DNA from: Gammaproteobacteria bacterium RIFOXYD12_FULL_61_37
Lineage (GTDB): Bacteria > Pseudomonadota > Gammaproteobacteria > Chromatiales > Chromatiaceae
Assembly (NCBI GenBank): GCA_001801995.1
Contig: MGZB01000001.1
Coordinates: 124,001 to 188,000 of the forward strand
Direction: 5' to 3'
Length of the DNA stretch: 64,000 nucleotides
Shown: one piece after another, positions 1 through 64,000 of the stretch
Position numbering within the stretch: the stretch's first letter is position 1
Layout of the letters: each line of letters begins with the position of its first letter
Made by a program: the position numbers and the translations under genes
Notes under the pieces: generated by a model
Seen by the model: the letters and a program-made list of their open reading frames with translations, nothing else
Database searches by the model: none
Told to the model about the DNA's origin: nothing

Positions 1-160
1 GGCTAGTAAAGTCATTCTCGCCCAGATTGGGCACATGGACACGCACCAACTGCACCACCAGCATTTCGAAGCCGTCCTCGGCCAATCCCATGGCCTTGAT
101 CATGATCTCGCAGGGGAAGCTGAGTATCTCTTGCGGAACCTGTCCGGCCTGGGATTTCAT
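1..160 (-). CDS. ybeD: YbeD/DUF493 family protein (partial, C-terminus off the window)
   Basis: About 53 codons of the N-terminus are visible, reading leftward off the window from an ATG at 160. The segment containing PCEIMIKAMG is typical of the small YbeD/DUF493 family (about 90 residues), a ferredoxin-like fold protein found beside lipB and lipA in many proteobacteria. The start lies one base beyond the stop of the aminotransferase gene at 162, so it is the third gene of a dacA-dat-ybeD group, matching the classic dacA-(dat)-ybeD-lipB-lipA order. Its molecular role is not settled, and lipB/lipA would be expected just outside the left edge. The family call is fairly sure despite truncation. 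Confidence 0.8.
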   Translation of the reverse strand, partial: MKSQAGQVPQEILSFPCEIMIKAMGLAEDGFEMLVVQLVRVHVPNLGENDFTS

Positions 161-161
161 C

Positions 162-1028
162 TTAACCCTCGGCCCCCGTGCGCAAACGCTCCTTGCAGAT
201 CTGATAGAGGCAAGTCATGCGCTGCCACAGAGGTCCCGGCCAGCCATTACCGACAGGGCGGCCGTTCAAAGTGGTGACGGCCATGACTTCACGGGTCGAA
301 CTTGTCATCCAGATCTCGTCGGCTCCCTCCAGGTCCGCCAGGCCGATGGAAGCCTCAGCCAAGGGGATTCCGGCACCGGCAGCCAATTCCAGCACCAGAT
401 CGCGTGTGATACCCGGCAGCAGGGATGGTCCCTTGGCCGGGGTCAGGAGCAGACCATCCTTGACGATGAAGAGGTTACTGGCCGTTCCCTCTGTGGCCTG
501 GCCGTCACGGATCAGTATGGCCTCGTCGCAACCTTCTTCGGTTGCCTGCTGCCGGAGCAGGATGTTGGCAAGGAGAGTGATGCTCTTGATATTGCAGAGC
601 TGCCAGCGCACATCGTCGAGGGTAACGGCGGCGATCCCCTTTTGCAGTTTCTCGGGGCTGGGCGGGCTGATTGGGGTGGCCATGGCAAACACCGTCGGTT
701 TGACCACCGCCGGGAAGGCGTGATCACGCTTATCGGCAGCGCCCCGCGTGATTTGAAGGTAGAGGGAATAGTCACCCGGCCTCCCCTCCAGCAGCCGCGC
801 CAGGATGGTAGCCCAGTCGCCGTCAGCGAGGGGCGAAGCCAAGCGGATGCCGCGCAGGCTGTCGTCGAGCCGCGCCAGGTGCTGCTTTAGGCGGAAGGGG
901 TGGCCGCCGTAAGCGGGAATGACCTCATAGACCCCGTCGCCGAACAGAAATCCGCGATCGAGCACCGAGATTTTCGCCTGCTCGATTGGGAGAAAATCGC
1001 CATTGAGATAGACCAACGGACCGCCCAT
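162..1028 (-). CDS. dat: D-amino-acid aminotransferase (class IV PLP enzyme)
   Basis: A 288-residue fold-type IV PLP aminotransferase. The likely catalytic lysine is K148 in CNIKSITLLAN, and an EGTASNLFIV segment follows in the cofactor site. Short D-alanine aminotransferases have this length. Its position between dacA (D-Ala-D-Ala carboxypeptidase) and ybeD favours D-alanine/D-glutamate interconversion for peptidoglycan over branched-chain amino acid transfer. A separate ilvE-type gene at 55.7 kb supports that division. The reading frame is open farther upstream, but that would run into dacA. The ATG at 1028 gives the usual family N-terminus (VYLNGDFLP) and lies 4 bases after the dacA stop, consistent with one transcript. 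Confidence 0.85.
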   Translation of the reverse strand: MGGPLVYLNGDFLPIEQAKISVLDRGFLFGDGVYEVIPAYGGHPFRLKQHLARLDDSLRGIRLASPLADGDWATILARLLEGRPGDYSLYLQITRGAADKRDHAFPAVVKPTVFAMATPISPPSPEKLQKGIAAVTLDDVRWQLCNIKSITLLANILLRQQATEEGCDEAILIRDGQATEGTASNLFIVKDGLLLTPAKGPSLLPGITRDLVLELAAGAGIPLAEASIGLADLEGADEIWMTSSTREVMAVTTLNGRPVGNGWPGPLWQRMTCLYQICKERLRTGAEG

Positions 1029-1032
1029 CCCG

Positions 1033-2175
1033 TTATTTCTTAAACCAGAGCATAAAACCGTCGGACAAACGGGTGAAGATGCCACCCTCCTTGACATCCT
1101 CCAGGGCGACGAGCTGCGCGGTCTTGACTACCTTGCCATCCTCCGTCACATCGACCTCGCCGACTTTGGCACCCTTGGCGACGGGCGCCTCGACGTGATC
1201 CGAGAGCCTGATGACCGTCTCAAGCTTCTTCTTGTCACGGCGGGGCTGAGTGACGAACAGGTCCTCGGCCGTACCCACGTCGATGGTGCCCTTATCACCC
1301 TTCCAGACAGTGGCCTTACCGACCGCCTGACCGGTTGCGAGAACCTTGACGTTCTCGAAAAAGGCAAAGCCATAGTTGAGCAGGGCCTGGCTTTCCGTAG
1401 CCCGGACACTCATGCTCGTAGAGCCGAGCACCACGGATAGCAACCGCGTTTCCTCGCGTTTGGCGGAAGCCACCAGGCAATAGCCGGCGGCCTCGGTATG
1501 CCCGGTCTTGATACCATCGACACTGGGGTCCTTCAACAGCAAGGTGTTGCGGTTGTGCTGGGTAATGTTGTGGAAGACATACTCTTTGATGGCGAACCAG
1601 GGATAGTACTCGGGAAAATCGCGGATCAGGGCCGCCCCGAGCTTGGCCATGTCGCGGGCCGTAGTGACGTGGCCTGGTGCCGGGAGCCCCTCGGGATTGA
1701 GAAAGTGGGAATTGGTCATGCCGATCCGCTTGGCATGCTCGTTCATCAGCGTGGCGAAGGTGCCCACGTTGCCACCGATGTGCTCGGCCAAGGCGATGGA
1801 TGCATCGTTGCCCGACTGGATGATCATGCCCTTGATCAGATCCTCGACGCCCACCTGCTTGCCGACCGCGACAAATGTCTTGGACCCCCCGGTTCGCCAG
1901 GCATTCTCGCTTATGGTGGCCATGTCCTGGAGCTTGAGATTGCCCGCCTTGAGTTCGTGGAAGACGGTATAGGCGGTCATGATCTTGGTCAGGCTAGCCG
2001 GCTCCCTGGGCATGTCGGCATCCTTCTCGGCCAGGACCTCGCCGGTGCGGAAATCGACCAGGATATAGGCCACCGCCTTCACTTCGGGCGGGGGGATGTC
2101 GAATGCGGCCGCCACCTGGGAGACCGCGAGCACAAGGAGGCTGACGAGGATTTTCATTATCGGCTTAGCGATCAT
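1033..2175 (-). CDS. dacA: D-alanyl-D-alanine carboxypeptidase (PBP5/6 family)
   Basis: A 380-residue low-molecular-weight penicillin-binding protein that trims the terminal D-Ala from peptidoglycan stem peptides in the periplasm. All three serine-acyltransferase motifs are present: S61-L-T-K64, S121-G-N123 and K223-T-G225. An N-terminal signal peptide (hydrophobic run ending AAAF, about residues 8-25) and a C-terminal PBP5-type domain ending in an amphipathic anchor (GFMLWFKK) are visible. The start may be 2175 or the in-frame ATG at 2157; neither has a strong ribosome site. It leads the dacA-dat-ybeD group. Confidence 0.95.
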   Translation of the reverse strand: MIAKPIMKILVSLLVLAVSQVAAAFDIPPPEVKAVAYILVDFRTGEVLAEKDADMPREPASLTKIMTAYTVFHELKAGNLKLQDMATISENAWRTGGSKTFVAVGKQVGVEDLIKGMIIQSGNDASIALAEHIGGNVGTFATLMNEHAKRIGMTNSHFLNPEGLPAPGHVTTARDMAKLGAALIRDFPEYYPWFAIKEYVFHNITQHNRNTLLLKDPSVDGIKTGHTEAAGYCLVASAKREETRLLSVVLGSTSMSVRATESQALLNYGFAFFENVKVLATGQAVGKATVWKGDKGTIDVGTAEDLFVTQPRRDKKKLETVIRLSDHVEAPVAKGAKVGEVDVTEDGKVVKTAQLVALEDVKEGGIFTRLSDGFMLWFKK

Positions 2176-2833
2176 AATGGGGTTCTCTATCGCTTGAGGT
2201 CATGAGATCAGTACGGAGAGCGATCACCTCTGATCCAGGGATAGCTCTATTCTACAGCGGTAAGGGAGAGTATCCACCCCTGAATCTCCATAGGCCTGAG
2301 AGGCTGTAAACTTTCCGTAATGGCGGCAACCCCTATGCGCGAACGTCACTCAAACCGCCTGATGCGGCAGGGCGTAAAGATACGCCACAGCCTTGAGCCT
2401 CTTGAGGCCAAGCACCGGCAGCCGCACCAGGTTGCGGTTGCGTGCCGGCGCATTGACGCATGGGCGGGTCCACGCGACTGTCCTCGGTTAACTACCAGCG
2501 CACTATGCCTGTCTGTTAACCCAAGGGTAAGCACAGGGAAATCAAGCCGACAGGCCGTAAGCGCAAGCTGAAGTGATAGGGCCTCGAGGGTACTGATACA
2601 GAGATGGGCGACGCGGAGGTATAGACAACGATCCGCTGGGTAAACGGGGACACCATCCCGGTCATCGGCCGGGTCGAGCGTCTGTCGGAGAAGCTGCCGA
2701 GGCTGTTCATGGCCTTGACGCGGTGAATGGCCGAGGGGCCGTGGAAACGGCCCCCGATCAAGCGGCGCGTCCTTCGCGGGTGATGCAATGGCTATCAAGC
2801 TGACGTATAGTTCCTCGGGAATTTCACAACATC
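2176..2833. other. Gene-poor 658-bp gap between dacA and the secretion operon
   Basis: No open frame here is convincing. On the minus strand, 2350-2487 encodes about 45 codons without a stop, ending in a basic, hydrophobic tail (RNLVRLPVLGLKRLKAVAYL, then a stop at 2350-2352) that looks protein-like and could be the end of a decayed gene, perhaps a transposase. On the plus strand, 2622-2723 encodes a similar short stretch (RWVNGDTIPVIGRVERL). Both are bounded by in-frame stops. The promoters for dacA (leftward) and for the secretion operon (rightward) must lie in this gap. Confidence 0.4.
2249..2254 (-). promoter_or_regulatory. Possible -10 box for dacA
   Basis: On the minus strand the sequence reads TAGAAT about 75 bases upstream of the dacA start, a reasonable sigma-70 -10 hexamer. 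No good -35 is seen at the right spacing, so this is only a weak candidate. Confidence 0.25.
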
Positions 2834-5023
2834 TTGCGCGATATCCCTGTGAGCACTCCCCCATCCGATATGCTGGACAGCAAGTTCATCGAAGAGGTCG
2901 AGGCTTCAAAAAGCTTCGATCCGCTGATGGAATGCCTGGTCGCCCTGACCAAGCTGCAACACAAGCCATTCTCCACGGACGCCCTCAAGTCCGGACTGCC
3001 CCTGGTCGATAACAAACTCACACCCACGCTGTTCGTGCGTGCGGCGGACCGGGCTGGCCTTGCCGCCCGCATCATGAAACGCCCGCTGGAGGAGATATCG
3101 AGTTTCGTCCTGCCGGCCGTGCTGCTGCTGAAGAAGAACCAGGCGACCATCCTGCTCAAGGTCAACCACAAGCAGAATCTGGCGGTGGTGATCCATCCCG
3201 CCTCGGGCATGGGCGAGAAGACCCTGCGCCTGGACAAGCTGATGCGGGCCTACAGCGGCGTGGCCATCTTCGTGCAACCGCAGTTCCGGTACGATGACCG
3301 TGCCCCGCCCCTGATCTCCGCCGCCGGCCGGCATTGGTTCTGGAGTGTGCTTGGCGACTCCTGGAAGATCTACCGCGATGTGCTGGTGGCGTCCCTGCTG
3401 ATCAACCTTTTCGCCTTGGCCAGCCCGTTGTTCATGCGCAACATCTACGACCGGGTCGTCCCCAACAATGCGGAGGAGACGCTCTGGGTATTGGCCATCG
3501 GCGTCTCCATCGTCTATGGCTTCGACATCCTCATGCGTCTGTTGCGCGGCTACTTCATCGATGTGGCCGGCAAGAAGACCGATATCCGCGTCTCGTCCGC
3601 CATCTTCGAGCGGGTCATGGGGCTGAAGATGGAGGCCCGGCCGGCCTCGGTCGGCGCCTTCGCCAACAACCTGCGTGAATTCGAGACGGTCCGGGATTTC
3701 ATCACCTCCGCCACCATCACCACACTGATCGATCTTCCCTTCATTGTGATCTTCGTGGTCGTGATCGCCTTGCTCGCAGGACCACTGGCCCTGGTCCCGC
3801 TTGTCGCCATCCCCTTGATCCTGCTCTATGGCGTCATGGTCCAGAAACCCCTGCGCCAGGCCGCCGAGAACACCTACCGGGCATCGGCCCAGAAGAATGC
3901 GACCCTGATCGAGAGCCTGTCCGGCATGGAGACGGTCAAATTCCTGGGCGCCGAAGGCCCCTTGCAGCGTAAATGGGAAAAATCCGTTGCCCACATCGCC
4001 CGCTGGAGCGCGCACTCCCGCCTGATTTCTTCCTCCACCGTCAATTTCTCCATGGCGGTGCAGCAGCTGGCCTCCGTCGCTGTGATCGTGGGGGGGGTCT
4101 ACATGATCATCGCCGGCGAGCTGAGCATGGGCGGACTGATCGCCGTGACCCTGCTCAACGGGCGCGCCATGGCCCCCATGGGCCAGGTGGCCAACCTGTC
4201 CACCCGCTACTTCCAGGCGCGCACCGCCCTCGGCAGCCTCAACCAGATCATGAAGATGCCGGTCGAGCGGCCGGAAGGAACCTCCTTCCTCAGCCGCCCT
4301 GAACTGAAGGGCAACATCGAATTCGATGACGTGGTCTTCAAATATCCCAACCAGGAAAATGCCTGCCTGCGCAAGATCAGCTTCCGGATCGCGGCAGGCG
4401 ACCGGGTCGGCATCATCGGCCGCATCGGTTCGGGCAAGACCACCATCAACAAGCTGATCCAGGGCATGTACCACGCCCAGGAGGGTGCCGTTCGCATCGA
4501 CGGTACCGATATCCGCCAGATCGACCCCGCCGACGTGCGCCGCAACATCGGCTACGTGCCCCAGGACATCATGCTTTTCTACGGCAGCGTCCGCGACAAC
4601 ATCACCTTCGGCGCCCCCTACATGGACGACAAGAGCATCTTGCAGGCCGCCAAGCTGGCCGGGGTCTCCAATTTCGTCGATTTCCATCCCCTCGGCTTCG
4701 ACATGCCCGTGGGGGAAAGGGGTGAGCTGCTCTCCGGAGGCCAGCGCCAAGCCATCGCCGTCGCCCGAGCCCTCTTGCTCGACCCCAATATCCTGCTGCT
4801 GGACGAAGCCAGTAACTCCATGGACAACACCTCCGAGGAAGTCGTGCGCGGCAACCTGCGCAAGGTGATGGAGGGTAAGACCGTCATCATCGTGACCCAC
4901 CGCGCCTCCCTGCTGGAGCTGGTCGATCGCCTGATCGTCATCGACAACGGCCGACTGGTCGCCGACGGGCCGAAGCAGAAAGTTCTGGAGGCCCTCCGCG
5001 ACGGCCGAATCGGTATGGGGTGA
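2834..5023 (+). CDS. Type I secretion ABC transporter, LapB/RtxB-like
   Basis: A 729-residue fused permease/ATPase of a type I secretion system, placed in the inner membrane. Residues 1-140 look like a C39-peptidase-like domain without the catalytic cysteine, the form that binds a substrate rather than cutting it. Residues about 165-440 are the membrane domain. The ATPase domain has Walker A GRIGSGKT at 529-536, signature LSGGQRQ at 633-639, Walker B LLLDEAS and the H-loop THR. Family members export large RTX adhesins or toxins. The start is uncertain: TTG 2834, GTG 2849 and ATG 2870 are all in frame and none has a clear ribosome site. The HlyD-like adaptor gene follows after 6 bases. Confidence 0.88.
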   Translation: MRDIPVSTPPSDMLDSKFIEEVEASKSFDPLMECLVALTKLQHKPFSTDALKSGLPLVDNKLTPTLFVRAADRAGLAARIMKRPLEEISSFVLPAVLLLKKNQATILLKVNHKQNLAVVIHPASGMGEKTLRLDKLMRAYSGVAIFVQPQFRYDDRAPPLISAAGRHWFWSVLGDSWKIYRDVLVASLLINLFALASPLFMRNIYDRVVPNNAEETLWVLAIGVSIVYGFDILMRLLRGYFIDVAGKKTDIRVSSAIFERVMGLKMEARPASVGAFANNLREFETVRDFITSATITTLIDLPFIVIFVVVIALLAGPLALVPLVAIPLILLYGVMVQKPLRQAAENTYRASAQKNATLIESLSGMETVKFLGAEGPLQRKWEKSVAHIARWSAHSRLISSSTVNFSMAVQQLASVAVIVGGVYMIIAGELSMGGLIAVTLLNGRAMAPMGQVANLSTRYFQARTALGSLNQIMKMPVERPEGTSFLSRPELKGNIEFDDVVFKYPNQENACLRKISFRIAAGDRVGIIGRIGSGKTTINKLIQGMYHAQEGAVRIDGTDIRQIDPADVRRNIGYVPQDIMLFYGSVRDNITFGAPYMDDKSILQAAKLAGVSNFVDFHPLGFDMPVGERGELLSGGQRQAIAVARALLLDPNILLLDEASNSMDNTSEEVVRGNLRKVMEGKTVIIVTHRASLLELVDRLIVIDNGRLVADGPKQKVLEALRDGRIGMG

Positions 5024-5029
5024 TCGGGA

Positions 5030-6427
5030 ATGGAGAGCATGACAAAGGCACTGAGCAATCTAATGGGCTTCTTCAACAAAGGCCTGGACGGGGAAAAGAC
5101 CGGGCCGGACATTCCGGTGGAAGACCTCGATTTCATCACCGACGCCAACGCAGCCATTTTGGCCAACACCCCCAAGGGGGGGCGCCTCATCCTCGTCGGT
5201 GCGACCGGATTCGCGGCAACCATGCTGTTCTGGGCGAGTTTCGCGGAGATCGACGAGGTCACCAAGGGCGAAGGCAAGGTCATACCCTCCAGCCAGGTGC
5301 AGGTGATCCAGAACCTGGAGGGCGGCATCCTCGGCGAGATCCTGGTGAAAGAGGGTCAGACCGTGGCCAAGAACCAGGTCATGCTGCGCATCGATGACAC
5401 CCGTTTCTCCTCTTCCCTTCGCGAGAGCCGGCTGCAATACCTTGCCCTCAAGTCCAAGGCGGCCCGCCTCAAGGCGGAGGCCGATGGCGAGAAGGCGTTC
5501 CAGGTTCCCGAGGAGGTGGCCAAGGAGGCCCCGCAACTGGCCAAGCAGGAGCAGGCGCTGTTTGAATCCCGGTCAAGTGAACAAAAGGCTGGAACCGGCA
5601 TTCTTGAGCAACAGGTGGAACAAAAGGAGCAGGAGATCCAGGAACTCAAGGCCAAGGAGGTGCAGCTCTCCCGCGGCTACGCCCTGGGCCAGAAGGAACT
5701 CAGCATCTCACGCCCCCTCATCAGCCAGGGCGCCATCTCCCAGGTCGAGGTACTGCGTCTGGAGCGCCAGGTGGCCGATCTTCAAGGCCAGCTCGACACT
5801 ACGCGGCTCTCCATCCCCCGCGCCCAATCGGCCCTGCGTGAGGCCAATCAGAAGGTGGGAGAGGCAAACCTGCGCTTCCGCAACCAGGCTCGCGGCGAAT
5901 ACAACGAGGCGGCGTCTGAACTGGGCAAAATTTCCGAGAGTAATGTCGCCCTGGAGGACCGGGTCAACCGCACCCTGGTCCGTTCCCCGGTACGGGGCGT
6001 CGTCAAGCAGTTGCTGATAAACACCGTCGGCGGCGTCATTCAGCCCGGTGCTGAACTGATCCAGGTGGTGCCGCTGGAGGACACCCTCCTGGTCGAGACC
6101 AAGATCCGCCCCCAGGACATCGCCTTTATCCGCGCCGATCAGTTGGCCACCATCAAGTTCACCGCCTACGACTTCTCCATCTACGGCGGCCTGACGGCCA
6201 AGGTGGAACACATCAGCGCCGACACCATCGCCGACGAGAAGGGCAACAGCTTCTACCAGGTCCGGCTGAGAACCGATAAGAACTACCTCGGTGATACGGC
6301 GAAGCCCCTCCCGATCATTCCCGGCATGGTCGCAGAGGTCGATGTGCTGACAGGCAAGAAAACCATACTAGACTACCTATTGAAACCTGTTATCACGGCA
6401 AGAGATCGAGCGTTAAGTGAGCGATAA
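5030..6427 (+). CDS. HlyD-family type I secretion adaptor (membrane fusion protein)
   Basis: A 465-residue periplasmic adaptor with one N-terminal membrane segment (around residues 50-70, LILVGATGFAATMLFW). It then has a half-lipoyl segment (GGILGEILVKEGQTV), a long alpha-helical coiled coil (about 115-290, rich in Gln, Glu and Lys), and the C-terminal lipoyl and beta-barrel region (VRSPVRGVVKQL). It would link the ABC protein encoded just upstream to an outer-membrane TolC-like channel, which is not encoded here. The 3' end overlaps the next gene by 11 bases. The profile matches LapC/HlyD partners of LapB-like exporters. Confidence 0.92.
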   Translation: MESMTKALSNLMGFFNKGLDGEKTGPDIPVEDLDFITDANAAILANTPKGGRLILVGATGFAATMLFWASFAEIDEVTKGEGKVIPSSQVQVIQNLEGGILGEILVKEGQTVAKNQVMLRIDDTRFSSSLRESRLQYLALKSKAARLKAEADGEKAFQVPEEVAKEAPQLAKQEQALFESRSSEQKAGTGILEQQVEQKEQEIQELKAKEVQLSRGYALGQKELSISRPLISQGAISQVEVLRLERQVADLQGQLDTTRLSIPRAQSALREANQKVGEANLRFRNQARGEYNEAASELGKISESNVALEDRVNRTLVRSPVRGVVKQLLINTVGGVIQPGAELIQVVPLEDTLLVETKIRPQDIAFIRADQLATIKFTAYDFSIYGGLTAKVEHISADTIADEKGNSFYQVRLRTDKNYLGDTAKPLPIIPGMVAEVDVLTGKKTILDYLLKPVITARDRALSER

Positions 6428-7049
6428 GAGAGGGATACTGTTCGCCTGCGATGACCAAGGCGTCATCGATCGATGGCAGTCCGCCCTAGAAAGCGATGCG
6501 GTCATCAGGATTTGCCGTACCCGCCCGGAACTGGTCGTAGCGCTCGACTCCACCAATCCCAGCCAATATCTTCTCGACCTCCGGCTGCCCGGCCTCCGGG
6601 GCCTGGGCGGAGCCCTTTCTCTCATCCCGCGCCACCCCCGGAGTTATTGTCTGGTATTCAGCGCCATCCCCCTCGACGACGAGGGGATACAGCTCCTGAA
6701 GGCCGGTGCCCGCGCCTATTGCAATCGCTTCATCGCCCCGCCGCTTTTGCAGCGCATCAGCGAAATCGTCGCGACGGGAGAGGTCTGGCTGGGCGCCTCC
6801 ATCATGCAGCACCTCATTCGCGGTCTGGCCGAACCCCAGTCCCGCAGGCCCGACAATCCCCTGATTGAACTGACCGACCGGGAGAGGGACATTGCCGTCC
6901 GGGTCTCGCGTGGCGCCAGCAACAAGACAATCGCCCGTGATCTGGATATCACCGAACGCACCGTCAAGGCCCACCTGACCTCCATCTTCGGCAAGACCGG
7001 GGCTAAGGACAGGCTGCAACTGGCCTTGATGATCAAGGAGATTGGGTGA
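6417..7049 (+). CDS. LuxR-type response regulator co-transcribed with secretion genes
   Basis: A 210-residue protein. Residues 1-120 resemble a receiver domain with the phospho-acceptor Asp probably at D54 (YLLDLRLPG) and acidic residues at 12-13. The late conserved lysine seems to be missing (YCNRFI), so phosphorylation may not be classical. Residues about 148-207 are a LuxR/FixJ-type helix-turn-helix (LTDRERDIAVRVSRG, NKTIARDLDITERTVKAHL). It starts with GTG inside the end of the HlyD gene, so the two are translationally coupled. It probably regulates this secretion system or its substrate, but no partner kinase is in view. Confidence 0.85.
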   Translation: MSDKRGILFACDDQGVIDRWQSALESDAVIRICRTRPELVVALDSTNPSQYLLDLRLPGLRGLGGALSLIPRHPRSYCLVFSAIPLDDEGIQLLKAGARAYCNRFIAPPLLQRISEIVATGEVWLGASIMQHLIRGLAEPQSRRPDNPLIELTDRERDIAVRVSRGASNKTIARDLDITERTVKAHLTSIFGKTGAKDRLQLALMIKEIG

Positions 7050-7148
7050 GGGGCTTGAGACATTAGTGAAAGGAATTGGTGCGACACCATCTCTTGAGCC
7101 TAATGCCTAAACTTGATCTATCCGTAATGATTTTCGGCGCTTAAAGTT

Positions 7149-7154
7149 TATAAT
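7149..7154 (+). promoter_or_regulatory. Candidate -10 box upstream of DAHP synthase
   Basis: A perfect TATAAT hexamer lies 36 bases before the aroG start. No strong -35 is seen 16-18 bases upstream. The local AT-richness and position in a 141-base gap between a plus-strand regulator gene and aroG make it a plausible promoter. No leader peptide or attenuator was recognised. Confidence 0.45.
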
Positions 7155-7190
7155 CCTCGCCTTGTTCACTTTCTGCTCTCCCAAACCGGC

Positions 7191-8252
7191 ATGACCACAT
7201 ATCAAACCGACGATCTCCGCATCAGGGCCATCAAGGAAGTCGCTCCTCCCACCGAGGTTCATGCCCAGTTTCCCATCACCGACGAGGCGGCGCGCTTGGT
7301 GTATGAGACTCGTCACGCGATTCACCGCATCCTGCAAGAGCAGGACGATCGCATACTGGTCATCATCGGCCCCTGCTCCGTCCACGACACCCAGGCCGCC
7401 CTGGAGTATTGCGACCGGCTGAAGCCGCTCTGCGATGAACTCAAGGATGAACTGGTGATCGTGATGCGCGTCTATTTCGAGAAACCGCGCACCACCGTCG
7501 GCTGGAAAGGGCTCATCAACGACCCCGATCTGGACGGTAGCTTCCATATCAACAAGGGACTCAGCCTGGCGCGAGACCTGCTGCTGGAGGTCAACAAACG
7601 AGGCGTGCCTGCTGCCACCGAATACCTCGACCTGATCAGTCCCCAGTATGTCGCCGATCTCATCAGTTGGGGCGCCATCGGGGCACGCACCACGGAAAGC
7701 CAGGTGCATCGAGAGCTTGCCTCCGGCCTCTCCTGCCCGGTCGGCTTCAAGAACGGTACCGACGGCACCCTGATGATCGCGGTCGATGCCATCCGCGCCG
7801 CCGCTCAGCCCCACCACTTCATGTCCCTGACCAAGGCAGGTCACTCCGCCATATTCACCACCAGCGGAAACCCAGACTGCCATGTGATCCTGCGCGGCGG
7901 TCAGCGTCCCAACTACGACGCGGAAAGCGTCGATATCGCCGCCCAGTCTTTGGAAGACGCCGGACTCCCGGCCCGGATCATGATCGACTTCAGCCACGCC
8001 AACAGCCAGAAAAAACACCGCAAGCAGATCGATGTAGCTCGCGACGTGGCGGGCCAGGTCGCCAGGGGTGACCATCGCATCATGGGCGTCATGATCGAGA
8101 GCTACTTGGAAGAGGGGCGCCAAGACCTGAAGGAAGGCGTCGAGCTGCTGTACGGCCAGAGCGTCACCGACGCCTGCCTCGGTTGGAGCGACAGCGTCCC
8201 CGTTCTGCGTCAATTGGCCGATGCCGTGCGGGAACGCCGCAAGACTGCCTGA
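7191..8252 (+). CDS. aroG: 3-deoxy-7-phosphoheptulonate synthase, class I (AroG/AroF/AroH type)
   Basis: A 353-residue enzyme that condenses phosphoenolpyruvate and erythrose 4-phosphate, the first step of the shikimate pathway. Conserved segments include IGPCSVHD, GWKGLINDPDLDGS, GARTTESQVHRELASGLS with VGFKNGTDG, and the metal-site region DFSHANS. The length fits the E. coli-type class I enzymes (350-356 residues). Which amino acid feeds back on it cannot be read from the sequence, so the symbol is by similarity only. The gene stands alone, preceded by a possible promoter and followed by an inverted repeat. aroE lies at 44-45 kb, so the pathway genes are scattered. Confidence 0.95.
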   Translation: MTTYQTDDLRIRAIKEVAPPTEVHAQFPITDEAARLVYETRHAIHRILQEQDDRILVIIGPCSVHDTQAALEYCDRLKPLCDELKDELVIVMRVYFEKPRTTVGWKGLINDPDLDGSFHINKGLSLARDLLLEVNKRGVPAATEYLDLISPQYVADLISWGAIGARTTESQVHRELASGLSCPVGFKNGTDGTLMIAVDAIRAAAQPHHFMSLTKAGHSAIFTTSGNPDCHVILRGGQRPNYDAESVDIAAQSLEDAGLPARIMIDFSHANSQKKHRKQIDVARDVAGQVARGDHRIMGVMIESYLEEGRQDLKEGVELLYGQSVTDACLGWSDSVPVLRQLADAVRERRKTA

Positions 8253-8258
8253 TTGTGT

Positions 8259-8285
8259 CGGGTGGATGCGAACCGTATCCACCCG
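8259..8285. terminator. Inverted repeat between convergent genes, possible terminator
   Basis: CGGGTGGATGCG at 8259-8270 pairs with CGTATCCACCCG at 8274-8285 around an AAC loop, giving 12 pairs including one G-U. It fills the 33-base gap between the aroG stop and the stop of the convergent glycine-rich gene. There is no T-tract on either side, so it may be a bidirectional barrier or a 3'-end stabiliser rather than a standard intrinsic terminator. Confidence 0.55.
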
Positions 8286-8963
8286 CTAATCCCCTCCGCA
8301 ACCGCCCCCGCCGTCTCCCCCGTCACCGCTATCGGAACAGGATTCTCCGAATCCGTCGGTACAACCGTCGTAGGAGGAACTGGAAAAGTCTCCGCCACAG
8401 TGCGCGCCACCATCGCCGCCCCGCCGCAGGGCGGAGCAATCGGGCGTGTAGTGGAAGCCATCCGCTATGCCCAGTTTGGCATCCAGGGCGAACAGAAGGG
8501 GCAACCGGCTCGGATTGGCGGGGTCGATGTTCTCTTCGCGGCAGCACTGCCGCCAGACACGGCGTAAACCTTCGTTGCCGCGCCGGTCCGGGCTCAGCAC
8601 CACCGCTGGCGTGTGGTGCAGCGTACGGCCGAAGGCCTTGCGGCAAAAATCCTGATAGTGGCGGGTATAGAGGATGAACTCGTGCCAGAGGTCATCCACC
8701 ACCTGGGAAGGCATGGAAACAAATTGGCGGCCGCCGTTCAGGTAGGCGAGAAAGAACTGCCGCAGGGCGCGCCCCACCAGTTGGCGATCCTTGATCGAGA
8801 GTCCGGGCCGCCGATGGGCCAGCCGTTCATACAAACCCGGCGGATAGGGATAGGTCCGGATGAACTCCGCCCGTACCAGGCGGCGCCAGCGCGTCCAAAG
8901 CACCAGCAGGATCAGGGAAGGGATCAGGGCGAGAAGAACAAGGATGGGATCGAGCATGCCCAT
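8286..8963 (-). CDS. Membrane-anchored glycine-rich domain protein
   Basis: A 225-residue protein. Residues 4-25 form one hydrophobic membrane segment. The middle holds a conserved-looking block, MPSQVVDDLWHEFILYTRHY followed by FCRKAFGRTLHHTP, known from bacterial proteins annotated only as glycine-rich domain-containing. The C-terminal 50 residues are rich in Gly, Ser, Asp and Cys, with CGGD-like and CSDSGDGGDGG stretches. The His/Cys content of both parts suggests metal binding, but no function is established. It is a single gene, convergent with aroG. The ATG at 8963 or the one two codons later could be the start. Confidence 0.7.
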   Translation of the reverse strand: MGMLDPILVLLALIPSLILLVLWTRWRRLVRAEFIRTYPYPPGLYERLAHRRPGLSIKDRQLVGRALRQFFLAYLNGGRQFVSMPSQVVDDLWHEFILYTRHYQDFCRKAFGRTLHHTPAVVLSPDRRGNEGLRRVWRQCCREENIDPANPSRLPLLFALDAKLGIADGFHYTPDCSALRRGGDGGAHCGGDFSSSSYDGCTDGFGESCSDSGDGGDGGGGCGGD

Positions 8964-9028
8964 ACCAGGGTTTCAGGCTTGAGACCGGGGAGAACAGAGT
9001 CCCTCCAGCCCCAAGCCTCCAGCCTGAA

Positions 9029-9910
9029 TTAAAGATCCAGCGAGGAGGAGCGGGCAGAACCCGCGCTCCGTCCCGATCCACCGCCAATCGCCTTGCCGCT
9101 CGCCATCTTCTCGGCCATTACCGCGATGGTCTTCACATAGACTTCGGCCTTGTTCCATTCGTGCAGCACCTGCCAGTTATGGGAGCCCGGCTTCCAGCTC
9201 CCGCCGGCCTGCCAGCCGTAGCCTTTGAGATAGCTGGCGGTTGAGGCGAGCACGTCGGCATCGCTGTTGATCAAGTCGCGTCTACCGTTGCCGTCGAAAT
9301 CGACTGCGTATTTTTCGTAGGCGGTAGCCATGAACTGGGTCTGGCCGATCTCTCCGGCCCAAGCGCCATGCATCTGGCTGGGGCGCATGTCGCCGCGTTC
9401 GACGATGCGCAGAGCGCTCAACAGATGACCGCGGAAGAAGTCCGAGCGCCGGCAGTCATAGGCCAGGGTGGCGAGGGAGGGGAAGATCGGCATGCTGCCC
9501 GAGTTGGCGCCGTAGTTGGTCTCAAGTCCCCAGATGGACACCACAACCGCAGCGGGTACGCCGAATTGTTTCTCAATGCGGGCGGCCAAGGAGGGATTGG
9601 AAGAGATCCAGTTCCGGCCCTGGTTGATCATGCTGTTGGAGACACGGCGGGCGTAGAACGCCTCGAAGGAGAGTTTGAAGGAGTGCTGGTTGCGGTCGAG
9701 GGAGATGACCCTGGAACTGTAACCCACCCCGCTCAGGGCTGAATCTATGGCCTGTTGGGAAATTCCCTCGGCGGCTGCGGCCTTTTTGAACCGTGCCATC
9801 CAGGCCGGAAAGCCGCCGGGACCCGAGCCGCAATCGGCGGCCAGGGCAGGGAGGGCGGGCAGGCCCAGGGCCAGCCCCAGGAAGGCAATGCGCAATCCTC
9901 TGAAATTCAT
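9029..9910 (-). CDS. mltB: Lytic murein transglycosylase, MltB family
   Basis: A 293-residue periplasmic enzyme that cleaves the glycan strand of peptidoglycan to give anhydromuropeptides. It has a signal peptide (residues 1-25, ending ALAAD) without a lipobox, so it is probably soluble, as in the MltB-related TIGR02283 group. The likely catalytic glutamate is E130 in IWGLETNYG. GEIGQTQFMATAYEKYAVDFDGNGR is the substrate-cleft signature of this family (quoted in full only to mark where it lies, about 190-214). The C-terminal 20 residues are Ser/Gly-rich. There is no peptidoglycan-binding domain. Confidence 0.92.
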   Translation of the reverse strand: MNFRGLRIAFLGLALGLPALPALAADCGSGPGGFPAWMARFKKAAAAEGISQQAIDSALSGVGYSSRVISLDRNQHSFKLSFEAFYARRVSNSMINQGRNWISSNPSLAARIEKQFGVPAAVVVSIWGLETNYGANSGSMPIFPSLATLAYDCRRSDFFRGHLLSALRIVERGDMRPSQMHGAWAGEIGQTQFMATAYEKYAVDFDGNGRRDLINSDADVLASTASYLKGYGWQAGGSWKPGSHNWQVLHEWNKAEVYVKTIAVMAEKMASGKAIGGGSGRSAGSARSSSLDL

Positions 9911-10018
9911 AAAAATTCTCCGTGTGAAATGTATTTGGAATGGAACCGGGAATCCGAAACAGCCCCGTCAAACCAGCGGCGAGAGTAGCCGTCCTCCCGG
10001 CCTATCGTCAATCGGACC

Positions 10019-10459
10019 TCAATCCTCGAAACCCGCCAGGCGATACCAGCGCTTGGCCTCTTCCGGGTCCCGCGCCACCCCGATCCCCTCCGCATAGAGC
10101 ATCCCCAGGGTGGTTTGGGAACCCACCAGACCCTGATCGGCGGCGCGGCGAAACCACTCCACCGCCTTGGCCGGATTTTTCTCGGCGCACTCGCCCTCCA
10201 GATACATGAAGCCGAGCCCGTGCTGGGCATAACCGACGCCCTGCTCCGCAGCCGACTTCATGTACGCAAAGGCCTGCAACGGGTTTGCCACGATGCCCAG
10301 GCCATTTTGCATCATGATGGCCATGCGGTATTGCGCATCGGGATCACCCTGTGCCGCCAGGGGGGAAAGCAACTGGGCTGCGCGGGAGAAATGCTTGGCC
10401 TCGAAGGCGGCGATGCCGCTCGACAATTCCATATCCCGCTGGGTTATCTCATCACTCAT
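10019..10459 (-). CDS. Sel1-repeat protein
   Basis: A 146-residue protein made mostly of Sel1-like (TPR-type) helical repeats of about 36 residues, for example AQYRMAIMMQNGLGI, AQHGLGFMYLEGECA and SQTTLGMLYAEGIGV. Such repeats mediate protein-protein contacts. There is no signal peptide, so it is likely cytoplasmic. The frame is open farther upstream, but the ATG at 10459 is preceded by an AGAGG ribosome site 8-10 bases away, so this start is preferred. The function is unknown. The MITE-like element lies 42 bases upstream of the start and may carry or disturb its promoter. Confidence 0.8.
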   Translation of the reverse strand: MSDEITQRDMELSSGIAAFEAKHFSRAAQLLSPLAAQGDPDAQYRMAIMMQNGLGIVANPLQAFAYMKSAAEQGVGYAQHGLGFMYLEGECAEKNPAKAVEWFRRAADQGLVGSQTTLGMLYAEGIGVARDPEEAKRWYRLAGFED

Positions 10460-10501
10460 CGGTTTGCCTCTACAAGATAATCGACAGGTTGTACGGCCTA
10501 T

Positions 10502-10705
10502 GGGCACCTCTAAAAATCCAATTTTCTAAGCCAGGCAAGGCGCGAGCAAAAATCTGTCTGGAACAGATTTTCACGCAAGCCCGTAGGGTGAGGCGCAAGG
10601 GTACGCCGAATAATAAATTGCGACGCGCATACAGCTGATATTTAAGAAGTAATTTCTTGTGAGCAACACGGCATGGCAACGAAAAATGGATTTTTAGAGG
10701 TGCCC
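10502..10705. mobile_element. 204-bp MITE-like element with perfect 19-bp terminal inverted repeats
   Basis: GGGCACCTCTAAAAATCCA at 10502-10520 is matched exactly, inverted, by 10687-10705. Looser inverted similarity continues inward for about 20 more bases on each side. The element has no credible coding sequence and is AT-richer than the flanks. The four bases outside each end are CTAT (left) and TTAT (right), which could be a target duplication with one mismatch. This fits a non-autonomous element mobilised in trans by an IS5-like or similar transposase, which is not present in the window. Confidence 0.85.
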
Positions 10706-10765
10706 TTATACCATTCCGCCATTGTCCTCGCCCGGACTTTTCGGGGTTGCAGGACGGCGACCTGA

Positions 10766-11860
10766 TTAGATCCCATCCCGATAGCGGACAGCGATGCCGC
10801 AAAAGGCCTCGAAGCCGTCCAGAAAGGCGTCGGCCATGTCCGGGTCGAAGTGGGTGCCGCGCCCGTCGGCGATAATCGCCCGCGCCTCGGCAAAACTCAT
10901 GGGGGCTTTGTAAACACGCGGCGAGACGAGGGCGTCAAAGACATCGGCGAGGGCCATGATGCGGGCGGAAGGGGGTATCCCCTCTTCCATCAGCCCGTCG
11001 GGATAGCCCGTGCCGTCCCATCGCTCGTGATGCCAGCGGGTGATCTCCTTGGCCAGCGTCAGGAACTCCACCTCTTTCTTGACATCCCTCTCGGCCAGCT
11101 CGATGGCGTCGCTGCCCAGCCTGGCGTGGGTCTTCATGATCTCCCATTCCGCCGGGGCCAGCTTGCCGGGCTTTTGCAGGATGCAGTCGGGAATGCCCAC
11201 TTTGCCGATGTCATGCAAGGGGGCGGAGCGGGTGAGCAGATCGATGTAGTGGCTGGTCAGGGTCCCGGCGAAACGGGGGTGGCCCTTCAGGCGAGTCCCA
11301 AGCTCTCGCACATAACCCTGGGTGCGCAGGATATGGTTGCCGGTCTCCGGGTCTCGGGTCTCGGCCAGATGGGCCAGCGCCCGGATGCTCACGAGCTGGA
11401 TCAGATCGTTCTCGGCCATGCGCCGGTTGACTTCGGCCTCCAGCCAGGCATTCTCGCCCTTGAGGCGGTCGCGGGCGTGCTTCAGCTCCAGTTGGGTGCG
11501 CACCCGCGCCAGGACGACGGACGGGATGATAGGCTTGGTGATGTAATCCACCGCGCCCGACTCCAACCCCTTCACCTCTGCCTCCTGCCCGGTCATGGCG
11601 GTGACGAAGATGACCGGGATGTCGCGGGTGCGGGGATCGGCGCGTAGGCGGCCGAAGACCTCGTGGCCGTCCATCCCCGGCATCATGACATCAAGCAGGA
11701 TCAGGTCGGGCCGCAGTTCGCCAGCGGCGATGCTCAGGGCCTTTCCACCTGAGCTGGCCGCCCGCACCTGGAAATACGGCATCAGCAGCTCGCTCAGAAC
11801 CGAAAGATTTTCCGGCGCGTCATCGACGATCAGGATGGAAGCTTCCGTTGTTTTGTCCAT
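10766..11860 (-). CDS. Response regulator with HD-GYP domain (cyclic-di-GMP phosphodiesterase)
   Basis: A 364-residue RpfG-like protein. The N-terminal receiver has the phospho-acceptor D57 (LILLDVMMPGMDG), the acidic pair D13-D14 and K109 (ITKP), all intact. After a helical linker (about 125-155) comes the HD-GYP domain with H216-D217 (HDIGKVGIPD) and the GYP motif at 285-287 (HHERWDGTGYPDG). The family hydrolyses cyclic di-GMP in response to a sensor kinase, but none is adjacent. The gene is monocistronic and divergent from slt. It could influence adhesion and hence the secretion operon at 2.8-7 kb, though that link is inference. Confidence 0.93.
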   Translation of the reverse strand: MDKTTEASILIVDDAPENLSVLSELLMPYFQVRAASSGGKALSIAAGELRPDLILLDVMMPGMDGHEVFGRLRADPRTRDIPVIFVTAMTGQEAEVKGLESGAVDYITKPIIPSVVLARVRTQLELKHARDRLKGENAWLEAEVNRRMAENDLIQLVSIRALAHLAETRDPETGNHILRTQGYVRELGTRLKGHPRFAGTLTSHYIDLLTRSAPLHDIGKVGIPDCILQKPGKLAPAEWEIMKTHARLGSDAIELAERDVKKEVEFLTLAKEITRWHHERWDGTGYPDGLMEEGIPPSARIMALADVFDALVSPRVYKAPMSFAEARAIIADGRGTHFDPDMADAFLDGFEAFCGIAVRYRDGI

Positions 11861-11992
11861 GAAAATTTTGTTCCCGGTATCACTTTTCGCTTTCGCTCAT
11901 GGAAATATAGACAACATCCGGCCAAAGGCTGCCGCTTTGAAGCGAGCCTTCTATATACTTAGCGCCTCTCAACACGGAACTGTCCCCAAATC

Positions 11993-14068
11993 ATGATCAG
12001 ACCTCGCGCGCCGATGATCGCCTTTCGCTCTCCTTTGCTCCTGCCCGCTCTCTGCCTCCTCATCCTGGCCTCAACCCTGCGTGACGTTCAGGCAATGGAT
12101 TTACGGCTGAACTTCCAGCGGGCGGAAAAGGCCCTGCACGATGGGCGGATGGCCGAGTTCCATCACCTGAAAAATTCCCTCGGCAACTATCCACTGAAGC
12201 CTTACCTGGATTACGCCGAACTTACCCTGGATCTGAGCCGAACCGATGCCACCCAGGTCAAGGCGTTCCTGGCCGGGCAGGACGAAACCGCCCTGGGCTC
12301 CCGCCTGCGTACCGCTTGGCTCAAACATCTGGGCGCGAACGAACGCTGGAGCGAGTTCCTCGAATATTACCGTCCTTCCAGCAGCAACGAGCTGCGCTGC
12401 CTTCATCTGAAGGCCTTGATGGCCGGGGGGAAGAAGAAGGAGGCCATGGATCAGGCCAAGCCCCTCTGGCTGACCAGCGATGCCCTGCCGGAAACCTGCG
12501 TCCCCCTGCTTGAGCAGTTGCACAAGGACGGCGGTATTTCGCCTACCCTGGTATGGGAGCGTCTGGATCTCATCCGGGGTACGAGGGGCAAGGAACGGCT
12601 CCCCCTCATGCGCGACCTGAAACGATTTCTGCCCGCCAAGGAATACGCCTGGCACAACCTCTGGATGCAGAGCCTGGGCGAACCGGAGCGGGTCCTCTCC
12701 AGCCCTTTGATGAACCAGCAGCATCCCTCGCGGGATCTGCTCGTCGTGCATAGCATCATCCGCCTGGGCTGGAAGAACCGCGAGGGGGCGCTCGCTCAAT
12801 GGGACCGTTTCAAGGATCTGCTCGCTCCCGCCCAGAAGAAGCGCGTGGAAAAGGGGCTGGGCTCCGTCCTGGCGCACAGGAGGCATCCCCAGGCACTCGC
12901 CTTCCTGGGCAAGGTCAAATCCTGCTCACAGATGCCCGGACTCTGCGAACTGAGGGTGCGCCACGCCCTGAGACGGCTGGACTGGCGCCTGGTCTCCGGC
13001 TGGATCGACGAGATGCCCAAGAACATGCAGCTCGACGAGGAGTGGCGCTACTGGAAGGCGCGGGCGCTGGAGCAGACCGGCCACAAGGCCGAGGCCGGGA
13101 AGCTCTACCAGGAGGTCGCCCAGGACCGCAGTTATTACGGTTTCCTCGCCGCCGACCGGATCGGCAAGACTTACCGCCTGGAGCATCTGGAGGTAGCGGC
13201 GCCAGGGACTGAACTCAGGGCTTTGGCCTCTCAGCCTGCCTTTCAGCGCGCCCAGGAGCTCTATCTTCTGGGCAGGAAATCCCCGGCCCAGACCGAGTGG
13301 TATTGGGCCACGCGCAACCTGGATCAGAACGGACTGAAGCTGGCCGCCAAACTGGCCTATCAATGGGGCTGGAGCCATCGCGCCATCATGACCCTGTTGC
13401 CCACGGGTTATTGGGACGACCTGGAGATTCGCTTTCCGGTGGAATTCCGGGAGCAGGTCGAAGCCGAGGCGAAGGTATTGGGCATCAGCAGCGCCTGGAT
13501 CTTCGCCATTCTGCGTCAGGAGAGCAGCTTCGCGGCGGACGCCCGTTCGCCGGTTGGCGCCCTCGGCCTGATGCAGTTGATGCCCCACACGGCCCAGATC
13601 ATGGCAAAAAAACTGGACATGGGGGCCTTGAAGGAGGCGGATATCCTTGCCCCGAAAAACAATATCCGCCTGGGAAGCCGCTATCTGAAACAGCTCCACG
13701 AGGAATACAACGGCGAGATTCTGCTGGCCACCCCCTCCTACAACGCAGGCCCTCACCGCACTCGTGCCTGGCTGCCGGATACCGCGATGCCCGCCGACCT
13801 CTGGGTGGAATTCATCCCCTTCGACGAGACCAGGCTTTATGTGAAACGGGTCATGAGCTACACGGCCATCTACGAAAGCCGACTGGACATGAAGGTGATC
13901 CGGCTGAAGGACCGCATGCCCGACCTGAGCAAGGCCATTATCGCGGGGCAGCGGAGAGATATCGTCGATGACGGTTCGCCTCCGGCCGAGGCCGACGAGG
14001 AAGCTTCGGCAGACGTCGGCCTGGAAAAAAAGGGGAACAATGCCGTCTTCGACCCACTGGATCTGTGA
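11993..14068 (+). CDS. slt: Soluble lytic murein transglycosylase (Slt70 type)
   Basis: A 691-residue periplasmic enzyme. A signal peptide (through about residue 35, ending VQA) precedes a long superhelical alpha-domain of TPR-like helices (about 40-450), and then the lysozyme-like catalytic domain. The catalytic glutamate is E510 in ILRQESSF, followed by the family motif GALGLMQLMP and later NIRLGSRYL and ATPSYNAGP. It makes anhydromuropeptides, which the AmpG permease encoded at 33.7-35.2 kb could import for recycling. An acidic 30-residue tail follows the domain. The start at 11993 is the first in-frame ATG; one at codon 8 is also possible. Confidence 0.95.
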   Translation: MIRPRAPMIAFRSPLLLPALCLLILASTLRDVQAMDLRLNFQRAEKALHDGRMAEFHHLKNSLGNYPLKPYLDYAELTLDLSRTDATQVKAFLAGQDETALGSRLRTAWLKHLGANERWSEFLEYYRPSSSNELRCLHLKALMAGGKKKEAMDQAKPLWLTSDALPETCVPLLEQLHKDGGISPTLVWERLDLIRGTRGKERLPLMRDLKRFLPAKEYAWHNLWMQSLGEPERVLSSPLMNQQHPSRDLLVVHSIIRLGWKNREGALAQWDRFKDLLAPAQKKRVEKGLGSVLAHRRHPQALAFLGKVKSCSQMPGLCELRVRHALRRLDWRLVSGWIDEMPKNMQLDEEWRYWKARALEQTGHKAEAGKLYQEVAQDRSYYGFLAADRIGKTYRLEHLEVAAPGTELRALASQPAFQRAQELYLLGRKSPAQTEWYWATRNLDQNGLKLAAKLAYQWGWSHRAIMTLLPTGYWDDLEIRFPVEFREQVEAEAKVLGISSAWIFAILRQESSFAADARSPVGALGLMQLMPHTAQIMAKKLDMGALKEADILAPKNNIRLGSRYLKQLHEEYNGEILLATPSYNAGPHRTRAWLPDTAMPADLWVEFIPFDETRLYVKRVMSYTAIYESRLDMKVIRLKDRMPDLSKAIIAGQRRDIVDDGSPPAEADEEASADVGLEKKGNNAVFDPLDL

Positions 14069-14143
14069 TTGGGCGGGCGGCTCACCCGTTTCCTCTTGGA
14101 TCGGGCGCGCCAATGCTGATACCCTCCCCGTCAAGATTCCGGC

Positions 14144-15136
14144 ATGCAACGAATACGGGATGACTTGCGTAGTCACGCGGTCATAGGAAGCAAGATGTTC
14201 CGAAAAGCCATAGAAAAGCTGAACATCAGGCTCGACATCCTGCGCCAATATCGCAGTCTGTTGCAGCAGGATTTCCCCGAGCCAAACCTGAAGGCCCTTT
14301 ACAAGAGGCAGAGCCTTTTACTCCGGGGCCTGTGCCGTATCGGCCTGCTGGAACGCTGGCACCGGACCGCCGGCAACCCCCGGCTCACCGAGGTGCTGGA
14401 ACGCCATCCCCATATCCGGGGCGCCATCTACTGGCCCTATCTCCATAACGACTGGACCCCGGAACGGCGTTTCGAGGTCATCGACCGCCACTACCTGCTC
14501 CTGGACGGCCCCGCCGCCATTCTTCTGGCTGCGGCAAGGGGCAAGGTACGGCTGGCCAGCCTGCGGGGCTCCGGCCCGGAACTCCGACTGGTGCTGGACA
14601 AGCCCAAGTGGTTCATGCGGGAAGGGGAGGTGGTGCTGAATCTCTTCCAGGAGGAGGCGCGGCTCTACTCGGTGGCATTCGCGCTGGGTCTGGAAGATGG
14701 GAAAAGGCTGGCCTATGTGGGCGCCATCCAGGGTTCCAATCTCGACCAGGCCGCCGAGATCTACCGTCAACTGACGCGGGAGCTGCATGGCCTGCGGCCC
14801 AGGGATCTGACCATACTTGCCCTCAGAATGCTGTGCGACGCCATGGGGATAGAGCGGCTTCTGGCGGTTTCCCACAAGGCACGCCATCACGAAAGCGCCT
14901 TTTTCGGCAATCTACCGGAAGGCAAGATCCAAGCGAATTACGACGAGATCTGGTCCGAGCAGGGAGGCCGGTTGTTGGAGAACGGCTTCTTCGAACTCCC
15001 CACGAAGATTAGCCACCGCGACCTGAGCAAGATCCCTTCACGCAAGCGCGCCAGCTATCGCCGCCGCTACGAGATGCTGGACGGATTGGGAAGCCAGATA
15101 CGGGCCGCCTGTGCCGGTGGGGTTTTAACTCAATAA
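14144..15136 (+). CDS. VirK/YbjX-like DUF535 family protein
   Basis: A 330-residue protein of the DUF535 family. The diagnostic C-terminal half is clear: IQGS, YRQLTRELHGLRPRDLTILA, LLAVSHKARHH, ANYDEIWSEQGG, and the basic end IPSRKRASYRRRYEMLD. Relatives VirK and YbjX of enterobacteria are tied to envelope or antimicrobial-peptide resistance phenotypes, but no reaction is known. It has no signal peptide or membrane segment. An internal ATG at 14195 (MFRKAIEKL) is an alternative start that would remove a less conserved leader. The 3' end overlaps the convergent sugar transferase gene by 7 bases. Confidence 0.8.
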   Translation: MQRIRDDLRSHAVIGSKMFRKAIEKLNIRLDILRQYRSLLQQDFPEPNLKALYKRQSLLLRGLCRIGLLERWHRTAGNPRLTEVLERHPHIRGAIYWPYLHNDWTPERRFEVIDRHYLLLDGPAAILLAAARGKVRLASLRGSGPELRLVLDKPKWFMREGEVVLNLFQEEARLYSVAFALGLEDGKRLAYVGAIQGSNLDQAAEIYRQLTRELHGLRPRDLTILALRMLCDAMGIERLLAVSHKARHHESAFFGNLPEGKIQANYDEIWSEQGGRLLENGFFELPTKISHRDLSKIPSRKRASYRRRYEMLDGLGSQIRAACAGGVLTQ

Positions 15137-16548
15137 GCCCGCGCGCCAAACAGGATCTGGTAGACGGTCATGAAGAAGATCTTCATGTCGAGCCAGAAGC
15201 TCCAGTTGCGCAAATACCAGAGGTCGTGTTCCACGCGCCTTTGCATCTTCTCCAGGTCCGCCGTCTCACCGCGCCAGCCGTTGACCTGGGCCCAGCCGGT
15301 GATGCCCGGCTTGACCTTGTGACGCAGCATGTAACCCTTGATCAGCTCGCGATACATCTCGTTGTGGGCCACGGCGTGAGGCCGGGGTCCAACGATGGAC
15401 ATCTCGCCCATAAACACGTTGATGAACTGGGGCAGCTCGTCGAGGGAGGTGCGGCGCAGGAAGGCGCCGAAGGGAGTGACGCGGGAGTCGTTCCGTTGCG
15501 CCTGCTGGATCACACCCCCGTCCTCGCAGACTCGCATGGAGCGGAACTTCCAGACCATGATCTCCTTGCCGTCCAGCCCGTAGCGCCGCTGTTTGAAGAG
15601 TACGGGGCCCGGCGAGGAGAGCCTGACGCCGAGGGCGATCAGCAGCATGGGGATGGCGAGGAAGCAGAGCATGAGGCTGGAGATGACGATGTCCTGCAAC
15701 CGCTTGAACAAGCCCTCCACCCCGGAGAAAGGGGTGTCGTAGACGCTGACGACCTCCATATCGTTGAAGTTGATCCAGCGCCCTTGTAGGACATTGGAGA
15801 TGAAGAAGTCGGGCACCATGTAGACCGAGGCTGTGGTGTCCGCCAGTTCCTCGATCAGGAAGCGGATGCGGTCTTCCGCCATGATGGGCAGGGTGATGTA
15901 GACCGTGTCGATGTCGCCCTTCTTGGCCCGCTCCACCAAGGCCCTGAAATCACCCTTTTTCTGGCCGGTGAAGGCAAGCCGGCCCTGATCGCGGTCATCG
16001 TAGAAGCCATCCAGCCGGAACCCGAATTTGCCTGGATCATCCAGGACATGGGCGATCCTGACCCCGGTCTCATCGGCGCCGGCAATGGCGGCGGCGCGGG
16101 TGCTGTAACCGTGCCGGCGAATGGCGCGGAGCAGCAGTTGCCGGAGAATCCGCCACAGCCACAACAGGGACGGGGTGGTGACGAACCAGACCCCCAAGGC
16201 CACCCGCGACAATTCGCCGGTGATCTTGAAGGCATAGGCGGTGAGCAAGAGCACCAGAATGGTCCCCAGCCAGACCCCGCCAGCCCGCATCAGTTCTTGG
16301 ATCAGACTGGCTCCGTTCCACCGGCGATAGAGCCCGCTCATCTCCGCGATCAGAAAAAAGGACAAAACGGCAAGTAGCGAACCGATCAGATAGCGGTCGT
16401 CCCAGGCATCTGGGTCGTAGAACTGCACGGCAATATAGATGGAAAAACCGACGATGCAGGCATCCAGGTATTTCCGCAAGATGGGGATCTCGCCGCGATC
16501 CCACCGGCGCGCCGTAGTGGGTGTTTGATCCCTCTGGTTAGCGGACAT
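15130..16548 (-). CDS. wcaJ: Undecaprenyl-phosphate glucose (hexose-1-P) transferase, WcaJ type
   Basis: A 472-residue polyisoprenyl-phosphate hexose-1-phosphate transferase that starts a glycan repeat unit on undecaprenyl phosphate. Four or five hydrophobic segments lie in residues 25-130, then a CoA-binding-like Rossmann region ([14 protein letters not shown]). After another membrane helix (about 290-310) comes the catalytic PglC/WbaP domain: [42 protein letters not shown] and [15 protein letters not shown]. It is the last gene of the rfbA-rfbC-rfbD-galE operon and overlaps galE by 11 bases. The preferred sugar (glucose or galactose) cannot be told from sequence. Confidence 0.92.
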
Positions 16549-17524
16549 GGCTCGTCTCCCAGGCCCAGGCGTGCTGGACGATTTGATCCAGGGCAGGGAA
16601 ACGCCGCCGCCAGCCCAACTCCCGCTCGGCCAGGGCCGCGTCGGCCACCAGTACGGCGGGATCGCCCGCGCGCCGCGCTGCCTCTTCCACCCGGATATCG
16701 ACCCCGGTCACCCGTTTGACCACCTCTATCACCTCGCGCACCGAATACCCTTGCCCGTTGCCCAGATTGAAGACCCGCATCGCGCCACCCGCCAGCAGCC
16801 ACTCCAGGGCCAGGAGATGGGCCTCGCAGAGATCCCAGACGTGAATATAGTCGCGAACACAGGTTCCGTCCCCTGTTTCGTAATCCGTGCCGTAGACAGA
16901 AATACGGTCCCTCCGGCCGGAAGCGGCTTGCAGGACCAGGGGAATCAGGTGGGTCTCCGGCGCGTGGCGTTCGCCCAGCTCGCCGTCCGGATCGGCACCG
17001 GCGGCATTGAAATACCGCAAGGAGACCGAGCGCAGCCCGTAGGCCCGGCTGTAATCGTCCAACAGCCCCTCGACCATCAGCTTGGAGCGCCCGTAAGGGT
17101 TGATGGGGCGGGCTGGATGACTCTCGTCGATGGGGCTGTAGTCCGGCTCGCCGAAGATGGCTGCCGTCGAGGAAAAGATGAAACGCCGCACGCCATGGCG
17201 GTTCATGGCGTCCAGCAGGTTTTTGGCATTGCAGACATTGTTTTGGAAGTACTTGGCCGGATCGGCCACCGATTCGCCCACCAGACTGAAGGCCGCGAAG
17301 TGCATGACAGCGGCGAAGCCGTGCTGCTGGAACAGCTTATCCAGCAGGGCTGCATCCCCCGTATCGCCCCGGACGAACTCGCCGTAGCGAACCGCGTCGG
17401 CATATCCCGTGGAGAGGTTATCCAGGGTCACCACCGAATAGCCCTCAAGGGCCAGGCGCTTGACCATGTGGGAGCCGATATAACCGGCCCCGCCCGTCAC
17501 CAGGATCTTCGGCTTTGGCGTCAT
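16538..17524 (-). CDS. galE: UDP-glucose 4-epimerase
   Basis: A 328-residue short-chain dehydrogenase-like epimerase interconverting UDP-glucose and UDP-galactose. It has the NAD-binding motif GGAGYIGSH (11-19), SSTAAIFG with the catalytic serine/threonine region (119-125), and the Y144-G-R-S-K148 catalytic pair. The C-terminal half matches GalE (RYFNAAGADPDGELGE, GDGTCVRDYIHV). The open frame reaches 17677, but the ATG at 17524 overlaps the rfbD stop as ATGA and begins right at the Rossmann fold, so it is chosen. It sits in the operon slot where rfbB (a related dehydratase) is often found, but the GalE signatures are clear. Confidence 0.93.
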   Translation of the reverse strand: MTPKPKILVTGGAGYIGSHMVKRLALEGYSVVTLDNLSTGYADAVRYGEFVRGDTGDAALLDKLFQQHGFAAVMHFAAFSLVGESVADPAKYFQNNVCNAKNLLDAMNRHGVRRFIFSSTAAIFGEPDYSPIDESHPARPINPYGRSKLMVEGLLDDYSRAYGLRSVSLRYFNAAGADPDGELGERHAPETHLIPLVLQAASGRRDRISVYGTDYETGDGTCVRDYIHVWDLCEAHLLALEWLLAGGAMRVFNLGNGQGYSVREVIEVVKRVTGVDIRVEEAARRAGDPAVLVADAALAERELGWRRRFPALDQIVQHAWAWETSHVR

Positions 17525-18387
17525 GCCAGGGACTCCATGCAGACAGCCAGGGAATCGCCCCAATGGGGCAGACGCAGACCCAATGCCTGAAAGAGCTTGT
17601 CCGCATTCATACGCGAATTGGCGGGGCGCTGGGCGGGGGTTGGATAGTTCGCACTGGGGATTGCCTCCAGGCGGCAATCAAGACCCTCCATTTTCTTGAT
17701 GGCCGAGGCGAAGCCGAACCAATTGGTCTCACCCTCGGGCGAGAGGTGGTAAATCCCCTTGACGGACTCGGCGAATCCCGGCTCCCGCAGCAGGCGGTAA
17801 ACGGCAAAGGCGGCCACCTGGGCGATGTCCCGCGACCAGGTGGGCGCCCCCCATTGGTCATCGACGACCCGCAGTTCGTCCCTCTCCGCCATCAGCCGCC
17901 GCATGGTTAGAAGGAAATTCCGCCCCCGCGCCCCGTAGACCCAGCTTACCCGCAGGATGAAGGGCGCCCAGGCGGTTTCCATGAGGGCCAAATCGCCCGC
18001 CAGCTTGGATTGGCCGTAGACATTGAGGGGGTTCGGCCTGTCCTCTTCCTCATAGGGTTCGGGCTTGGTCCCGTCGAAAACGTAGTCGGTGGAGAAATGG
18101 ACCACCGGCACGGCATGCCGGGCGCTCCAGTCCGCCAGCGTGGCGGGCAATTCCGCGTTCAGCCGCCGGGCATCGGCCGGTTCCTGCTCAGCCCGGTCCA
18201 CAGCGGTATAGGCGGCGGCATTGACGATGATTTGCGGCACCTGGGCATCGAGGAAACGCCTGACATCGTCCAGGTCCGCCAGATCCAGATCATTCCTTGT
18301 GACAGCCATGACCCGGTCCAGGGGGGCCAGGGTCCGGCACAGTTCCCAGCCCACCTGACCGTTGGCGCCCAGCAGCAGAATGGTCAT
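17521..18387 (-). CDS. rfbD: dTDP-4-dehydrorhamnose reductase
   Basis: A 288-residue NAD(P)H-dependent reductase that makes dTDP-L-rhamnose, the last step of that pathway. Motifs are GANGQVGWELCRTL (nucleotide binding), VNAAAYTAVDRAE, HFSTDYVFDG and YGQSKLAGD with the catalytic Tyr-Lys pair, then RVSWVYG. It overlaps rfbC by 4 bases upstream and galE by 4 bases downstream, which implies translational coupling. Confidence 0.95.
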   Translation of the reverse strand: MTILLLGANGQVGWELCRTLAPLDRVMAVTRNDLDLADLDDVRRFLDAQVPQIIVNAAAYTAVDRAEQEPADARRLNAELPATLADWSARHAVPVVHFSTDYVFDGTKPEPYEEEDRPNPLNVYGQSKLAGDLALMETAWAPFILRVSWVYGARGRNFLLTMRRLMAERDELRVVDDQWGAPTWSRDIAQVAAFAVYRLLREPGFAESVKGIYHLSPEGETNWFGFASAIKKMEGLDCRLEAIPSANYPTPAQRPANSRMNADKLFQALGLRLPHWGDSLAVCMESLA

Positions 18388-18940
18388 TCGGTGAATTCCG
18401 GCAGCCGATCCAGGGGGATCTCCGCCAGGACCGGCGCCACCCTGTCCTTTGGCGAGAGGGCAGGCGCCCCCGCCAGGGGCCAGGCAATGCCCAGGGCTGG
18501 GTCATCCCAGCGGACGGCGAACTGGGTCTCGGGGTGGTAATAATCGGTGCATTTGTAACCGAAGATCGCCTCCTCGCTCATGACATAGTATCCATGGGCG
18601 AAACCGGGGGGGATGTAGAATTGGACGGGGTCCTCTGCGTCGAGGATCACCGTCTGGTGGCGTCCGAAGGTGGGCGAGCCCCGCCGCGCATCGACGGCCA
18701 CATCGAAGACCTTCCCCGTGAAGACCTGTACCAGCTTGCCCTGCCCATAAGGGTGCTGAATGTGCAGCCCCCGCAGGACGCCCTGCTGCGACTTTGCCAG
18801 GTTGTCCTGGACAAAGGCCGCCTCGGGGCCGAGTTCGACATAGGATTGCTGACGCCATGTCTCCATGAACCAGCCGCGCGAGTCACCATGGCGCGCGGGG
18901 CGAATGATCCGCAGACCGGGCAGTTGGCCAGGCTCGATCC

Positions 18941-18944
<4 letters not shown>
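18384..18944 (-). CDS. rfbC: dTDP-4-dehydrorhamnose 3,5-epimerase
   Basis: A 186-residue cupin-fold epimerase acting between RfbB and RfbD in dTDP-L-rhamnose synthesis. Characteristic segments are [30 protein letters not shown] (catalytic His region), [29 protein letters not shown] and [12 protein letters not shown]. It overlaps rfbA by 4 bases and rfbD by 4 bases. Confidence 0.96.
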
Positions 18945-19822
<878 letters not shown>

Positions 19823-19917
19823 GATTTCCTTAGCTTGACGAAAAATCTCAGCAACGATCTTGGGGCTGGGTTTTCAGCGCCCTTACCGGATACGAGAAAA
19901 CCGAATGCTTACCAGGT

Positions 19918-21180
19918 TCAACGGAGCATTCGCGTCACCAGCGCCATCAGTTTTTCCCTGGCCCCTTTGTTCCTCGCAACCAGCGTTCTTCCTTTTTCAC
20001 CTACCCGGCTCCGCTCCCCGGCGTTGTTGAGCCAGCGGATCATGATGCTTGCCAGCGACTCGGCACTGTCGATCTCCACCGCTGCGCCCTGCTCCAGGAA
20101 CATCCGGCTGATGGTGGCAAAATTGAACATGTGGGGGCCGAAGGTCACCGGCATTCCCATGGCAGCTGCCTCCAGAAAATTATGGCCCCCGAATTTCATA
20201 AGGCTACCACCAAAAAAGGCCACGTCCGAGGCCGCCAGCAACAGGGACATCTCACCCATGCTGTCGCCCAGGTAGATCTCAGTGCGCGGGGCGCAAGCCT
20301 CCCGGTCGGATCGTCTCACCAGGGAAAAACCTTGCCGCTTGCAGAGCTGGGCCACGTTGTTAAAGCGCTCGGGATGCCTCGGCACCAGCAACAAGAGCGC
20401 GCCGGGAATGGCTCGCAGGATGCGCCGGTGCGCCTTCAGGATCGGCTCTTCCTCGCCGTCCCTGGTGCTGGCGGCGATCCAGACCGGCCGATGTCCGAAC
20501 CCTCGCCGGATGACTTCTGCCTGTTCAAAGAGACTGGCCGGGAGCCGCACATCGAACTTAAGGCTTCCCGTGATCGCTACCCTTTCCGGAGGAACCCCCA
20601 GCGCGCGGAAGCGTTCGGCATCCTCCTCGGACTGTGCCGCAACATGATCTATGCCCGCGAAGACCGCCCTGGCGAAAGAACCGAGACGGGAATAGCCTCT
20701 GGCCGATTTGGCGGACAGGCGGGCATTGGCCAGCAGGGTGGGAACCCCCCGTGACGCGCACTCGCCCAGGAGGTTAGGCCAGATTTCCGTTTCCATCATC
20801 AGCAGCATGGCGGGTTTGGCCTGATCGAGAAAACGGCGGACGGCGAACGGCAGGTCGAGCGGGAAATAGCAGTGAATGACCGCATCGCCGAACAATTTTG
20901 CGACATGGTCGGCGCCAGTCGGGGTGGTGGTGGTAACCAAGAGGGTGCGTTCGGGGAAATCCGTCTGCAATTGCCGGATCAGTGGCTCCGCAGCCTGGGA
21001 TTCGCCGACGGATACGGCGTGAATCCAGATGGCCCCGGTGGGAAGCCCAACGTTGCAATAGCCCAGCCGCTCCCGCCAGCGCATGCGGTAGGCGGGGTTG
21101 CGGCGGCTGCGCCACAGCAGGCGCAAGAAGACCAGCGGCAGGGCTGCGTAAAAAAGGAGCGTATAGAGACGCCGGATCAT
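19918..21180 (-). CDS. waaA: 3-deoxy-D-manno-octulosonic acid (Kdo) transferase
   Basis: A 420-residue GT-B glycosyltransferase that adds Kdo to lipid IVA at the inner membrane. It starts with one membrane anchor (RRLYTLLFYAALPLVFLRLL). Family landmarks are the acceptor-site glutamate region IWIHAVSVGESQAAEPL, LVTTTTPTGADHV, LLMMETEIWPNLL, GSLKFD, ASTRDGEEEPIL and PRHPERF, and the end FGGHNFLEAAAMGMPVTFGPH. The frame is open to 21285, but the ATG at 21180 overlaps the preceding stop as ATGA and starts right at the anchor. Unusually, it is the last gene of a unit with two oxidoreductases. Confidence 0.95.
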   Translation of the reverse strand: MIRRLYTLLFYAALPLVFLRLLWRSRRNPAYRMRWRERLGYCNVGLPTGAIWIHAVSVGESQAAEPLIRQLQTDFPERTLLVTTTTPTGADHVAKLFGDAVIHCYFPLDLPFAVRRFLDQAKPAMLLMMETEIWPNLLGECASRGVPTLLANARLSAKSARGYSRLGSFARAVFAGIDHVAAQSEEDAERFRALGVPPERVAITGSLKFDVRLPASLFEQAEVIRRGFGHRPVWIAASTRDGEEEPILKAHRRILRAIPGALLLLVPRHPERFNNVAQLCKRQGFSLVRRSDREACAPRTEIYLGDSMGEMSLLLAASDVAFFGGSLMKFGGHNFLEAAAMGMPVTFGPHMFNFATISRMFLEQGAAVEIDSAESLASIMIRWLNNAGERSRVGEKGRTLVARNKGAREKLMALVTRMLR

Positions 21181-21956
21181 TGGGTAAGGGCCGCTTCGAC
21201 CGCCGAGACGTTGCCCCGAAGATGCGTGGGGTCGATGGTGCCGACGATCATGCCGGTCACGCCCGGTTGTGAGAAGACGAAACACATCGAATCGATCACG
21301 CCTTCTTCGCTGGCGATGTGGCCGCTTTGCAGCCCCTTCTTGATCAGGACACCCTTGCTCAATCGCTCGGCCGCGTGCAGGACCGGCAATTCATCGTTGT
21401 AAGAAAGATTGCAGGTGGCCATGACAACATCCATCCGTTCGACCGTCATCAGCCCGCCTTCGACCGTCTTGCTGGACATGCCGTGGGCACGGATCAGGCC
21501 TCGCTCCTTCAGCCGGTCGAGGGCATCCGCTGCCCCCTCTTGTTGCAGGATGCGGAGATCGTTCCCGTCCGAATGGATCAATACCAGGTCCAGATAGTCA
21601 CTTTTCAGGCTTCGCAGGCTTTCCTCCACCGAGCGGACCGTGGTCTCGTAGCCGAAATCGAAACGCGACTCGCCGTGCTCGAAGAACTCACCCACCTTAG
21701 AGACGATCACCCAGTCATGGCGTGAACCGGGTAGCAGTTTTCCCAGGCGCTCCTGACTGCTGCCATAGGCGGGGGCCGTGTCCAGCATATTGATGCCCAA
21801 GTCACGCGCCAGGGCCAACAGGTCGCGCACGGTCGCGTCATCGGGAATGGTAAAGGGGCGCGGATATTTCACCTGCTGGTTGCGGCCGAACTTCACCGTC
21901 CCCAGTCCGAGGGGGCTGACGGCCATGCCGGTCGCGCCAAGGGGCCTCAGATCCAT
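21177..21956 (-). CDS. Aldo/keto reductase family protein
   Basis: A 259-residue NAD(P)-dependent oxidoreductase with a TIM-barrel AKR pattern. The tetrad is recognisable: Asp and Tyr in NMLDTAPAYGSS, Lys in VIVSKVG and His in LVLIHSDG. Substrate unknown. It is somewhat shorter than typical AKRs (about 300 residues) in the C-terminal loop region, where cofactor and substrate loops lie. The longer frame to 22109 is set aside because the ATG at 21956 begins the conserved start (LRPLGATGMAVSPLGLGTVKFG). It overlaps the FAD enzyme gene by 10 bases and waaA by 4. Confidence 0.88.
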   Translation of the reverse strand: MDLRPLGATGMAVSPLGLGTVKFGRNQQVKYPRPFTIPDDATVRDLLALARDLGINMLDTAPAYGSSQERLGKLLPGSRHDWVIVSKVGEFFEHGESRFDFGYETTVRSVEESLRSLKSDYLDLVLIHSDGNDLRILQQEGAADALDRLKERGLIRAHGMSSKTVEGGLMTVERMDVVMATCNLSYNDELPVLHAAERLSKGVLIKKGLQSGHIASEEGVIDSMCFVFSQPGVTGMIVGTIDPTHLRGNVSAVEAALTQ

Positions 21957-23122
21957 CGTTGCGCCCGCTCCCAGGGTGGTGCGGCCTGAGCAGCTGGCGG
22001 AAGGGGAATATGCGCCGTATCCGAGCCCCTGGGCGCAATGCCTTGGTCCTCCAGGGTGGTGAGGAGCCGATCCGCGAGCAAGGGGGCAAAGGCCAGCTTG
22101 GTCGGCCAAAGGGTAATCAGACCTTCCGCCGCATCAAGAAAGCTGCTGTCCGGACGCTTGCCGCCCGGCTGCTCCGGTTCCGCACGATCCACCCGGAAAC
22201 TGGACCACTCCACAGCGGTGAAGTCCACCCAAGGCAATACCACTGCCAGCTCCCGCCGGCCAGCCTCGATTTGCTCCTCGAATCCCCTGGTGACGCCCGA
22301 CTCCGCCGGTTGCCCACCCAGATACCAGACGACTCGCCCCTCTTCGTCCCGATGGCTGGTGATCGTGAGGCGCGGATTGGCGCTGGCGCCCAGACAATGC
22401 CCATAGAGCAGGGGCAGCCGGCCACGGGCCATCAGCATGTGCAGGGGACGAAGCTGCATGGCGGGGGTCGAACGACCGAATCGCCGCAACAAGGCTTCGT
22501 TGCCCGCTCCCGCACATAGCACGATGGATTGGCCGTGCAGTTCGGTCCCCTCTTGCAGGCGGATACCCTTCCCCCCCGGCAGCGGTTCCCATGCCTGTTC
22601 CGCCAGATGAAAACAGCGGTGGCGGGCCTGTACAGACAGCACCTCAATCAGAGAGGGAATGTCCAGTACAGGTTCATCCAACCGGTAGAGCCTGCCCCTG
22701 AAATCCTGGGTTTGGAACAGGGCGGGAGCCTCGGCGGCATCCAGTGCGCGCATCCGGCTCTGCATAAGCTTGCCGGCGAAGAACCCCGCCAGCTTGGATG
22801 CAAGTCCCTCGGTGGACCAGAGATACTGATGTTCGGCGCTGATCCTTACGGCGCTCAGATCGAGCTCGCCATGACCTGTCAGGCAGGCCCGCCAGCGTCC
22901 CGGCATGGCGCCGATCGCCTTGGCCGAATCGCTGAGCGCCCCGCTCAGGGCATATTTTGTTCCACCGTGGATGATGCCCTGGGAAGAGAGGGTCTGTACG
23001 CCGCCCAACCCAGCCGATTCCAGCAGTACAGCCGAATAGCCGGACTGAAGTAGGCGATTCAAGGCCCAGAGACCGGCGATGCCTCCGCCGAAGAGGATGA
23101 TGTCGGTTTGGATTCGCGCCAC
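21947..23122 (-). CDS. FAD-dependent oxidoreductase (DAO superfamily)
   Basis: A 391-residue flavoprotein with the N-terminal FAD-binding Rossmann motif FGGGIAGLWALNRLL (residues 11-25) and the early loop QTLSSQGIIHGGTKYAL, reminiscent of glycerol-3-phosphate or amino-acid oxidase-like enzymes of the DAO fold. No signal peptide or membrane segment is seen. Substrate unknown. It is the first gene of a three-gene unit with an aldo/keto reductase and waaA. A role in modifying a glycolipid or recycling a metabolite is conceivable but unsupported. Confidence 0.82.
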   Translation of the reverse strand: MARIQTDIILFGGGIAGLWALNRLLQSGYSAVLLESAGLGGVQTLSSQGIIHGGTKYALSGALSDSAKAIGAMPGRWRACLTGHGELDLSAVRISAEHQYLWSTEGLASKLAGFFAGKLMQSRMRALDAAEAPALFQTQDFRGRLYRLDEPVLDIPSLIEVLSVQARHRCFHLAEQAWEPLPGGKGIRLQEGTELHGQSIVLCAGAGNEALLRRFGRSTPAMQLRPLHMLMARGRLPLLYGHCLGASANPRLTITSHRDEEGRVVWYLGGQPAESGVTRGFEEQIEAGRRELAVVLPWVDFTAVEWSSFRVDRAEPEQPGGKRPDSSFLDAAEGLITLWPTKLAFAPLLADRLLTTLEDQGIAPRGSDTAHIPLPPAAQAAPPWERAQRWI

Positions 23123-23254
23123 TGAAGCCTGGGCTCTCTATGATGTTGAGTCGATTGGGAGCGCCAATGGTATCACGGAGAGCCCATGGGCCCGAAGAAG
23201 GGGCCGGGTGCGGGGCAGATTTGGGGAATGCGCACATCCCTGTGCATGGAATCC

Positions 23255-23545
23255 CTATTTTTTCGGGGCTTCGGTTTTCGCGTCACTCAGAAGGATATCG
23301 TCCCGATTCTTTTTCAGAATGGCGGGGCCTATACCCTTGACCTTGAGCAGGTCGTCAACCGATTTGAAGGCGCCGTTGGCCTGCCGGTAGTCCACAATCG
23401 CCTTGGCCTTGGCCGGTCCCACGCCCTTCAGGGCCTGGGAAATGGCTCCGGCATCGGCGCTATTGACATTGACCGGCGCAGCATTGGCGATCTGAAGGAA
23501 CAGCGAAGAGAGTAAAAACAGAAAAATTGAGACCCACTTTTTCAA
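23255..23545 (-). CDS. ComEA-like helix-hairpin-helix protein
   Basis: A 96-residue secreted or periplasmic protein: signal peptide (residues 1-22, ending ANA), then VNVNSADAGAISQALKGVG with two helix-hairpin-helix motifs (GVGPAKAKAIVDYRQ and VKGIGPAILKKN). This is the ComEA/YbaV type, which binds double-stranded DNA and in naturally competent species helps DNA uptake across the periplasm. A good AAGGAGC ribosome site lies 7 bases before the ATG. It is a single gene, divergent from the alpha-2-macroglobulin gene. No other competence gene is nearby. Confidence 0.9.
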   Translation of the reverse strand: MKKWVSIFLFLLSSLFLQIANAAPVNVNSADAGAISQALKGVGPAKAKAIVDYRQANGAFKSVDDLLKVKGIGPAILKKNRDDILLSDAKTEAPKK

Positions 23546-23617
23546 GAGATAGCTCCTTGTGGAGTTGAAAGAAGACTCAACAATACATGTGAATGCGATA
23601 TCTTTTCTATCCGAATC

Positions 23618-23645
23618 TTCTGAAAAATTTGTCAGAAATTTCTGA
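23618..23645. promoter_or_regulatory. Cluster of TTCTGA/TCAGAA half-sites, possible operator
   Basis: TTCTGA at 23618-23623, TCAGAA at 23632-23637 and TTCTGA at 23640-23645 occur within 28 bases. The last two form the perfect 14-base palindrome TCAGAAATTTCTGA (23632-23645). They lie in the AT-rich divergent gap between the ComEA-like gene and the alpha-2-macroglobulin gene. The regulator is unknown; the pattern suggests a dimeric repressor or activator site. Confidence 0.4.
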
Positions 23646-23772
23646 AATTTAATCAGCCTCTCTCCAGCCTACCCAGTCCCAGAAAATTTAGGTGAGAAGG
23701 AATCCCCTGTCTGTGCTACAGATTAAGGACTGAATTTCTGCCCGGATTAGCCTGCCCCATAAGGATGTCGTC

Positions 23773-26700
23773 ATGTCGTACCTCAGCCGTCGCCTGCTCC
23801 TTTCGATTGCCTTGCTGCTTTCCATGCCCGCCTTCGCCGCATTCGACAGCGCGGAGTTGCCGTCGTCCGGCGAGCTCAAGATAGAGCGCATCACCCCAGA
23901 AGGGGAAGATGTCCAGCCGGGAAACCAGATCGTCATCGAGTTCAACCGCCCGGTGGTGGCCATCGGCAGGATGGACCGCACGGCGGAAGAGATCCCCGTC
24001 ACCCTCTCGCCAGCCCTGGTCTGCCAGTGGCGCTGGATCAGCACCCGCACCCTGGCCTGCAACCTGGACGACAAGAACGGGATGCGGCCTTCGACCCAGT
24101 ACCAGATGAGGGTCCAGCCGGGCATCAAGACCCTGGACGGGGTGACTATCGCGGAGCCTGTCGAACACCGGTTCATTACCAGCCGTCCCAAGGTGGAGGG
24201 CGTGGATTTCCGAGCCTGGAGGACACCGGTACTACCGGTGTTGCGCGTCTACTGGGATCAGGCCGTTTCCAAGGATTCGGTGCTCCAGCATCTCTATCTC
24301 AAGGATGCCGGGGATAAGCGCATCCCGGTCCAGGTCTCCACCGACAAGGAGAAGCGCATCCTGCCCGCCTGGCTGAGTCTGCCCGGTGAGAAGGCTGCGG
24401 TGGCGACGGCTCAGGATGAGCAGGAGAGCGATGAGGGATTACAGGTGGTGAACGGCGAGGAGTTCCGGCGCGTCTGGATCGTCGAGTCCGCTACGGAACT
24501 GCCCCCGGATCAAAAGATTGGCCTCCACATAGAGCCGGGGTTGAAGCCCGTGGTGGGCGATCAGCCCAGCGTCGAGGCGCGTCTGGTCCAGGAGTTCGAT
24601 ACCTTTCCCGAATTCGGCTTTGCCGGGGTCAGGTGTACCAACAATGCGGGCAACGAGGTGCTGGTCACGGTCGATGAGCCGCAAAAAACTGAGAATTTCT
24701 GCAACCCGCTGAAGGCGGTCTCGCTGGAGTTCAGCTCCCCCGTGTCGCGCAAGATGGTCAAGGAGCATCTGGCTCTCGATCCCCCCCTCGGCGGCAAGGA
24801 GCCGACGGCCGATCCCTGGGGTGATCTGAGCGGAGAGGAGGATCGGGTCGATTTTCCCCACGAATCGGGCAATCGCTACGGGGTCTGGCTGCCCTATGGC
24901 CTGAAGGCTGCCCAAGGATACAAGCTGAGGGTCGATCTAAAGCCGCCGAGCCTCTTGGATCAGGCGAAGTCCCTTTTCGCCGGATCGGAGTCGAAAGAGA
25001 CGGCCCTGAAGGACAGGTTCGGCCGGGGGCTGAAGGCGCCCATCGCTATTTCCTTCACCACCGACCACCGGCTGCCCAATTTCCTGCTGGAATATGAAGC
25101 GGCGGTGCTGGAAAAGAATGTGGACAGCGAGGTCCCTCTCTATGTCAACAATCTGAAAAAATTCGCCTGGACCTTCAACCGACTGACCCTCGACAAGTCT
25201 GTCCAGGGACTGACCCATGAAGTGACGCTGCCGAAGGTGGTGGACATCCAGTACGCCGTGCCCGCCGGGGTCCGCCAAATGTTGGGCCAGAAATCCGGGG
25301 CGATCTGGGGACAGCTCGCGACCACCCCCGAGATCACGGACGAATATATCAACCGCACAATCTTCGCCCAGGTGACGCCCTTCCAGGTGCATCTGAAACT
25401 CGGTCATTTCAATACCCTGGCCTGGGTCACGGACATGGTCACGGGGCTGCCCGTCGCCGACGCCCAGGTCCTGATCTACCAGGACAGCCTGTCGGAGCTG
25501 AACGGCCCTGAAGGAACCGAACAAAGGGTCAAGACCGACGCCTCGGGGCTGGCCATCCTGCCCGGCACCGAGGAGATCGACCCCAATCTGGAGATCAGCC
25601 AGGTCTGGGAACCCACCGCCCCCCGTCTGATGGTGCAAGTCCGCAAGGGCCAGGACATGGCCCTGCTGCCCATCTGGCAATCCTTCGAGATCGATAGCTA
25701 CCGTTCCTCCGGCACCAGCTTCTACCCCAGCAACGAGCGCAAGTTCGGCCACATGCTGGCCTGGGGCACCACCGCCCAGGGGATCTACCATCCGGGCGAT
25801 ACCATCCAGTACAAGCTCTACGTGCGTAACCAGGACAACCAGGCCCTGGTCCCGCCGCCGCTGAAGGGGTATTGGCTGGAGGTGGTCGATCCCACCGGCA
25901 AGGTGGTGAAGAAGGTGCGGGACATCAGCCTGTCGGAATTCGGCGCCGTGGAGGGCGAATTCGACATCGGCAAGAAGGCCGCCGTGGGCTGGTACGACTT
26001 CAATCTCAAGGCCAATTTCACCCAATCGGCCCAGGAAGAAGAGGCCTGCCCCGAGGGCGAGGGCGGCGAGTCCCAGGAGTGCGCCACCCAGGCCGAATTC
26101 AGTTGGACGCCCATGCGCGTCCTGGTCAGCGACTTCACCCCGGCCCCCTTCAAGGTCGATAACCAGTTAAATGGCGACCTCTTCCATCCGGGCGATATGG
26201 TGGAGGCCGAGACCCGTGCCAGCCTGCACTCCGGCGGCCCCTACACCCAGGCCCAGGCGCGGGTGACGGCCATGCTCAGCCCCACGGCCTTCAGCTCCAA
26301 GCACCCCGCCGCCGCTGGTTTCACCTTTGGCGTGGCCCTGGAGTCGAGCGAGGCGCAGCAGCTCTACCAAGTGACCAGTCCGCTGGATGAGAAGGGCGAA
26401 CTCATGACCCGCTTCCCCATCGAGGCCAAGGGGATCTTCCACGGCCGCCTCATGGTAGAGAGCGCGGTGCAGGACGATCGCGGCAAGTCCGTCGCCCATC
26501 AGGCCCAGGCCGATTATGTGGGTGTGGACCGCCTTGCCGGTCTGCGCCTGTCGGAGTGGTTCTACCAGGCCAAGAGCGACATCGCCGCCGATTATCTGGT
26601 GGTGGATGACCGGGGCACGCCGGTACCGGGGGCCGCCGTCACCTTGACCCTGGAACGCAAGGAGCGCACGGCTGCCCGCGTCAAAAGTGCTGGCAATGCC

Positions 26701-29700
26701 TATGTCCCCAATACCGAGGTGACCCTCGTCAAGGAGTCCGAATGCCAGGGCGTCTCGGATGCCACGGCCAAGACCTGCCTGCTCCGGGCGGAAAAGGCGG
26801 GCGACTACAGCCTGAAGGCGACGGTCACAGATACCCAGGGCCGCGTCCAGGTAACCGAGACCCAGCTCTGGGTCTCCGGCAGCGACTATGTCATGTGGGA
26901 TGAGGGCAGCGACGCCTATCTCGACCTAGTCCCGGACAAGGAGGGCTACCACATCGGCGATACCGCCAAGTTCCTGGTGAAGAACCCCTATCCCGGTGCC
27001 CAGGCCCTGGTGACGGTGGAGCGATTCGGCGTCATCGACCGCTTCGTCATGCCCCTCAAAGAGAGCGCTGCGGTCATCGAGCTGCCGATCAAGCCCGATT
27101 ACATGCCGGGCTTCTATCTCTCGGTCGTCGTCACCTCCCCGCGCGTGGAGAAACCCCTGGTCCCCGTGGGACAGGTCGATCTGGGCAAGCCCAGTTTCCG
27201 CATCGGCTATGTCCAGGTTCCGGTCAAGGATGCCTACAAGGAAATCGAGGTCAAGGCCAGCCCGGACAAGGAGAGCTACCGCCCCGGCGACCGGGTCCAT
27301 GTGGGCTTGCAGGCCCAGGCGCGTCACCCCAAGGGTGAGCCCATCGAACTGGCCGTCGCGGTGCTGGACGAGGCGGTGTTCGACCTGATCGCCCAGGGCA
27401 AGGCCTACTACGATCCCTATGGCGGCTTCTACCACCTGGATGACCTGGACCTGCGCAACTACAGCCTGCTGACCCGCCTGATCGGGCGGCAGAAGTTCGA
27501 GAAGAAGGGGGCCAATCCGGGCGGCGACGGCGGCGCTTCGCTGGACATGCGCTCGGTCTTCAAGTTCGTCAGTTACTGGAACCCCTCCCTCAAAACCAAC
27601 GCCGAGGGCAAGGCCGACATCGATTTCGTCGTCCCGGACAACCTCACCGGCTGGCGCGTCCTGGTCTTGGCAACCACCCCCAGCGACCGATTTGGCCTGG
27701 GCCAGGCCAACTTCAAGGTCAACCGGCCCACCGAGGTCCGCCCTGAGATGCCCAATCAGGTCACCGAGGGGGATCGGTTCGAGGCCCGCTTCAGCGTCAT
27801 GAACCGCACCCAGCAGCCGCGTACCCTCAGCGTCAGCCTCAAGGCCGAGGGTGATATTGACAGTGCCTTGCCGGGGCAGATCGAAAAGACCATCAGCCTC
27901 AAGCCCTATGAACGGGCGCTGGTGGCCCTGCCGGTCAAGGCCAAGGCGCTCAAGGAGAGCCGCGAGGCCGAGAAGGGGAATGTCCGCTTCACGGCGGTGG
28001 CGGGCGACGATAGCGACAGGGACGGCATGACCCACGACCTGCCGGTCCACAAGCAACGTTCCCTGGACGTGGCCGCCAACTACGGCACCACCCTGGCGCC
28101 CAAGGTCAGCGAGACCATCGCCTTCCCCAAGGACATCTATCCCGATGTGGGGGCCTTGAGCCTCAGCGTCTCGCCCTCGGTCATCGGCAATCTGGAGGGG
28201 GCCTTCCGCTACATGCGCGGCTACCCCTATACCTGCTGGGAGCAGTTACTGACGCGGGCCACTATGGCGGCCCACTTCAAGTCGCTCAACCCCTACATCT
28301 CTGAACGGCTGAAATGGCCCGGCCATGAAAAACTGCCGGAGCAGACCCTCGCCCAGGCGGCGGAATTCCAGGCCCCCAACGGCGGCATGGCCTACTTCGT
28401 CGCCACCGACGACCGCGCCGATCCCTACCTCAGCGCCTACACGGCCCTGGCCTTCCACTGGCTGAAGCAGGGCGGCCATGCGGTGCCCGAGACGGTCGAG
28501 ACCAAACTGCACGACTATCTGCTGAACTTCCTGCGGCGGGACGAGGCCCCCAGCTTCTACACCAAGGGCATGGCCTCCACCGTGCGGGCCGTGGCCCTGG
28601 CGGCCCTGGCCGAGGCGAAGAAGGTCGATTTCGCCGATCTGGAACGCTACGCCCCCCATGTCAAGGAGATGAGTCTCTTCGGCAAGACCCACTTCGCCTT
28701 GGCGGCACTGCGCATAGACGGCGGCGAGACCCTGACACTGGATACCGCAAAGGCCATCCTCGCCCAGGGCAACGAGACCGGCGGCAAGTTCGTCTTCAAC
28801 GAGACCATCGATGACAGCTACAGCCGCATCCTCCACAGCCCCCTGCGCGAGAACTGCGCCATCCTCGGCCTCTTCACCGCGCTCGGAGAGACCGGGTTCG
28901 GCAGAAACCTGGCGGCTGATCTCCCCTTCAAACTGGTGCGCACCATCACCCAGACTCGCGGAGGGCGCGACCACTGGGAAAACACCCAGGAGAACATGTT
29001 CTGCATGAACGCCCTGGTGGATTACAGCAGTGTCTATGAAACGGAAAGGCCAGAGATGCGGGTCTCCGCCAGCCTTGATCAGACCAAGTTCGGCGAGACC
29101 GCGTTCCAGGCATTCCGCGACTCCCAGGTGACCTTCGAGCGCCCCATCGAGTCCGCCGATGTTGGGCGGACGGCCCTGATGGAGATCGACCGCGAAGGAA
29201 CGGGACGCCTCTACTACGCCACCCGCCTCAGCTACGCCCTGAAGGCCGGGGCCTCGACCGACACCAACGCCGGCATCGAGATCCACCGGGAATACAGCAT
29301 GCAGAAGGACGGCAAATGGGAACTGCTGCCCAAGCCCTACGCCATCCGCCAGGGCGATCTGGTGCGGGTCGATCTCTACGTCTCGGTCCCGGCTGCGCGC
29401 AACTTCGTCGTGGTAGACGACCCCATCCCCGGCGGCTTCGAACCCCTCAACACCGACCTGGCCACCACCTCCAGCGTCGATGCCGGCAAGGGCGCCTTCC
29501 AGGCCGCCGGAGGTTCCCTCTGGTTTAAGTACGGCGACTGGAGCGAATATAGCTTCAGCTTCTGGAGCTTCTACCACAAGGAACTGCTGCACCACGCCGC
29601 CCGCTTCTATGCCGACTACCTGCCCCCCGGCAACTACCACCTCTCCTACATGGCCCAAGCCATCGGCGCCGGCGACTTCGCCGTCATGCCCGCCATGGCC

Positions 29701-29784
29701 GCCGAGATGTACGACCCGGATGTCTACGGCAAGACCACCTTCGAGCAGTTGAAGGTGGAGACTAATTTGGGAGCGGGGGAGTGA
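23773..29784 (+). CDS. yfhM: Bacterial alpha-2-macroglobulin (thioester type)
   Basis: A 2003-residue periplasmic protein that probably traps foreign proteases and protects the cell wall region. It has a signal peptide (residues 1-22, ending AFA) without a lipobox, unlike the lipoprotein YfhM of E. coli, and is about 350 residues longer than it. A series of macroglobulin beta-domains occupies most of the N-terminal 1300 residues. The reactive thioester motif C-W-E-Q is intact at 1488-1491 (GYPYTCWEQL), followed by the alpha/alpha thioester domain (SAYTALAFHWL, ENCAILGLF). It precedes pbpC, the classic pairing. An AAGGA site is upstream of the ATG. Confidence 0.93.
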   Translation: MSYLSRRLLLSIALLLSMPAFAAFDSAELPSSGELKIERITPEGEDVQPGNQIVIEFNRPVVAIGRMDRTAEEIPVTLSPALVCQWRWISTRTLACNLDDKNGMRPSTQYQMRVQPGIKTLDGVTIAEPVEHRFITSRPKVEGVDFRAWRTPVLPVLRVYWDQAVSKDSVLQHLYLKDAGDKRIPVQVSTDKEKRILPAWLSLPGEKAAVATAQDEQESDEGLQVVNGEEFRRVWIVESATELPPDQKIGLHIEPGLKPVVGDQPSVEARLVQEFDTFPEFGFAGVRCTNNAGNEVLVTVDEPQKTENFCNPLKAVSLEFSSPVSRKMVKEHLALDPPLGGKEPTADPWGDLSGEEDRVDFPHESGNRYGVWLPYGLKAAQGYKLRVDLKPPSLLDQAKSLFAGSESKETALKDRFGRGLKAPIAISFTTDHRLPNFLLEYEAAVLEKNVDSEVPLYVNNLKKFAWTFNRLTLDKSVQGLTHEVTLPKVVDIQYAVPAGVRQMLGQKSGAIWGQLATTPEITDEYINRTIFAQVTPFQVHLKLGHFNTLAWVTDMVTGLPVADAQVLIYQDSLSELNGPEGTEQRVKTDASGLAILPGTEEIDPNLEISQVWEPTAPRLMVQVRKGQDMALLPIWQSFEIDSYRSSGTSFYPSNERKFGHMLAWGTTAQGIYHPGDTIQYKLYVRNQDNQALVPPPLKGYWLEVVDPTGKVVKKVRDISLSEFGAVEGEFDIGKKAAVGWYDFNLKANFTQSAQEEEACPEGEGGESQECATQAEFSWTPMRVLVSDFTPAPFKVDNQLNGDLFHPGDMVEAETRASLHSGGPYTQAQARVTAMLSPTAFSSKHPAAAGFTFGVALESSEAQQLYQVTSPLDEKGELMTRFPIEAKGIFHGRLMVESAVQDDRGKSVAHQAQADYVGVDRLAGLRLSEWFYQAKSDIAADYLVVDDRGTPVPGAAVTLTLERKERTAARVKSAGNAYVPNTEVTLVKESECQGVSDATAKTCLLRAEKAGDYSLKATVTDTQGRVQVTETQLWVSGSDYVMWDEGSDAYLDLVPDKEGYHIGDTAKFLVKNPYPGAQALVTVERFGVIDRFVMPLKESAAVIELPIKPDYMPGFYLSVVVTSPRVEKPLVPVGQVDLGKPSFRIGYVQVPVKDAYKEIEVKASPDKESYRPGDRVHVGLQAQARHPKGEPIELAVAVLDEAVFDLIAQGKAYYDPYGGFYHLDDLDLRNYSLLTRLIGRQKFEKKGANPGGDGGASLDMRSVFKFVSYWNPSLKTNAEGKADIDFVVPDNLTGWRVLVLATTPSDRFGLGQANFKVNRPTEVRPEMPNQVTEGDRFEARFSVMNRTQQPRTLSVSLKAEGDIDSALPGQIEKTISLKPYERALVALPVKAKALKESREAEKGNVRFTAVAGDDSDRDGMTHDLPVHKQRSLDVAANYGTTLAPKVSETIAFPKDIYPDVGALSLSVSPSVIGNLEGAFRYMRGYPYTCWEQLLTRATMAAHFKSLNPYISERLKWPGHEKLPEQTLAQAAEFQAPNGGMAYFVATDDRADPYLSAYTALAFHWLKQGGHAVPETVETKLHDYLLNFLRRDEAPSFYTKGMASTVRAVALAALAEAKKVDFADLERYAPHVKEMSLFGKTHFALAALRIDGGETLTLDTAKAILAQGNETGGKFVFNETIDDSYSRILHSPLRENCAILGLFTALGETGFGRNLAADLPFKLVRTITQTRGGRDHWENTQENMFCMNALVDYSSVYETERPEMRVSASLDQTKFGETAFQAFRDSQVTFERPIESADVGRTALMEIDREGTGRLYYATRLSYALKAGASTDTNAGIEIHREYSMQKDGKWELLPKPYAIRQGDLVRVDLYVSVPAARNFVVVDDPIPGGFEPLNTDLATTSSVDAGKGAFQAAGGSLWFKYGDWSEYSFSFWSFYHKELLHHAARFYADYLPPGNYHLSYMAQAIGAGDFAVMPAMAAEMYDPDVYGKTTFEQLKVETNLGAGE

Positions 29785-29878
29785 GCAGTGGACGCAGTAA
29801 ACATTACGTTCACAGCGATAAGTAGGTGGTCTAATGAGTCACTCCAGGGGGCGCTAACGCGGCAAGGCCGGGGACGAT

Positions 29879-32101
29879 ATGATGGACTTTCTCTCCAGAC
29901 TGAAGCGCATTGGGGTGCGCAGGATTGGGCCGATGGTCCTGTTACTGGGCTGCGGCGGGCTCATCGTCGCGACCTGGCTCGATGTTACCCCCATCACCGG
30001 CTCCCTGCGCCAGATCGCCGGTCAGGCAGAATATGCCGAGATCACCGATCGCACCGGCGCGCCGCTGGGGGTCTCCTATCAGAACCGCTGGAACAGTTTC
30101 GACTATCTCCCCCTGCATAGCATGCCGGAGTTCCTGTTGCAGGCCTTTGTGGCCTCGGAAGACCGGCGCTTCCATAGCCACCGGGGGGTGGATTGGCGCG
30201 CCCTCGGTGGGGCCTTCTGGCAGAACCTGCGGTCCCTGTCGCGGGTGCGGGGCGGAAGCACCATCAGCGGCCAGGTGGTCCGGATCATTCACGAACGGCC
30301 GCGCAATCTCTGGTCGAAGTGGGTCGAGCTGTGGGAGTCCCTTTCCCTGGAGCGGCACACGGGCAAGCAGGAGATCCTGGAGTTTTACTGCAACGAGATT
30401 CCTTACGCCGCCAACCGGCGGGGTGTCTCCCAGGCCGCCTCCTACTATTTCGATCGCGATCTTTCCACTCTGACGAAGAAGGAGATGCTGGCCCTGGTGG
30501 TGCTGGCCCGTGCGCCCTCTGCCTATGACCTCTACCGTCATCCTGAACGGGCCGAATCGGCCATTCGGGCGCTGGCCCGCAAGCTGCGAGAACAGGAGTT
30601 GCTGACGGAGAAGGAGCTTTCCCGGATCGAACAGGGGCGGATGGAGCTGGCGAGACCCAAATTGCCGGTGGAGGCGGCCCACTTTGTCGGCCATGTGCGC
30701 AAGCTGGATTCGCGGAGCGAACGCGGGCTCCCCCTTCGCACGACCCTGGACGGCAACCTGCAACGGCGGACCCAGGAGATCCTGGGGCAACGGCTGAAAC
30801 GGCTGGCCCGGCTCCGGGTCCACAACGCCGCAGCCCTCATCGCCGATCATCGAACCGCCGAGATCCTGGGCTGGGTGGTCGTGGGAGGCGAGGAGGCGGC
30901 TGGTATCCCCAACCCTACCCACAAGATCGACGCCGTGACCGTGCCGCGCCAGCCGGGCTCGGCCCTCAAGCCCTTCCTTTACGCTCTGGCCCTGGAAAAG
31001 GGCTGGACGCCGGCAACCATCGTCGAGGATACCCCCATGGCCGAGACCATCGGCTCGGGGCTGCACGAGTTCAAGAACTACAGCCGCACCCACTACGGTA
31101 AGGTGAGCCTGCGGGAGGCCCTGGGCAATTCGCTCAACATCCCGGCCCTGCGTACCATCGGATTCACCGGTGTCGAGGAATATCTCAATCTGCTGCACCG
31201 GCTTGGATTTGCCAGCCTGAACCGGGACGCAGCGATCTACAACGACGGCCTTGCCTTGGGCAATGGCGAGGTCAGTCTGTATGAGATGGTGCAGGCCTTC
31301 GCCGCCCTGGCCCACCAAGGGGAATTCAGGCCCCTGCGCTGGAACCGGGATGACCAGGCCCCGCGTGACACCCAGCGGGTCTATTCGCCCGAGGCCGCCT
31401 CCCTGATCGGCAACATCCTCTCCGACCCCTGGGCGCGGCGGCTTGAATTCGGTTACGGCAGTGTGCTCAATCTGCCCGTTCAAACGGCGGTGAAGACCGG
31501 CACCTCGACCGATTACCGCGATGCCTGGACCCTGGGATTCGACTCCCGCTATGTGGTTGGCGTCTGGATGGGCAATCTCGATCGATCCCCCATGGACGGC
31601 GTCACTGGGGCCATAGGTCCGGCCCTGGCGCTGCGGTCCATCTTTGCGGAACTCCAGCGGGACAAGCAGACCCAGCCGCTCTACCTCAGTCCAAGATTGG
31701 TACGGAAGGGGATCTGCCAGGAAACAGAGGGAGAGGGCGGGGGCACGAACTGTCGCACCCGGACCGAATATTTCATTCCTGGCAGCGAGAACGATGCGGA
31801 GACGCTCGCCATCGAACCGCCGATTGTGCTTGCCCGTCCGACACCGGGTTTGCAGATGGCCTACGATCCCCGCGTCCCCGCCGGCTACCAGATCTTTCCC
31901 TTCCGCATCGAGGGTCTGAATGTGAACTGTGTCGCCGCTTGCGCGGTCTCCTGGTATCTCAACGGCCAGCTCCTGGCCGTCACTCCTGATGGCAACTACC
32001 GCTGGCCGGTCCAGCGCGGCAAACACGAGTTGAGGGTCGAGGTGCGGCAAGGGGAAGAAATGCTATTTGCCAGCCGGGATGTCCCTTTCTGGGTCAAGTA
32101 G
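29879..32101 (+). CDS. pbpC: Penicillin-binding protein 1C
   Basis: A 740-residue bifunctional peptidoglycan synthase. The N-terminal membrane anchor is at about 15-35. The GT51 glycosyltransferase domain has the catalytic glutamate E94 (SEDRRFHSHRGVD) and RGGSTISGQVVR. The transpeptidase domain has S361-A-L-K364, S418-L-N420 and K539-T-G541. The last 90 residues form the BiPBP_C domain (NVNCVAACAVSWYLNGQ) typical of PBP1C. It follows the alpha-2-macroglobulin gene by 94 bases, and the pair is thought to act together to repair the wall and guard it. The 3' end overlaps the convergent yihY-like gene by 39 bases. Start ATG 29879, with the next codon also ATG. Confidence 0.96.
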   Translation: MMDFLSRLKRIGVRRIGPMVLLLGCGGLIVATWLDVTPITGSLRQIAGQAEYAEITDRTGAPLGVSYQNRWNSFDYLPLHSMPEFLLQAFVASEDRRFHSHRGVDWRALGGAFWQNLRSLSRVRGGSTISGQVVRIIHERPRNLWSKWVELWESLSLERHTGKQEILEFYCNEIPYAANRRGVSQAASYYFDRDLSTLTKKEMLALVVLARAPSAYDLYRHPERAESAIRALARKLREQELLTEKELSRIEQGRMELARPKLPVEAAHFVGHVRKLDSRSERGLPLRTTLDGNLQRRTQEILGQRLKRLARLRVHNAAALIADHRTAEILGWVVVGGEEAAGIPNPTHKIDAVTVPRQPGSALKPFLYALALEKGWTPATIVEDTPMAETIGSGLHEFKNYSRTHYGKVSLREALGNSLNIPALRTIGFTGVEEYLNLLHRLGFASLNRDAAIYNDGLALGNGEVSLYEMVQAFAALAHQGEFRPLRWNRDDQAPRDTQRVYSPEAASLIGNILSDPWARRLEFGYGSVLNLPVQTAVKTGTSTDYRDAWTLGFDSRYVVGVWMGNLDRSPMDGVTGAIGPALALRSIFAELQRDKQTQPLYLSPRLVRKGICQETEGEGGGTNCRTRTEYFIPGSENDAETLAIEPPIVLARPTPGLQMAYDPRVPAGYQIFPFRIEGLNVNCVAACAVSWYLNGQLLAVTPDGNYRWPVQRGKHELRVEVRQGEEMLFASRDVPFWVK

Positions 32102-32977
32102 CGCCTTATCCTTCATCTCCCGCTGGAGTTGCTCGTATTCGGCGATGACCTGCGCCCCGAACAAGAGGATGAAGGCAGCCGCCTCGAAGCTGAGGAGGGC
32201 GACAATGGCACTGGCCAGTGAACCGTAAATGATGTTGACCAGGGAGAGGGATGCGAAATACCAGACCAGCAGGTGACGCACCGCCTCCCACAGCAGGCCA
32301 GCGGTGACGCCGCCGATCAATGCCAGGCGGAAGGAGAGGTTGCCCGTGGGCATGACGAGGTAAAGGGCGCTCAGCAACAGGATCAACCCGGCGACGCCCA
32401 GCAGATAAAGGACCATGCCAGCGGCGCCGCTCAGATCCCAAGTCTGCCCCAGAAGCAGCATCGGCTTGTTGCCGAGCGTTTGCAGCGCGCCGTTGATGAA
32501 GGTGATCAGGAGGATACCCACACCGATCAGCAGGATGAAAGCGAAGGGAATGGCGGCCGAGACCAGAGGATGTCTGCTGTGTGTCTCCTCGCGGTGGTGG
32601 AAGATGGCGGCCATGGCCTTCTCCAGCACGGTAAAGGCGATGGTGGAGAAGAACAGCAGCATCAGGGTGCCGATCCAGCCCACCAGATGGCGGTGGTCAA
32701 GGAAGGCGCCGACCTCGTGGGTGAGGGTGTCCGCCTCGGCGGGCAGGATCAGGGAAAGATTGGTCTTGATGGTCTCCAGCAGGGGCTCGGGTTCCATGAA
32801 GTGCGACAGGCCGACCAACAGCAGCCCCAGCAGAGGGATCAGCGACAGCAGTCCGTTGTAGGCCACGGCCCCGGACAACAGGATGCCCTGATTCGCACCG
32901 AAGGCATTGATGACTCGCCACAGAAACCGGAACGGGTGACGGGCGATTTCCTGGGCGGGAGATTGGGGCGGTGGCAT
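32063..32977 (-). CDS. yihY: YihY family inner membrane protein
   Basis: A 304-residue polytopic membrane protein of the YihY/BrkB (formerly RNase BN) family, with about six hydrophobic segments. Family features are AYNGLLSLIPLLGLLLVG near the N-terminus and SLVNIIYGSLASAIVALLSFEAAAFILLFGAQVIAEYE near the end (positions about 245-283). Its function is unknown; the old RNase assignment was an error. The coding end overlaps that of pbpC on the other strand. It is followed upstream, at 12 bases, by the TauE/SafE-like gene, so the two may share a transcript with ampG. Confidence 0.9.
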   Translation of the reverse strand: MPPPQSPAQEIARHPFRFLWRVINAFGANQGILLSGAVAYNGLLSLIPLLGLLLVGLSHFMEPEPLLETIKTNLSLILPAEADTLTHEVGAFLDHRHLVGWIGTLMLLFFSTIAFTVLEKAMAAIFHHREETHSRHPLVSAAIPFAFILLIGVGILLITFINGALQTLGNKPMLLLGQTWDLSGAAGMVLYLLGVAGLILLLSALYLVMPTGNLSFRLALIGGVTAGLLWEAVRHLLVWYFASLSLVNIIYGSLASAIVALLSFEAAAFILLFGAQVIAEYEQLQREMKDKALLDPERDIPAGK

Positions 32978-32988
32978 GGGAGGCCCTG

Positions 32989-33675
32989 TCAGGGAGTCAG
33001 ATCCGCCAGCCCCGTGGCCCTGGCGATGGCGAGCAGGCCAAAGAGCATCACCAGCAGACCGGCAACGGACTTGACCCAGGGACGGCGGATGAATTTCTGC
33101 AACGCCCCGGCAGCGGCCCCCATAAGCAGAAGGTTCGGCAATGTGCCGAGACCGAAGGCAAGCATCAGCAACGCGCCATGCAGAATGCCGCCCGCAGAGA
33201 CGGCCCAGATAAGGGCGCTATAGACCAGTCCGCAGGGTAGCCAGCCCCAGATCAGCCCCAGGCTGAATGCCTGCAAGACCGTGCGCACGGGCATGAAACG
33301 GCGCCCAAGGGGTTCCAGCCGCTTCCAGACCGGGCCACCGATCTCCTCCAGCCTTACCAGGATGCGCCACCAGCCGGCCAGATAGAGGCCCAGCAGAATC
33401 ATGAAGATCCCGGCGATGATCAGCAAGATATGCTGCGCCCGGTCCAGGGCGCTGAATTCCGCCAGCAGCAGGCCCAGACCACCCATGATGCCGCCTGCGA
33501 CGGTATAGCTGAGGATGCGGCCGCCGTTATAGCCCAGGTGGAACGGCATCTGGTCGGTGCCCTTGCCCTGGGGCAGGCCGAGGGTCAGGGCGCCGACGAT
33601 GCCCCCGCACATCCCGGCGCAATGCACACCACCAAGCAGGCCAACCAGAAAAGCACCAGCAAGGGTTTCGATCAT
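32989..33675 (-). CDS. TauE/SafE-like (DsbD_2 domain) membrane protein
   Basis: A 228-residue inner membrane protein with about six hydrophobic helices. The N-terminal HCAGMCGG motif (residues 18-25) and the mid-protein LIWGWLPCGLVYSAL segment place it in the DsbD_2/UreH-like branch often annotated as sulfite exporter TauE/SafE family. Related proteins accompany cytochrome oxidase assembly or metal transport genes, and the Cys/His residues hint at metal or thiol chemistry. The substrate is unknown. It overlaps ampG by 4 bases, implying coupled translation. Confidence 0.82.
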   Translation of the reverse strand: MIETLAGAFLVGLLGGVHCAGMCGGIVGALTLGLPQGKGTDQMPFHLGYNGGRILSYTVAGGIMGGLGLLLAEFSALDRAQHILLIIAGIFMILLGLYLAGWWRILVRLEEIGGPVWKRLEPLGRRFMPVRTVLQAFSLGLIWGWLPCGLVYSALIWAVSAGGILHGALLMLAFGLGTLPNLLLMGAAAGALQKFIRRPWVKSVAGLLVMLFGLLAIARATGLADLTP

Positions 33676-35234
33676 CTCTGTTCCTTATTGGGGTTGGCGA
33701 TCTCCAGGCGTTTACCGACGATCCACACCAGGATCAACACCGGCACACCGATCAGCGAGGTAAAAGTGAAGAAGCCGGGATAGCCGATGCCATCGACGAT
33801 GGTGCCGGAATAGCCGCCGATGACCTTGGGGAATAGGGTCATCAGGGAGCTGAATATGGCGTATTGCACCGCCGTGAAGGAGACGCTGGTCAGTGACGAG
33901 ATAAAGGCGATGAAGGCCGCGCCGGCCAGCCCCGCCTCGAAGTTGTCGAAGCCCACCGCCAGGTACATCATCGGCAGGTTATGGCCCATGTGGGCCAACA
34001 GGATGAAAACGGCATTGGCCGCCACCGCCAGCACCGCCCCCAGCATCAGAATACGCACGACCCCGAAACGGGTGACCAGCAAGCCGCCGAAGATCCCGCC
34101 GAAGATGCTCACGACCACCCCGAAGGTCTTGACGGCCGTGGCAATCTCCACCTTGGAGAAACCCATGTCCTGATAAAAGACGTTGGAAATCACCCCCAGC
34201 ACGATATCGGAGATACGATAAAAACCGATCAGCGCCAGCAGCAGCAGGGCCGTCTTCAAACCATAACGGCGGAAAAAATCGGCGATGGGCTCAACCCAGG
34301 TGTCGCGCGCCATGTCACGATTGACCAGTCCCAGCAGCACCAGTGCCCAGCCGATCAGCACCGCCACCCCGATCGCCAGAAAGAAGTGGAGCGCCTCCAG
34401 CAGAAAGCCGGTGAATACCCCGCCCCCCGCAGCCAGTTTCAGCCAAGCGAAGGGTTCTGATCCCAGGAAAAATCCGCCCACGAAGCCCGATGCGGCCCCG
34501 GCAAAGACCGCCAGCAGGCGTATGTAGCTCATGGTGGTGTAATGGTGCCTGTCAAGCTGACGGCGTTCCGGCTCTGGAATCAACAGGGTAGTGACAACCC
34601 CGACCAGGATGGTGCAGGCCATGATCAGATAGGTCGATTGCCAGGCGCCATGGACATACTGTCCCTTCTCCGAGCCGAAGGAAGCGGCCAGAAACAGGGC
34701 GCCCGCCCCCGACACCACCATCCCCAGGCGATAGCCTGCAATGTAGGTGGAAGACATCAGGGCCTGGAGGCGCGACTCCGCCGACTCGATGCGGTAGGCG
34801 TCGATCACGATGTCCTGAGTCGCGGCAGAGAAACCGAGCAGCACCGCCGCCAACGCCATCCGCACCAGACTATCCTGCCCCGAGGCCGGGTCGATCATGC
34901 CCATGAGGACGATTGCAACCATGATGGAACACTGGGCCACCAGCAACCAGGCCCGCCGCCTGCCAAGCCATTGGGTCAGAAACGGCAGGGGCAACTTGTC
35001 GATCAATGGCGCCCAGACGAACTTGAAGGAGTAGGCCAGGGCCGCCCAACTGAAAAAGGTCACCGACTTCCGTTCCACCCCCGCCTCCCCCAGCCATAAC
35101 GACAGAGAGGAGAAGATCAGCAGCAGCGGAATCCCGGCCGAAAAGCCGAGGAAGAGCATGGTAACGACACGGGGATGGAGAAAGGCGCGAAGGGACTCTC
35201 GCCAGGTGCATGGCTCGGCGGGGCTGTCTGGCAT
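33672..35234 (-). CDS. ampG: AmpG-like muropeptide permease (MFS)
   Basis: A 520-residue major facilitator with 12-14 hydrophobic segments. AmpG-type features are GFSAGIPLLLIFSSLSLWL near the N-terminus, ALAYSFKFVWAPLID, the WLGRRRAWLL loop and DIVIDAYRIE. It would import anhydromuropeptides released by the lytic transglycosylases (mltB and slt at 9-14 kb, for example) for recycling. It is the first gene of ampG-SafE-like-yihY on the minus strand. Upstream lies the remnant of an IS66 element. Confidence 0.93.
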   Translation of the reverse strand: MPDSPAEPCTWRESLRAFLHPRVVTMLFLGFSAGIPLLLIFSSLSLWLGEAGVERKSVTFFSWAALAYSFKFVWAPLIDKLPLPFLTQWLGRRRAWLLVAQCSIMVAIVLMGMIDPASGQDSLVRMALAAVLLGFSAATQDIVIDAYRIESAESRLQALMSSTYIAGYRLGMVVSGAGALFLAASFGSEKGQYVHGAWQSTYLIMACTILVGVVTTLLIPEPERRQLDRHHYTTMSYIRLLAVFAGAASGFVGGFFLGSEPFAWLKLAAGGGVFTGFLLEALHFFLAIGVAVLIGWALVLLGLVNRDMARDTWVEPIADFFRRYGLKTALLLLALIGFYRISDIVLGVISNVFYQDMGFSKVEIATAVKTFGVVVSIFGGIFGGLLVTRFGVVRILMLGAVLAVAANAVFILLAHMGHNLPMMYLAVGFDNFEAGLAGAAFIAFISSLTSVSFTAVQYAIFSSLMTLFPKVIGGYSGTIVDGIGYPGFFTFTSLIGVPVLILVWIVGKRLEIANPNKEQR

Positions 35235-35359
35235 GTGGGTTCAGATCCTTGGGATGCGGCGTGGGGGGATTATAGCCCCTGGCAGCCCGTTCTTGATCGC
35301 TCCCGCGCCGGAACCTGCGAACAATCACACCCGACCTTGTTCCCCTCCCAATTGCGGTA

Positions 35360-35721
35360 TCTTTCCCGAACAGGTTGCCCATCCAATCACCGGTACCTGC
35401 GACCGGCACCCTGTGGTGGTGGGTCAGATGCACGGCGGCGGCTTTGATGCACGGCCCGTACTGCACCGGCGCCTTAACCTCCGCCGGAAATTCACCCCGA
35501 TGCCGCTTGCCGCACGGGCAACGTGCTTCCAGCACCTGATGCTCGGTGACTTCATGACGCAGCGGCGGAATCTCGAATACTTGGTGGGTCTCGACCACCA
35601 CCGCTTCGGTCAGCGGACGATGGCAGGCATAGCATCTACTCGGCGGCCGGTGCGTTTAGACGTGGTCCGGTTGCGCGACCCTCTTCAGTGCGTGGCCGGG
35701 GTGCCCCTTTTGACCTCCCAT
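35360..35721 (-). pseudogene. tnpC: IS66-family transposase (TnpC) remnant
   Basis: Reading leftward, MGGQKGHPGHALKRVAQPD is followed by an in-frame TAA. The same frame then continues through CYACHRPLTEAVVVETHQVF, the zinc-finger half RCPCGKRHRGEFP, VQYGPCIKAAAVHLTHHH and WMGNLFG. This is the zinc-finger-binding and following segment of IS66 transposases. The N-terminal part, the catalytic domain and the accessory tnpA/tnpB genes are missing. The rest of the 561-base gap between ampG and gnnB (35235-35359 and 35722-35795) holds nothing recognised. Confidence 0.85.
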
Positions 35722-35795
35722 TCGCCGCTGCACCTCGATAGTGGCCAGGATGCCGCGCAAAGGGGTTGCCGCCATTGCGAAAAGTTCACTGCCTC

Positions 35796-36914
35796 TCAGC
35801 CCAGCTCTCTAACCACTTCGCAGACCCGCTCGACCTCATCTTTTCGCATGTCGGGGAAGATGGGCAGGGAGAGGGTTTCGCCGCAAAGCCGGTCGGTGAC
35901 CGGTAGATCGCCGGGCCGGTAGCCGAGCTGGGAATACACCGACTGGAGGTGGAGCCCCAGCGGGTAACACTGGCTGTGACCGATATTGGCTTCCTTGAGG
36001 GCAGCCCGCATGGCATCACGGCGTGGGTGGCGAATGGTGTAGAGATTGAAAGCATGGCGGCCGTTGGCAGGCCGTGAGGGGCGCACTAGCCTCAGATCAG
36101 CCAGGCCTTGATCGTATTGATCCGCGACCCGGATACGCGCCGCGATGTCTTGCTCGATCTTCCGCAGCTTGATACGCAGCAGGGCGGCCTGGATCTCGTC
36201 TAGCCGGCTGTTATAGCCCAGCTCGTCGTGCATGAAGGGTGATTGGGCGCCATGATTGCGCAGTTTAATCAGGTGGTCGCGGATCGCATCGCTGCCGGTG
36301 GTGATCAGGCCACCGTCGCCGTAGCAACCCAACACCTTGGTGGGATAAAAACTGAAGCAGCCGCAATACCCCTGCGTACCGACCTGCTTACCGCCATGCA
36401 TGGCCCCGAAGGCCTGGGCACCATCCTCCACAATGGAAAGCCCATGCTCGCTGGCGATAGAACCCAATGCATCCATGTCAGCCGGATGCCCGAAGATATG
36501 GACCGGCAGAATGGCCTTCACATCAGTATCAATCTTATTCCGTACGCTGCTGGGATCGAGGGTGAAGCTGTCCGGGTCGATATCGGCGAAGACAGGCGTG
36601 GCACCGACCTTCGAGATGGCCTCTGCTGTGGCAAAGAAGGTGAAGGGGGTGGTGATGACCTTGTCGCCGGGGCCGATCCCCAGGGCGCGCAAGGAAAGCT
36701 CGATGGCGTCGGTTCCGTTGGCAACGGAGACGGCATGGGCGCAGCCCAGGTAGGCGGCAACCTCCTGCTCGAACATACGCACATTGGGCCCGAGGATGAA
36801 GGCGCCGCTTTGGCCGGCCTCGCCGATCATCTCCATCCATTCGGCGCGTAGGGCGTCGAACTCATTTTGAAGGCGCAGGTAGGGGACCGGAAGGGGCTGT
36901 TGCTGGTTGCTCAT
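35796..36914 (-). CDS. gnnB: DegT/DnrJ/EryC1 aminotransferase, probable GnnB
   Basis: A 372-residue PLP-dependent sugar aminotransferase. The PLP lysine is K193 in CFSFYPTKVLG, and the conserved VEDGAQAFGA (catalytic Asp/Gln region) and VHIFGHPADMDAL are intact. Its partner 22 bases upstream is a Gfo/Idh/MocA dehydrogenase. Such a pair in a Gram-negative LPS background matches GnnA/GnnB, which turn UDP-GlcNAc into its 3-amino analogue for lipid A with amide-linked acyl chains. The alternative is a WbpB/WbpE-like pair for UDP-GlcNAc(3NAc)A in O-antigen, but the expected WbpA and WbpD genes are not here. The enzyme class is sure; the exact substrate is inferred. Confidence 0.75.
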   Translation of the reverse strand: MSNQQQPLPVPYLRLQNEFDALRAEWMEMIGEAGQSGAFILGPNVRMFEQEVAAYLGCAHAVSVANGTDAIELSLRALGIGPGDKVITTPFTFFATAEAISKVGATPVFADIDPDSFTLDPSSVRNKIDTDVKAILPVHIFGHPADMDALGSIASEHGLSIVEDGAQAFGAMHGGKQVGTQGYCGCFSFYPTKVLGCYGDGGLITTGSDAIRDHLIKLRNHGAQSPFMHDELGYNSRLDEIQAALLRIKLRKIEQDIAARIRVADQYDQGLADLRLVRPSRPANGRHAFNLYTIRHPRRDAMRAALKEANIGHSQCYPLGLHLQSVYSQLGYRPGDLPVTDRLCGETLSLPIFPDMRKDEVERVCEVVRELG

Positions 36915-36936
36915 GTAAGGGAATCTCTAATCGGAG

Positions 36937-37878
36937 TCAGAATTTACCAAGAATGGTCTCTTTAACACGCATGGCCACGTCCAGCGCCTCCAGGCCGACG
37001 TGGCCATTGACCAATGGTTTCCGGCGCGCGGCGACGCACTGGACGAAATCCTCCAGCTCCGCGTCGAGGGGCTTAACGGGTTCGATATCGAGGGTTTCCA
37101 CGACGATCTCGGGCCACTCCTCGTCGGGCCGGGGCTTGGGATAGGCGATATTGAGCCGCTGTTCGATAAAGTCGAGGGAGAGGTAATGATTTGGGGCAAA
37201 GGCACGGATGCGGCGCGACTTTTTTTCGGATACACGACTGGCGATGACGTTGGCAACGCACCCGTTGGCGAACTCCAGGCGGGCGTTTGCGATGTCGATG
37301 TGCTTAGTCAGCACGGGGGTCCCGACCGCCGAGACCGAAACGATATCGGAGTCGATCAAGGAGAGGACAATGTCGATGTCGTGGATCATCAGGTCGGAAA
37401 TGACATCCACGTCGGTGGCGCGCGCGACGAAACTGCTCATGCGCTGCGCCTCAATGAAAGGGGGGTTGCTGATGCGACGCGCCAGCTCCATGACGCCGGC
37501 GTTGTAGCGCTCCAGATGGCCGATCTGCAACAGGGCACCGGATCGCTCGGCCAGCCCCACGATCTCGGCCCCTTCGGCTACAGTGGATGCGATGGGCTTT
37601 TCCAGCAGGGTATGGATGCCATTTTCGAGAAAGGGGCGCGAGACTTCCAGATGCAACGAGGTGGGCACGACGATGCTGACGGCATCAACCTTGCCGATCA
37701 GATCCCGGTGATCGTAAAAGGCGGCGCAACCTGCCTCAGCGGCTACTTTGCCAGCGGTCTCTCTATGGGAATCGGCAACGCCAACCAGCTCCACATGGGG
37801 CATGCGAGAATAGATCAACGCATGGAAGCGGCCAAGATAGCCGACTCCCACAACAGCAACGCGAAGTTTATCGTTCAT
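36937..37878 (-). CDS. gnnA: Gfo/Idh/MocA dehydrogenase, probable UDP-GlcNAc 3-dehydrogenase GnnA
   Basis: A 313-residue NAD(P)-dependent oxidoreductase. The N-terminal Rossmann motif VGVGYLGRFHA (residues 10-20) and the signature LLEKPIA (about 91-97) are clear, as is the HDIDIVLSL segment of the substrate site. The GYLGRFHA start resembles GnnA proteins of acidophilic and other lipid-A-diamino sugar makers. It would oxidise the 3-OH of UDP-GlcNAc so that the next gene product can aminate it. The order gnnA then gnnB on the same strand supports this. It is divergent from pgl; the 256-base gap between them holds no recognised element. Confidence 0.75.
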   Translation of the reverse strand: MNDKLRVAVVGVGYLGRFHALIYSRMPHVELVGVADSHRETAGKVAAEAGCAAFYDHRDLIGKVDAVSIVVPTSLHLEVSRPFLENGIHTLLEKPIASTVAEGAEIVGLAERSGALLQIGHLERYNAGVMELARRISNPPFIEAQRMSSFVARATDVDVISDLMIHDIDIVLSLIDSDIVSVSAVGTPVLTKHIDIANARLEFANGCVANVIASRVSEKKSRRIRAFAPNHYLSLDFIEQRLNIAYPKPRPDEEWPEIVVETLDIEPVKPLDAELEDFVQCVAARRKPLVNGHVGLEALDVAMRVKETILGKF

Positions 37879-38134
37879 GGCATGCCCAATGGATCAATGA
37901 TAAGCGTGAGGACGCCGCAGGCGGCAATCGAAGCGCCGCAAACTGTACCATAGTTTGTTCTGGATTTTGCGGCGAAGCTTCTCCCGAAAAGGCCCGGAGG
38001 GCTCTGTGCATGACCTAATCAGGCTAGAATTTGGGCGGCTGCATCGAACGCCAGTTTGCCGAAAGCCAACAAGCAGCGAATGACAAAATCTATCGTCCAA
38101 CATCTTCCACTCCAGTCAACAGGTAGGGGCTGTC

Positions 38135-38836
38135 ATGGTTATCGTAGTCGAACCTGAGTGCTATCTCTCCGCAACCGGGGCGTTCTGGATCGATTGCGCT
38201 CTGGAGGCCATTGAAGCCAGGGGATGCTTCCATGTCGCCCTGTCCGGCGGACGGACACCGGAACGCTTTTACCGGCGGTTGGCAGAGGATGAAAGGATGC
38301 AAGGCCGTTGGGACCGGGTCCATTTCTGGTTCGGGGATGAACGTTGCGTCCCCCCCGGACACCCCGACAGCAACTATCTGATGGCGAGGCGTTCCCTGCT
38401 GGATCGGATCGAGTACGGGGCTGTTCACCGGATGGAGGCCGAGCTGGAGCCCCATGCAGCGGTGAAACGATATGAGGAAGAGCTCGGCCTACTGGAACAG
38501 GCCGATGGCCAGCCTGTATTTGACTTGGTGATGCTGGGCATGGGCAAGGATGGTCATGTGGCATCGCTCTTTCCGGGCTCGGCCAATCTGGCGGAATTGG
38601 TGCGGCCTGTTTCGGCAGCCTTCGTCGAGTCGGCCGGGAGCTGGCGTTTGAGCCTGACCCTGCCATTGATGCGCCAAGCCCGCCGGATCATGGTGATGGT
38701 GACGGGACGGGACAAGGCGCGCACCATCGCGGATGTGCTTCACGGCGGCAGGGCCGATTTGCCCGCTTCCTCCATTGTCGCCCTGCCCCAGGTCTGGTGG
38801 TTTCTCGATAGGGAGGCCGCTGAGTGGCTCACGTAA
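38135..38836 (+). CDS. pgl: 6-phosphogluconolactonase
   Basis: A 233-residue DevB-type lactonase of the pentose phosphate pathway, hydrolysing 6-phosphogluconolactone to 6-phosphogluconate. Family features are VALSGGRTPERFYRRLA, FWFGDERCVPPGHPDSNY and LGMGKDGHVASLFPGS (about 130-145, residues of the active site). It is a stand-alone gene; zwf and gnd are not next to it. An AGGTAGGGG-rich stretch just before the ATG can serve as ribosome site. The DevB type is the usual form in proteobacteria. Confidence 0.94.
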   Translation: MVIVVEPECYLSATGAFWIDCALEAIEARGCFHVALSGGRTPERFYRRLAEDERMQGRWDRVHFWFGDERCVPPGHPDSNYLMARRSLLDRIEYGAVHRMEAELEPHAAVKRYEEELGLLEQADGQPVFDLVMLGMGKDGHVASLFPGSANLAELVRPVSAAFVESAGSWRLSLTLPLMRQARRIMVMVTGRDKARTIADVLHGGRADLPASSIVALPQVWWFLDREAAEWLT

Positions 38837-38906
38837 AGGACCTTGTCATCTCCGAGGCCAGGGGATAAGTTGACCCCAGCCGAGCAAGCCGAGAAGTGAA
38901 ACCTCC

Positions 38907-39299
38907 ATGACCCAAAACCCGCAAGAAGACCGCTACCCTATCCAGGTAAACGTCAAAACCCGATACCTGAACGAACAATCCTCTCCGGAGGATGGGCGCT
39001 ACGTCTTCAGCTACACCATTACCATCAGCAACCGGGGCTCGCAGAGGGCGAGACTCGTCAATCGCCACTGGTTCATCACCGACGCGGACGGCAAGGTGGA
39101 AGAGGTGCGTGGTCGCGGGGTGGTGGGCGAACAGCCCTCCATCGAGCCGGGTGGCGAATACCGGTACACCAGCGGCGCTGTGCTCAAGACCCCGGTCGGC
39201 AGCATGGAGGGGAGTTACGGCATGGTCGCCGAGGACGGCGCGCGCTTTGACGCCAGGATTCCCGTCTTCACCCTGGCGGTCCCCCATCTCATTCACTGA
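38907..39299 (+). CDS. apaG: ApaG protein
   Basis: A 130-residue fibronectin-like beta-sandwich protein. Hallmarks are [34 protein letters not shown] with the GVVGEQP segment, and [11 protein letters not shown] with [10 protein letters not shown]. The role is undefined in detail; it is linked genetically to cobalt/magnesium sensitivity and to ApaH. It precedes apaH by 20 bases, the usual arrangement. Confidence 0.96.
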
Positions 39300-39319
39300 C
39301 CCGACGACAAGCGCTTACC

Positions 39320-40174
39320 ATGGCCGTCTATGCCATAGGCGATATTCAAGGTTGCTACGACGAACTGATGCGGCTGCTGGAATTCATCGCTTTCGATGAA
39401 GGCAGAGACCAACTTTGGTTCACCGGTGATCTGGTTAACCGGGGGCCGAAGTCGCTGGAGACCGTCCGTTTCGTGCGAGGTCTCGGGGAGGCAGCGCTGA
39501 CAGTGTTGGGGAACCACGATCTGCATCTGCTGGCCTACGCCAACGGCAACACCAAGCGGTTCAAGGACTCCGGACTGGCAGAGTTCCTGCGAGCCGAGGA
39601 CAGCGAAGAGCTGCTCCACTGGCTCCAGTGCCGTCCCCTTCTGCACCGGGACGAGACCCTCGGCTACGCCCTGATCCATGCCGGCCTGCCGCCGCAATGG
39701 GACCTTGGGCAGGCAGAGTCTTGCGCCAGGGAAGTGGAAACCCTCCTGGCCGGAGAGGGGGCAAGGGAGTATTTCAAGCAGATGTACGGCAACGAGCCCA
39801 GTCAGTGGCAGGAGTCACTCAAGGGAATGGATCGCTACCGCTTCATCACCAACTGTTTCACACGGCTGCGCTACTGTGATCCCAGGGGCCGCCTGGCACT
39901 GAAAGAGAAGGGGCGGCCGGGAACCCAGTCGAAGGGCTTTCTGCCCTGGTTCCTGATACCAGACCGGCGAAGCAGGGATGACCGCATCATCTTCGGACAC
40001 TGGTCCACCCTGGGCTATCAGCACGCCCACAACGCCTGGGCGATCGACTCGGGCTGTCTCTGGGGCGGCAAGTTGACAGCGGTGCGCATCGACACCGGCA
40101 CCCCGGAGCCGCTGCAAATCAAATGCCGGGGCGCTGTCAGGCCGGGAGAGGAAAAGGGGTCTGGGAGGCTGTAA
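39320..40174 (+). CDS. apaH: Diadenosine tetraphosphatase (symmetrical)
   Basis: A 284-residue metallophosphoesterase that splits Ap4A into two ADP; it also acts on Np4-capped RNA in known bacteria. Motifs: GDIQGCYDEL (residues 8-17), GDLVNRGPKSLE, GNHDLHLLAY and IHAGLPPQWD, all metal or catalytic ligands of the family. Following apaG, it ends 16 bases from the stop of convergent folA. Confidence 0.97.
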   Translation: MAVYAIGDIQGCYDELMRLLEFIAFDEGRDQLWFTGDLVNRGPKSLETVRFVRGLGEAALTVLGNHDLHLLAYANGNTKRFKDSGLAEFLRAEDSEELLHWLQCRPLLHRDETLGYALIHAGLPPQWDLGQAESCAREVETLLAGEGAREYFKQMYGNEPSQWQESLKGMDRYRFITNCFTRLRYCDPRGRLALKEKGRPGTQSKGFLPWFLIPDRRSRDDRIIFGHWSTLGYQHAHNAWAIDSGCLWGGKLTAVRIDTGTPEPLQIKCRGAVRPGEEKGSGRL

Positions 40175-40189
40175 AGGACCAGGAACGAA

Positions 40190-40693
40190 TCAGGCGCCCC
40201 GCCGCTCGTAATTCAAAAAGCTATAGGGGAGGGGGTTCTTGCCGTTTGCGGGGTGATCCTCACGGAGGACGAGGCGCCACCGGCCTTCATCCAGGCGGGG
40301 GAAGAAGGCATCCCCCTCGATCTGTGCATGGATCAGGGTCAGGTAGATCCTGTTGGCCGTCGCCAGTGCCTGCTCATAGATTGTGGCACCGCCAACGATG
40401 AAGATCTCCGCCACCTCTCCGGCTGCCATGACCGCCTTCTCCAGGTCCCGGACCAAGATAGCCCCCTCGGCCTGGTAGCGGCGGTTCCGGCTCAGGACGA
40501 TGTGATTGCGCTCCGGCAAGAGTCCTGGCAGGGATTCCCAAGTCTTGCGCCCCATGATGATGGGTTTGCCGAGGGTCAGCTTCTTAAAGTGCTGGAGGTC
40601 GGCGGGCAAATGCCAGGGCAGACGGTTGTCGCGTCCGATCACGCGGTTTTCCGACATGGCGGCAATCAGAGATATCAGGGGTTTCTTGACCAT
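40190..40693 (-). CDS. folA: Dihydrofolate reductase
   Basis: A 167-residue NADPH-dependent reductase converting dihydrofolate to tetrahydrofolate. Signatures are VIGRDNRLPWHLPADLQHFK near the N-terminus (positions about 18-37), IIMGRKTWESL, and IFIVGGATIYEQAL. It lies 47 bases after thyA, whose product makes dihydrofolate, so the two steps are probably co-expressed, as in many bacteria. It is the last gene of the minus-strand run from hemB to folA. Confidence 0.97.
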   Translation of the reverse strand: MVKKPLISLIAAMSENRVIGRDNRLPWHLPADLQHFKKLTLGKPIIMGRKTWESLPGLLPERNHIVLSRNRRYQAEGAILVRDLEKAVMAAGEVAEIFIVGGATIYEQALATANRIYLTLIHAQIEGDAFFPRLDEGRWRLVLREDHPANGKNPLPYSFLNYERRGA

Positions 40694-40739
40694 GGGGGCA
40701 TCATAGGGCTATCCGCAGTTCGCTTCACTACCAAATCCC

Positions 40740-41573
40740 TCAGATAGCGATCGGCGCCTGAATGGGGGGGTGCGGGTCATATTCCGTCAGCTCGAAATCC
40801 TCGAAGCGGAAGCCGAAGATGGAATCGATGGCCGGGTTGAGCCTCATGCGGGGCAGGGCGCGGGGTTCACGGCACAGTTGCGTATCCGCCTGCTCCAGAT
40901 GATTGAGGTAGAGATGGATATCGCCGAAGCTGTGGATGAACTCACCAGGCACCAGTCCCGTTACTTGGGCGACCATGAGGGTCAGCAGGGCGTAAGAGGC
41001 GATATTGAAAGGGACGCCGAGAAAGACATCGGCGCTACGCTGATAGAGCTGGCAGGACAGCCGCCCATCCGCCACGTAGAACTGGAAGAAGGCATGGCAG
41101 GGCGCCAGCGCCATCCGGCCATTCTTAACATTGGCCTGTGGGCCGATGGACTCGTCCGGCAGATCGGCCGGGTTCCAGGCTGTGACGATGTGGCGCCGGG
41201 AATCGGGAAAGTGGCGGATCTGTTCGATCACCTGGGCAATCTGGTCGATATGCCCCCCGGTCGGCGTCGGCCAGGATCGCCACTGATAGCCGTAGACAGG
41301 CCCCAGATCGCCCTCCTCCGTGGCCCACTCGTCCCAGATGCTGACCCGGTGTTCCCTGAGAGACCGGACGTTGGTTTCGCCCCGCAGAAACCAAAGCAGT
41401 TCGTGGATGATGGAGCGAAGATGGACCCTCTTGGTGGTCACCAAAGGGAAGCCTTGGGAGAGGTCGAAACGCATCTGGTAGCCGAAAAGGCTCAGGGTGC
41501 CGGTGCCGGTGCGATCGCCCTTTTTCATCCCCTGTTCCCGTATCTGGCGCATCAATTCCAGGTATTGCTTCAT
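40740..41573 (-). CDS. thyA: Thymidylate synthase
   Basis: A 277-residue enzyme that methylates dUMP to dTMP using methylene-tetrahydrofolate. The catalytic cysteine is C159 ([14 protein letters not shown]), and the folate and dUMP regions [19 protein letters not shown] and [11 protein letters not shown] are intact. The frame is open to 41663, but the ATG at 41573 overlaps the lgt stop as ATGA and starts at the conserved KQYLELM segment, so it is chosen. The lgt-thyA pairing is common in gammaproteobacteria. Confidence 0.97.
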
Positions 41574-42412
41574 GTGGCTTCCCTCTTGCGGTAGGCCAGA
41601 AATATAAGCAGGAAACCGGACAGGATCATGGGGAGGCTCAGCAACTGGCCCATGGTCAGCCAATCGAAGGCAAGAAATCCGAGCTGGCTATCCGGCATGC
41701 GCACGAATTCGACAGCAAAACGGAAGGCGCCGTAACAGATCAGGAAAAGTGCGGATACAGCCCTGACGGGTCGCGCCCTGGCGGAAAAGAGCCAGAGGAT
41801 CAAGAAGAGTGCGATCCCCTCCAGCGCCGCCTCGTAGAGCTGACTGGCATGGACCGGCATGGAAAAGAGGCCGTCCGCAGTACCAGCCCGCTCGCAGAGT
41901 TCCTCGGTGGAAGGACTGTATTCGCAGGGTACGCGCATGCCCAAGGCCGATTCGGTGGGGCCGCCCCAGAGTTCGGCGTTGATGAAGTTGCCGATGCGTC
42001 CGCAGAAGAGACCGATGGGGACCAGGGGGACGACGAAATCGGCCAGACGGAAAAAGCCGGAGCCGATGCGGCGGGAGAAGAGCCAGAGGGCCAGCAGGAC
42101 CCCGAGCAAGCCGCCGTGGAAGGACATTCCGCCCTTCCAAATTTCCAGCAGGACCAGGGGATTGGCAAGGAAGGCGGGGAGGTTGTAGAACAGGTTGTAG
42201 CCGATCCTGCCCCCCAGCACGACTCCCAGGGCACCGAAGAAGATCAGATCCTCCATCTGCTCCCTGACCACAGGGGCATCTTCCCGCTGGGAGCGGATGC
42301 GGCCCAGCCACCAGGCGGCGGCAAAGCCGATCAGGTAGGTGATCCCGTACCAATGAATCTTGAGGGGACCAATGGCAAGGGCGATGGGGTCAAGTCTGGG
42401 GTAGGTCAGCAT
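41570..42412 (-). CDS. lgt: Prolipoprotein diacylglyceryl transferase
   Basis: A 280-residue inner membrane enzyme with about seven hydrophobic segments that moves diacylglycerol from phosphatidylglycerol to the lipobox cysteine of prolipoproteins. H99 lies in [12 protein letters not shown], and the family signature [13 protein letters not shown] is at 138-150. It overlaps thyA by 4 bases, and the upstream methyltransferase gene is 14 bases away, so it belongs to the same transcript. Confidence 0.97.
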
Positions 42413-42426
42413 GGGATGTCCGCTGT

Positions 42427-43677
42427 TCAGAACGTCGGCAGAACTCGCAGATAGAAGGTTTTGAGGTAGGCCGTCTCCGGGATTGCCGGATGGACCGGAT
42501 GGTCCGGTCCCTGCCCGCCGGTTTCGAGGAGTTGCAGGCTGCGGTCGATGTGACGGGCGCCCTGATTGATGAGGCCGAGCAGCCCCTCCCCCGACATATG
42601 GTGGGAGCAGGAGGAGCTTACGAGCAGCCCGTCCCTGGATAGGAGTTGCATGGCCGCCTGGTTGATACGCCGGTAGGCCAGTGTGCCCTCCTTCGTGTCC
42701 TTGCGTCGCTTGATGAAGGCTGGGGGATCGACCAGGACCACGTCAAAGCGTTCGCCTGCCTCACGCAGGGACTTCAAGACCTCGAAGGCGTCGCCGCGAA
42801 GGGTTCCAACCTGGCCGGATAGACCATTCAGCCCGGCATTGGCGATGACGCCGGCCAGTGCCGCCTCAGAGGTATCGACGCAGGTCACCGAGGCGGCGCC
42901 GGCTGCGGCGCAGCGGATGCCCCATCCGCCCACATAGCTGAAGAGGTCGAGTACGCGCCGGTCCTTGACATAGGGCAGCAGACGCGAGCGGTTTGCAGCC
43001 TGATCAAAGAACCAGCCGGTCTTCTGTCCCTCACGGAGGGAGGCACGGAAACGGCATTCCCCTTCGGTCAGCTCCACCTCCGGAGGGATCTCTCCGGCAA
43101 CCAGTTCGATCCCCTTCTCCAGCCCCTCCAGCTCTCTGATCGGGGTATCGTTACGGAGAAGAATTCCCTTTGGCTTCATGACCTTCTGGATGGCGTCGAT
43201 TAGCGCCTCTCGCATGGCCTCCATGCCAGCGGTGGTGATCTGAACAACCAGATGATCGCCGTAACGGTCGATCACCAGGCCGGGAAGTCCGTCACTCTCA
43301 CCGAAAACGGCCCGGTAGTAGGGGGCCGGGTAGAGTCGTTCGCGCAGGCCCAGGGCAATTTTCAGCCGGTGGACGATCAGGGATGCGTTCAGGGGATGCT
43401 CAGGATTTCGACTGACCACACGGGCGCAGATCAGCGAATGGGGATTGACGTAGCCGAAGCCGATAAGTTTCTTGTGACCGTCCAGGACGGCCACCTGTTC
43501 GCCGGGCTGAAAATTACCCAGAGGCGTCAGTCCCGTGTCGATTTCGTTGCTGTAGACCCAGCAATGGCCAGTGCGGAGGCGGTGGTCCTCGCCCTTTCTC
43601 AGAATCAGGGCGGGAATTTCCGTCCTTTGGTCCGTAAACGGTACATCCCTGTACCACTTCTCTGTGGTGGTATCCAA
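42427..43677 (-). CDS. rlmI: 23S rRNA (cytosine) methyltransferase, RlmI-like
   Basis: A 416-residue SAM-dependent methyltransferase with an N-terminal PUA domain (RTGHCWVYSNEID) and an EEHD-like linker. The C-terminal Rossmann methyltransferase has FFDQAANR, VLDLFSYVGGWG (SAM-binding) and VDPPAF with SCSHHMS (catalytic Cys region). RlmI makes m5C1962 in 23S rRNA; some relatives have other targets. The N-terminal 20 residues are less conserved, so the start could be slightly downstream of 43677. It lies between moaE (47 bases) and lgt. Confidence 0.88.
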   Translation of the reverse strand: MDTTTEKWYRDVPFTDQRTEIPALILRKGEDHRLRTGHCWVYSNEIDTGLTPLGNFQPGEQVAVLDGHKKLIGFGYVNPHSLICARVVSRNPEHPLNASLIVHRLKIALGLRERLYPAPYYRAVFGESDGLPGLVIDRYGDHLVVQITTAGMEAMREALIDAIQKVMKPKGILLRNDTPIRELEGLEKGIELVAGEIPPEVELTEGECRFRASLREGQKTGWFFDQAANRSRLLPYVKDRRVLDLFSYVGGWGIRCAAAGAASVTCVDTSEAALAGVIANAGLNGLSGQVGTLRGDAFEVLKSLREAGERFDVVLVDPPAFIKRRKDTKEGTLAYRRINQAAMQLLSRDGLLVSSSCSHHMSGEGLLGLINQGARHIDRSLQLLETGGQGPDHPVHPAIPETAYLKTFYLRVLPTF

Positions 43678-43724
43678 GCGGCGTCTCCCGGCTGATGATT
43701 AAAGTGGCGGGATCATAACTCAAA

Positions 43725-44186
43725 TCACGAGGGGCTGTGCCAACGCGCCTGGGCGGCCTCGTCGCTCTCCCTGGCGTCGACCCAGTGCGCGCCGGCTTCG
43801 GTCTGTTCCCTTTTCCAGAAGGGTGCGCGAGTCTTGAGGAAGTCGATGACGAATTCGCAGGCGCGGAAGGCGTCTCCCCGGTGGCAGCTTGCCACGGCCA
43901 CCAGCACGATGGGGTCCTCGGGGTTCAGCTCGCCAACCCTGTGGATGACGCGGACGGCATCGATGGCCCACCGGGACTTGGCCTCGGCGACGATCTTCTC
44001 CAGCGCCTTCTCGGTCATGCCGGGGTAGTGTTCCAGGAACATAGCGCTGACGCTGGCCCCTTCGTTGATGTCACGCATCAGTCCGACGAAGGCGACCACC
44101 GCGCCAGAGGCGGGCCTCCCACGCCGGAAGGCGAGTTGCTCGGCCTCAGGGTCCAGGGGTGTTTCGATGACGGTGATTTCGTTCAT
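43725..44186 (-). CDS. moaE: Molybdopterin synthase catalytic subunit
   Basis: A 153-residue subunit that transfers sulfur, carried by MoaD, to precursor Z (cPMP) to form molybdopterin. Motifs are GAVVAFVGLMRDIN, LEHYPGMTEKALEKI, RVIHRVGEL, and VASCHRGDAFRAC with the lysine-containing KTRAPFWKRE end. moaD, moaA and moaC are not in the window. It lies in the aroE-moaE-rlmI run by position only; no functional tie is expected. Confidence 0.95.
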   Translation of the reverse strand: MNEITVIETPLDPEAEQLAFRRGRPASGAVVAFVGLMRDINEGASVSAMFLEHYPGMTEKALEKIVAEAKSRWAIDAVRVIHRVGELNPEDPIVLVAVASCHRGDAFRACEFVIDFLKTRAPFWKREQTEAGAHWVDARESDEAAQARWHSPS

Positions 44187-44201
44187 CCTAATTTCCTCGA
44201 A

Positions 44202-45010
44202 TCAAGGCCGTAACAACCGGATGACCAGCGCGGTCTCGGGACGGACCCCGCGCCAGAGGTAAAAGGACTCGGCGGCCTGCTCGACAAGCATCCCCAGCCC
44301 ATCCAGCGACTGGGAAGCCCCCTGGGCTTGGCCCCAGCAAACGAAGGCGGTCGGCCGGTCGCCGTACATCATGTCGTAGCAAACCCCGCCGGGGACGAGG
44401 CAATCGGCGGAGAGGTCGGGCATCTCTCCGCCCAACCCGGCAGAGGTGCCGTTGATGATGAGGTCGAAGGCGAGTCCGTTCAATTGGTCGAGCCCGCAAC
44501 CGGTGATGGGACCGAGTCCGCGCAATTCTTCCGCCAAATCTAGCGCCTTGGGGGCGGTTCGGTTGGCGATGACCAATTGTGCCGGTTGCTGCTCCAGCAA
44601 GGGACGGACCACGCCACGCGAGGCACCTCCGGCCCCGAGCAGCAAGATTCTCTTGCCATGGAGCCGCACCCCGTGGTTCTGGGTCAGGTCGCGCACCAAG
44701 CCGATGCCATCGGTGTTGTCGCCACGCAACCGGTCGTCGTCGAGCCGAATCAGGGTATTGACCGCGCCGGCCGTTTCAGCGCGAGCTGAGCGCTCATCCG
44801 CCAGACGCCATGCATCCTCCTTGAAGGGCACCGTGACATTAAGCCCCCTTCCCCCGGCGGCCAGAAAGGCGCGCACATCCCGCTCGAAATCGGTCCCCAG
44901 TATCCGGTCGTATGTCATGTCTTGCCCCGTCTGCTCCGCAAAGGCGGCATGGATCAGGGGCGATTTACTGTGCTCGATAGGGTTGCCGATGACGGCGTAT
45001 TTGCCGGTCA

Positions 45011-45011
<1 letters not shown>
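44202..45011 (-). CDS. aroE: Shikimate 5-dehydrogenase
   Basis: A 269-residue NADPH enzyme reducing 3-dehydroshikimate. Signatures: [16 protein letters not shown] (substrate site), [10 protein letters not shown] with the catalytic lysine, [11 protein letters not shown] and GAGGASRGV (nucleotide binding). The start is taken as the ATG at 45011, whose first base overlaps the hemB stop as TGATG; a GTG five codons upstream would also read. hemB-aroE coupling is seen in several proteobacteria. Confidence 0.96.
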
Positions 45012-46081
<1,070 letters not shown>

Positions 46082-46114
46082 CTATTTCAAGCGACTTATT
46101 GTTGAGGCCTTTAC

Positions 46115-46471
46115 ATGCATCCTGAATATGCCCCCATCTTCGATGTCCATCTGGAGCAATTCGAGCAAGAGGTCATCCAGGCCTCGCACCAGATCCCTGT
46201 CTTAGTCGATTTCTGGGCCGATTGGTGCAGCCCCTGCCTCGCCCTGGCGCCAATCATGGAGCGGGTGATGACCGGTTATGCCGGCCGGGTCCGTCTGGCC
46301 AAGCTGGAGGTGGACGAGGGGGAAAACATGAAACTGGCAGGCCGTTATCGGGTCAGGGGTTTCCCCACCGTGGTGCTCTTCGTCAGGGGCGAGGAGGTGG
46401 CGCGTTTCGCCAGCGCCAAGCCCAGGCACTGGATCGAGGAGTTTCTCGATCAGCACCTGCCTGGGGAATGA
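46115..46471 (+). CDS. Thioredoxin
   Basis: A 118-residue thioredoxin-fold protein with the active site W37-C38-S-P-C41 (Ser replacing the usual Gly) and the cis-proline loop GFPTVVLF. No signal peptide is seen, so it is cytoplasmic. Divergent from hemB by 96 bases and convergent with ppnP. The altered dipeptide between the cysteines (SP) may change its redox potential. TrxA itself may be encoded elsewhere; it could instead be a chaperedoxin-like or specialised thioredoxin. Confidence 0.9.
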   Translation: MHPEYAPIFDVHLEQFEQEVIQASHQIPVLVDFWADWCSPCLALAPIMERVMTGYAGRVRLAKLEVDEGENMKLAGRYRVRGFPTVVLFVRGEEVARFASAKPRHWIEEFLDQHLPGE

Positions 46472-46489
46472 GCAATATTTTGCGGGCTA

Positions 46490-46801
46490 TCAACCAAAGT
46501 GGCAGACATAGTCCAGAGTCGCGAGGGTTTCGATGTCAAACCTGCTGTTGCCGGGAACACTGAAGCTTTCACCCGCGCCGTAAGTCTTCCAGCCTTCTTC
46601 GCCCGCCAGCTTGACCCGGCATTCGCCGCCGTTGATCTCCATGATCTCCGGGGCACCGGTGTTGAAAGTGAGAATGCCGGGGAAGATGACACCGACTGAT
46701 TTCCTGCTACCGTCGGGGAAGAGGACACTGTGACTCACGCACTTGCCGTCGAAATAGACGTTGGCCTTCTTGATGACGCTGACATTGTCGAATTGACTCA
46801 T
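46490..46801 (-). CDS. ppnP: Pyrimidine/purine nucleoside phosphorylase, PpnP
   Basis: A 103-residue cupin (DUF1255/YaiE) protein. The whole small domain matches: [34 protein letters not shown] and [12 protein letters not shown]. The family phosphorolyses several nucleosides to base and ribose 1-phosphate. It follows dsbD by 23 bases on the same strand and may share its transcript. The last residues (LDYVCHFG) end as in the E. coli protein. Confidence 0.94.
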
Positions 46802-46824
46802 GAACTTGGACTCCGGTTAGGGGG

Positions 46825-49077
46825 TTATTGAACGGCCTTTTGGGCGTGGTTGTTGAATTCCTCTGCCTTCAGATAGCCCATGACACGGAAGTTCTTCCGC
46901 TCCTGGCCGTCGGCGCCAAAGAAGAGGATGGCGGGCGGCGCCGGGATCTGAAAGTGGCCGAGCAGCGCCTTGTCCTGCTCGTCGTTGGCGGTGACATCCG
47001 CCTGGAGCAGGACGAGCCCGGTGAGGCTGGCCTGGACCTTGGGGTCGGTGAAGACATACTTCTCGAACTGAACACAGTAGGTACACCAAGTGGCATAGAA
47101 GTCGAGCATGACCGGCTTGCCCTGTCGGCTGGCCAAGGCGAGCTCCCGGTTCAGATCGTCGATGGTCTTGATGCGCTTGAAGCGGGCCTCGGCCGACTGA
47201 GTAGCGCCATTTGCGGTACCGGAGGAGAGGCCTCGCAGGGGTTGCAGGCTATCCTTGCCACCGGCGGCGACGCCTACCAGCATCAACGCGCCGTAAATCA
47301 GGGCGGCCAGGCCCAGGCCCTTCCACAGCTTGCGCCAGCCGGAGACAGCCTCCGGCAGCAGGGAGAGGGCGCCCATGTAAACCCCTGAGCAGATCAGCAG
47401 CAGCCCCCAGAGCAGCATGGCGAACACGGGGGGGAGGATGCGTTCCAGCAAGAGAATGGCGACGGCCAGCATCAGCACGCCGAAGACGGCCTTTACGGCC
47501 TCCATCCAGTGCCCCGCTTTGGGGAGCAGCTTACCCGCGCCGGCGCCCAGGACGATCAAGGGCGCGCCCATGCCCATGCCCATGGCGAACAGCGCCAGTC
47601 CACCCAGCAGGGCATCGCCAGTCTGGCCGATATAGATCAGCGCACCGGCCAGTGGAGGGGCGACGCAGGGGCCGACGATGAGGGCGGAGAGGAAGCCCAT
47701 GACGGCTACGCCGGTGTAAGTGCCTCCCTTTTGTTGATGGCTGACCCTACCGATCTGTCCTTGCAGGGCTTTGGGCAGTTGCATGTCGTAGAAACCGAAC
47801 ATGGAAAGGGCCAACAGGACGAAGATCAAAGCAAAGGCGCTTAGTATCCAGGGGTTCTGAAAAGCGATTTGGAGGTTCTCACCGAACAGGCCGGCCAAGA
47901 CGCCGGCAAGGGTATAAGTGGCGGCCATGGCCAGCACATAGACAAATGAGAGCAGGGTGCCCCTGAGTGGGGTGAGTCTGGTTCCGTGGCCGGCAATGAT
48001 GCCGGAGAGGATGGGGATCATGGGAAAGACACAGGGGGTGAGGGCAAGCAGCAGGCCGACCCCGAAGAAGCTGACGAGAATCAGCCAAATGTTGCCGCCC
48101 TTCAGGAGATCGGCGATCTGGTCCTGCTCGGCGGTTGGTTCCTGTTGTGGAAGGGGCTTTGCCAGTGGACCGGCGGCGGCCGCGAGGGCAGGCAGGTCGA
48201 GGCTCAGCTCTTTCCGTTGTGGCGGGTAGCAGACCCCAATCTCGGCGCAGCCCTGATAGGCGACATTCAGGCTGATCTTGGTAGCAGCATTGTTGGTGCG
48301 TTGCAGGGGGATGGTTAGGTCGATCTCTTCCGTATAGACCGCCAAGTCACCCTCGCTGCCATCGGGGCGGATGGCGTTCTGTTTGATCTTGGGCTTCGGC
48401 ATTTGGTAGGTCCCCAAGGCGACGCCATCGGCCTGCTTGAGCGTTACCTTGATCTGCTCCTGATAGAGGTAGGTCCCTTCGGCAATCTGCCAAAAGAGCC
48501 TGATGCCGTCCCCCGGGGGCTCCACCGAAGCACTGAGCTTGAAGGCCTCCTCGACCGGCAGGATGTCCCCCTCAACGCCGCCGCTACCTATGGGTTTCAA
48601 CGAAACAGGAAGGGCTGTCCCGGCAATGGGGGGCAAGTTCAAAGAAAGGGTCTGGGTATGGGGTGGGTAGCAGAGGCCCGCATCGGCGCAGCCCTGGGAC
48701 TTAACGATCAAATTGAAGGCCGTCTGGGAGGGGTCCTTCCGGAGGAGAGGAAGGTCGATGGACAGCATGTCCCGGTAGATCTCCACGTTCCCGAAGAACT
48801 GGTCTTGCTTGGTTTCGGCCGGGGGTAGCCGTACCCCGCCAGCCTCGATGCCAGGGGTGCCGGAACGGACGCTGATCTTGTCCTTGTAGAGGTAGTAGCC
48901 TTCAGCGATCCGCCACTCTACGCGCACAGTTTCCTTGTCCAGGACGCTTCCCGATATAGGGTATGCCTCATCGGGGCGAAGGAAATTTTCTTCCGCTCGC
49001 GGGGTCTGGGCTGCAAGGAGCAGCAGTAAAAGTGCGAAGAGCCGGCCTAGCTTGAAATTGTGCATTGTTCGACCCAT
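46825..49077 (-). CDS. dsbD: Thiol:disulfide interchange protein DsbD with duplicated N-terminal domain
   Basis: A 750-residue protein carrying electrons from cytoplasmic thioredoxin to periplasmic thiols. A signal peptide is at about 1-28. Two tandem N-terminal DsbD-alpha domains follow, each with a YLY-type cap region and the reactive CxxxxxC pair: C130/C136 (GCADAGLCYPP) and C277/C283 (GCAEIGVCYPP). The transmembrane domain keeps both cysteines, C349 (LTPCVFPM) and C471 (VGPCVAPP), and the C-terminal thioredoxin domain has C665-T-Y-C668. The usual length is about 560-600. The 5' end overlaps cutA by 31 bases; an alternative start is 49065. Confidence 0.95.
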   Translation of the reverse strand: MGRTMHNFKLGRLFALLLLLLAAQTPRAEENFLRPDEAYPISGSVLDKETVRVEWRIAEGYYLYKDKISVRSGTPGIEAGGVRLPPAETKQDQFFGNVEIYRDMLSIDLPLLRKDPSQTAFNLIVKSQGCADAGLCYPPHTQTLSLNLPPIAGTALPVSLKPIGSGGVEGDILPVEEAFKLSASVEPPGDGIRLFWQIAEGTYLYQEQIKVTLKQADGVALGTYQMPKPKIKQNAIRPDGSEGDLAVYTEEIDLTIPLQRTNNAATKISLNVAYQGCAEIGVCYPPQRKELSLDLPALAAAAGPLAKPLPQQEPTAEQDQIADLLKGGNIWLILVSFFGVGLLLALTPCVFPMIPILSGIIAGHGTRLTPLRGTLLSFVYVLAMAATYTLAGVLAGLFGENLQIAFQNPWILSAFALIFVLLALSMFGFYDMQLPKALQGQIGRVSHQQKGGTYTGVAVMGFLSALIVGPCVAPPLAGALIYIGQTGDALLGGLALFAMGMGMGAPLIVLGAGAGKLLPKAGHWMEAVKAVFGVLMLAVAILLLERILPPVFAMLLWGLLLICSGVYMGALSLLPEAVSGWRKLWKGLGLAALIYGALMLVGVAAGGKDSLQPLRGLSSGTANGATQSAEARFKRIKTIDDLNRELALASRQGKPVMLDFYATWCTYCVQFEKYVFTDPKVQASLTGLVLLQADVTANDEQDKALLGHFQIPAPPAILFFGADGQERKNFRVMGYLKAEEFNNHAQKAVQ

Positions 49078-49370
49078 TCAAGGTATGGTTGATGGCCCTG
49101 TTCCACCCCAAGGGCGATGACCTCGGGCACATCGTAAGGATGCAGCGCCACAAGCGCTTGCTGAAGTTCGTCGAGCCGGGAGCGGCTGGTCTTGATCAGC
49201 AGCAGGGTCTCTTGGGACCGCTCGATTTTTCCCTGCCAGCGATAGATCGAGGTAATGCCGGGAAGGACATTGACACAGGCGGCAAGCCCGGCATCAACGA
49301 GTCTGACGGCGATCTCCTCGGCGGTCTCTCGGTCCGGGCAGGTGCATAGGACGAGGTTTATTGTTGTCAT
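49047..49370 (-). CDS. cutA: CutA divalent-cation tolerance protein
   Basis: A 107-residue trimeric ferredoxin-like protein of the CutA1 family. Motifs: VLCTCPDRETAEEIA, LVDAGLAACVNVLPGITSIYRWQGKIE (positions about 25-51) and TLLLIKTSRSR with HPYDVPEVIAL. Its role in copper tolerance in E. coli is disputed. The frame extends much farther upstream, but the ATG at 49370 starts the family domain and leaves the divergent fxsA promoter region free. It overlaps dsbD, a frequent neighbour in gammaproteobacteria. Confidence 0.95.
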   Translation of the reverse strand: MTTINLVLCTCPDRETAEEIAVRLVDAGLAACVNVLPGITSIYRWQGKIERSQETLLLIKTSRSRLDELQQALVALHPYDVPEVIALGVEQGHQPYLEWVEQCTISS

Positions 49371-49445
49371 AGACGCCCTAAGATAGTTGAAGATCTCCTC
49401 CGGCGTAAAGCCATCCAACCTAGCTGATTTTATAAGGTGTTTGCC

Positions 49446-49904
49446 GTGAATCCCCTGTTGTTGTTCTTGATGCTGCTCATCGGCCTCCCCTTGCTGGAGC
49501 TTTATTTGTTGATCGAAGTGGGTTCCGCCATCGGCGCACTTCCCACTATTCTGCTGTCGCTCTTCACCGCTGTGCTGGGCGGGTTGCTGATGCGGTGGCA
49601 AGGGGTGTCCACGGCGTTGCGGGCGCGGGCGGCCATGGAGCGGGGCGAGGTCCCCGCCTTGGAGATGCTGGAGGGTGCGATGGTCTTTCTGGCCGGGCTC
49701 GCCTTGTTTCTGCCCGGTTTTTTCACCGACGCCCTGGGGCTCCTCGTGCTGATTCCTCCCTTGCGCCGGTTGGTGCTGCTCCGCTTCCTCAAGCGCGCCG
49801 GGGTGATGCGTCCGACGGGTTCCATGGGGCCTGGCCAAGGCCGATCCGCGATCTGCATCGAGGGCGAATGGCGGCGTGATGACGAGGGACGCGGCGGTTC
49901 CTGA
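49446..49904 (+). CDS. fxsA: FxsA cytoplasmic membrane protein
   Basis: A 152-residue protein with three or four hydrophobic segments in the first 110 residues and a charged tail. FxsA-family landmarks are LIGLPLLELYLLIEVGSAIG, TAVLGGLLMRWQG, GAMVFLAGLALFLPGF with TDALGLLVLIPP. The family can relieve phage T7 exclusion by the F plasmid in E. coli; the normal role is unknown. GTG at 49446 is chosen because an AAGG ribosome site lies 8 bases upstream; GTG at 49437 is the alternative. It commonly precedes groES. Confidence 0.9.
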   Translation: MNPLLLFLMLLIGLPLLELYLLIEVGSAIGALPTILLSLFTAVLGGLLMRWQGVSTALRARAAMERGEVPALEMLEGAMVFLAGLALFLPGFFTDALGLLVLIPPLRRLVLLRFLKRAGVMRPTGSMGPGQGRSAICIEGEWRRDDEGRGGS

Positions 49905-49937
49905 TGCACTGGCAGGAAAAAAGATGAGGTCTTTCCC

Positions 49938-49965
49938 TTGACTCTCGATAGTTCGCCCATATTAT
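49938..49965 (+). promoter_or_regulatory. groESL promoter, sigma-70 with sigma-32-like features
   Basis: TTGACT at 49938-49943 and TATTAT at 49960-49965 with a 16-base spacer form a good sigma-70 promoter. The same stretch also reads CTTGAC, then CGCCCATAT, close to the sigma-32 heat-shock consensus (CTTGAA and CCCCATnT). The CIRCE operator begins at its last base, so transcription would start in or next to the repressor site. Confidence 0.7.
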
Positions 49966-49991
49966 TGGCACTCACCAATGGCGAGTGCTAA
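49965..49991 (+). promoter_or_regulatory. CIRCE operator (HrcA binding site) of groESL
   Basis: TTGGCACTC, nine bases, then GAGTGCTAA: the CIRCE consensus TTAGCACTC-N9-GAGTGCTAA with one change (G for A at the third base). It overlaps the end of the promoter and lies 63 bases before groES. HrcA would repress here when GroEL is plentiful. hrcA itself is not in the window. Confidence 0.93.
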
Positions 49992-50054
49992 CAGCCCGCT
50001 ATTTGGAGACAATCTTTCCGTCTTCAGATCAACCTTCATTAAGGAGTCAGGTTA

Positions 50055-50345
50055 ATGAAAATCCGTCCTCTGCACGACCGTGTGGTCATCCGCCGCATGG
50101 AAGAAGAAACCACCACCGCCGGCGGCATCGTCCTGCCCGGTGCCGCCGCCGAAAAGCCCATGCAGGGCGAAGTGCTGGCTGTCGGCAACGGCAAATCCCT
50201 GGATAACGGCCAAGTCCGCCCCCTTGAAGTCAAGGTTGGCGACAAGGTGCTGTTCGGCAAGTACTCCGGCACCGAAGTCAAGATCGACGGCGATGAGCTG
50301 CTGGTGATGCGCGAAGAAGACATCATGGGTGTGGTCGAGAAATAA
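50055..50345 (+). CDS. groES: Co-chaperonin GroES
   Basis: A 96-residue Hsp10 that caps the GroEL ring. The full family pattern is present: [29 protein letters not shown] (positions 3-31, with the mobile loop), [26 protein letters not shown] and [15 protein letters not shown]. An AAGGAG ribosome site lies 9 bases before the ATG. groEL follows at 64 bases. Confidence 0.98.
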
Positions 50346-50379
50346 CCGGCCTGTCCGCTCAATCGAACGGCTTACGTAA

Positions 50380-52050
<1,671 letters not shown>

Positions 52051-52078
52051 GCGTCGACGCCTGATCCCAGGGCACAAA

Positions 52079-52108
52079 AGCCCGGCGAGCAATCGCCGGG
52101 CTTTTTTT
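52079..52108 (+). terminator. Intrinsic terminator of groESL
   Basis: AGCCCGGCGA (52079-52088), GCAA loop, TCGCCGGGCT (52093-52102), then a run of seven Ts (52102-52108). A perfect 10-pair GC-rich stem with a tetraloop and U-tract is a textbook Rho-independent terminator, 28 bases after the groEL stop. The A-run just before the stem could let it act weakly for the convergent gene too. Confidence 0.95.
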
Positions 52109-52130
52109 GTGGAGCCCCCCACAGAGTGGG

Positions 52131-52670
52131 CTATTTCTCGGGCGCTTTTAGATTAAAGCCCTGGATCGTCCATTTATCCTCGATTTTGATCATTTGAAAC
52201 TCGACCTTCGCCAATTTGCTGGAGCCATCCGTCAAATGGCCCGTCACTTGGCCGGTGTTGTTTTCAAAGCTCCGTGAATCGAAGCTGAAGGCTGTGTGCT
52301 TGGTCAGCACCGGATAGGCATCGACGAATTTCTTGTAGGCTTCCAAGGGCGTGGCTTGCTTGAATTCCGGCGAAGTCTGGCCGTAGGCGGCTTCGATGTT
52401 TCCGGAACGCAGGGCGGCCAAATGCGAATCGGCAAGGTTTTGCAGGTCGCTGGTTGCAAACAGGGCAAGGCCGACAACGAAGGCAATGAAGCCGGCGATC
52501 CACAGCAAGACCTTCTTCCAAACCGCCATCTTTTTCTTGACCGGGGGGCCTGCGCGCAGGCTTTGCTGCACTGGTGGCGAATCGCTGCCATCACCACCGG
52601 TCCGGGTGCCGCAACCGGGGCAGAAGTGGGCACTTTCCGGTACATGGGTACCACATTTGGGGCAAAACAT
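52131..52670 (-). CDS. Zinc-ribbon membrane protein of unknown function
   Basis: A 179-residue protein. Residues 1-22 are a zinc ribbon with two CxxC pairs (FCPKCGTHV and HFCPGCGTR). After a Ser/Pro-rich linker one membrane helix follows (about 50-70, VLLWIAGFIAFVVGLALF). The C-terminal 100 residues (SDLQNLADSHLAALRSG, AFSFDSRSF, DKWTIQGFNL) look like a DUF4864/DUF4878-type lumazine-like or NTF2-like periplasmic domain. The ATG at 52670 is preferred because an AGAGGAGA ribosome site lies 7 bases upstream; an ATG ten codons earlier is less likely. Function unknown. It converges on groEL. Confidence 0.75.
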   Translation of the reverse strand: MFCPKCGTHVPESAHFCPGCGTRTGGDGSDSPPVQQSLRAGPPVKKKMAVWKKVLLWIAGFIAFVVGLALFATSDLQNLADSHLAALRSGNIEAAYGQTSPEFKQATPLEAYKKFVDAYPVLTKHTAFSFDSRSFENNTGQVTGHLTDGSSKLAKVEFQMIKIEDKWTIQGFNLKAPEK

Positions 52671-52813
52671 CTGGGTGTCTCCTCTGTTGGTCTTCTGCAT
52701 AAACCATAGTTCATGGCGCGGCTGAGGTCTTGATGCATGACATCAGGTTCGCAAAAAAGGGGCCGTTTGCCCGTTCTGATACCAGGGGTTAAGCTGGACC
52801 GCGAATAACAGCG

Positions 52814-55696
52814 ATGGGGAAAACGATGGCGGTAGAAACTGCCCAGGGTCTTGAGGCACGGGTCGAAATCCAATACCAGTCTTGGCGCGAAAGGGCGGCC
52901 GAGGCTGGGTTGAATGCCGGTCTTGATGAGGATTTTTTGGTGGCGTTGAGGCGGGTATTCGAAGGGAGCGATTATGTTGCCCAGGCCTTACTTCGCCAGC
53001 CGGAACTTCTCTCCCAAGGTCATGCAACCGGTTTTTTGCGGGACCCCTTGCCCGAGGCTGGGATGGACAGGCTGCTTCGGGCCTCTTTGGAAGGGGTTGT
53101 CGATGAGGCGGGCCTGCAACGGGAGCTGCGCCGTTTCCGCAAGCGTCACATGATCCGGATCATCTGGCGTGACCTGGCCGGCTGGGCCGGTCTCGGGGAG
53201 ACGCTGGAAGACCTGTCCGCCCTGGCGGATGCCTGTATCGGGCTCGCCCTGGAACGGCTCTATGCCCAGTTGATCCCCCAGTATGGTGAGCCCATCGGCG
53301 CCGAGAGCGGGCAACCCCAGGGGTTGGTGGTGCTGGGTCTTGGCAAGTTAGGCGCCCGCGAACTCAATCTCTCTTCCGATGTGGATCTGATCTTTGCCTT
53401 CGAGGAACCGGGCAAGACCAATGGCCGTAAATCCGTGGCCAATGAGGAGTTTTTCACCCGCCTGATCCAGAAGCTGGTGCAGGCGCTCGACAACATGACG
53501 GGCGACGGCTTTGTCTTCCGCACGGATACCCGTCTGCGGCCCTATGGCGACGCAGGTCCCCTCGCGTGCAGTTTCGGCTTCATGGAGGAGTACTACTTCT
53601 CGCAGGCCCGCGAATGGGAACGTTACGCCATGATCAAGGCCCGCGTGGTGGCGGGCGATCCTCTGGCCGGCGAGCGTTTGATGGCGGTGCTGCGGCCCTT
53701 TACCTATCGGCGTTACCTCGATTTCGGTTCCATCGAGTCCCTCCGCGACATGAAACGTATGATCGCCGCCGAGCTGCACAAGAAGGGGATGGACGCCAAT
53801 ATCAAACTGGGTCCGGGCGGGATACGCGAGATTGAATTCCTCGGTCAGGCCTTTCAACTGATTCGCGGCGGCAGGGAGCCGGATCTGCAAATACGTCCGA
53901 TCCTCCAGGTCCTTCAAAGGCTCGGCGAGAAGGGGCTGCTGCCTCCTCTAGCCGTTGAGGAGCTGACCGCCGCCTATTGTTTCCTGCGGTTGGTGGAGAA
54001 CCGGCTGCAAGCCTGGCGCGACGAGCAGACCCACCGTCTGCCGGCTGATGATGAAGGCAGGCTGCGCCTGTCGCGGTCCATGGGGTTCGGCACCTGGGCG
54101 TCGTTTGGGGAAGTTCTGGGTGAGCATCGCGCCAAGGTGCAGGGCCATTTTGATCAGATATTCGCCGCCCAGGGCCAGGTGACGGGTGGCAAGGAAGCAA
54201 ACGCCATGCTGACGGCGCTCTGGCGTGGCGGGCTGGAAAGAGAAAGGGCGTCGGCGCTTCTGGAACAGCTTGGTTACCGGGGCGGGGAGGCGCCCCTGGA
54301 TGCCGTTCAAAGGTTACGGGACAGCGCCGCCGTGCGCAGACAGGAGGCTAAGGGGCAATCGCGCATGGACTTGCTGGTTCCCCTCGTTATGGAGGCGGCT
54401 GCGGGGGTGGGCGATCCGGACGGAGTTCTGCTCCGGCTCCTGGGTCTTCTGGAGGTGATCGCCGGCCGGGCGGCCTATCTGGCGTTGTTGGTGGAAAGCC
54501 CGGTCGCCCTCTCCCATCTGGTCAAGCTCGCTGGGGAAAGCCTTTGGATCGTCCATTCCCTCTCCAATCAACCCCTACTGCTGGATGAGCTGCTCGACCC
54601 CCGCAGGCTCTATAGCCCCTTGCATCGGGCGGGATTGGAGCAGGAACTGCGCGTGCTTTTGCAGCCCGTGGTGATGGACGACCTGGAGCAGCAGATGGAG
54701 CGGTTGCGTCAGTTTGCCCAGAGCAATATGTTGCGTGTGGCTGCGGCCGATATCACTGGTGTGATTCCACTGATGGTGGTGAGTGATTACTTGACCGAAA
54801 TCGCCGAGGTGGTGACGGTACAGGTGCTGGCATACTCCTGGCTGGAGCTGACGCGCAAGCATGGCCGCCCGGCCTGTATATTGGGCGAGTCGAGCGGCTT
54901 CGCTGTCATAGGCTACGGTAAGCTGGGAGGCATTGAACTGGGTTACGGGTCGGACCTGGATCTGGTCTTTCTGCACGGCAGCAAGGACCTGAATGCCATG
55001 ACCGACGGCGAAAGACCGGTCCCCAATGATGTCTTCTATGCGCGCCTGGGCCAGCGCATGGTGCATATGTTCAACACCCGCACCCCTTCCGGGCTGCTCT
55101 ACAGCGTGGATATGCGGTTACGGCCCAATGGCAATGCCGGGCTGCTCGTCAGTTCCCTGGACGCCTTCGAGCGTTATCAGAAAAACGAGGCCTGGACCTG
55201 GGAACATCAGGCATTGGTGCGCGCCCGCGCCGTGGCGGGCGACCCTCTGGTGATCGCGGAGTTTGGCCGTATCCGGCGCGAGGTGCTGTTGATCGAGCGC
55301 GATCCGGGCAAGCTGAGGGCCGATGTGCGTGAGATGCGGGAAAAGATGCGCGAATCCCTGGATAAAGGGAGCGATGGGACGTTCGACATCAAGCAGGGGA
55401 GGGGCGGTATCGCGGATATTGAATTTATGGTTCAATTCGCCGTTCTTCGCTGGGCGCATCTCTACCCCGATCTGTCCGTTTGGACGGACAACGTCCGGTT
55501 GCTGGAGACCCTGGCCAGGCACCAATTGCTGGCCGGTCAGGCGGCACAGCAACTGACGGGCGCCTATAAGGCCTTGCGAGCCATGAATCATCGCCACGCC
55601 ATCCAGGAACGGCCCGGCCTGATCGCAAGCGGAGAGTTGCAGGACGAACGCCGCGTCGTGACCGAGATCTGGCGGACGATGATGGAAGACGAATAA
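52814..55696 (+). CDS. glnE: Bifunctional glutamine synthetase adenylyltransferase/deadenylase
   Basis: A 960-residue enzyme that switches glutamine synthetase off and on by adding or removing AMP under PII control. The two nucleotidyltransferase cores are visible: GKLGARELNLSSDVDLIF with D189/D191 in the N-terminal deadenylase half, and GKLGGIELGYGSDLDLVF with D714/D716 in the C-terminal adenylase half. The length agrees with E. coli GlnE (946). Start ATG 52814 or 52826, the latter after GGGGA. ilvE follows at 33 bases, the usual gammaproteobacterial order. Confidence 0.97.
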   Translation: MGKTMAVETAQGLEARVEIQYQSWRERAAEAGLNAGLDEDFLVALRRVFEGSDYVAQALLRQPELLSQGHATGFLRDPLPEAGMDRLLRASLEGVVDEAGLQRELRRFRKRHMIRIIWRDLAGWAGLGETLEDLSALADACIGLALERLYAQLIPQYGEPIGAESGQPQGLVVLGLGKLGARELNLSSDVDLIFAFEEPGKTNGRKSVANEEFFTRLIQKLVQALDNMTGDGFVFRTDTRLRPYGDAGPLACSFGFMEEYYFSQAREWERYAMIKARVVAGDPLAGERLMAVLRPFTYRRYLDFGSIESLRDMKRMIAAELHKKGMDANIKLGPGGIREIEFLGQAFQLIRGGREPDLQIRPILQVLQRLGEKGLLPPLAVEELTAAYCFLRLVENRLQAWRDEQTHRLPADDEGRLRLSRSMGFGTWASFGEVLGEHRAKVQGHFDQIFAAQGQVTGGKEANAMLTALWRGGLERERASALLEQLGYRGGEAPLDAVQRLRDSAAVRRQEAKGQSRMDLLVPLVMEAAAGVGDPDGVLLRLLGLLEVIAGRAAYLALLVESPVALSHLVKLAGESLWIVHSLSNQPLLLDELLDPRRLYSPLHRAGLEQELRVLLQPVVMDDLEQQMERLRQFAQSNMLRVAAADITGVIPLMVVSDYLTEIAEVVTVQVLAYSWLELTRKHGRPACILGESSGFAVIGYGKLGGIELGYGSDLDLVFLHGSKDLNAMTDGERPVPNDVFYARLGQRMVHMFNTRTPSGLLYSVDMRLRPNGNAGLLVSSLDAFERYQKNEAWTWEHQALVRARAVAGDPLVIAEFGRIRREVLLIERDPGKLRADVREMREKMRESLDKGSDGTFDIKQGRGGIADIEFMVQFAVLRWAHLYPDLSVWTDNVRLLETLARHQLLAGQAAQQLTGAYKALRAMNHRHAIQERPGLIASGELQDERRVVTEIWRTMMEDE

Positions 55697-55729
55697 CCAC
55701 TCTACAACTAGTTACGGAAACCGGAAGCT

Positions 55730-56653
55730 ATGCAGACATTCGCGGATCGTGATGGCCTGATCTGGATGGACGGGGAAATGGTCCCCTGGCGCGAGGCCAA
55801 GACACATGTCCTCACCCATACCCTGCACTATGGCATGGGGGTGTTCGAGGGGGTGCGCGCCTACAAGACGGATAAGGGCACAGCCATCTTCCGTCTGGAG
55901 GACCACACTGAACGCCTGTTCCGCTCCGCCCATATCCTGGGCATGAAGATGCCATATGACCGCGAGACCCTGAACGAGGCGCAAAGGGCGGCTGTCCGAG
56001 AGAACAATCTGGAATCGGCCTATATCCGGCCCATGTGTTTTTACGGTGCGGAGGGCATGGGGTTGCGCGCCGATAACCTCCAGGTCCATTGCATCGTGGC
56101 CGCTTGGAATTGGGGGGCCTATCTGGGCGAGGAGAACATGAACAAGGGCATCCGCGTCCGGGTTTCCTCCTTCACCCGGCACCACGTCAACATCACCATG
56201 TGCCGGGCCAAGGCAAACGGCAATTACATGAATTCCATGCTGGCCCTGCGCGAGGCCCTGGAGACCGGTTGCGACGAAGCCCTGCTGCTGGACGCTGGCG
56301 GCTATGTGATGGAAGGCTCCGGCGAAAATATCTTCATCGTTCGCGATGGCGTGCTCTATACCCCCGATCTTACCTCCGCCCTGGATGGCATCACCCGTAA
56401 GACGGTGATGGGCCTGGCGAGAGACGAGGGTTTGGATGTGGTGGAGAAGCGCATCACACGTGACGAGGTCTATATCGCCGATGAGGCCTTCTTCACCGGC
56501 ACCGCCGCTGAGGTAACCCCGATCCGTGAAGTGGATGGCCGTCAAATCGGCCGTGGCGGACGCGGGCCGATTACCGGGAAGTTGCAGTCGATGTATTTCG
56601 ATCTCGTCCATGGCCGCCTTATCCGCCAACCCGAGTGGCTGGCCCATGTCTGA
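55730..56653 (+). CDS. ilvE: Branched-chain-amino-acid aminotransferase
   Basis: A 307-residue fold-type IV PLP enzyme catalysing the final transamination of valine, leucine and isoleucine synthesis. The catalytic lysine is K161 in RAKANGNYMNSMLA. The family segments YGMGVFEGVRAY, EGSGENIFIVRDG and FFTGTAAEVTPI are intact. It differs from the dat gene at 0.2 kb in length and motifs. It lies downstream of glnE and 48 bases before the CHCC zinc-finger gene. Confidence 0.97.
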   Translation: MQTFADRDGLIWMDGEMVPWREAKTHVLTHTLHYGMGVFEGVRAYKTDKGTAIFRLEDHTERLFRSAHILGMKMPYDRETLNEAQRAAVRENNLESAYIRPMCFYGAEGMGLRADNLQVHCIVAAWNWGAYLGEENMNKGIRVRVSSFTRHHVNITMCRAKANGNYMNSMLALREALETGCDEALLLDAGGYVMEGSGENIFIVRDGVLYTPDLTSALDGITRKTVMGLARDEGLDVVEKRITRDEVYIADEAFFTGTAAEVTPIREVDGRQIGRGGRGPITGKLQSMYFDLVHGRLIRQPEWLAHV

Positions 56654-56701
56654 AATCCGTTGACGAAACCCATCCTCAGAGGGGATGCACGGGAGCACAT
56701 C

Positions 56702-56893
56702 ATGAATACAGCCATAGCACATGCACAACAGATCACCTCTATTCACACCCTACGCCGGAGCGAACTGCCAGTCAGTTGTCCGCGCGTCGGAGAGAGCCTG
56801 TCCCATCTGCATCCCCGTGTTTATCTCTCCTTCAATAAGGATGGATTCGCCCTCTGCCCTTATTGCGGGACTCGCTATCAACTAAAGGATTAA
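56702..56893 (+). CDS. CHCC-type zinc-finger domain protein
   Basis: A 63-residue protein of the zf-CHCC family (related to a small subunit of mitochondrial complex I). The ligands appear as C in SCPRVG, H in HLHPRVYL and the pair in ALCPYCGTRYQL. The frame is open to a TTG at 56660, but the ATG at 56702 follows a GGGAG ribosome site by 8 bases and is the better start. Such genes commonly lie between ilvE and waaF in gammaproteobacteria; the function in bacteria is unknown. Confidence 0.88.
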   Translation: MNTAIAHAQQITSIHTLRRSELPVSCPRVGESLSHLHPRVYLSFNKDGFALCPYCGTRYQLKD

Positions 56894-56950
56894 GGGGCTG
56901 GTTTATTCGTGCCGCCCTGACCCATCGACCAGGAATGAGCAGACAGCCTG

Positions 56951-57973
56951 ATGGAATCGCAACATAAAATTCTTGTGGTAGGCCCTTCCTGGGTGGGCGA
57001 TATGGTCATGGCGCAGAGCCTGTTCAAGGTTTTGCGCCAGCGTGAGCCGGAATGCCTGATCGATGTCCTGGCCCCAGCCTGGAGCAGGCCCATCCTGGAG
57101 CGTATGCCCGAGGTGAGCAGGGCGGTGGACATGCCCCTAGACCATGGTGAATTTGCCCTTGGCCGGCGAAAGCGTCTCGGACATCTTCTGCGGGGGATGA
57201 ATTACGCGCAGGCCATCTTGTTGCCTAACTCCTGGAAATCGGCCCTGTCACCCTGGTGGGCCGGCATCCCGGTCCGCACCGGCTGGCTGGGAGAGATGCG
57301 ATACGGGTTGCTCAACGACTGGCGCAAGCTCGACAAGCATCGGCTGCCCATGACCGTGCAGCGCTTCACCTCCCTGGCCTATCCGAAAGATCACCATGGC
57401 ATGCCGGAAACCCCGGCACCTAAGTTGGAGGTGAAAGTCGTCAATATCCAGGCCGCCTTGACCTCCTTGGGTCTGGAAAAGGGGCGGCAGCGGGTGCTGG
57501 CACTTTGCCCCGGCGCGGAATACGGCCCGGCCAAACGCTGGCCGACCGAATGCTATGGCGAGTTGGCGCGGCGTTACCTGGAGAGCCAGTGGAATGTCTG
57601 GCTGTTCGGTTCCGGCAAGGACCGGCAAGTCTGTTCCCAGGTCAACGCGGCAGCCGAAGGACGTTGTCATGATCTCTCCGGCCGCACCAATCTTGCTCAG
57701 GCAGTGGATCTCATGGCCTTAGCAGATGCGGTGGTCAGCAACGATTCCGGCCTGATGCATGTGGCGGCGGCCCTCGACCGCAAGCTGGTGGCGGTTTATG
57801 GTTCCTCCGATCCGGGTTTTACCCCACCCTTGAGCGAGAAGGCGAAGGTCGTTTCCCTTGGCGTTGCCTGTAGCCCCTGTTTCTCACGCGAATGCCCCAA
57901 AGGGCATCTCGATTGTCTGCGCCAATTGACGGTGGATCAGGTGATTCAGTCGCTTGCCGATATCTCTCCATGA
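56951..57973 (+). CDS. waaF: ADP-heptose:LPS heptosyltransferase II
   Basis: A 340-residue GT9 enzyme adding the second heptose to the LPS inner core. Signatures are VGPSWVGDMVMAQSLF, PCPGAEYG-like ALCPGAEYGPAKRWP, and the donor site SNDSGLMHVAAALDRKLVAVYGSSDP (around 260-285). It starts 57 bases after the zinc-finger gene and overlaps waaC by 4 bases (ATGA). GT9 members II and I are ordered waaF-waaC as in many gammaproteobacteria. Confidence 0.95.
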   Translation: MESQHKILVVGPSWVGDMVMAQSLFKVLRQREPECLIDVLAPAWSRPILERMPEVSRAVDMPLDHGEFALGRRKRLGHLLRGMNYAQAILLPNSWKSALSPWWAGIPVRTGWLGEMRYGLLNDWRKLDKHRLPMTVQRFTSLAYPKDHHGMPETPAPKLEVKVVNIQAALTSLGLEKGRQRVLALCPGAEYGPAKRWPTECYGELARRYLESQWNVWLFGSGKDRQVCSQVNAAAEGRCHDLSGRTNLAQAVDLMALADAVVSNDSGLMHVAAALDRKLVAVYGSSDPGFTPPLSEKAKVVSLGVACSPCFSRECPKGHLDCLRQLTVDQVIQSLADISP

Positions 57974-59049
57974 AGGTTTTGCTGCTCAAAACTTCATCCT
58001 TGGGTGACGTTGTTCATGCCCTGCCCGCCGTGACGGATGCAGCCAGGGCGATTCCTGGCATACGCTTTGACTGGGTGGTCGAGGAGTCCTTCAGCGCCAT
58101 TCCAGGTTGGCATCCAGCCGTGTCGCGCGTCATTCCCATTGCCCTGCGCCGCTGGCGGCGAGGCTGGCGCAAGGCCTGGACATCCGGTCAGATCAGCAGT
58201 TTTCTGATAGATCTGCGCCGGGAGCACTACGATCTAGTCCTCGATGCCCAGGGACTTTTTTTGAAGAGCGCATTGCCTGGTCTTGCTGTGCGAGGCCCCA
58301 GGGCCGGTTTTGACCGGCGGTCGGTTAGGGACCCCTGGGCAGCCTTGACCTATCAGCGGCAATACCCCGTGAGCAAGGGGTTGCATGCCGTTGAGCGCAA
58401 TCGCCGTCTTTTTGCCCAGGCGCTGGGCTACGAGTTCAATTCGGACCACCTCGGTTACGGCATCAATATGGCCTTGCCCTCTCGGGGGGAGTGCCGTGGC
58501 GAAGGGGGGCTGCGTTCCTATTTGGTCTTTCTCCACGCCACTACCTGGCCAAACAAACACTGGCCAGAGCCCTATTGGGCAGCGCTGGCGGAATTGGCCG
58601 GGGGAGCGGGTTATCCTGTCCTTTGGCCCTGGTATACCCCGGATGAACGGTTACGTGCAGAGCGACTGATTGCCATAGCGGGGGGCGAGCTTGCACCACG
58701 GCTCGACCTGAACGGCATGGCGCGGTTGCTGGCCGGGGCTGCCGGGGTGGTGGGGGTGGATTCGGGTTTGGCGCATCTAGCGGCGGCCCTTGAGTGTCCC
58801 GCAGTTACCCTGTACGGGCCGACATCCACCAACCTGACCGGAGCGATTGGCCAGAGGCAATGTAATTTGGCTGTGAATCAGCCCTGCGCACCCTGTCTTT
58901 CTCGAAAGTGCAAGCTTTCGCCCCTCTCTGGCAGTGGCACTAATAAGCTTTTTGGGCCAGAGATCAAACCACTCTGTTTCAGCAGTGTTCCACCCGAGAA
59001 GGTTTGGGAAGCCCTCTCCACCCAAATGGGGTTAAACGCAGGATCATGA
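57970..59049 (+). CDS. waaC: ADP-heptose:LPS heptosyltransferase I
   Basis: A 359-residue GT9 enzyme that adds the first heptose to Kdo. Features: KTSSLGDVVHALPAVTDA (start), DLVLDAQGLFLKSAL and the donor site GVDSGLAHLAAALECPAVTLYGPT (about 255-278). The open frame begins earlier inside waaF, but the ATG at 57970 overlaps the waaF stop as ATGA and begins at the conserved beta-strand. It overlaps the next gene by 4 bases as well. Confidence 0.95.
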   Translation: MKVLLLKTSSLGDVVHALPAVTDAARAIPGIRFDWVVEESFSAIPGWHPAVSRVIPIALRRWRRGWRKAWTSGQISSFLIDLRREHYDLVLDAQGLFLKSALPGLAVRGPRAGFDRRSVRDPWAALTYQRQYPVSKGLHAVERNRRLFAQALGYEFNSDHLGYGINMALPSRGECRGEGGLRSYLVFLHATTWPNKHWPEPYWAALAELAGGAGYPVLWPWYTPDERLRAERLIAIAGGELAPRLDLNGMARLLAGAAGVVGVDSGLAHLAAALECPAVTLYGPTSTNLTGAIGQRQCNLAVNQPCAPCLSRKCKLSPLSGSGTNKLFGPEIKPLCFSSVPPEKVWEALSTQMGLNAGS

Positions 59050-59822
59050 ACAGACGACCCCTTTCTGCCGTCATCATCACCCTCAACGAGGCGTTGCATC
59101 TGCCAGCCTGTCTGGATAGTCTCAATTTTGTTGACGAAATTCTGGTTGTTGACTCAGGCAGCACGGATGGAAGCCAGGCATTGGCCGAGTCGCGAGGCTG
59201 TCGTGTGATTTCTCAGCCCTGGCTCGGTTATGGACCGCAAAAGCACTTCGCTGTTGAGCAGGCCGCCAACGATTGGGTACTCTGTATCGATGCGGATGAG
59301 TGGGTGAGCGAACCCTTGCGTCTTTCCATTCTCAAAGCGCTTGCTGATCCCCGTTTCAATGTCTATCAGATGCCGCGCTGCAACCGCTTCATGGGACGCT
59401 GGCTGCGACATGGTGAGGGCTATCCAGACTGGTCCCCCCGTCTCTTCAGCCGGAAACATGCCCAATGGAGTCTGGACCCCGTGCATGAAAAGGTGGATGT
59501 TTCTGGAGAAATAGGTCGCCTGGCAGGCGACCTCATGCATGAATCAGAAGAGACACTGGAGCAGTATCTTGACAAGCAGAACCGTTACACTAGTCTGCAA
59601 GCACAGCACTTGTTCGAAAGAGGCAAGAGGGCGGAGTTAATTAAATTGATCCTGAGCCCGTTGCTGCGTTTCTTTAAGATGTACTTGCTGCGCAAGGGAT
59701 TCAGGGACGGTGTTCCAGGCTTGGTTCATATCGTTATAGGTTGCTTCAACAGCCACATGAAGTACGCAAAACTGACGGCGTTGTATCTCAAACATATCAG
59801 ATCAAGTGAAGTTGAAACATAA
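59046..59822 (+). CDS. Family 2 glycosyltransferase, WaaE/KdtX-like
   Basis: A 258-residue GT-A glycosyltransferase with the typical N-terminus SAVIITLNEALHLPACLDSL and the nucleotide-sugar region VDSGSTDGSQALAES, then DADEWVS (metal-binding DxD-like). WaaE-type enzymes add a glucose to the inner-core heptose; the exact sugar here is unknown. The ATG at 59046 overlaps the waaC stop as ATGA. Its last part (from about 59.6 kb) becomes AT-rich, like the following genes. Confidence 0.88.
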   Translation: MNRRPLSAVIITLNEALHLPACLDSLNFVDEILVVDSGSTDGSQALAESRGCRVISQPWLGYGPQKHFAVEQAANDWVLCIDADEWVSEPLRLSILKALADPRFNVYQMPRCNRFMGRWLRHGEGYPDWSPRLFSRKHAQWSLDPVHEKVDVSGEIGRLAGDLMHESEETLEQYLDKQNRYTSLQAQHLFERGKRAELIKLILSPLLRFFKMYLLRKGFRDGVPGLVHIVIGCFNSHMKYAKLTALYLKHIRSSEVET

Positions 59823-59829
59823 CAGCCAT

Positions 59830-60966
59830 ATGAATGGATCGAACAAAACGAAATATCGAATACTTCACACTGAATGGTCGGATGGTTGGGGTGGGCAGGA
59901 GCGCCGCATCATTAGTGAGATGGCTGGTATGGCGGAGCGGGGGCACCACATGGTTTTGGCTACCCGACCCCAATGCCAGATAGTCAAAAGAGCCGAACAA
60001 ATCGGTGTTCCAGTGGTTTTTGTACCCATGCGAGGCGCCTTTGACCTGGCATCTACATTTGCCCTTGCAAGATATCTGCGCCGAGAATCAATCCAAGTAG
60101 TTAACACCCACAGCGGGATCGATAGCTGGATTGGTGCCCTGGCTGCAAAAATCGCAAGAACTCCTGTGCTTGTTCGTACCAGGCATCTGAATTTGCCGCT
60201 CAGACGGAACTGGCTCAATTTTGTCCACTATCTCCCGGATAGGCTGGTGAGCTGCGGGGAAGTAATGAGGACTCACCTGGTAGAGGGCTGTGGTTTTCCA
60301 TCTGAGCAAATTTGCAATATTCCTACTGGGATTGATTTCCCGAAATTCCTACCAAGCGCTACTCGTGAAAGAGTGCGTCAAGGTCTCGGCGTTGTAGAAA
60401 GTACTTTTCTAGTCTTGATGGTAGGCATAATCCGCTCCGTGAAACGATATGAAATAGCGCTGAAAGCATTCGCCTCGTTTCTAGAGCTGTTTCCAAATGC
60501 ACACTTAATGATTGTAGGAGATGGTCCGGTTCGCGAAGAGATGGAGAGTTTGGCGAAAAATCTTGGTATCTCTAAGTCAGTGACATTTGCTGGATACAGG
60601 GAAAATGTTCCCGATTTAATGGCCTCCTCGGATGCATTTCTACTAACGTCGAAATCAGAGGGGGTGCCACAGGTGGTAACGCAGGCACTGGGCCTGGGGT
60701 TACCCGTTGTCGCTACGGCAGTCGGGGGTGTTCCAGAATTGATCGAGCATGAGAAAACTGGACTATTGGTCCCCGCAGAAGATCCAGAAGCTGTTAAGGA
60801 TGCGCTGGTGCGTCTTGCTAAAGACCCCGTTAAGGCAAAGCAAATGGGAGCGGAAGGAAAGATACGGGCTCATGCCCGTTTTAGCCTAAACGCAATGCTG
60901 AATACGACCGAGCATCTACTTGTTGAGTTGGTAGGTTCAAAGGAGCGCACAAGGGATGAGAGCTGA
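59830..60966 (+). CDS. Family 4 glycosyltransferase
   Basis: A 378-residue GT-B enzyme, probably for LPS core or O-chain. Motifs: YRILHTEWSDGWGGQERR at the N-terminus, GIIRSVKRYEIALKAFA in the second domain, and the nucleotide-sugar site KSEGVPQVVTQALGLGLPVVATAVGGVPELI (about 274-303). Sugar and acceptor cannot be told. Start is uncertain: GTG 59806 (overlapping the previous gene by 17 bases) or ATG 59830, which fits the family start better. The sequence is AT-richer than the genes upstream. Confidence 0.85.
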   Translation: MNGSNKTKYRILHTEWSDGWGGQERRIISEMAGMAERGHHMVLATRPQCQIVKRAEQIGVPVVFVPMRGAFDLASTFALARYLRRESIQVVNTHSGIDSWIGALAAKIARTPVLVRTRHLNLPLRRNWLNFVHYLPDRLVSCGEVMRTHLVEGCGFPSEQICNIPTGIDFPKFLPSATRERVRQGLGVVESTFLVLMVGIIRSVKRYEIALKAFASFLELFPNAHLMIVGDGPVREEMESLAKNLGISKSVTFAGYRENVPDLMASSDAFLLTSKSEGVPQVVTQALGLGLPVVATAVGGVPELIEHEKTGLLVPAEDPEAVKDALVRLAKDPVKAKQMGAEGKIRAHARFSLNAMLNTTEHLLVELVGSKERTRDES

Positions 60967-61134
60967 GCTTGCTTCACGTAAGTTAGCACTTAACTTCTTC
61001 CCATCACGGAATCGGTTTTTTCTAGTTCTTGAATGAACTGTAGGACACGCTATCGGGCGGCGCTTGCCCAATCTCTTGAGTCGGCAGTTAAAAATAATTT
61101 CAGTTCAGGCATGATGGGTAATTTTTATCGAAAT

Positions 61135-62880
61135 TCAGCTATGAATATCCTGTGTGCTATATAATGAGGCATAGCAGCCTTTTTGAAGTAGAAGCTCACA
61201 ATGTGAGCCAGATTCGATAATTTTTCCCTTATCAAGAACCAATATGCGATCAGCATTTTCGACTGTAGAAAGCCTATGGGCAATGATAACTGTAGTGCGG
61301 TTTCTTCGTAAATTCTCAAGTGCGGCCTGTACGTAACGTTCGGATTCTGCATCAAGTGCAGATGTTGCCTCATCAAGGATAAGAATCGGGGCATCCTTTA
61401 GTAATGCGCGCGCGATAGCGATGCGTTGACGTTGGCCCCCGGATAGGCGCAAGCCGTTATCTCCGATTAAAGTGTCGAAACCATCTGGAAGCTGCTGGAT
61501 AAAATCTAAGGCGAAGGCGGCTGATGCAGCCTGGATTATGGATGCGTCATTTGGGCGATGAGCTGATCCATAGGCAATGTTGTTTGCAATGCTGTCATTG
61601 AACAGAATGATGTCTTGGCTGACATATGAGATGTTTCGCCTGTACTCGGCAAGCTTGAATAATGAAATGTCTATGCCATCAACGGTGATGATTCCGGACT
61701 CAGGACTATAGAATCGCGGGATAAGATTGGCGATGGTGCTTTTTCCGCTCCCAGAGGCACCCACTAGCGCAAGGGTAGATCCTGCAGGAATTTCAAGGCT
61801 TATGTCATCGAGAACCTTGCTTTGTGTGTTTGGATACTGGAAGGAAATATTGTGGAAGGCAATCTTACCAGTGAGCTTGCCGGGAGAAATTGTGCCTGTA
61901 TCAGGTTCTGGCTGTTCATCAATGATCGAGAAAAGACTCTCTGCGGCGGCGAGCCCTTTCTGAATATGATCATTGACGTTCGTTAGATTTTTTAACGGGG
62001 GTATCAGTAGCACAAGAGCAGTGAGAAAGGCCATGAAGCCGCCAACTGTCAGTGAGTCATCGCCAGGTTTTGCGCTGATAAAAACGATCACTGCCATGAT
62101 GAAAGCGCCAAGAAACTCGATAATGGGAGAGCCAACGGATGCCGCCACTTGCGTTTTCATCTGCATGCGGCGCACCCAGTTTGACGAGCCGCTGAAGCGA
62201 GAATGCTCCATCGCTTGCCCACAAAAGATTTTGACTACCTTGTGCCCCCTAATGCTTTCCTCCAATATGTGCGTCATGTCACTGTAATCCTGCTGGAATT
62301 TTTTGTGAAGGAGGCGCAGTCTTTTTCCAAGCATTGATATCAGAAAGGCTAGAAAGGGGAAGATGGCAAACAGAATAAGGCTAAGCTTCCAGTTTAAGTA
62401 GATGATGTACGCGATTAAGCCGATAGCGGTAAATGAGTCTTTGATTATGGATACAAGAACCGTCGTGCCAGATCCGGCGATGCGGGTCGCATCAAAAGTG
62501 ATCTTTGAAATCAAATTGCCTGAAGTATGGTAGTCGTAGAATTCGGAAGGAAGTGTGAGGTAGCGGTCAAATACTTGATCTCGCAAGTCATAAACAACTT
62601 TCGAAGAAATCCAGGTAAAAATATACTGACTAATAAAATTAGAAATTCCACGAATGATCGAGAGAATAATGATTCCTATAGGTGCCCAGAACAAGAACCT
62701 GGCATCACGCTGAACGAAGGTTCCATCAAGCAGCGGCTGAAGCATCGCTGGCAGCCCTGCTTGTGTGGCGGAAAATATAACAAGAAACGCTATGGCCACT
62801 GAAAACATTTTTGAATAGGGCCGAACATAACCAAGAAGCCTGATATAGGGCGATTTATTGCTAGGATTGATTGGCTGCAT
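61135..62880 (-). CDS. msbA: Lipid A export ATP-binding/permease, MsbA type
   Basis: A 581-residue half-size ABC exporter that flips lipid A-core across the inner membrane. Six membrane helices occupy about 20-310, including GLPAMLQPLLDGTFV. The ATPase domain has Walker A GASGSGKST, the signature LSGGQRQRIAIARALL, Walker B ILILDEATSALD and the H-loop IAHRLST. ATG 62880 is chosen; a GTG at 62901 overlapping the next gene's stop as TAGTG is also possible. It is co-directional with the ligase gene upstream. AT-rich. The 168-base gap to the left (60967-61134), between convergent genes, shows no terminator that I could recognise. Confidence 0.93.
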   Translation of the reverse strand: MQPINPSNKSPYIRLLGYVRPYSKMFSVAIAFLVIFSATQAGLPAMLQPLLDGTFVQRDARFLFWAPIGIIILSIIRGISNFISQYIFTWISSKVVYDLRDQVFDRYLTLPSEFYDYHTSGNLISKITFDATRIAGSGTTVLVSIIKDSFTAIGLIAYIIYLNWKLSLILFAIFPFLAFLISMLGKRLRLLHKKFQQDYSDMTHILEESIRGHKVVKIFCGQAMEHSRFSGSSNWVRRMQMKTQVAASVGSPIIEFLGAFIMAVIVFISAKPGDDSLTVGGFMAFLTALVLLIPPLKNLTNVNDHIQKGLAAAESLFSIIDEQPEPDTGTISPGKLTGKIAFHNISFQYPNTQSKVLDDISLEIPAGSTLALVGASGSGKSTIANLIPRFYSPESGIITVDGIDISLFKLAEYRRNISYVSQDIILFNDSIANNIAYGSAHRPNDASIIQAASAAFALDFIQQLPDGFDTLIGDNGLRLSGGQRQRIAIARALLKDAPILILDEATSALDAESERYVQAALENLRRNRTTVIIAHRLSTVENADRILVLDKGKIIESGSHCELLLQKGCYASLYSTQDIHS

Positions 62881-62900
62881 TGCGATATTGTATGTGTTCA

Positions 62901-64000
62901 CTAGTTGTTCGCGATGGATATGTTGCCGGATCCACTTTTGTCAGATGCGGCCACAAAAAGGCCTGTAAATAAAGCGAAAAGTGCCGCGCTAAACTGTTTT
63001 TGCCATAGCGGCTCACCAATAAATGCAGCTAAAAATGATATGGCAAATAGGGTTCGTAGCGCGCTTACACTGCGGTCCGAAATTGGAAGCTTAAAGTAAT
63101 AATAAAAAACAAATGCAAACAGGATCAATCCAGTCAGTCCTGTTTTGGTCGCCGTTTCAAGATATTGGGTGTGTAAGTGGCTGTTGCTATACCGATCAAG
63201 AGTTGAAATAAAATTAGGGTGCTGTTCATGTAGGATGCGCTGGTATTCGTGCATGTTGTCTCCAAAGCCAGTGCCAAACAGAGGATGTTCCATAAGGATC
63301 TCACTGCCGACAATAATCATTCCTGTGCGTATACCTATGCTGCTATTCGCAGCTTTGCCTGCCAGCGCCTCTTCTGCATAGTTATATTCGCTGACGTTTT
63401 GGAGGAAACTTGGGCTTAGGAGCAAGCTGGTTCCAAATGTAACCATGAGGAGAATTAAAGACGTGAATACTATTGCCAGAGGCTTCGATGATATCTTGCT
63501 ATAAATAAGGATGGCGACAGGAATGACGGAAATGAACGCAACTTGTCCTGTGAGGCCGGTTGAGGTGAATAATGCTAATACGGTTGTGAGCAGTAGCATC
63601 GATAGCACTACCCTAGTCATCTTGTGATAACGTGGGCTCATGATTTTTATTATTAACACTATGCTTGTTGCCACAAGGAAGACACCGTACTCAATATGAT
63701 TCATGAATGGGGTTGTGCCATGTTTCAGGGTAATAAACCCAAAATGCCTGCCCCAAAATAGCAGTTGACTGATAGCCATCCCCGCCAGAAAGGCGTTGAA
63801 TACTTTGTCAACATGATTTCTCTTGAGCAATCCAGCCAGCGCTGGAATCAATAGCCAGTAGGCATATATGCCGAGATCATTGAATCCTCTAGCAAGATCC
63901 TGCGTCCATAACAATGAAAGCAAGGCAAACAAAATGTAGGCGACTATTGACCAGAAAAGCTTTGGTTGTCCGGATAGGACATTGGCGTGTGTTGATATGG
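62901..64000 (-). CDS. O-antigen ligase/polymerase (Wzy_C domain), partial
   Basis: About 366 codons, running off the right edge without a stop upstream. It encodes a polytopic membrane protein with at least nine hydrophobic segments. The Wzy_C periplasmic loop signature is NSHLHTQYLETATKTGLTGL (about 120 residues before the end), as in WaaL-type O-antigen ligases, which join the O-chain to lipid A-core; a polymerase role is the alternative. The coding frame extends beyond the apparent TTG at 63932 to the edge. It is next to msbA and a GT4 gene in an AT-rich block. Confidence 0.82.
   Translation of the reverse strand, partial: ISTHANVLSGQPKLFWSIVAYILFALLSLLWTQDLARGFNDLGIYAYWLLIPALAGLLKRNHVDKVFNAFLAGMAISQLLFWGRHFGFITLKHGTTPFMNHIEYGVFLVATSIVLIIKIMSPRYHKMTRVVLSMLLLTTVLALFTSTGLTGQVAFISVIPVAILIYSKISSKPLAIVFTSLILLMVTFGTSLLLSPSFLQNVSEYNYAEEALAGKAANSSIGIRTGMIIVGSEILMEHPLFGTGFGDNMHEYQRILHEQHPNFISTLDRYSNSHLHTQYLETATKTGLTGLILFAFVFYYYFKLPISDRSVSALRTLFAISFLAAFIGEPLWQKQFSAALFALFTGLFVAASDKSGSGNISIANN

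Follow-up and report, generated by a model that had tools for sequence, protein, structure and literature searches.

The stretch of DNA analysed in this study, referred to as the window, comprises 64,000 nucleotides and contains a dsbD gene on its minus strand. The open reading frame encodes 750 amino acids, and its product scored 707.3 bits with the NCBIfam model for DsbD (PRK00293), whose cut-off is 330. The features of the gene and its conserved neighbours are listed below.

46825..49077, minus strand: dsbD, encoding a tandem-alpha DsbD of 750 amino acids (open reading frame, Pfam and NCBIfam PRK00293)
48994..49077, minus strand: putative signal peptide, residues 1-28 (appearance of the sequence; helix at residues 3-22 in the model)
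48631..48987, minus strand: alpha1, the first DsbD_N copy, residues 31-149, with C130/C136 and a cap loop of the ordinary kind (DQFFG, residues 92-96; Pfam, alignment)
48190..48567, minus strand: alpha2, the second DsbD_N copy, residues 171-296, with C277/C283 (Pfam, alignment, structure match)
48343..48390, minus strand: enlarged cap-loop region of alpha2, residues 230-245, a predicted hairpin (alignment, models)
47434..48090, minus strand: DsbD_TM membrane domain, residues 330-548, with C349 and C471 (Pfam)
46828..47196, minus strand: gamma thioredoxin domain, residues 628-750, WCTYC, with C665/C668 (Pfam, structure match)
49047..49370, minus strand: cutA, read from its first ATG, overlapping the start of dsbD by 31 bases
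49437..49904, plus strand: fxsA, a conserved neighbour
50055..52050, plus strand: groES (50055-50345) and groEL (50410-52050), conserved neighbours

The arrangement of genes around dsbD resembles that of E. coli K-12, where cutA and dsbD likewise overlap (by 25 bases, compared with 31 in the window) and share one strand, with fxsA, groES and groEL on the other. The E. coli locus differs in that a few further genes lie in between. Because cutA-dsbD is found near fxsA and groESL in the same order of neighbours as in E. coli K-12, we regard the window gene as the orthologous dsbD and not as a paralogue. A small thioredoxin gene (46115-46471, plus strand; WCSPC, no evident signal peptide) lies close to dsbD on the opposite strand, separated from it by one gene whose product is weakly nucleoside phosphorylase-like. 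This thioredoxin is a possible cytosolic electron donor for the window DsbD.

The 750-residue protein contained two matches to the alpha domain family DsbD_N (PF11412), scoring 102.3 and 90.7 bits at a cut-off of 25, both within one stop-free frame. They were followed by DsbD_TM (residues 330-548) and Thioredoxin_7 (residues 640-721), the order expected of a DsbD. Its cysteines are located at positions 130, 136, 277, 283, 349, 471, 563, 665 and 668, and provide a pair for each alpha (C130/C136 and C277/C283), for the membrane domain (C349/C471) and for gamma (C665/C668). C277, C283, C349, C471, C665 and C668 were invariant in the 15 proteins of alignment A2. This alignment was preferred because lone alphas, added to enrich the full-length alignment at alpha1, aligned to alpha2 instead. 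The two alphas of the window protein are 36% identical (45 of 126 columns). The protein is a DsbD ortholog with two complete alpha domains ahead of normal membrane and thioredoxin domains. The initial annotation had described just such a layout, two successive DsbD-alpha units with their own cysteine pairs in an otherwise normal DsbD, and Pfam and the cysteine positions agree with it. The checks it had proposed, a count of PF11412 copies and a fold prediction, point the same way: in addition to the two matches here, two alphas were found in most genomes of the family (see below), and the full-length AlphaFold2 model draws both units as beta domains.

The DsbD of E. coli (dsbD, b4136) shares the domain order that follows the N-terminus, and its C103/C109 pair aligns with the alpha pairs of the window protein. 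The gamma domain of the latter is 52 to 54% identical to E. coli gamma structures. The two proteins differ at the N-terminus, where E. coli DsbD has one alpha and the window DsbD has two, the second with an enlarged cap loop (16 residues, compared with 11).

The occurrence of the tandem layout was evaluated in the window's family (f1) and in its class. In a sample of 34 f1 genomes, including the window's own, only G014, which is 40% complete, yielded no match. Two alphas in one frame were present in 30 of the 33 genomes with a match and one alpha in the remaining three; the tandem call for G015 comes from a gene that runs off the end of its contig. Five of the 30 tandem genomes are assemblies of one or two contigs. 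The second genome of the same genus (G001) had the same tandem layout, the best tblastn segment being 79% identical. Two further f1 genomes, G258 and G401, appeared in a search of 370 genomes of the class with two matches each, among the matches listed.

The count for the class was taken from an even sample of 140 genomes rather than from the 370-genome search. A search with a tandem profile gave matches in 127 of them, and 52 of these 127 carried tandem DsbD; 48 matched nearly the whole profile, and four (G071, G141, G163 and G166) were judged by hand. Reading of the genes in 121 genomes gave 52 tandem proteins from 49 families and 69 single ones from 65 families, in agreement with the profile calls. 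Six genomes called single (G090, G109, G110, G130, G165 and G167), in which alpha and membrane domain were unreadable in one frame, were left out of the tree and the domain counts and kept among the 75 singles of the gene-count tests. No family in the class sample contained both architectures. Other classes gave nine matches in a phylum sample of 299 genomes, of which the best eight candidates per genome were scored, and none of the nine spanned both alphas. Any impression that the tandem is rare is contradicted by these 52 of 127 genomes. The tandem-alpha layout is an old one and is widespread within a single large class of bacteria.

Mobile elements and the literature were searched as well. 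No relative was found among the viral contigs searched. In the plasmid search, 104 of 1925 records covered at least 80% of the query in one place; among the 30 matches listed, the annotated features were named dsbD or protein-disulfide reductase. A search of the open-access PMC literature, by titles and the starts of abstracts, found no paper about a tandem-alpha DsbD. In Burkholderia sp. SRS-46 (L050:5908-6363), a frame of 152 residues consists of an alpha alone, with no membrane-domain match in the frame, and represents either a free-standing or a truncated alpha.

To describe how the two alphas are related, a tree was made from 119 domains (31 single, 44 alpha1 and 44 alpha2), leaving out L001, which is a copy of L002, and L027, which is cut. 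In this first alpha tree, 16 of 20 f1 alpha1 domains fell into one supported (starred) set and 19 of 20 f1 alpha2 domains into another, and most of the deeper forks were unresolved. Profiles for the two positions, built without the family under test, placed 95 of the 104 alphas of the class sample correctly and misassigned nine; in a smaller set, 46 of 48 were placed correctly. Since the position profiles separate alpha1 from alpha2 in this way, the split looks ancient. The two copies within one protein were 26 to 62% identical in the class sample (median, 39%). The initial annotation had proposed an old duplication rather than a recent repeat or a misassembly, and this is borne out by the position-specific split and by the wide occurrence in family and class. 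In one protein (L031), both copies were adjacent in the alpha tree on a starred branch, which may reflect a second duplication or a conversion.

Single alphas generally resembled alpha2. Of the 69 in the class sample, 58 gave the better score with the alpha2 profile, 42 of these with a margin above 5 bits, and six favoured the alpha1 profile by more than 5 bits; in the smaller set, 32 of 34 scored better with alpha2. Single alphas in G112 (L144) and G082 (L150) scored 18 and 20 bits higher, respectively, with the alpha1 profile and may be instances where alpha1 was retained instead of alpha2; G112 belongs to family f80, where L055 and L079 are tandem. The existence of these few alpha1-like singles suggests that either type is able to serve alone.

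In f1, all three single alphas were of the alpha2 type (157 to 180 bits, compared with 96 to 113 with the alpha1 profile), and the proteins were nested at three places among the tandems in the membrane-domain tree. The starred set that contained L082 had five members and the one with L081 fourteen, and L083 stood in a set with 92% support, in a quick tree whose stars are less trustworthy. From this combination of type and position, alpha1 appears to have been lost in f1 at least twice, and probably three times, with alpha2 apparently kept. Loss of DsbC (PF10411) or CcmG was considered as a reason and rejected, as all three genomes retain DsbC-like matches and DsbE/CcmG-like matches above the cut-off; alpha2 alone presumably serves those partners there. 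Outside f1, similarity alone would fit either a loss of alpha1 or an ancestral single state. Because tandem and single forms are intermingled on the trees (25 changes over 121 rows), we take this difference to be an architectural variant inside the DsbD family and not a defining feature.

The cysteine pair equivalent to C103/C109 of E. coli was conserved throughout: in the class sample it was present in 52 of 52 alpha1, 52 of 52 alpha2 and 69 of 69 single domains, and in f1 in 29 of 29 alpha1, 29 of 29 alpha2 and all three singles. In E. coli, a cap loop shields the active-site thiols, with F70 and Y71 being important, and among 134 sequences the share with F or Y is 53% at position 70 and 85% at position 71, according to the excerpted text of PMC7347389. 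All 29 f1 alpha1 domains had a cap loop of ordinary length (11 residues, equivalent to E. coli 64-74) with an aromatic residue. The loop of f1 alpha2 comprised 16 residues in 26 of 29 proteins, 15 in two and 11 in one, and the aligned 68-72 stretch lacked an aromatic residue in 24 of 29, although the placing of the extra residues depends on the aligner and calls at positions 70 and 71 are uncertain at the residue level. The three f1 singles also had a 16-residue loop, and the aromatic was absent from the aligned 68-72 stretch. In f1, the enlarged loop was thus confined to domains of the alpha2 type. Across the class sample, 44 of 52 alpha2 loops were of ordinary length; the other eight were two from f1 with 16 residues, one in G150 with a similar loop of 15, and five with 12 or 13.

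This enlargement is also reflected in the structure models. When alpha2 was modelled alone (mean pLDDT, 88.3), the cap region formed a longer hairpin, and in the full-length AlphaFold2 model the cap strands covered residues 230-236 and 242-248. The full-length model had a pTM of 0.40 and was uninformative on the docking of the domains. The alpha2 model matched solved DsbD-alpha structures of E. coli and Neisseria, all of which are single alpha domains, with Z scores of 12.6 to 16.3. Matches in Foldseek and VIA beyond DsbD and ScsB, such as adaptin ears and adhesins, were read as the common Ig-like arrangement. The enlarged loop may alter the gating of alpha2. The f1 alpha2 loop represents naturally occurring variation in the cap loop, to which the excerpted account of PMC7347389 gives a presumed role in guarding the reduced thiols.

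The nearest described system is ScsB of Proteus mirabilis (PDB 6c29, N-terminal periplasmic domain), a member of the DsbD superfamily, the N-terminal region of which is reportedly a tandem immunoglobulin-fold domain, in the words of a 2018 title by Furlong in J Biol Chem; by that title it would have two Ig-like N-terminal domains. The alpha2 model of the window protein aligned to 6c29 over 112 residues with a Z score of 10.4 and an rmsd of 2.8. A search with the tandem profile A5 did not find 6c29 at an E value of 1 or less. One protein, L206, matched 6c29 by sequence (E value, 7.6e-9), and L207 was similar to L206. In both, only the first unit had a DsbD_N match and a cysteine pair, and the stretch from the first alpha to the membrane domain had neither a cysteine nor a DsbD_N match. 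The window DsbD differs from this ScsB-type arrangement, as read from L206 and L207, in that both of its units carry a cysteine pair. DsbD with two fully equipped alphas is a variant within DsbD that is found in many genomes.

It should be noted that the window's genome contains a second thiol-redox cluster outside the window (L205; G000:C1:308500-316500). It includes a Thioredox_DsbH (DUF255) protein that carries a third DsbD_N domain and whose gene is broken by a stretch of N. Nearby are genes for a CcdA-like DsbD_TM protein, a thioredoxin, a DSBA-like protein, a sigma-70-family factor and a SoxA/TsdA-type cytochrome c. The same-genus counterpart of this protein (L208) is one frame of 887 residues with the order Thioredox_DsbH-DsbD_N. 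It resembles the window DsbD in carrying DsbD_N and differs from it in having one alpha match. No Pfam membrane domain was found in the pieces of the L208-type protein from the window's genome. The cluster looks like a split DsbD.

In addition to the domains themselves, the numbers of client-like genes were compared between tandem and single genomes of the class sample. Matches to the DsbE model TIGR00385, which also picks up TlpA/ResA-like proteins and was counted with weak matches included and without an export-signal filter, had a median of 9.5 in the 52 tandem and 5 in the 75 single genomes (p 1e-12). A few genomes held more candidates than were scored, and a difference as large arose in none of 5000 size-stratified shuffles. 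The values for cytochrome c (PF00034) were 19 and 10 (p 8e-9), counts that saturate because at most 34 candidates per genome were scored and many genomes had more. Glutaredoxin, the control, gave counts of 6 and 3 (p 9e-6). In a joint logistic model with four predictors, only the DsbE/TlpA count stood out (z 3.9), the other values being 1.3 for cytochrome c, 0.3 for glutaredoxin and -0.1 for genome size.

The comparison was repeated with control for relatedness, using a weakly supported tree of the DsbD membrane domain with a midpoint root and capped long branches. Regression on this tree gave p values of 2e-9 for DsbE/TlpA, 2e-5 for cytochrome c and 0.027 for glutaredoxin. The best tree allowed 25 independent pairs of tandem and single proteins. 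The DsbE/TlpA-like count was higher in the tandem member of about 21 pairs (sign p 0.0003) and the cytochrome c count in that of about 20 (p 0.0015), and for glutaredoxin the split was about 12 to 8 in favour of the tandem member (p 0.48). Restricting the comparison to starred branches left four independent pairs (three in an earlier run), too few for significance. Within f1, the 30 tandem genomes averaged 8.4 TIGR00385 matches, compared with 7, 6 and 5 in the three singles (one-sided p 0.02). For a subset of 24 tandem genomes, leaving out five that were less than 88% complete and also G015 (89%), which that limit would have kept, the average was 8.8 (p 0.009), and p was likewise 0.009 when G015 was added back to give 25. 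Since the tandem form is accompanied by higher counts of cytochrome c and, more weakly in the tree regression, of the glutaredoxin control, more than one of these traits could be driven by lifestyle. DsbE/TlpA-like matches were also observed next to dsbD, at a distance of roughly 1.4 to 1.8 kb from the alpha matches, in five genomes (G006:C123, G002:C258, G038:C121, G048:C40 and G054:C26), four of them tandem and one single, and the proteins they encode are candidate dedicated clients.

DsbD is a membrane protein that moves reducing power out of the cell interior to the envelope, and in E. coli DsbD electrons pass from cytosolic thioredoxin to the membrane domain and on to gamma. The reading we lean towards, if only slightly, is that the tandem stems from an ancient duplication of the N-terminal reductase domain within Gammaproteobacteria, and that alpha2 would be the ordinary outlet of the protein and alpha1 an added, parallel one that widens the range of DsbD clients. 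The upstream flow would be as in E. coli, and gamma would then reduce either alpha. Alpha2, which adjoins the membrane domain, would be the counterpart of the ordinary single alpha, and alpha1 would raise the number or the range of periplasmic clients with a thioredoxin fold (DsbE/TlpA-like). In f1 the outlets would have diverged further, alpha1 keeping the ordinary aromatic cap and alpha2 acquiring a longer cap region. What we infer is a parallel flow, different clients and an altered gating of alpha2. Different periplasmic partners for the two alphas are plausible in view of the larger number of DsbE/TlpA-like matches that accompany tandem DsbD and of the remodelled cap loop of alpha2. A more specific version, a branched DsbD that would divide electrons between its domains, in which alpha1 with its conventional cap feeds the DsbE/TlpA-like pool and alpha2, re-gated in f1 by its enlarged and mostly non-aromatic cap hairpin, feeds DsbC and CcmG, is offered tentatively and is on balance doubtful.

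Several other explanations have to be weighed against parallel outlets. The two alphas could be interchangeable and simply double the local capacity for the same output. The cysteine pairs kept in both copies, the apparent ability of either type to stand alone, and a larger complement of client-like proteins and cytochromes c would all fit such an increase in dosage. However, alpha1 and alpha2 keep their position-specific sequence across 49 families, and the enlarged loop of f1 is confined to alpha2; interchangeable copies are unlikely to keep such differences, which argues against pure dosage and makes it an unlikely account. An assembly or annotation artefact has next to no probability, given the same architecture in 30 of 33 f1 genomes, five of them in one- or two-contig assemblies, and in 52 of 127 genomes of the class. 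That alpha1 is mainly a spacer or docking module with incidental redox activity would agree with its apparent loss two or three times in f1, but the cysteine pair is present in all 52 alpha1 copies of the class sample and all 29 of f1, and alpha1 has the more ordinary cap loop of the two; we consider this very improbable.

The initial annotation had also raised the possibility that electrons pass through the two domains in series. Such a relay would run from gamma to alpha2, then to alpha1 and on to the partners. The order of domains from the membrane outward is that of such a relay, and the longer cap region of alpha2 could suit an unusual partner. This proposal is nevertheless disfavoured, since natural DsbDs exist with an alpha2-like domain alone and, in a few cases, with an alpha1-like domain alone. 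Gamma, DsbC, DsbG and CcmG are all thioredoxin-fold proteins, and we know of no alpha-to-alpha exchange, which argues further against a relay. These four are the partners of alpha named in the excerpted text of PMC7347389, which does not name another Ig-fold alpha among them. Taken with the single-type proteins, this makes a series relay rather improbable, and parallel outlets stay the preferred reading.

Gammaproteobacteria is the class of E. coli, and for the question of how DsbD selects among its partners, the natural series of tandem, alpha2-like-only and alpha1-like-only DsbDs that is common in this class represents ready-made separation-of-function variants. These findings suggest that the architecture of DsbD may be tied to how many thioredoxin-like proteins the periplasm holds, and that with a second alpha a single reductant pump can probably serve a wider range of envelope proteins.
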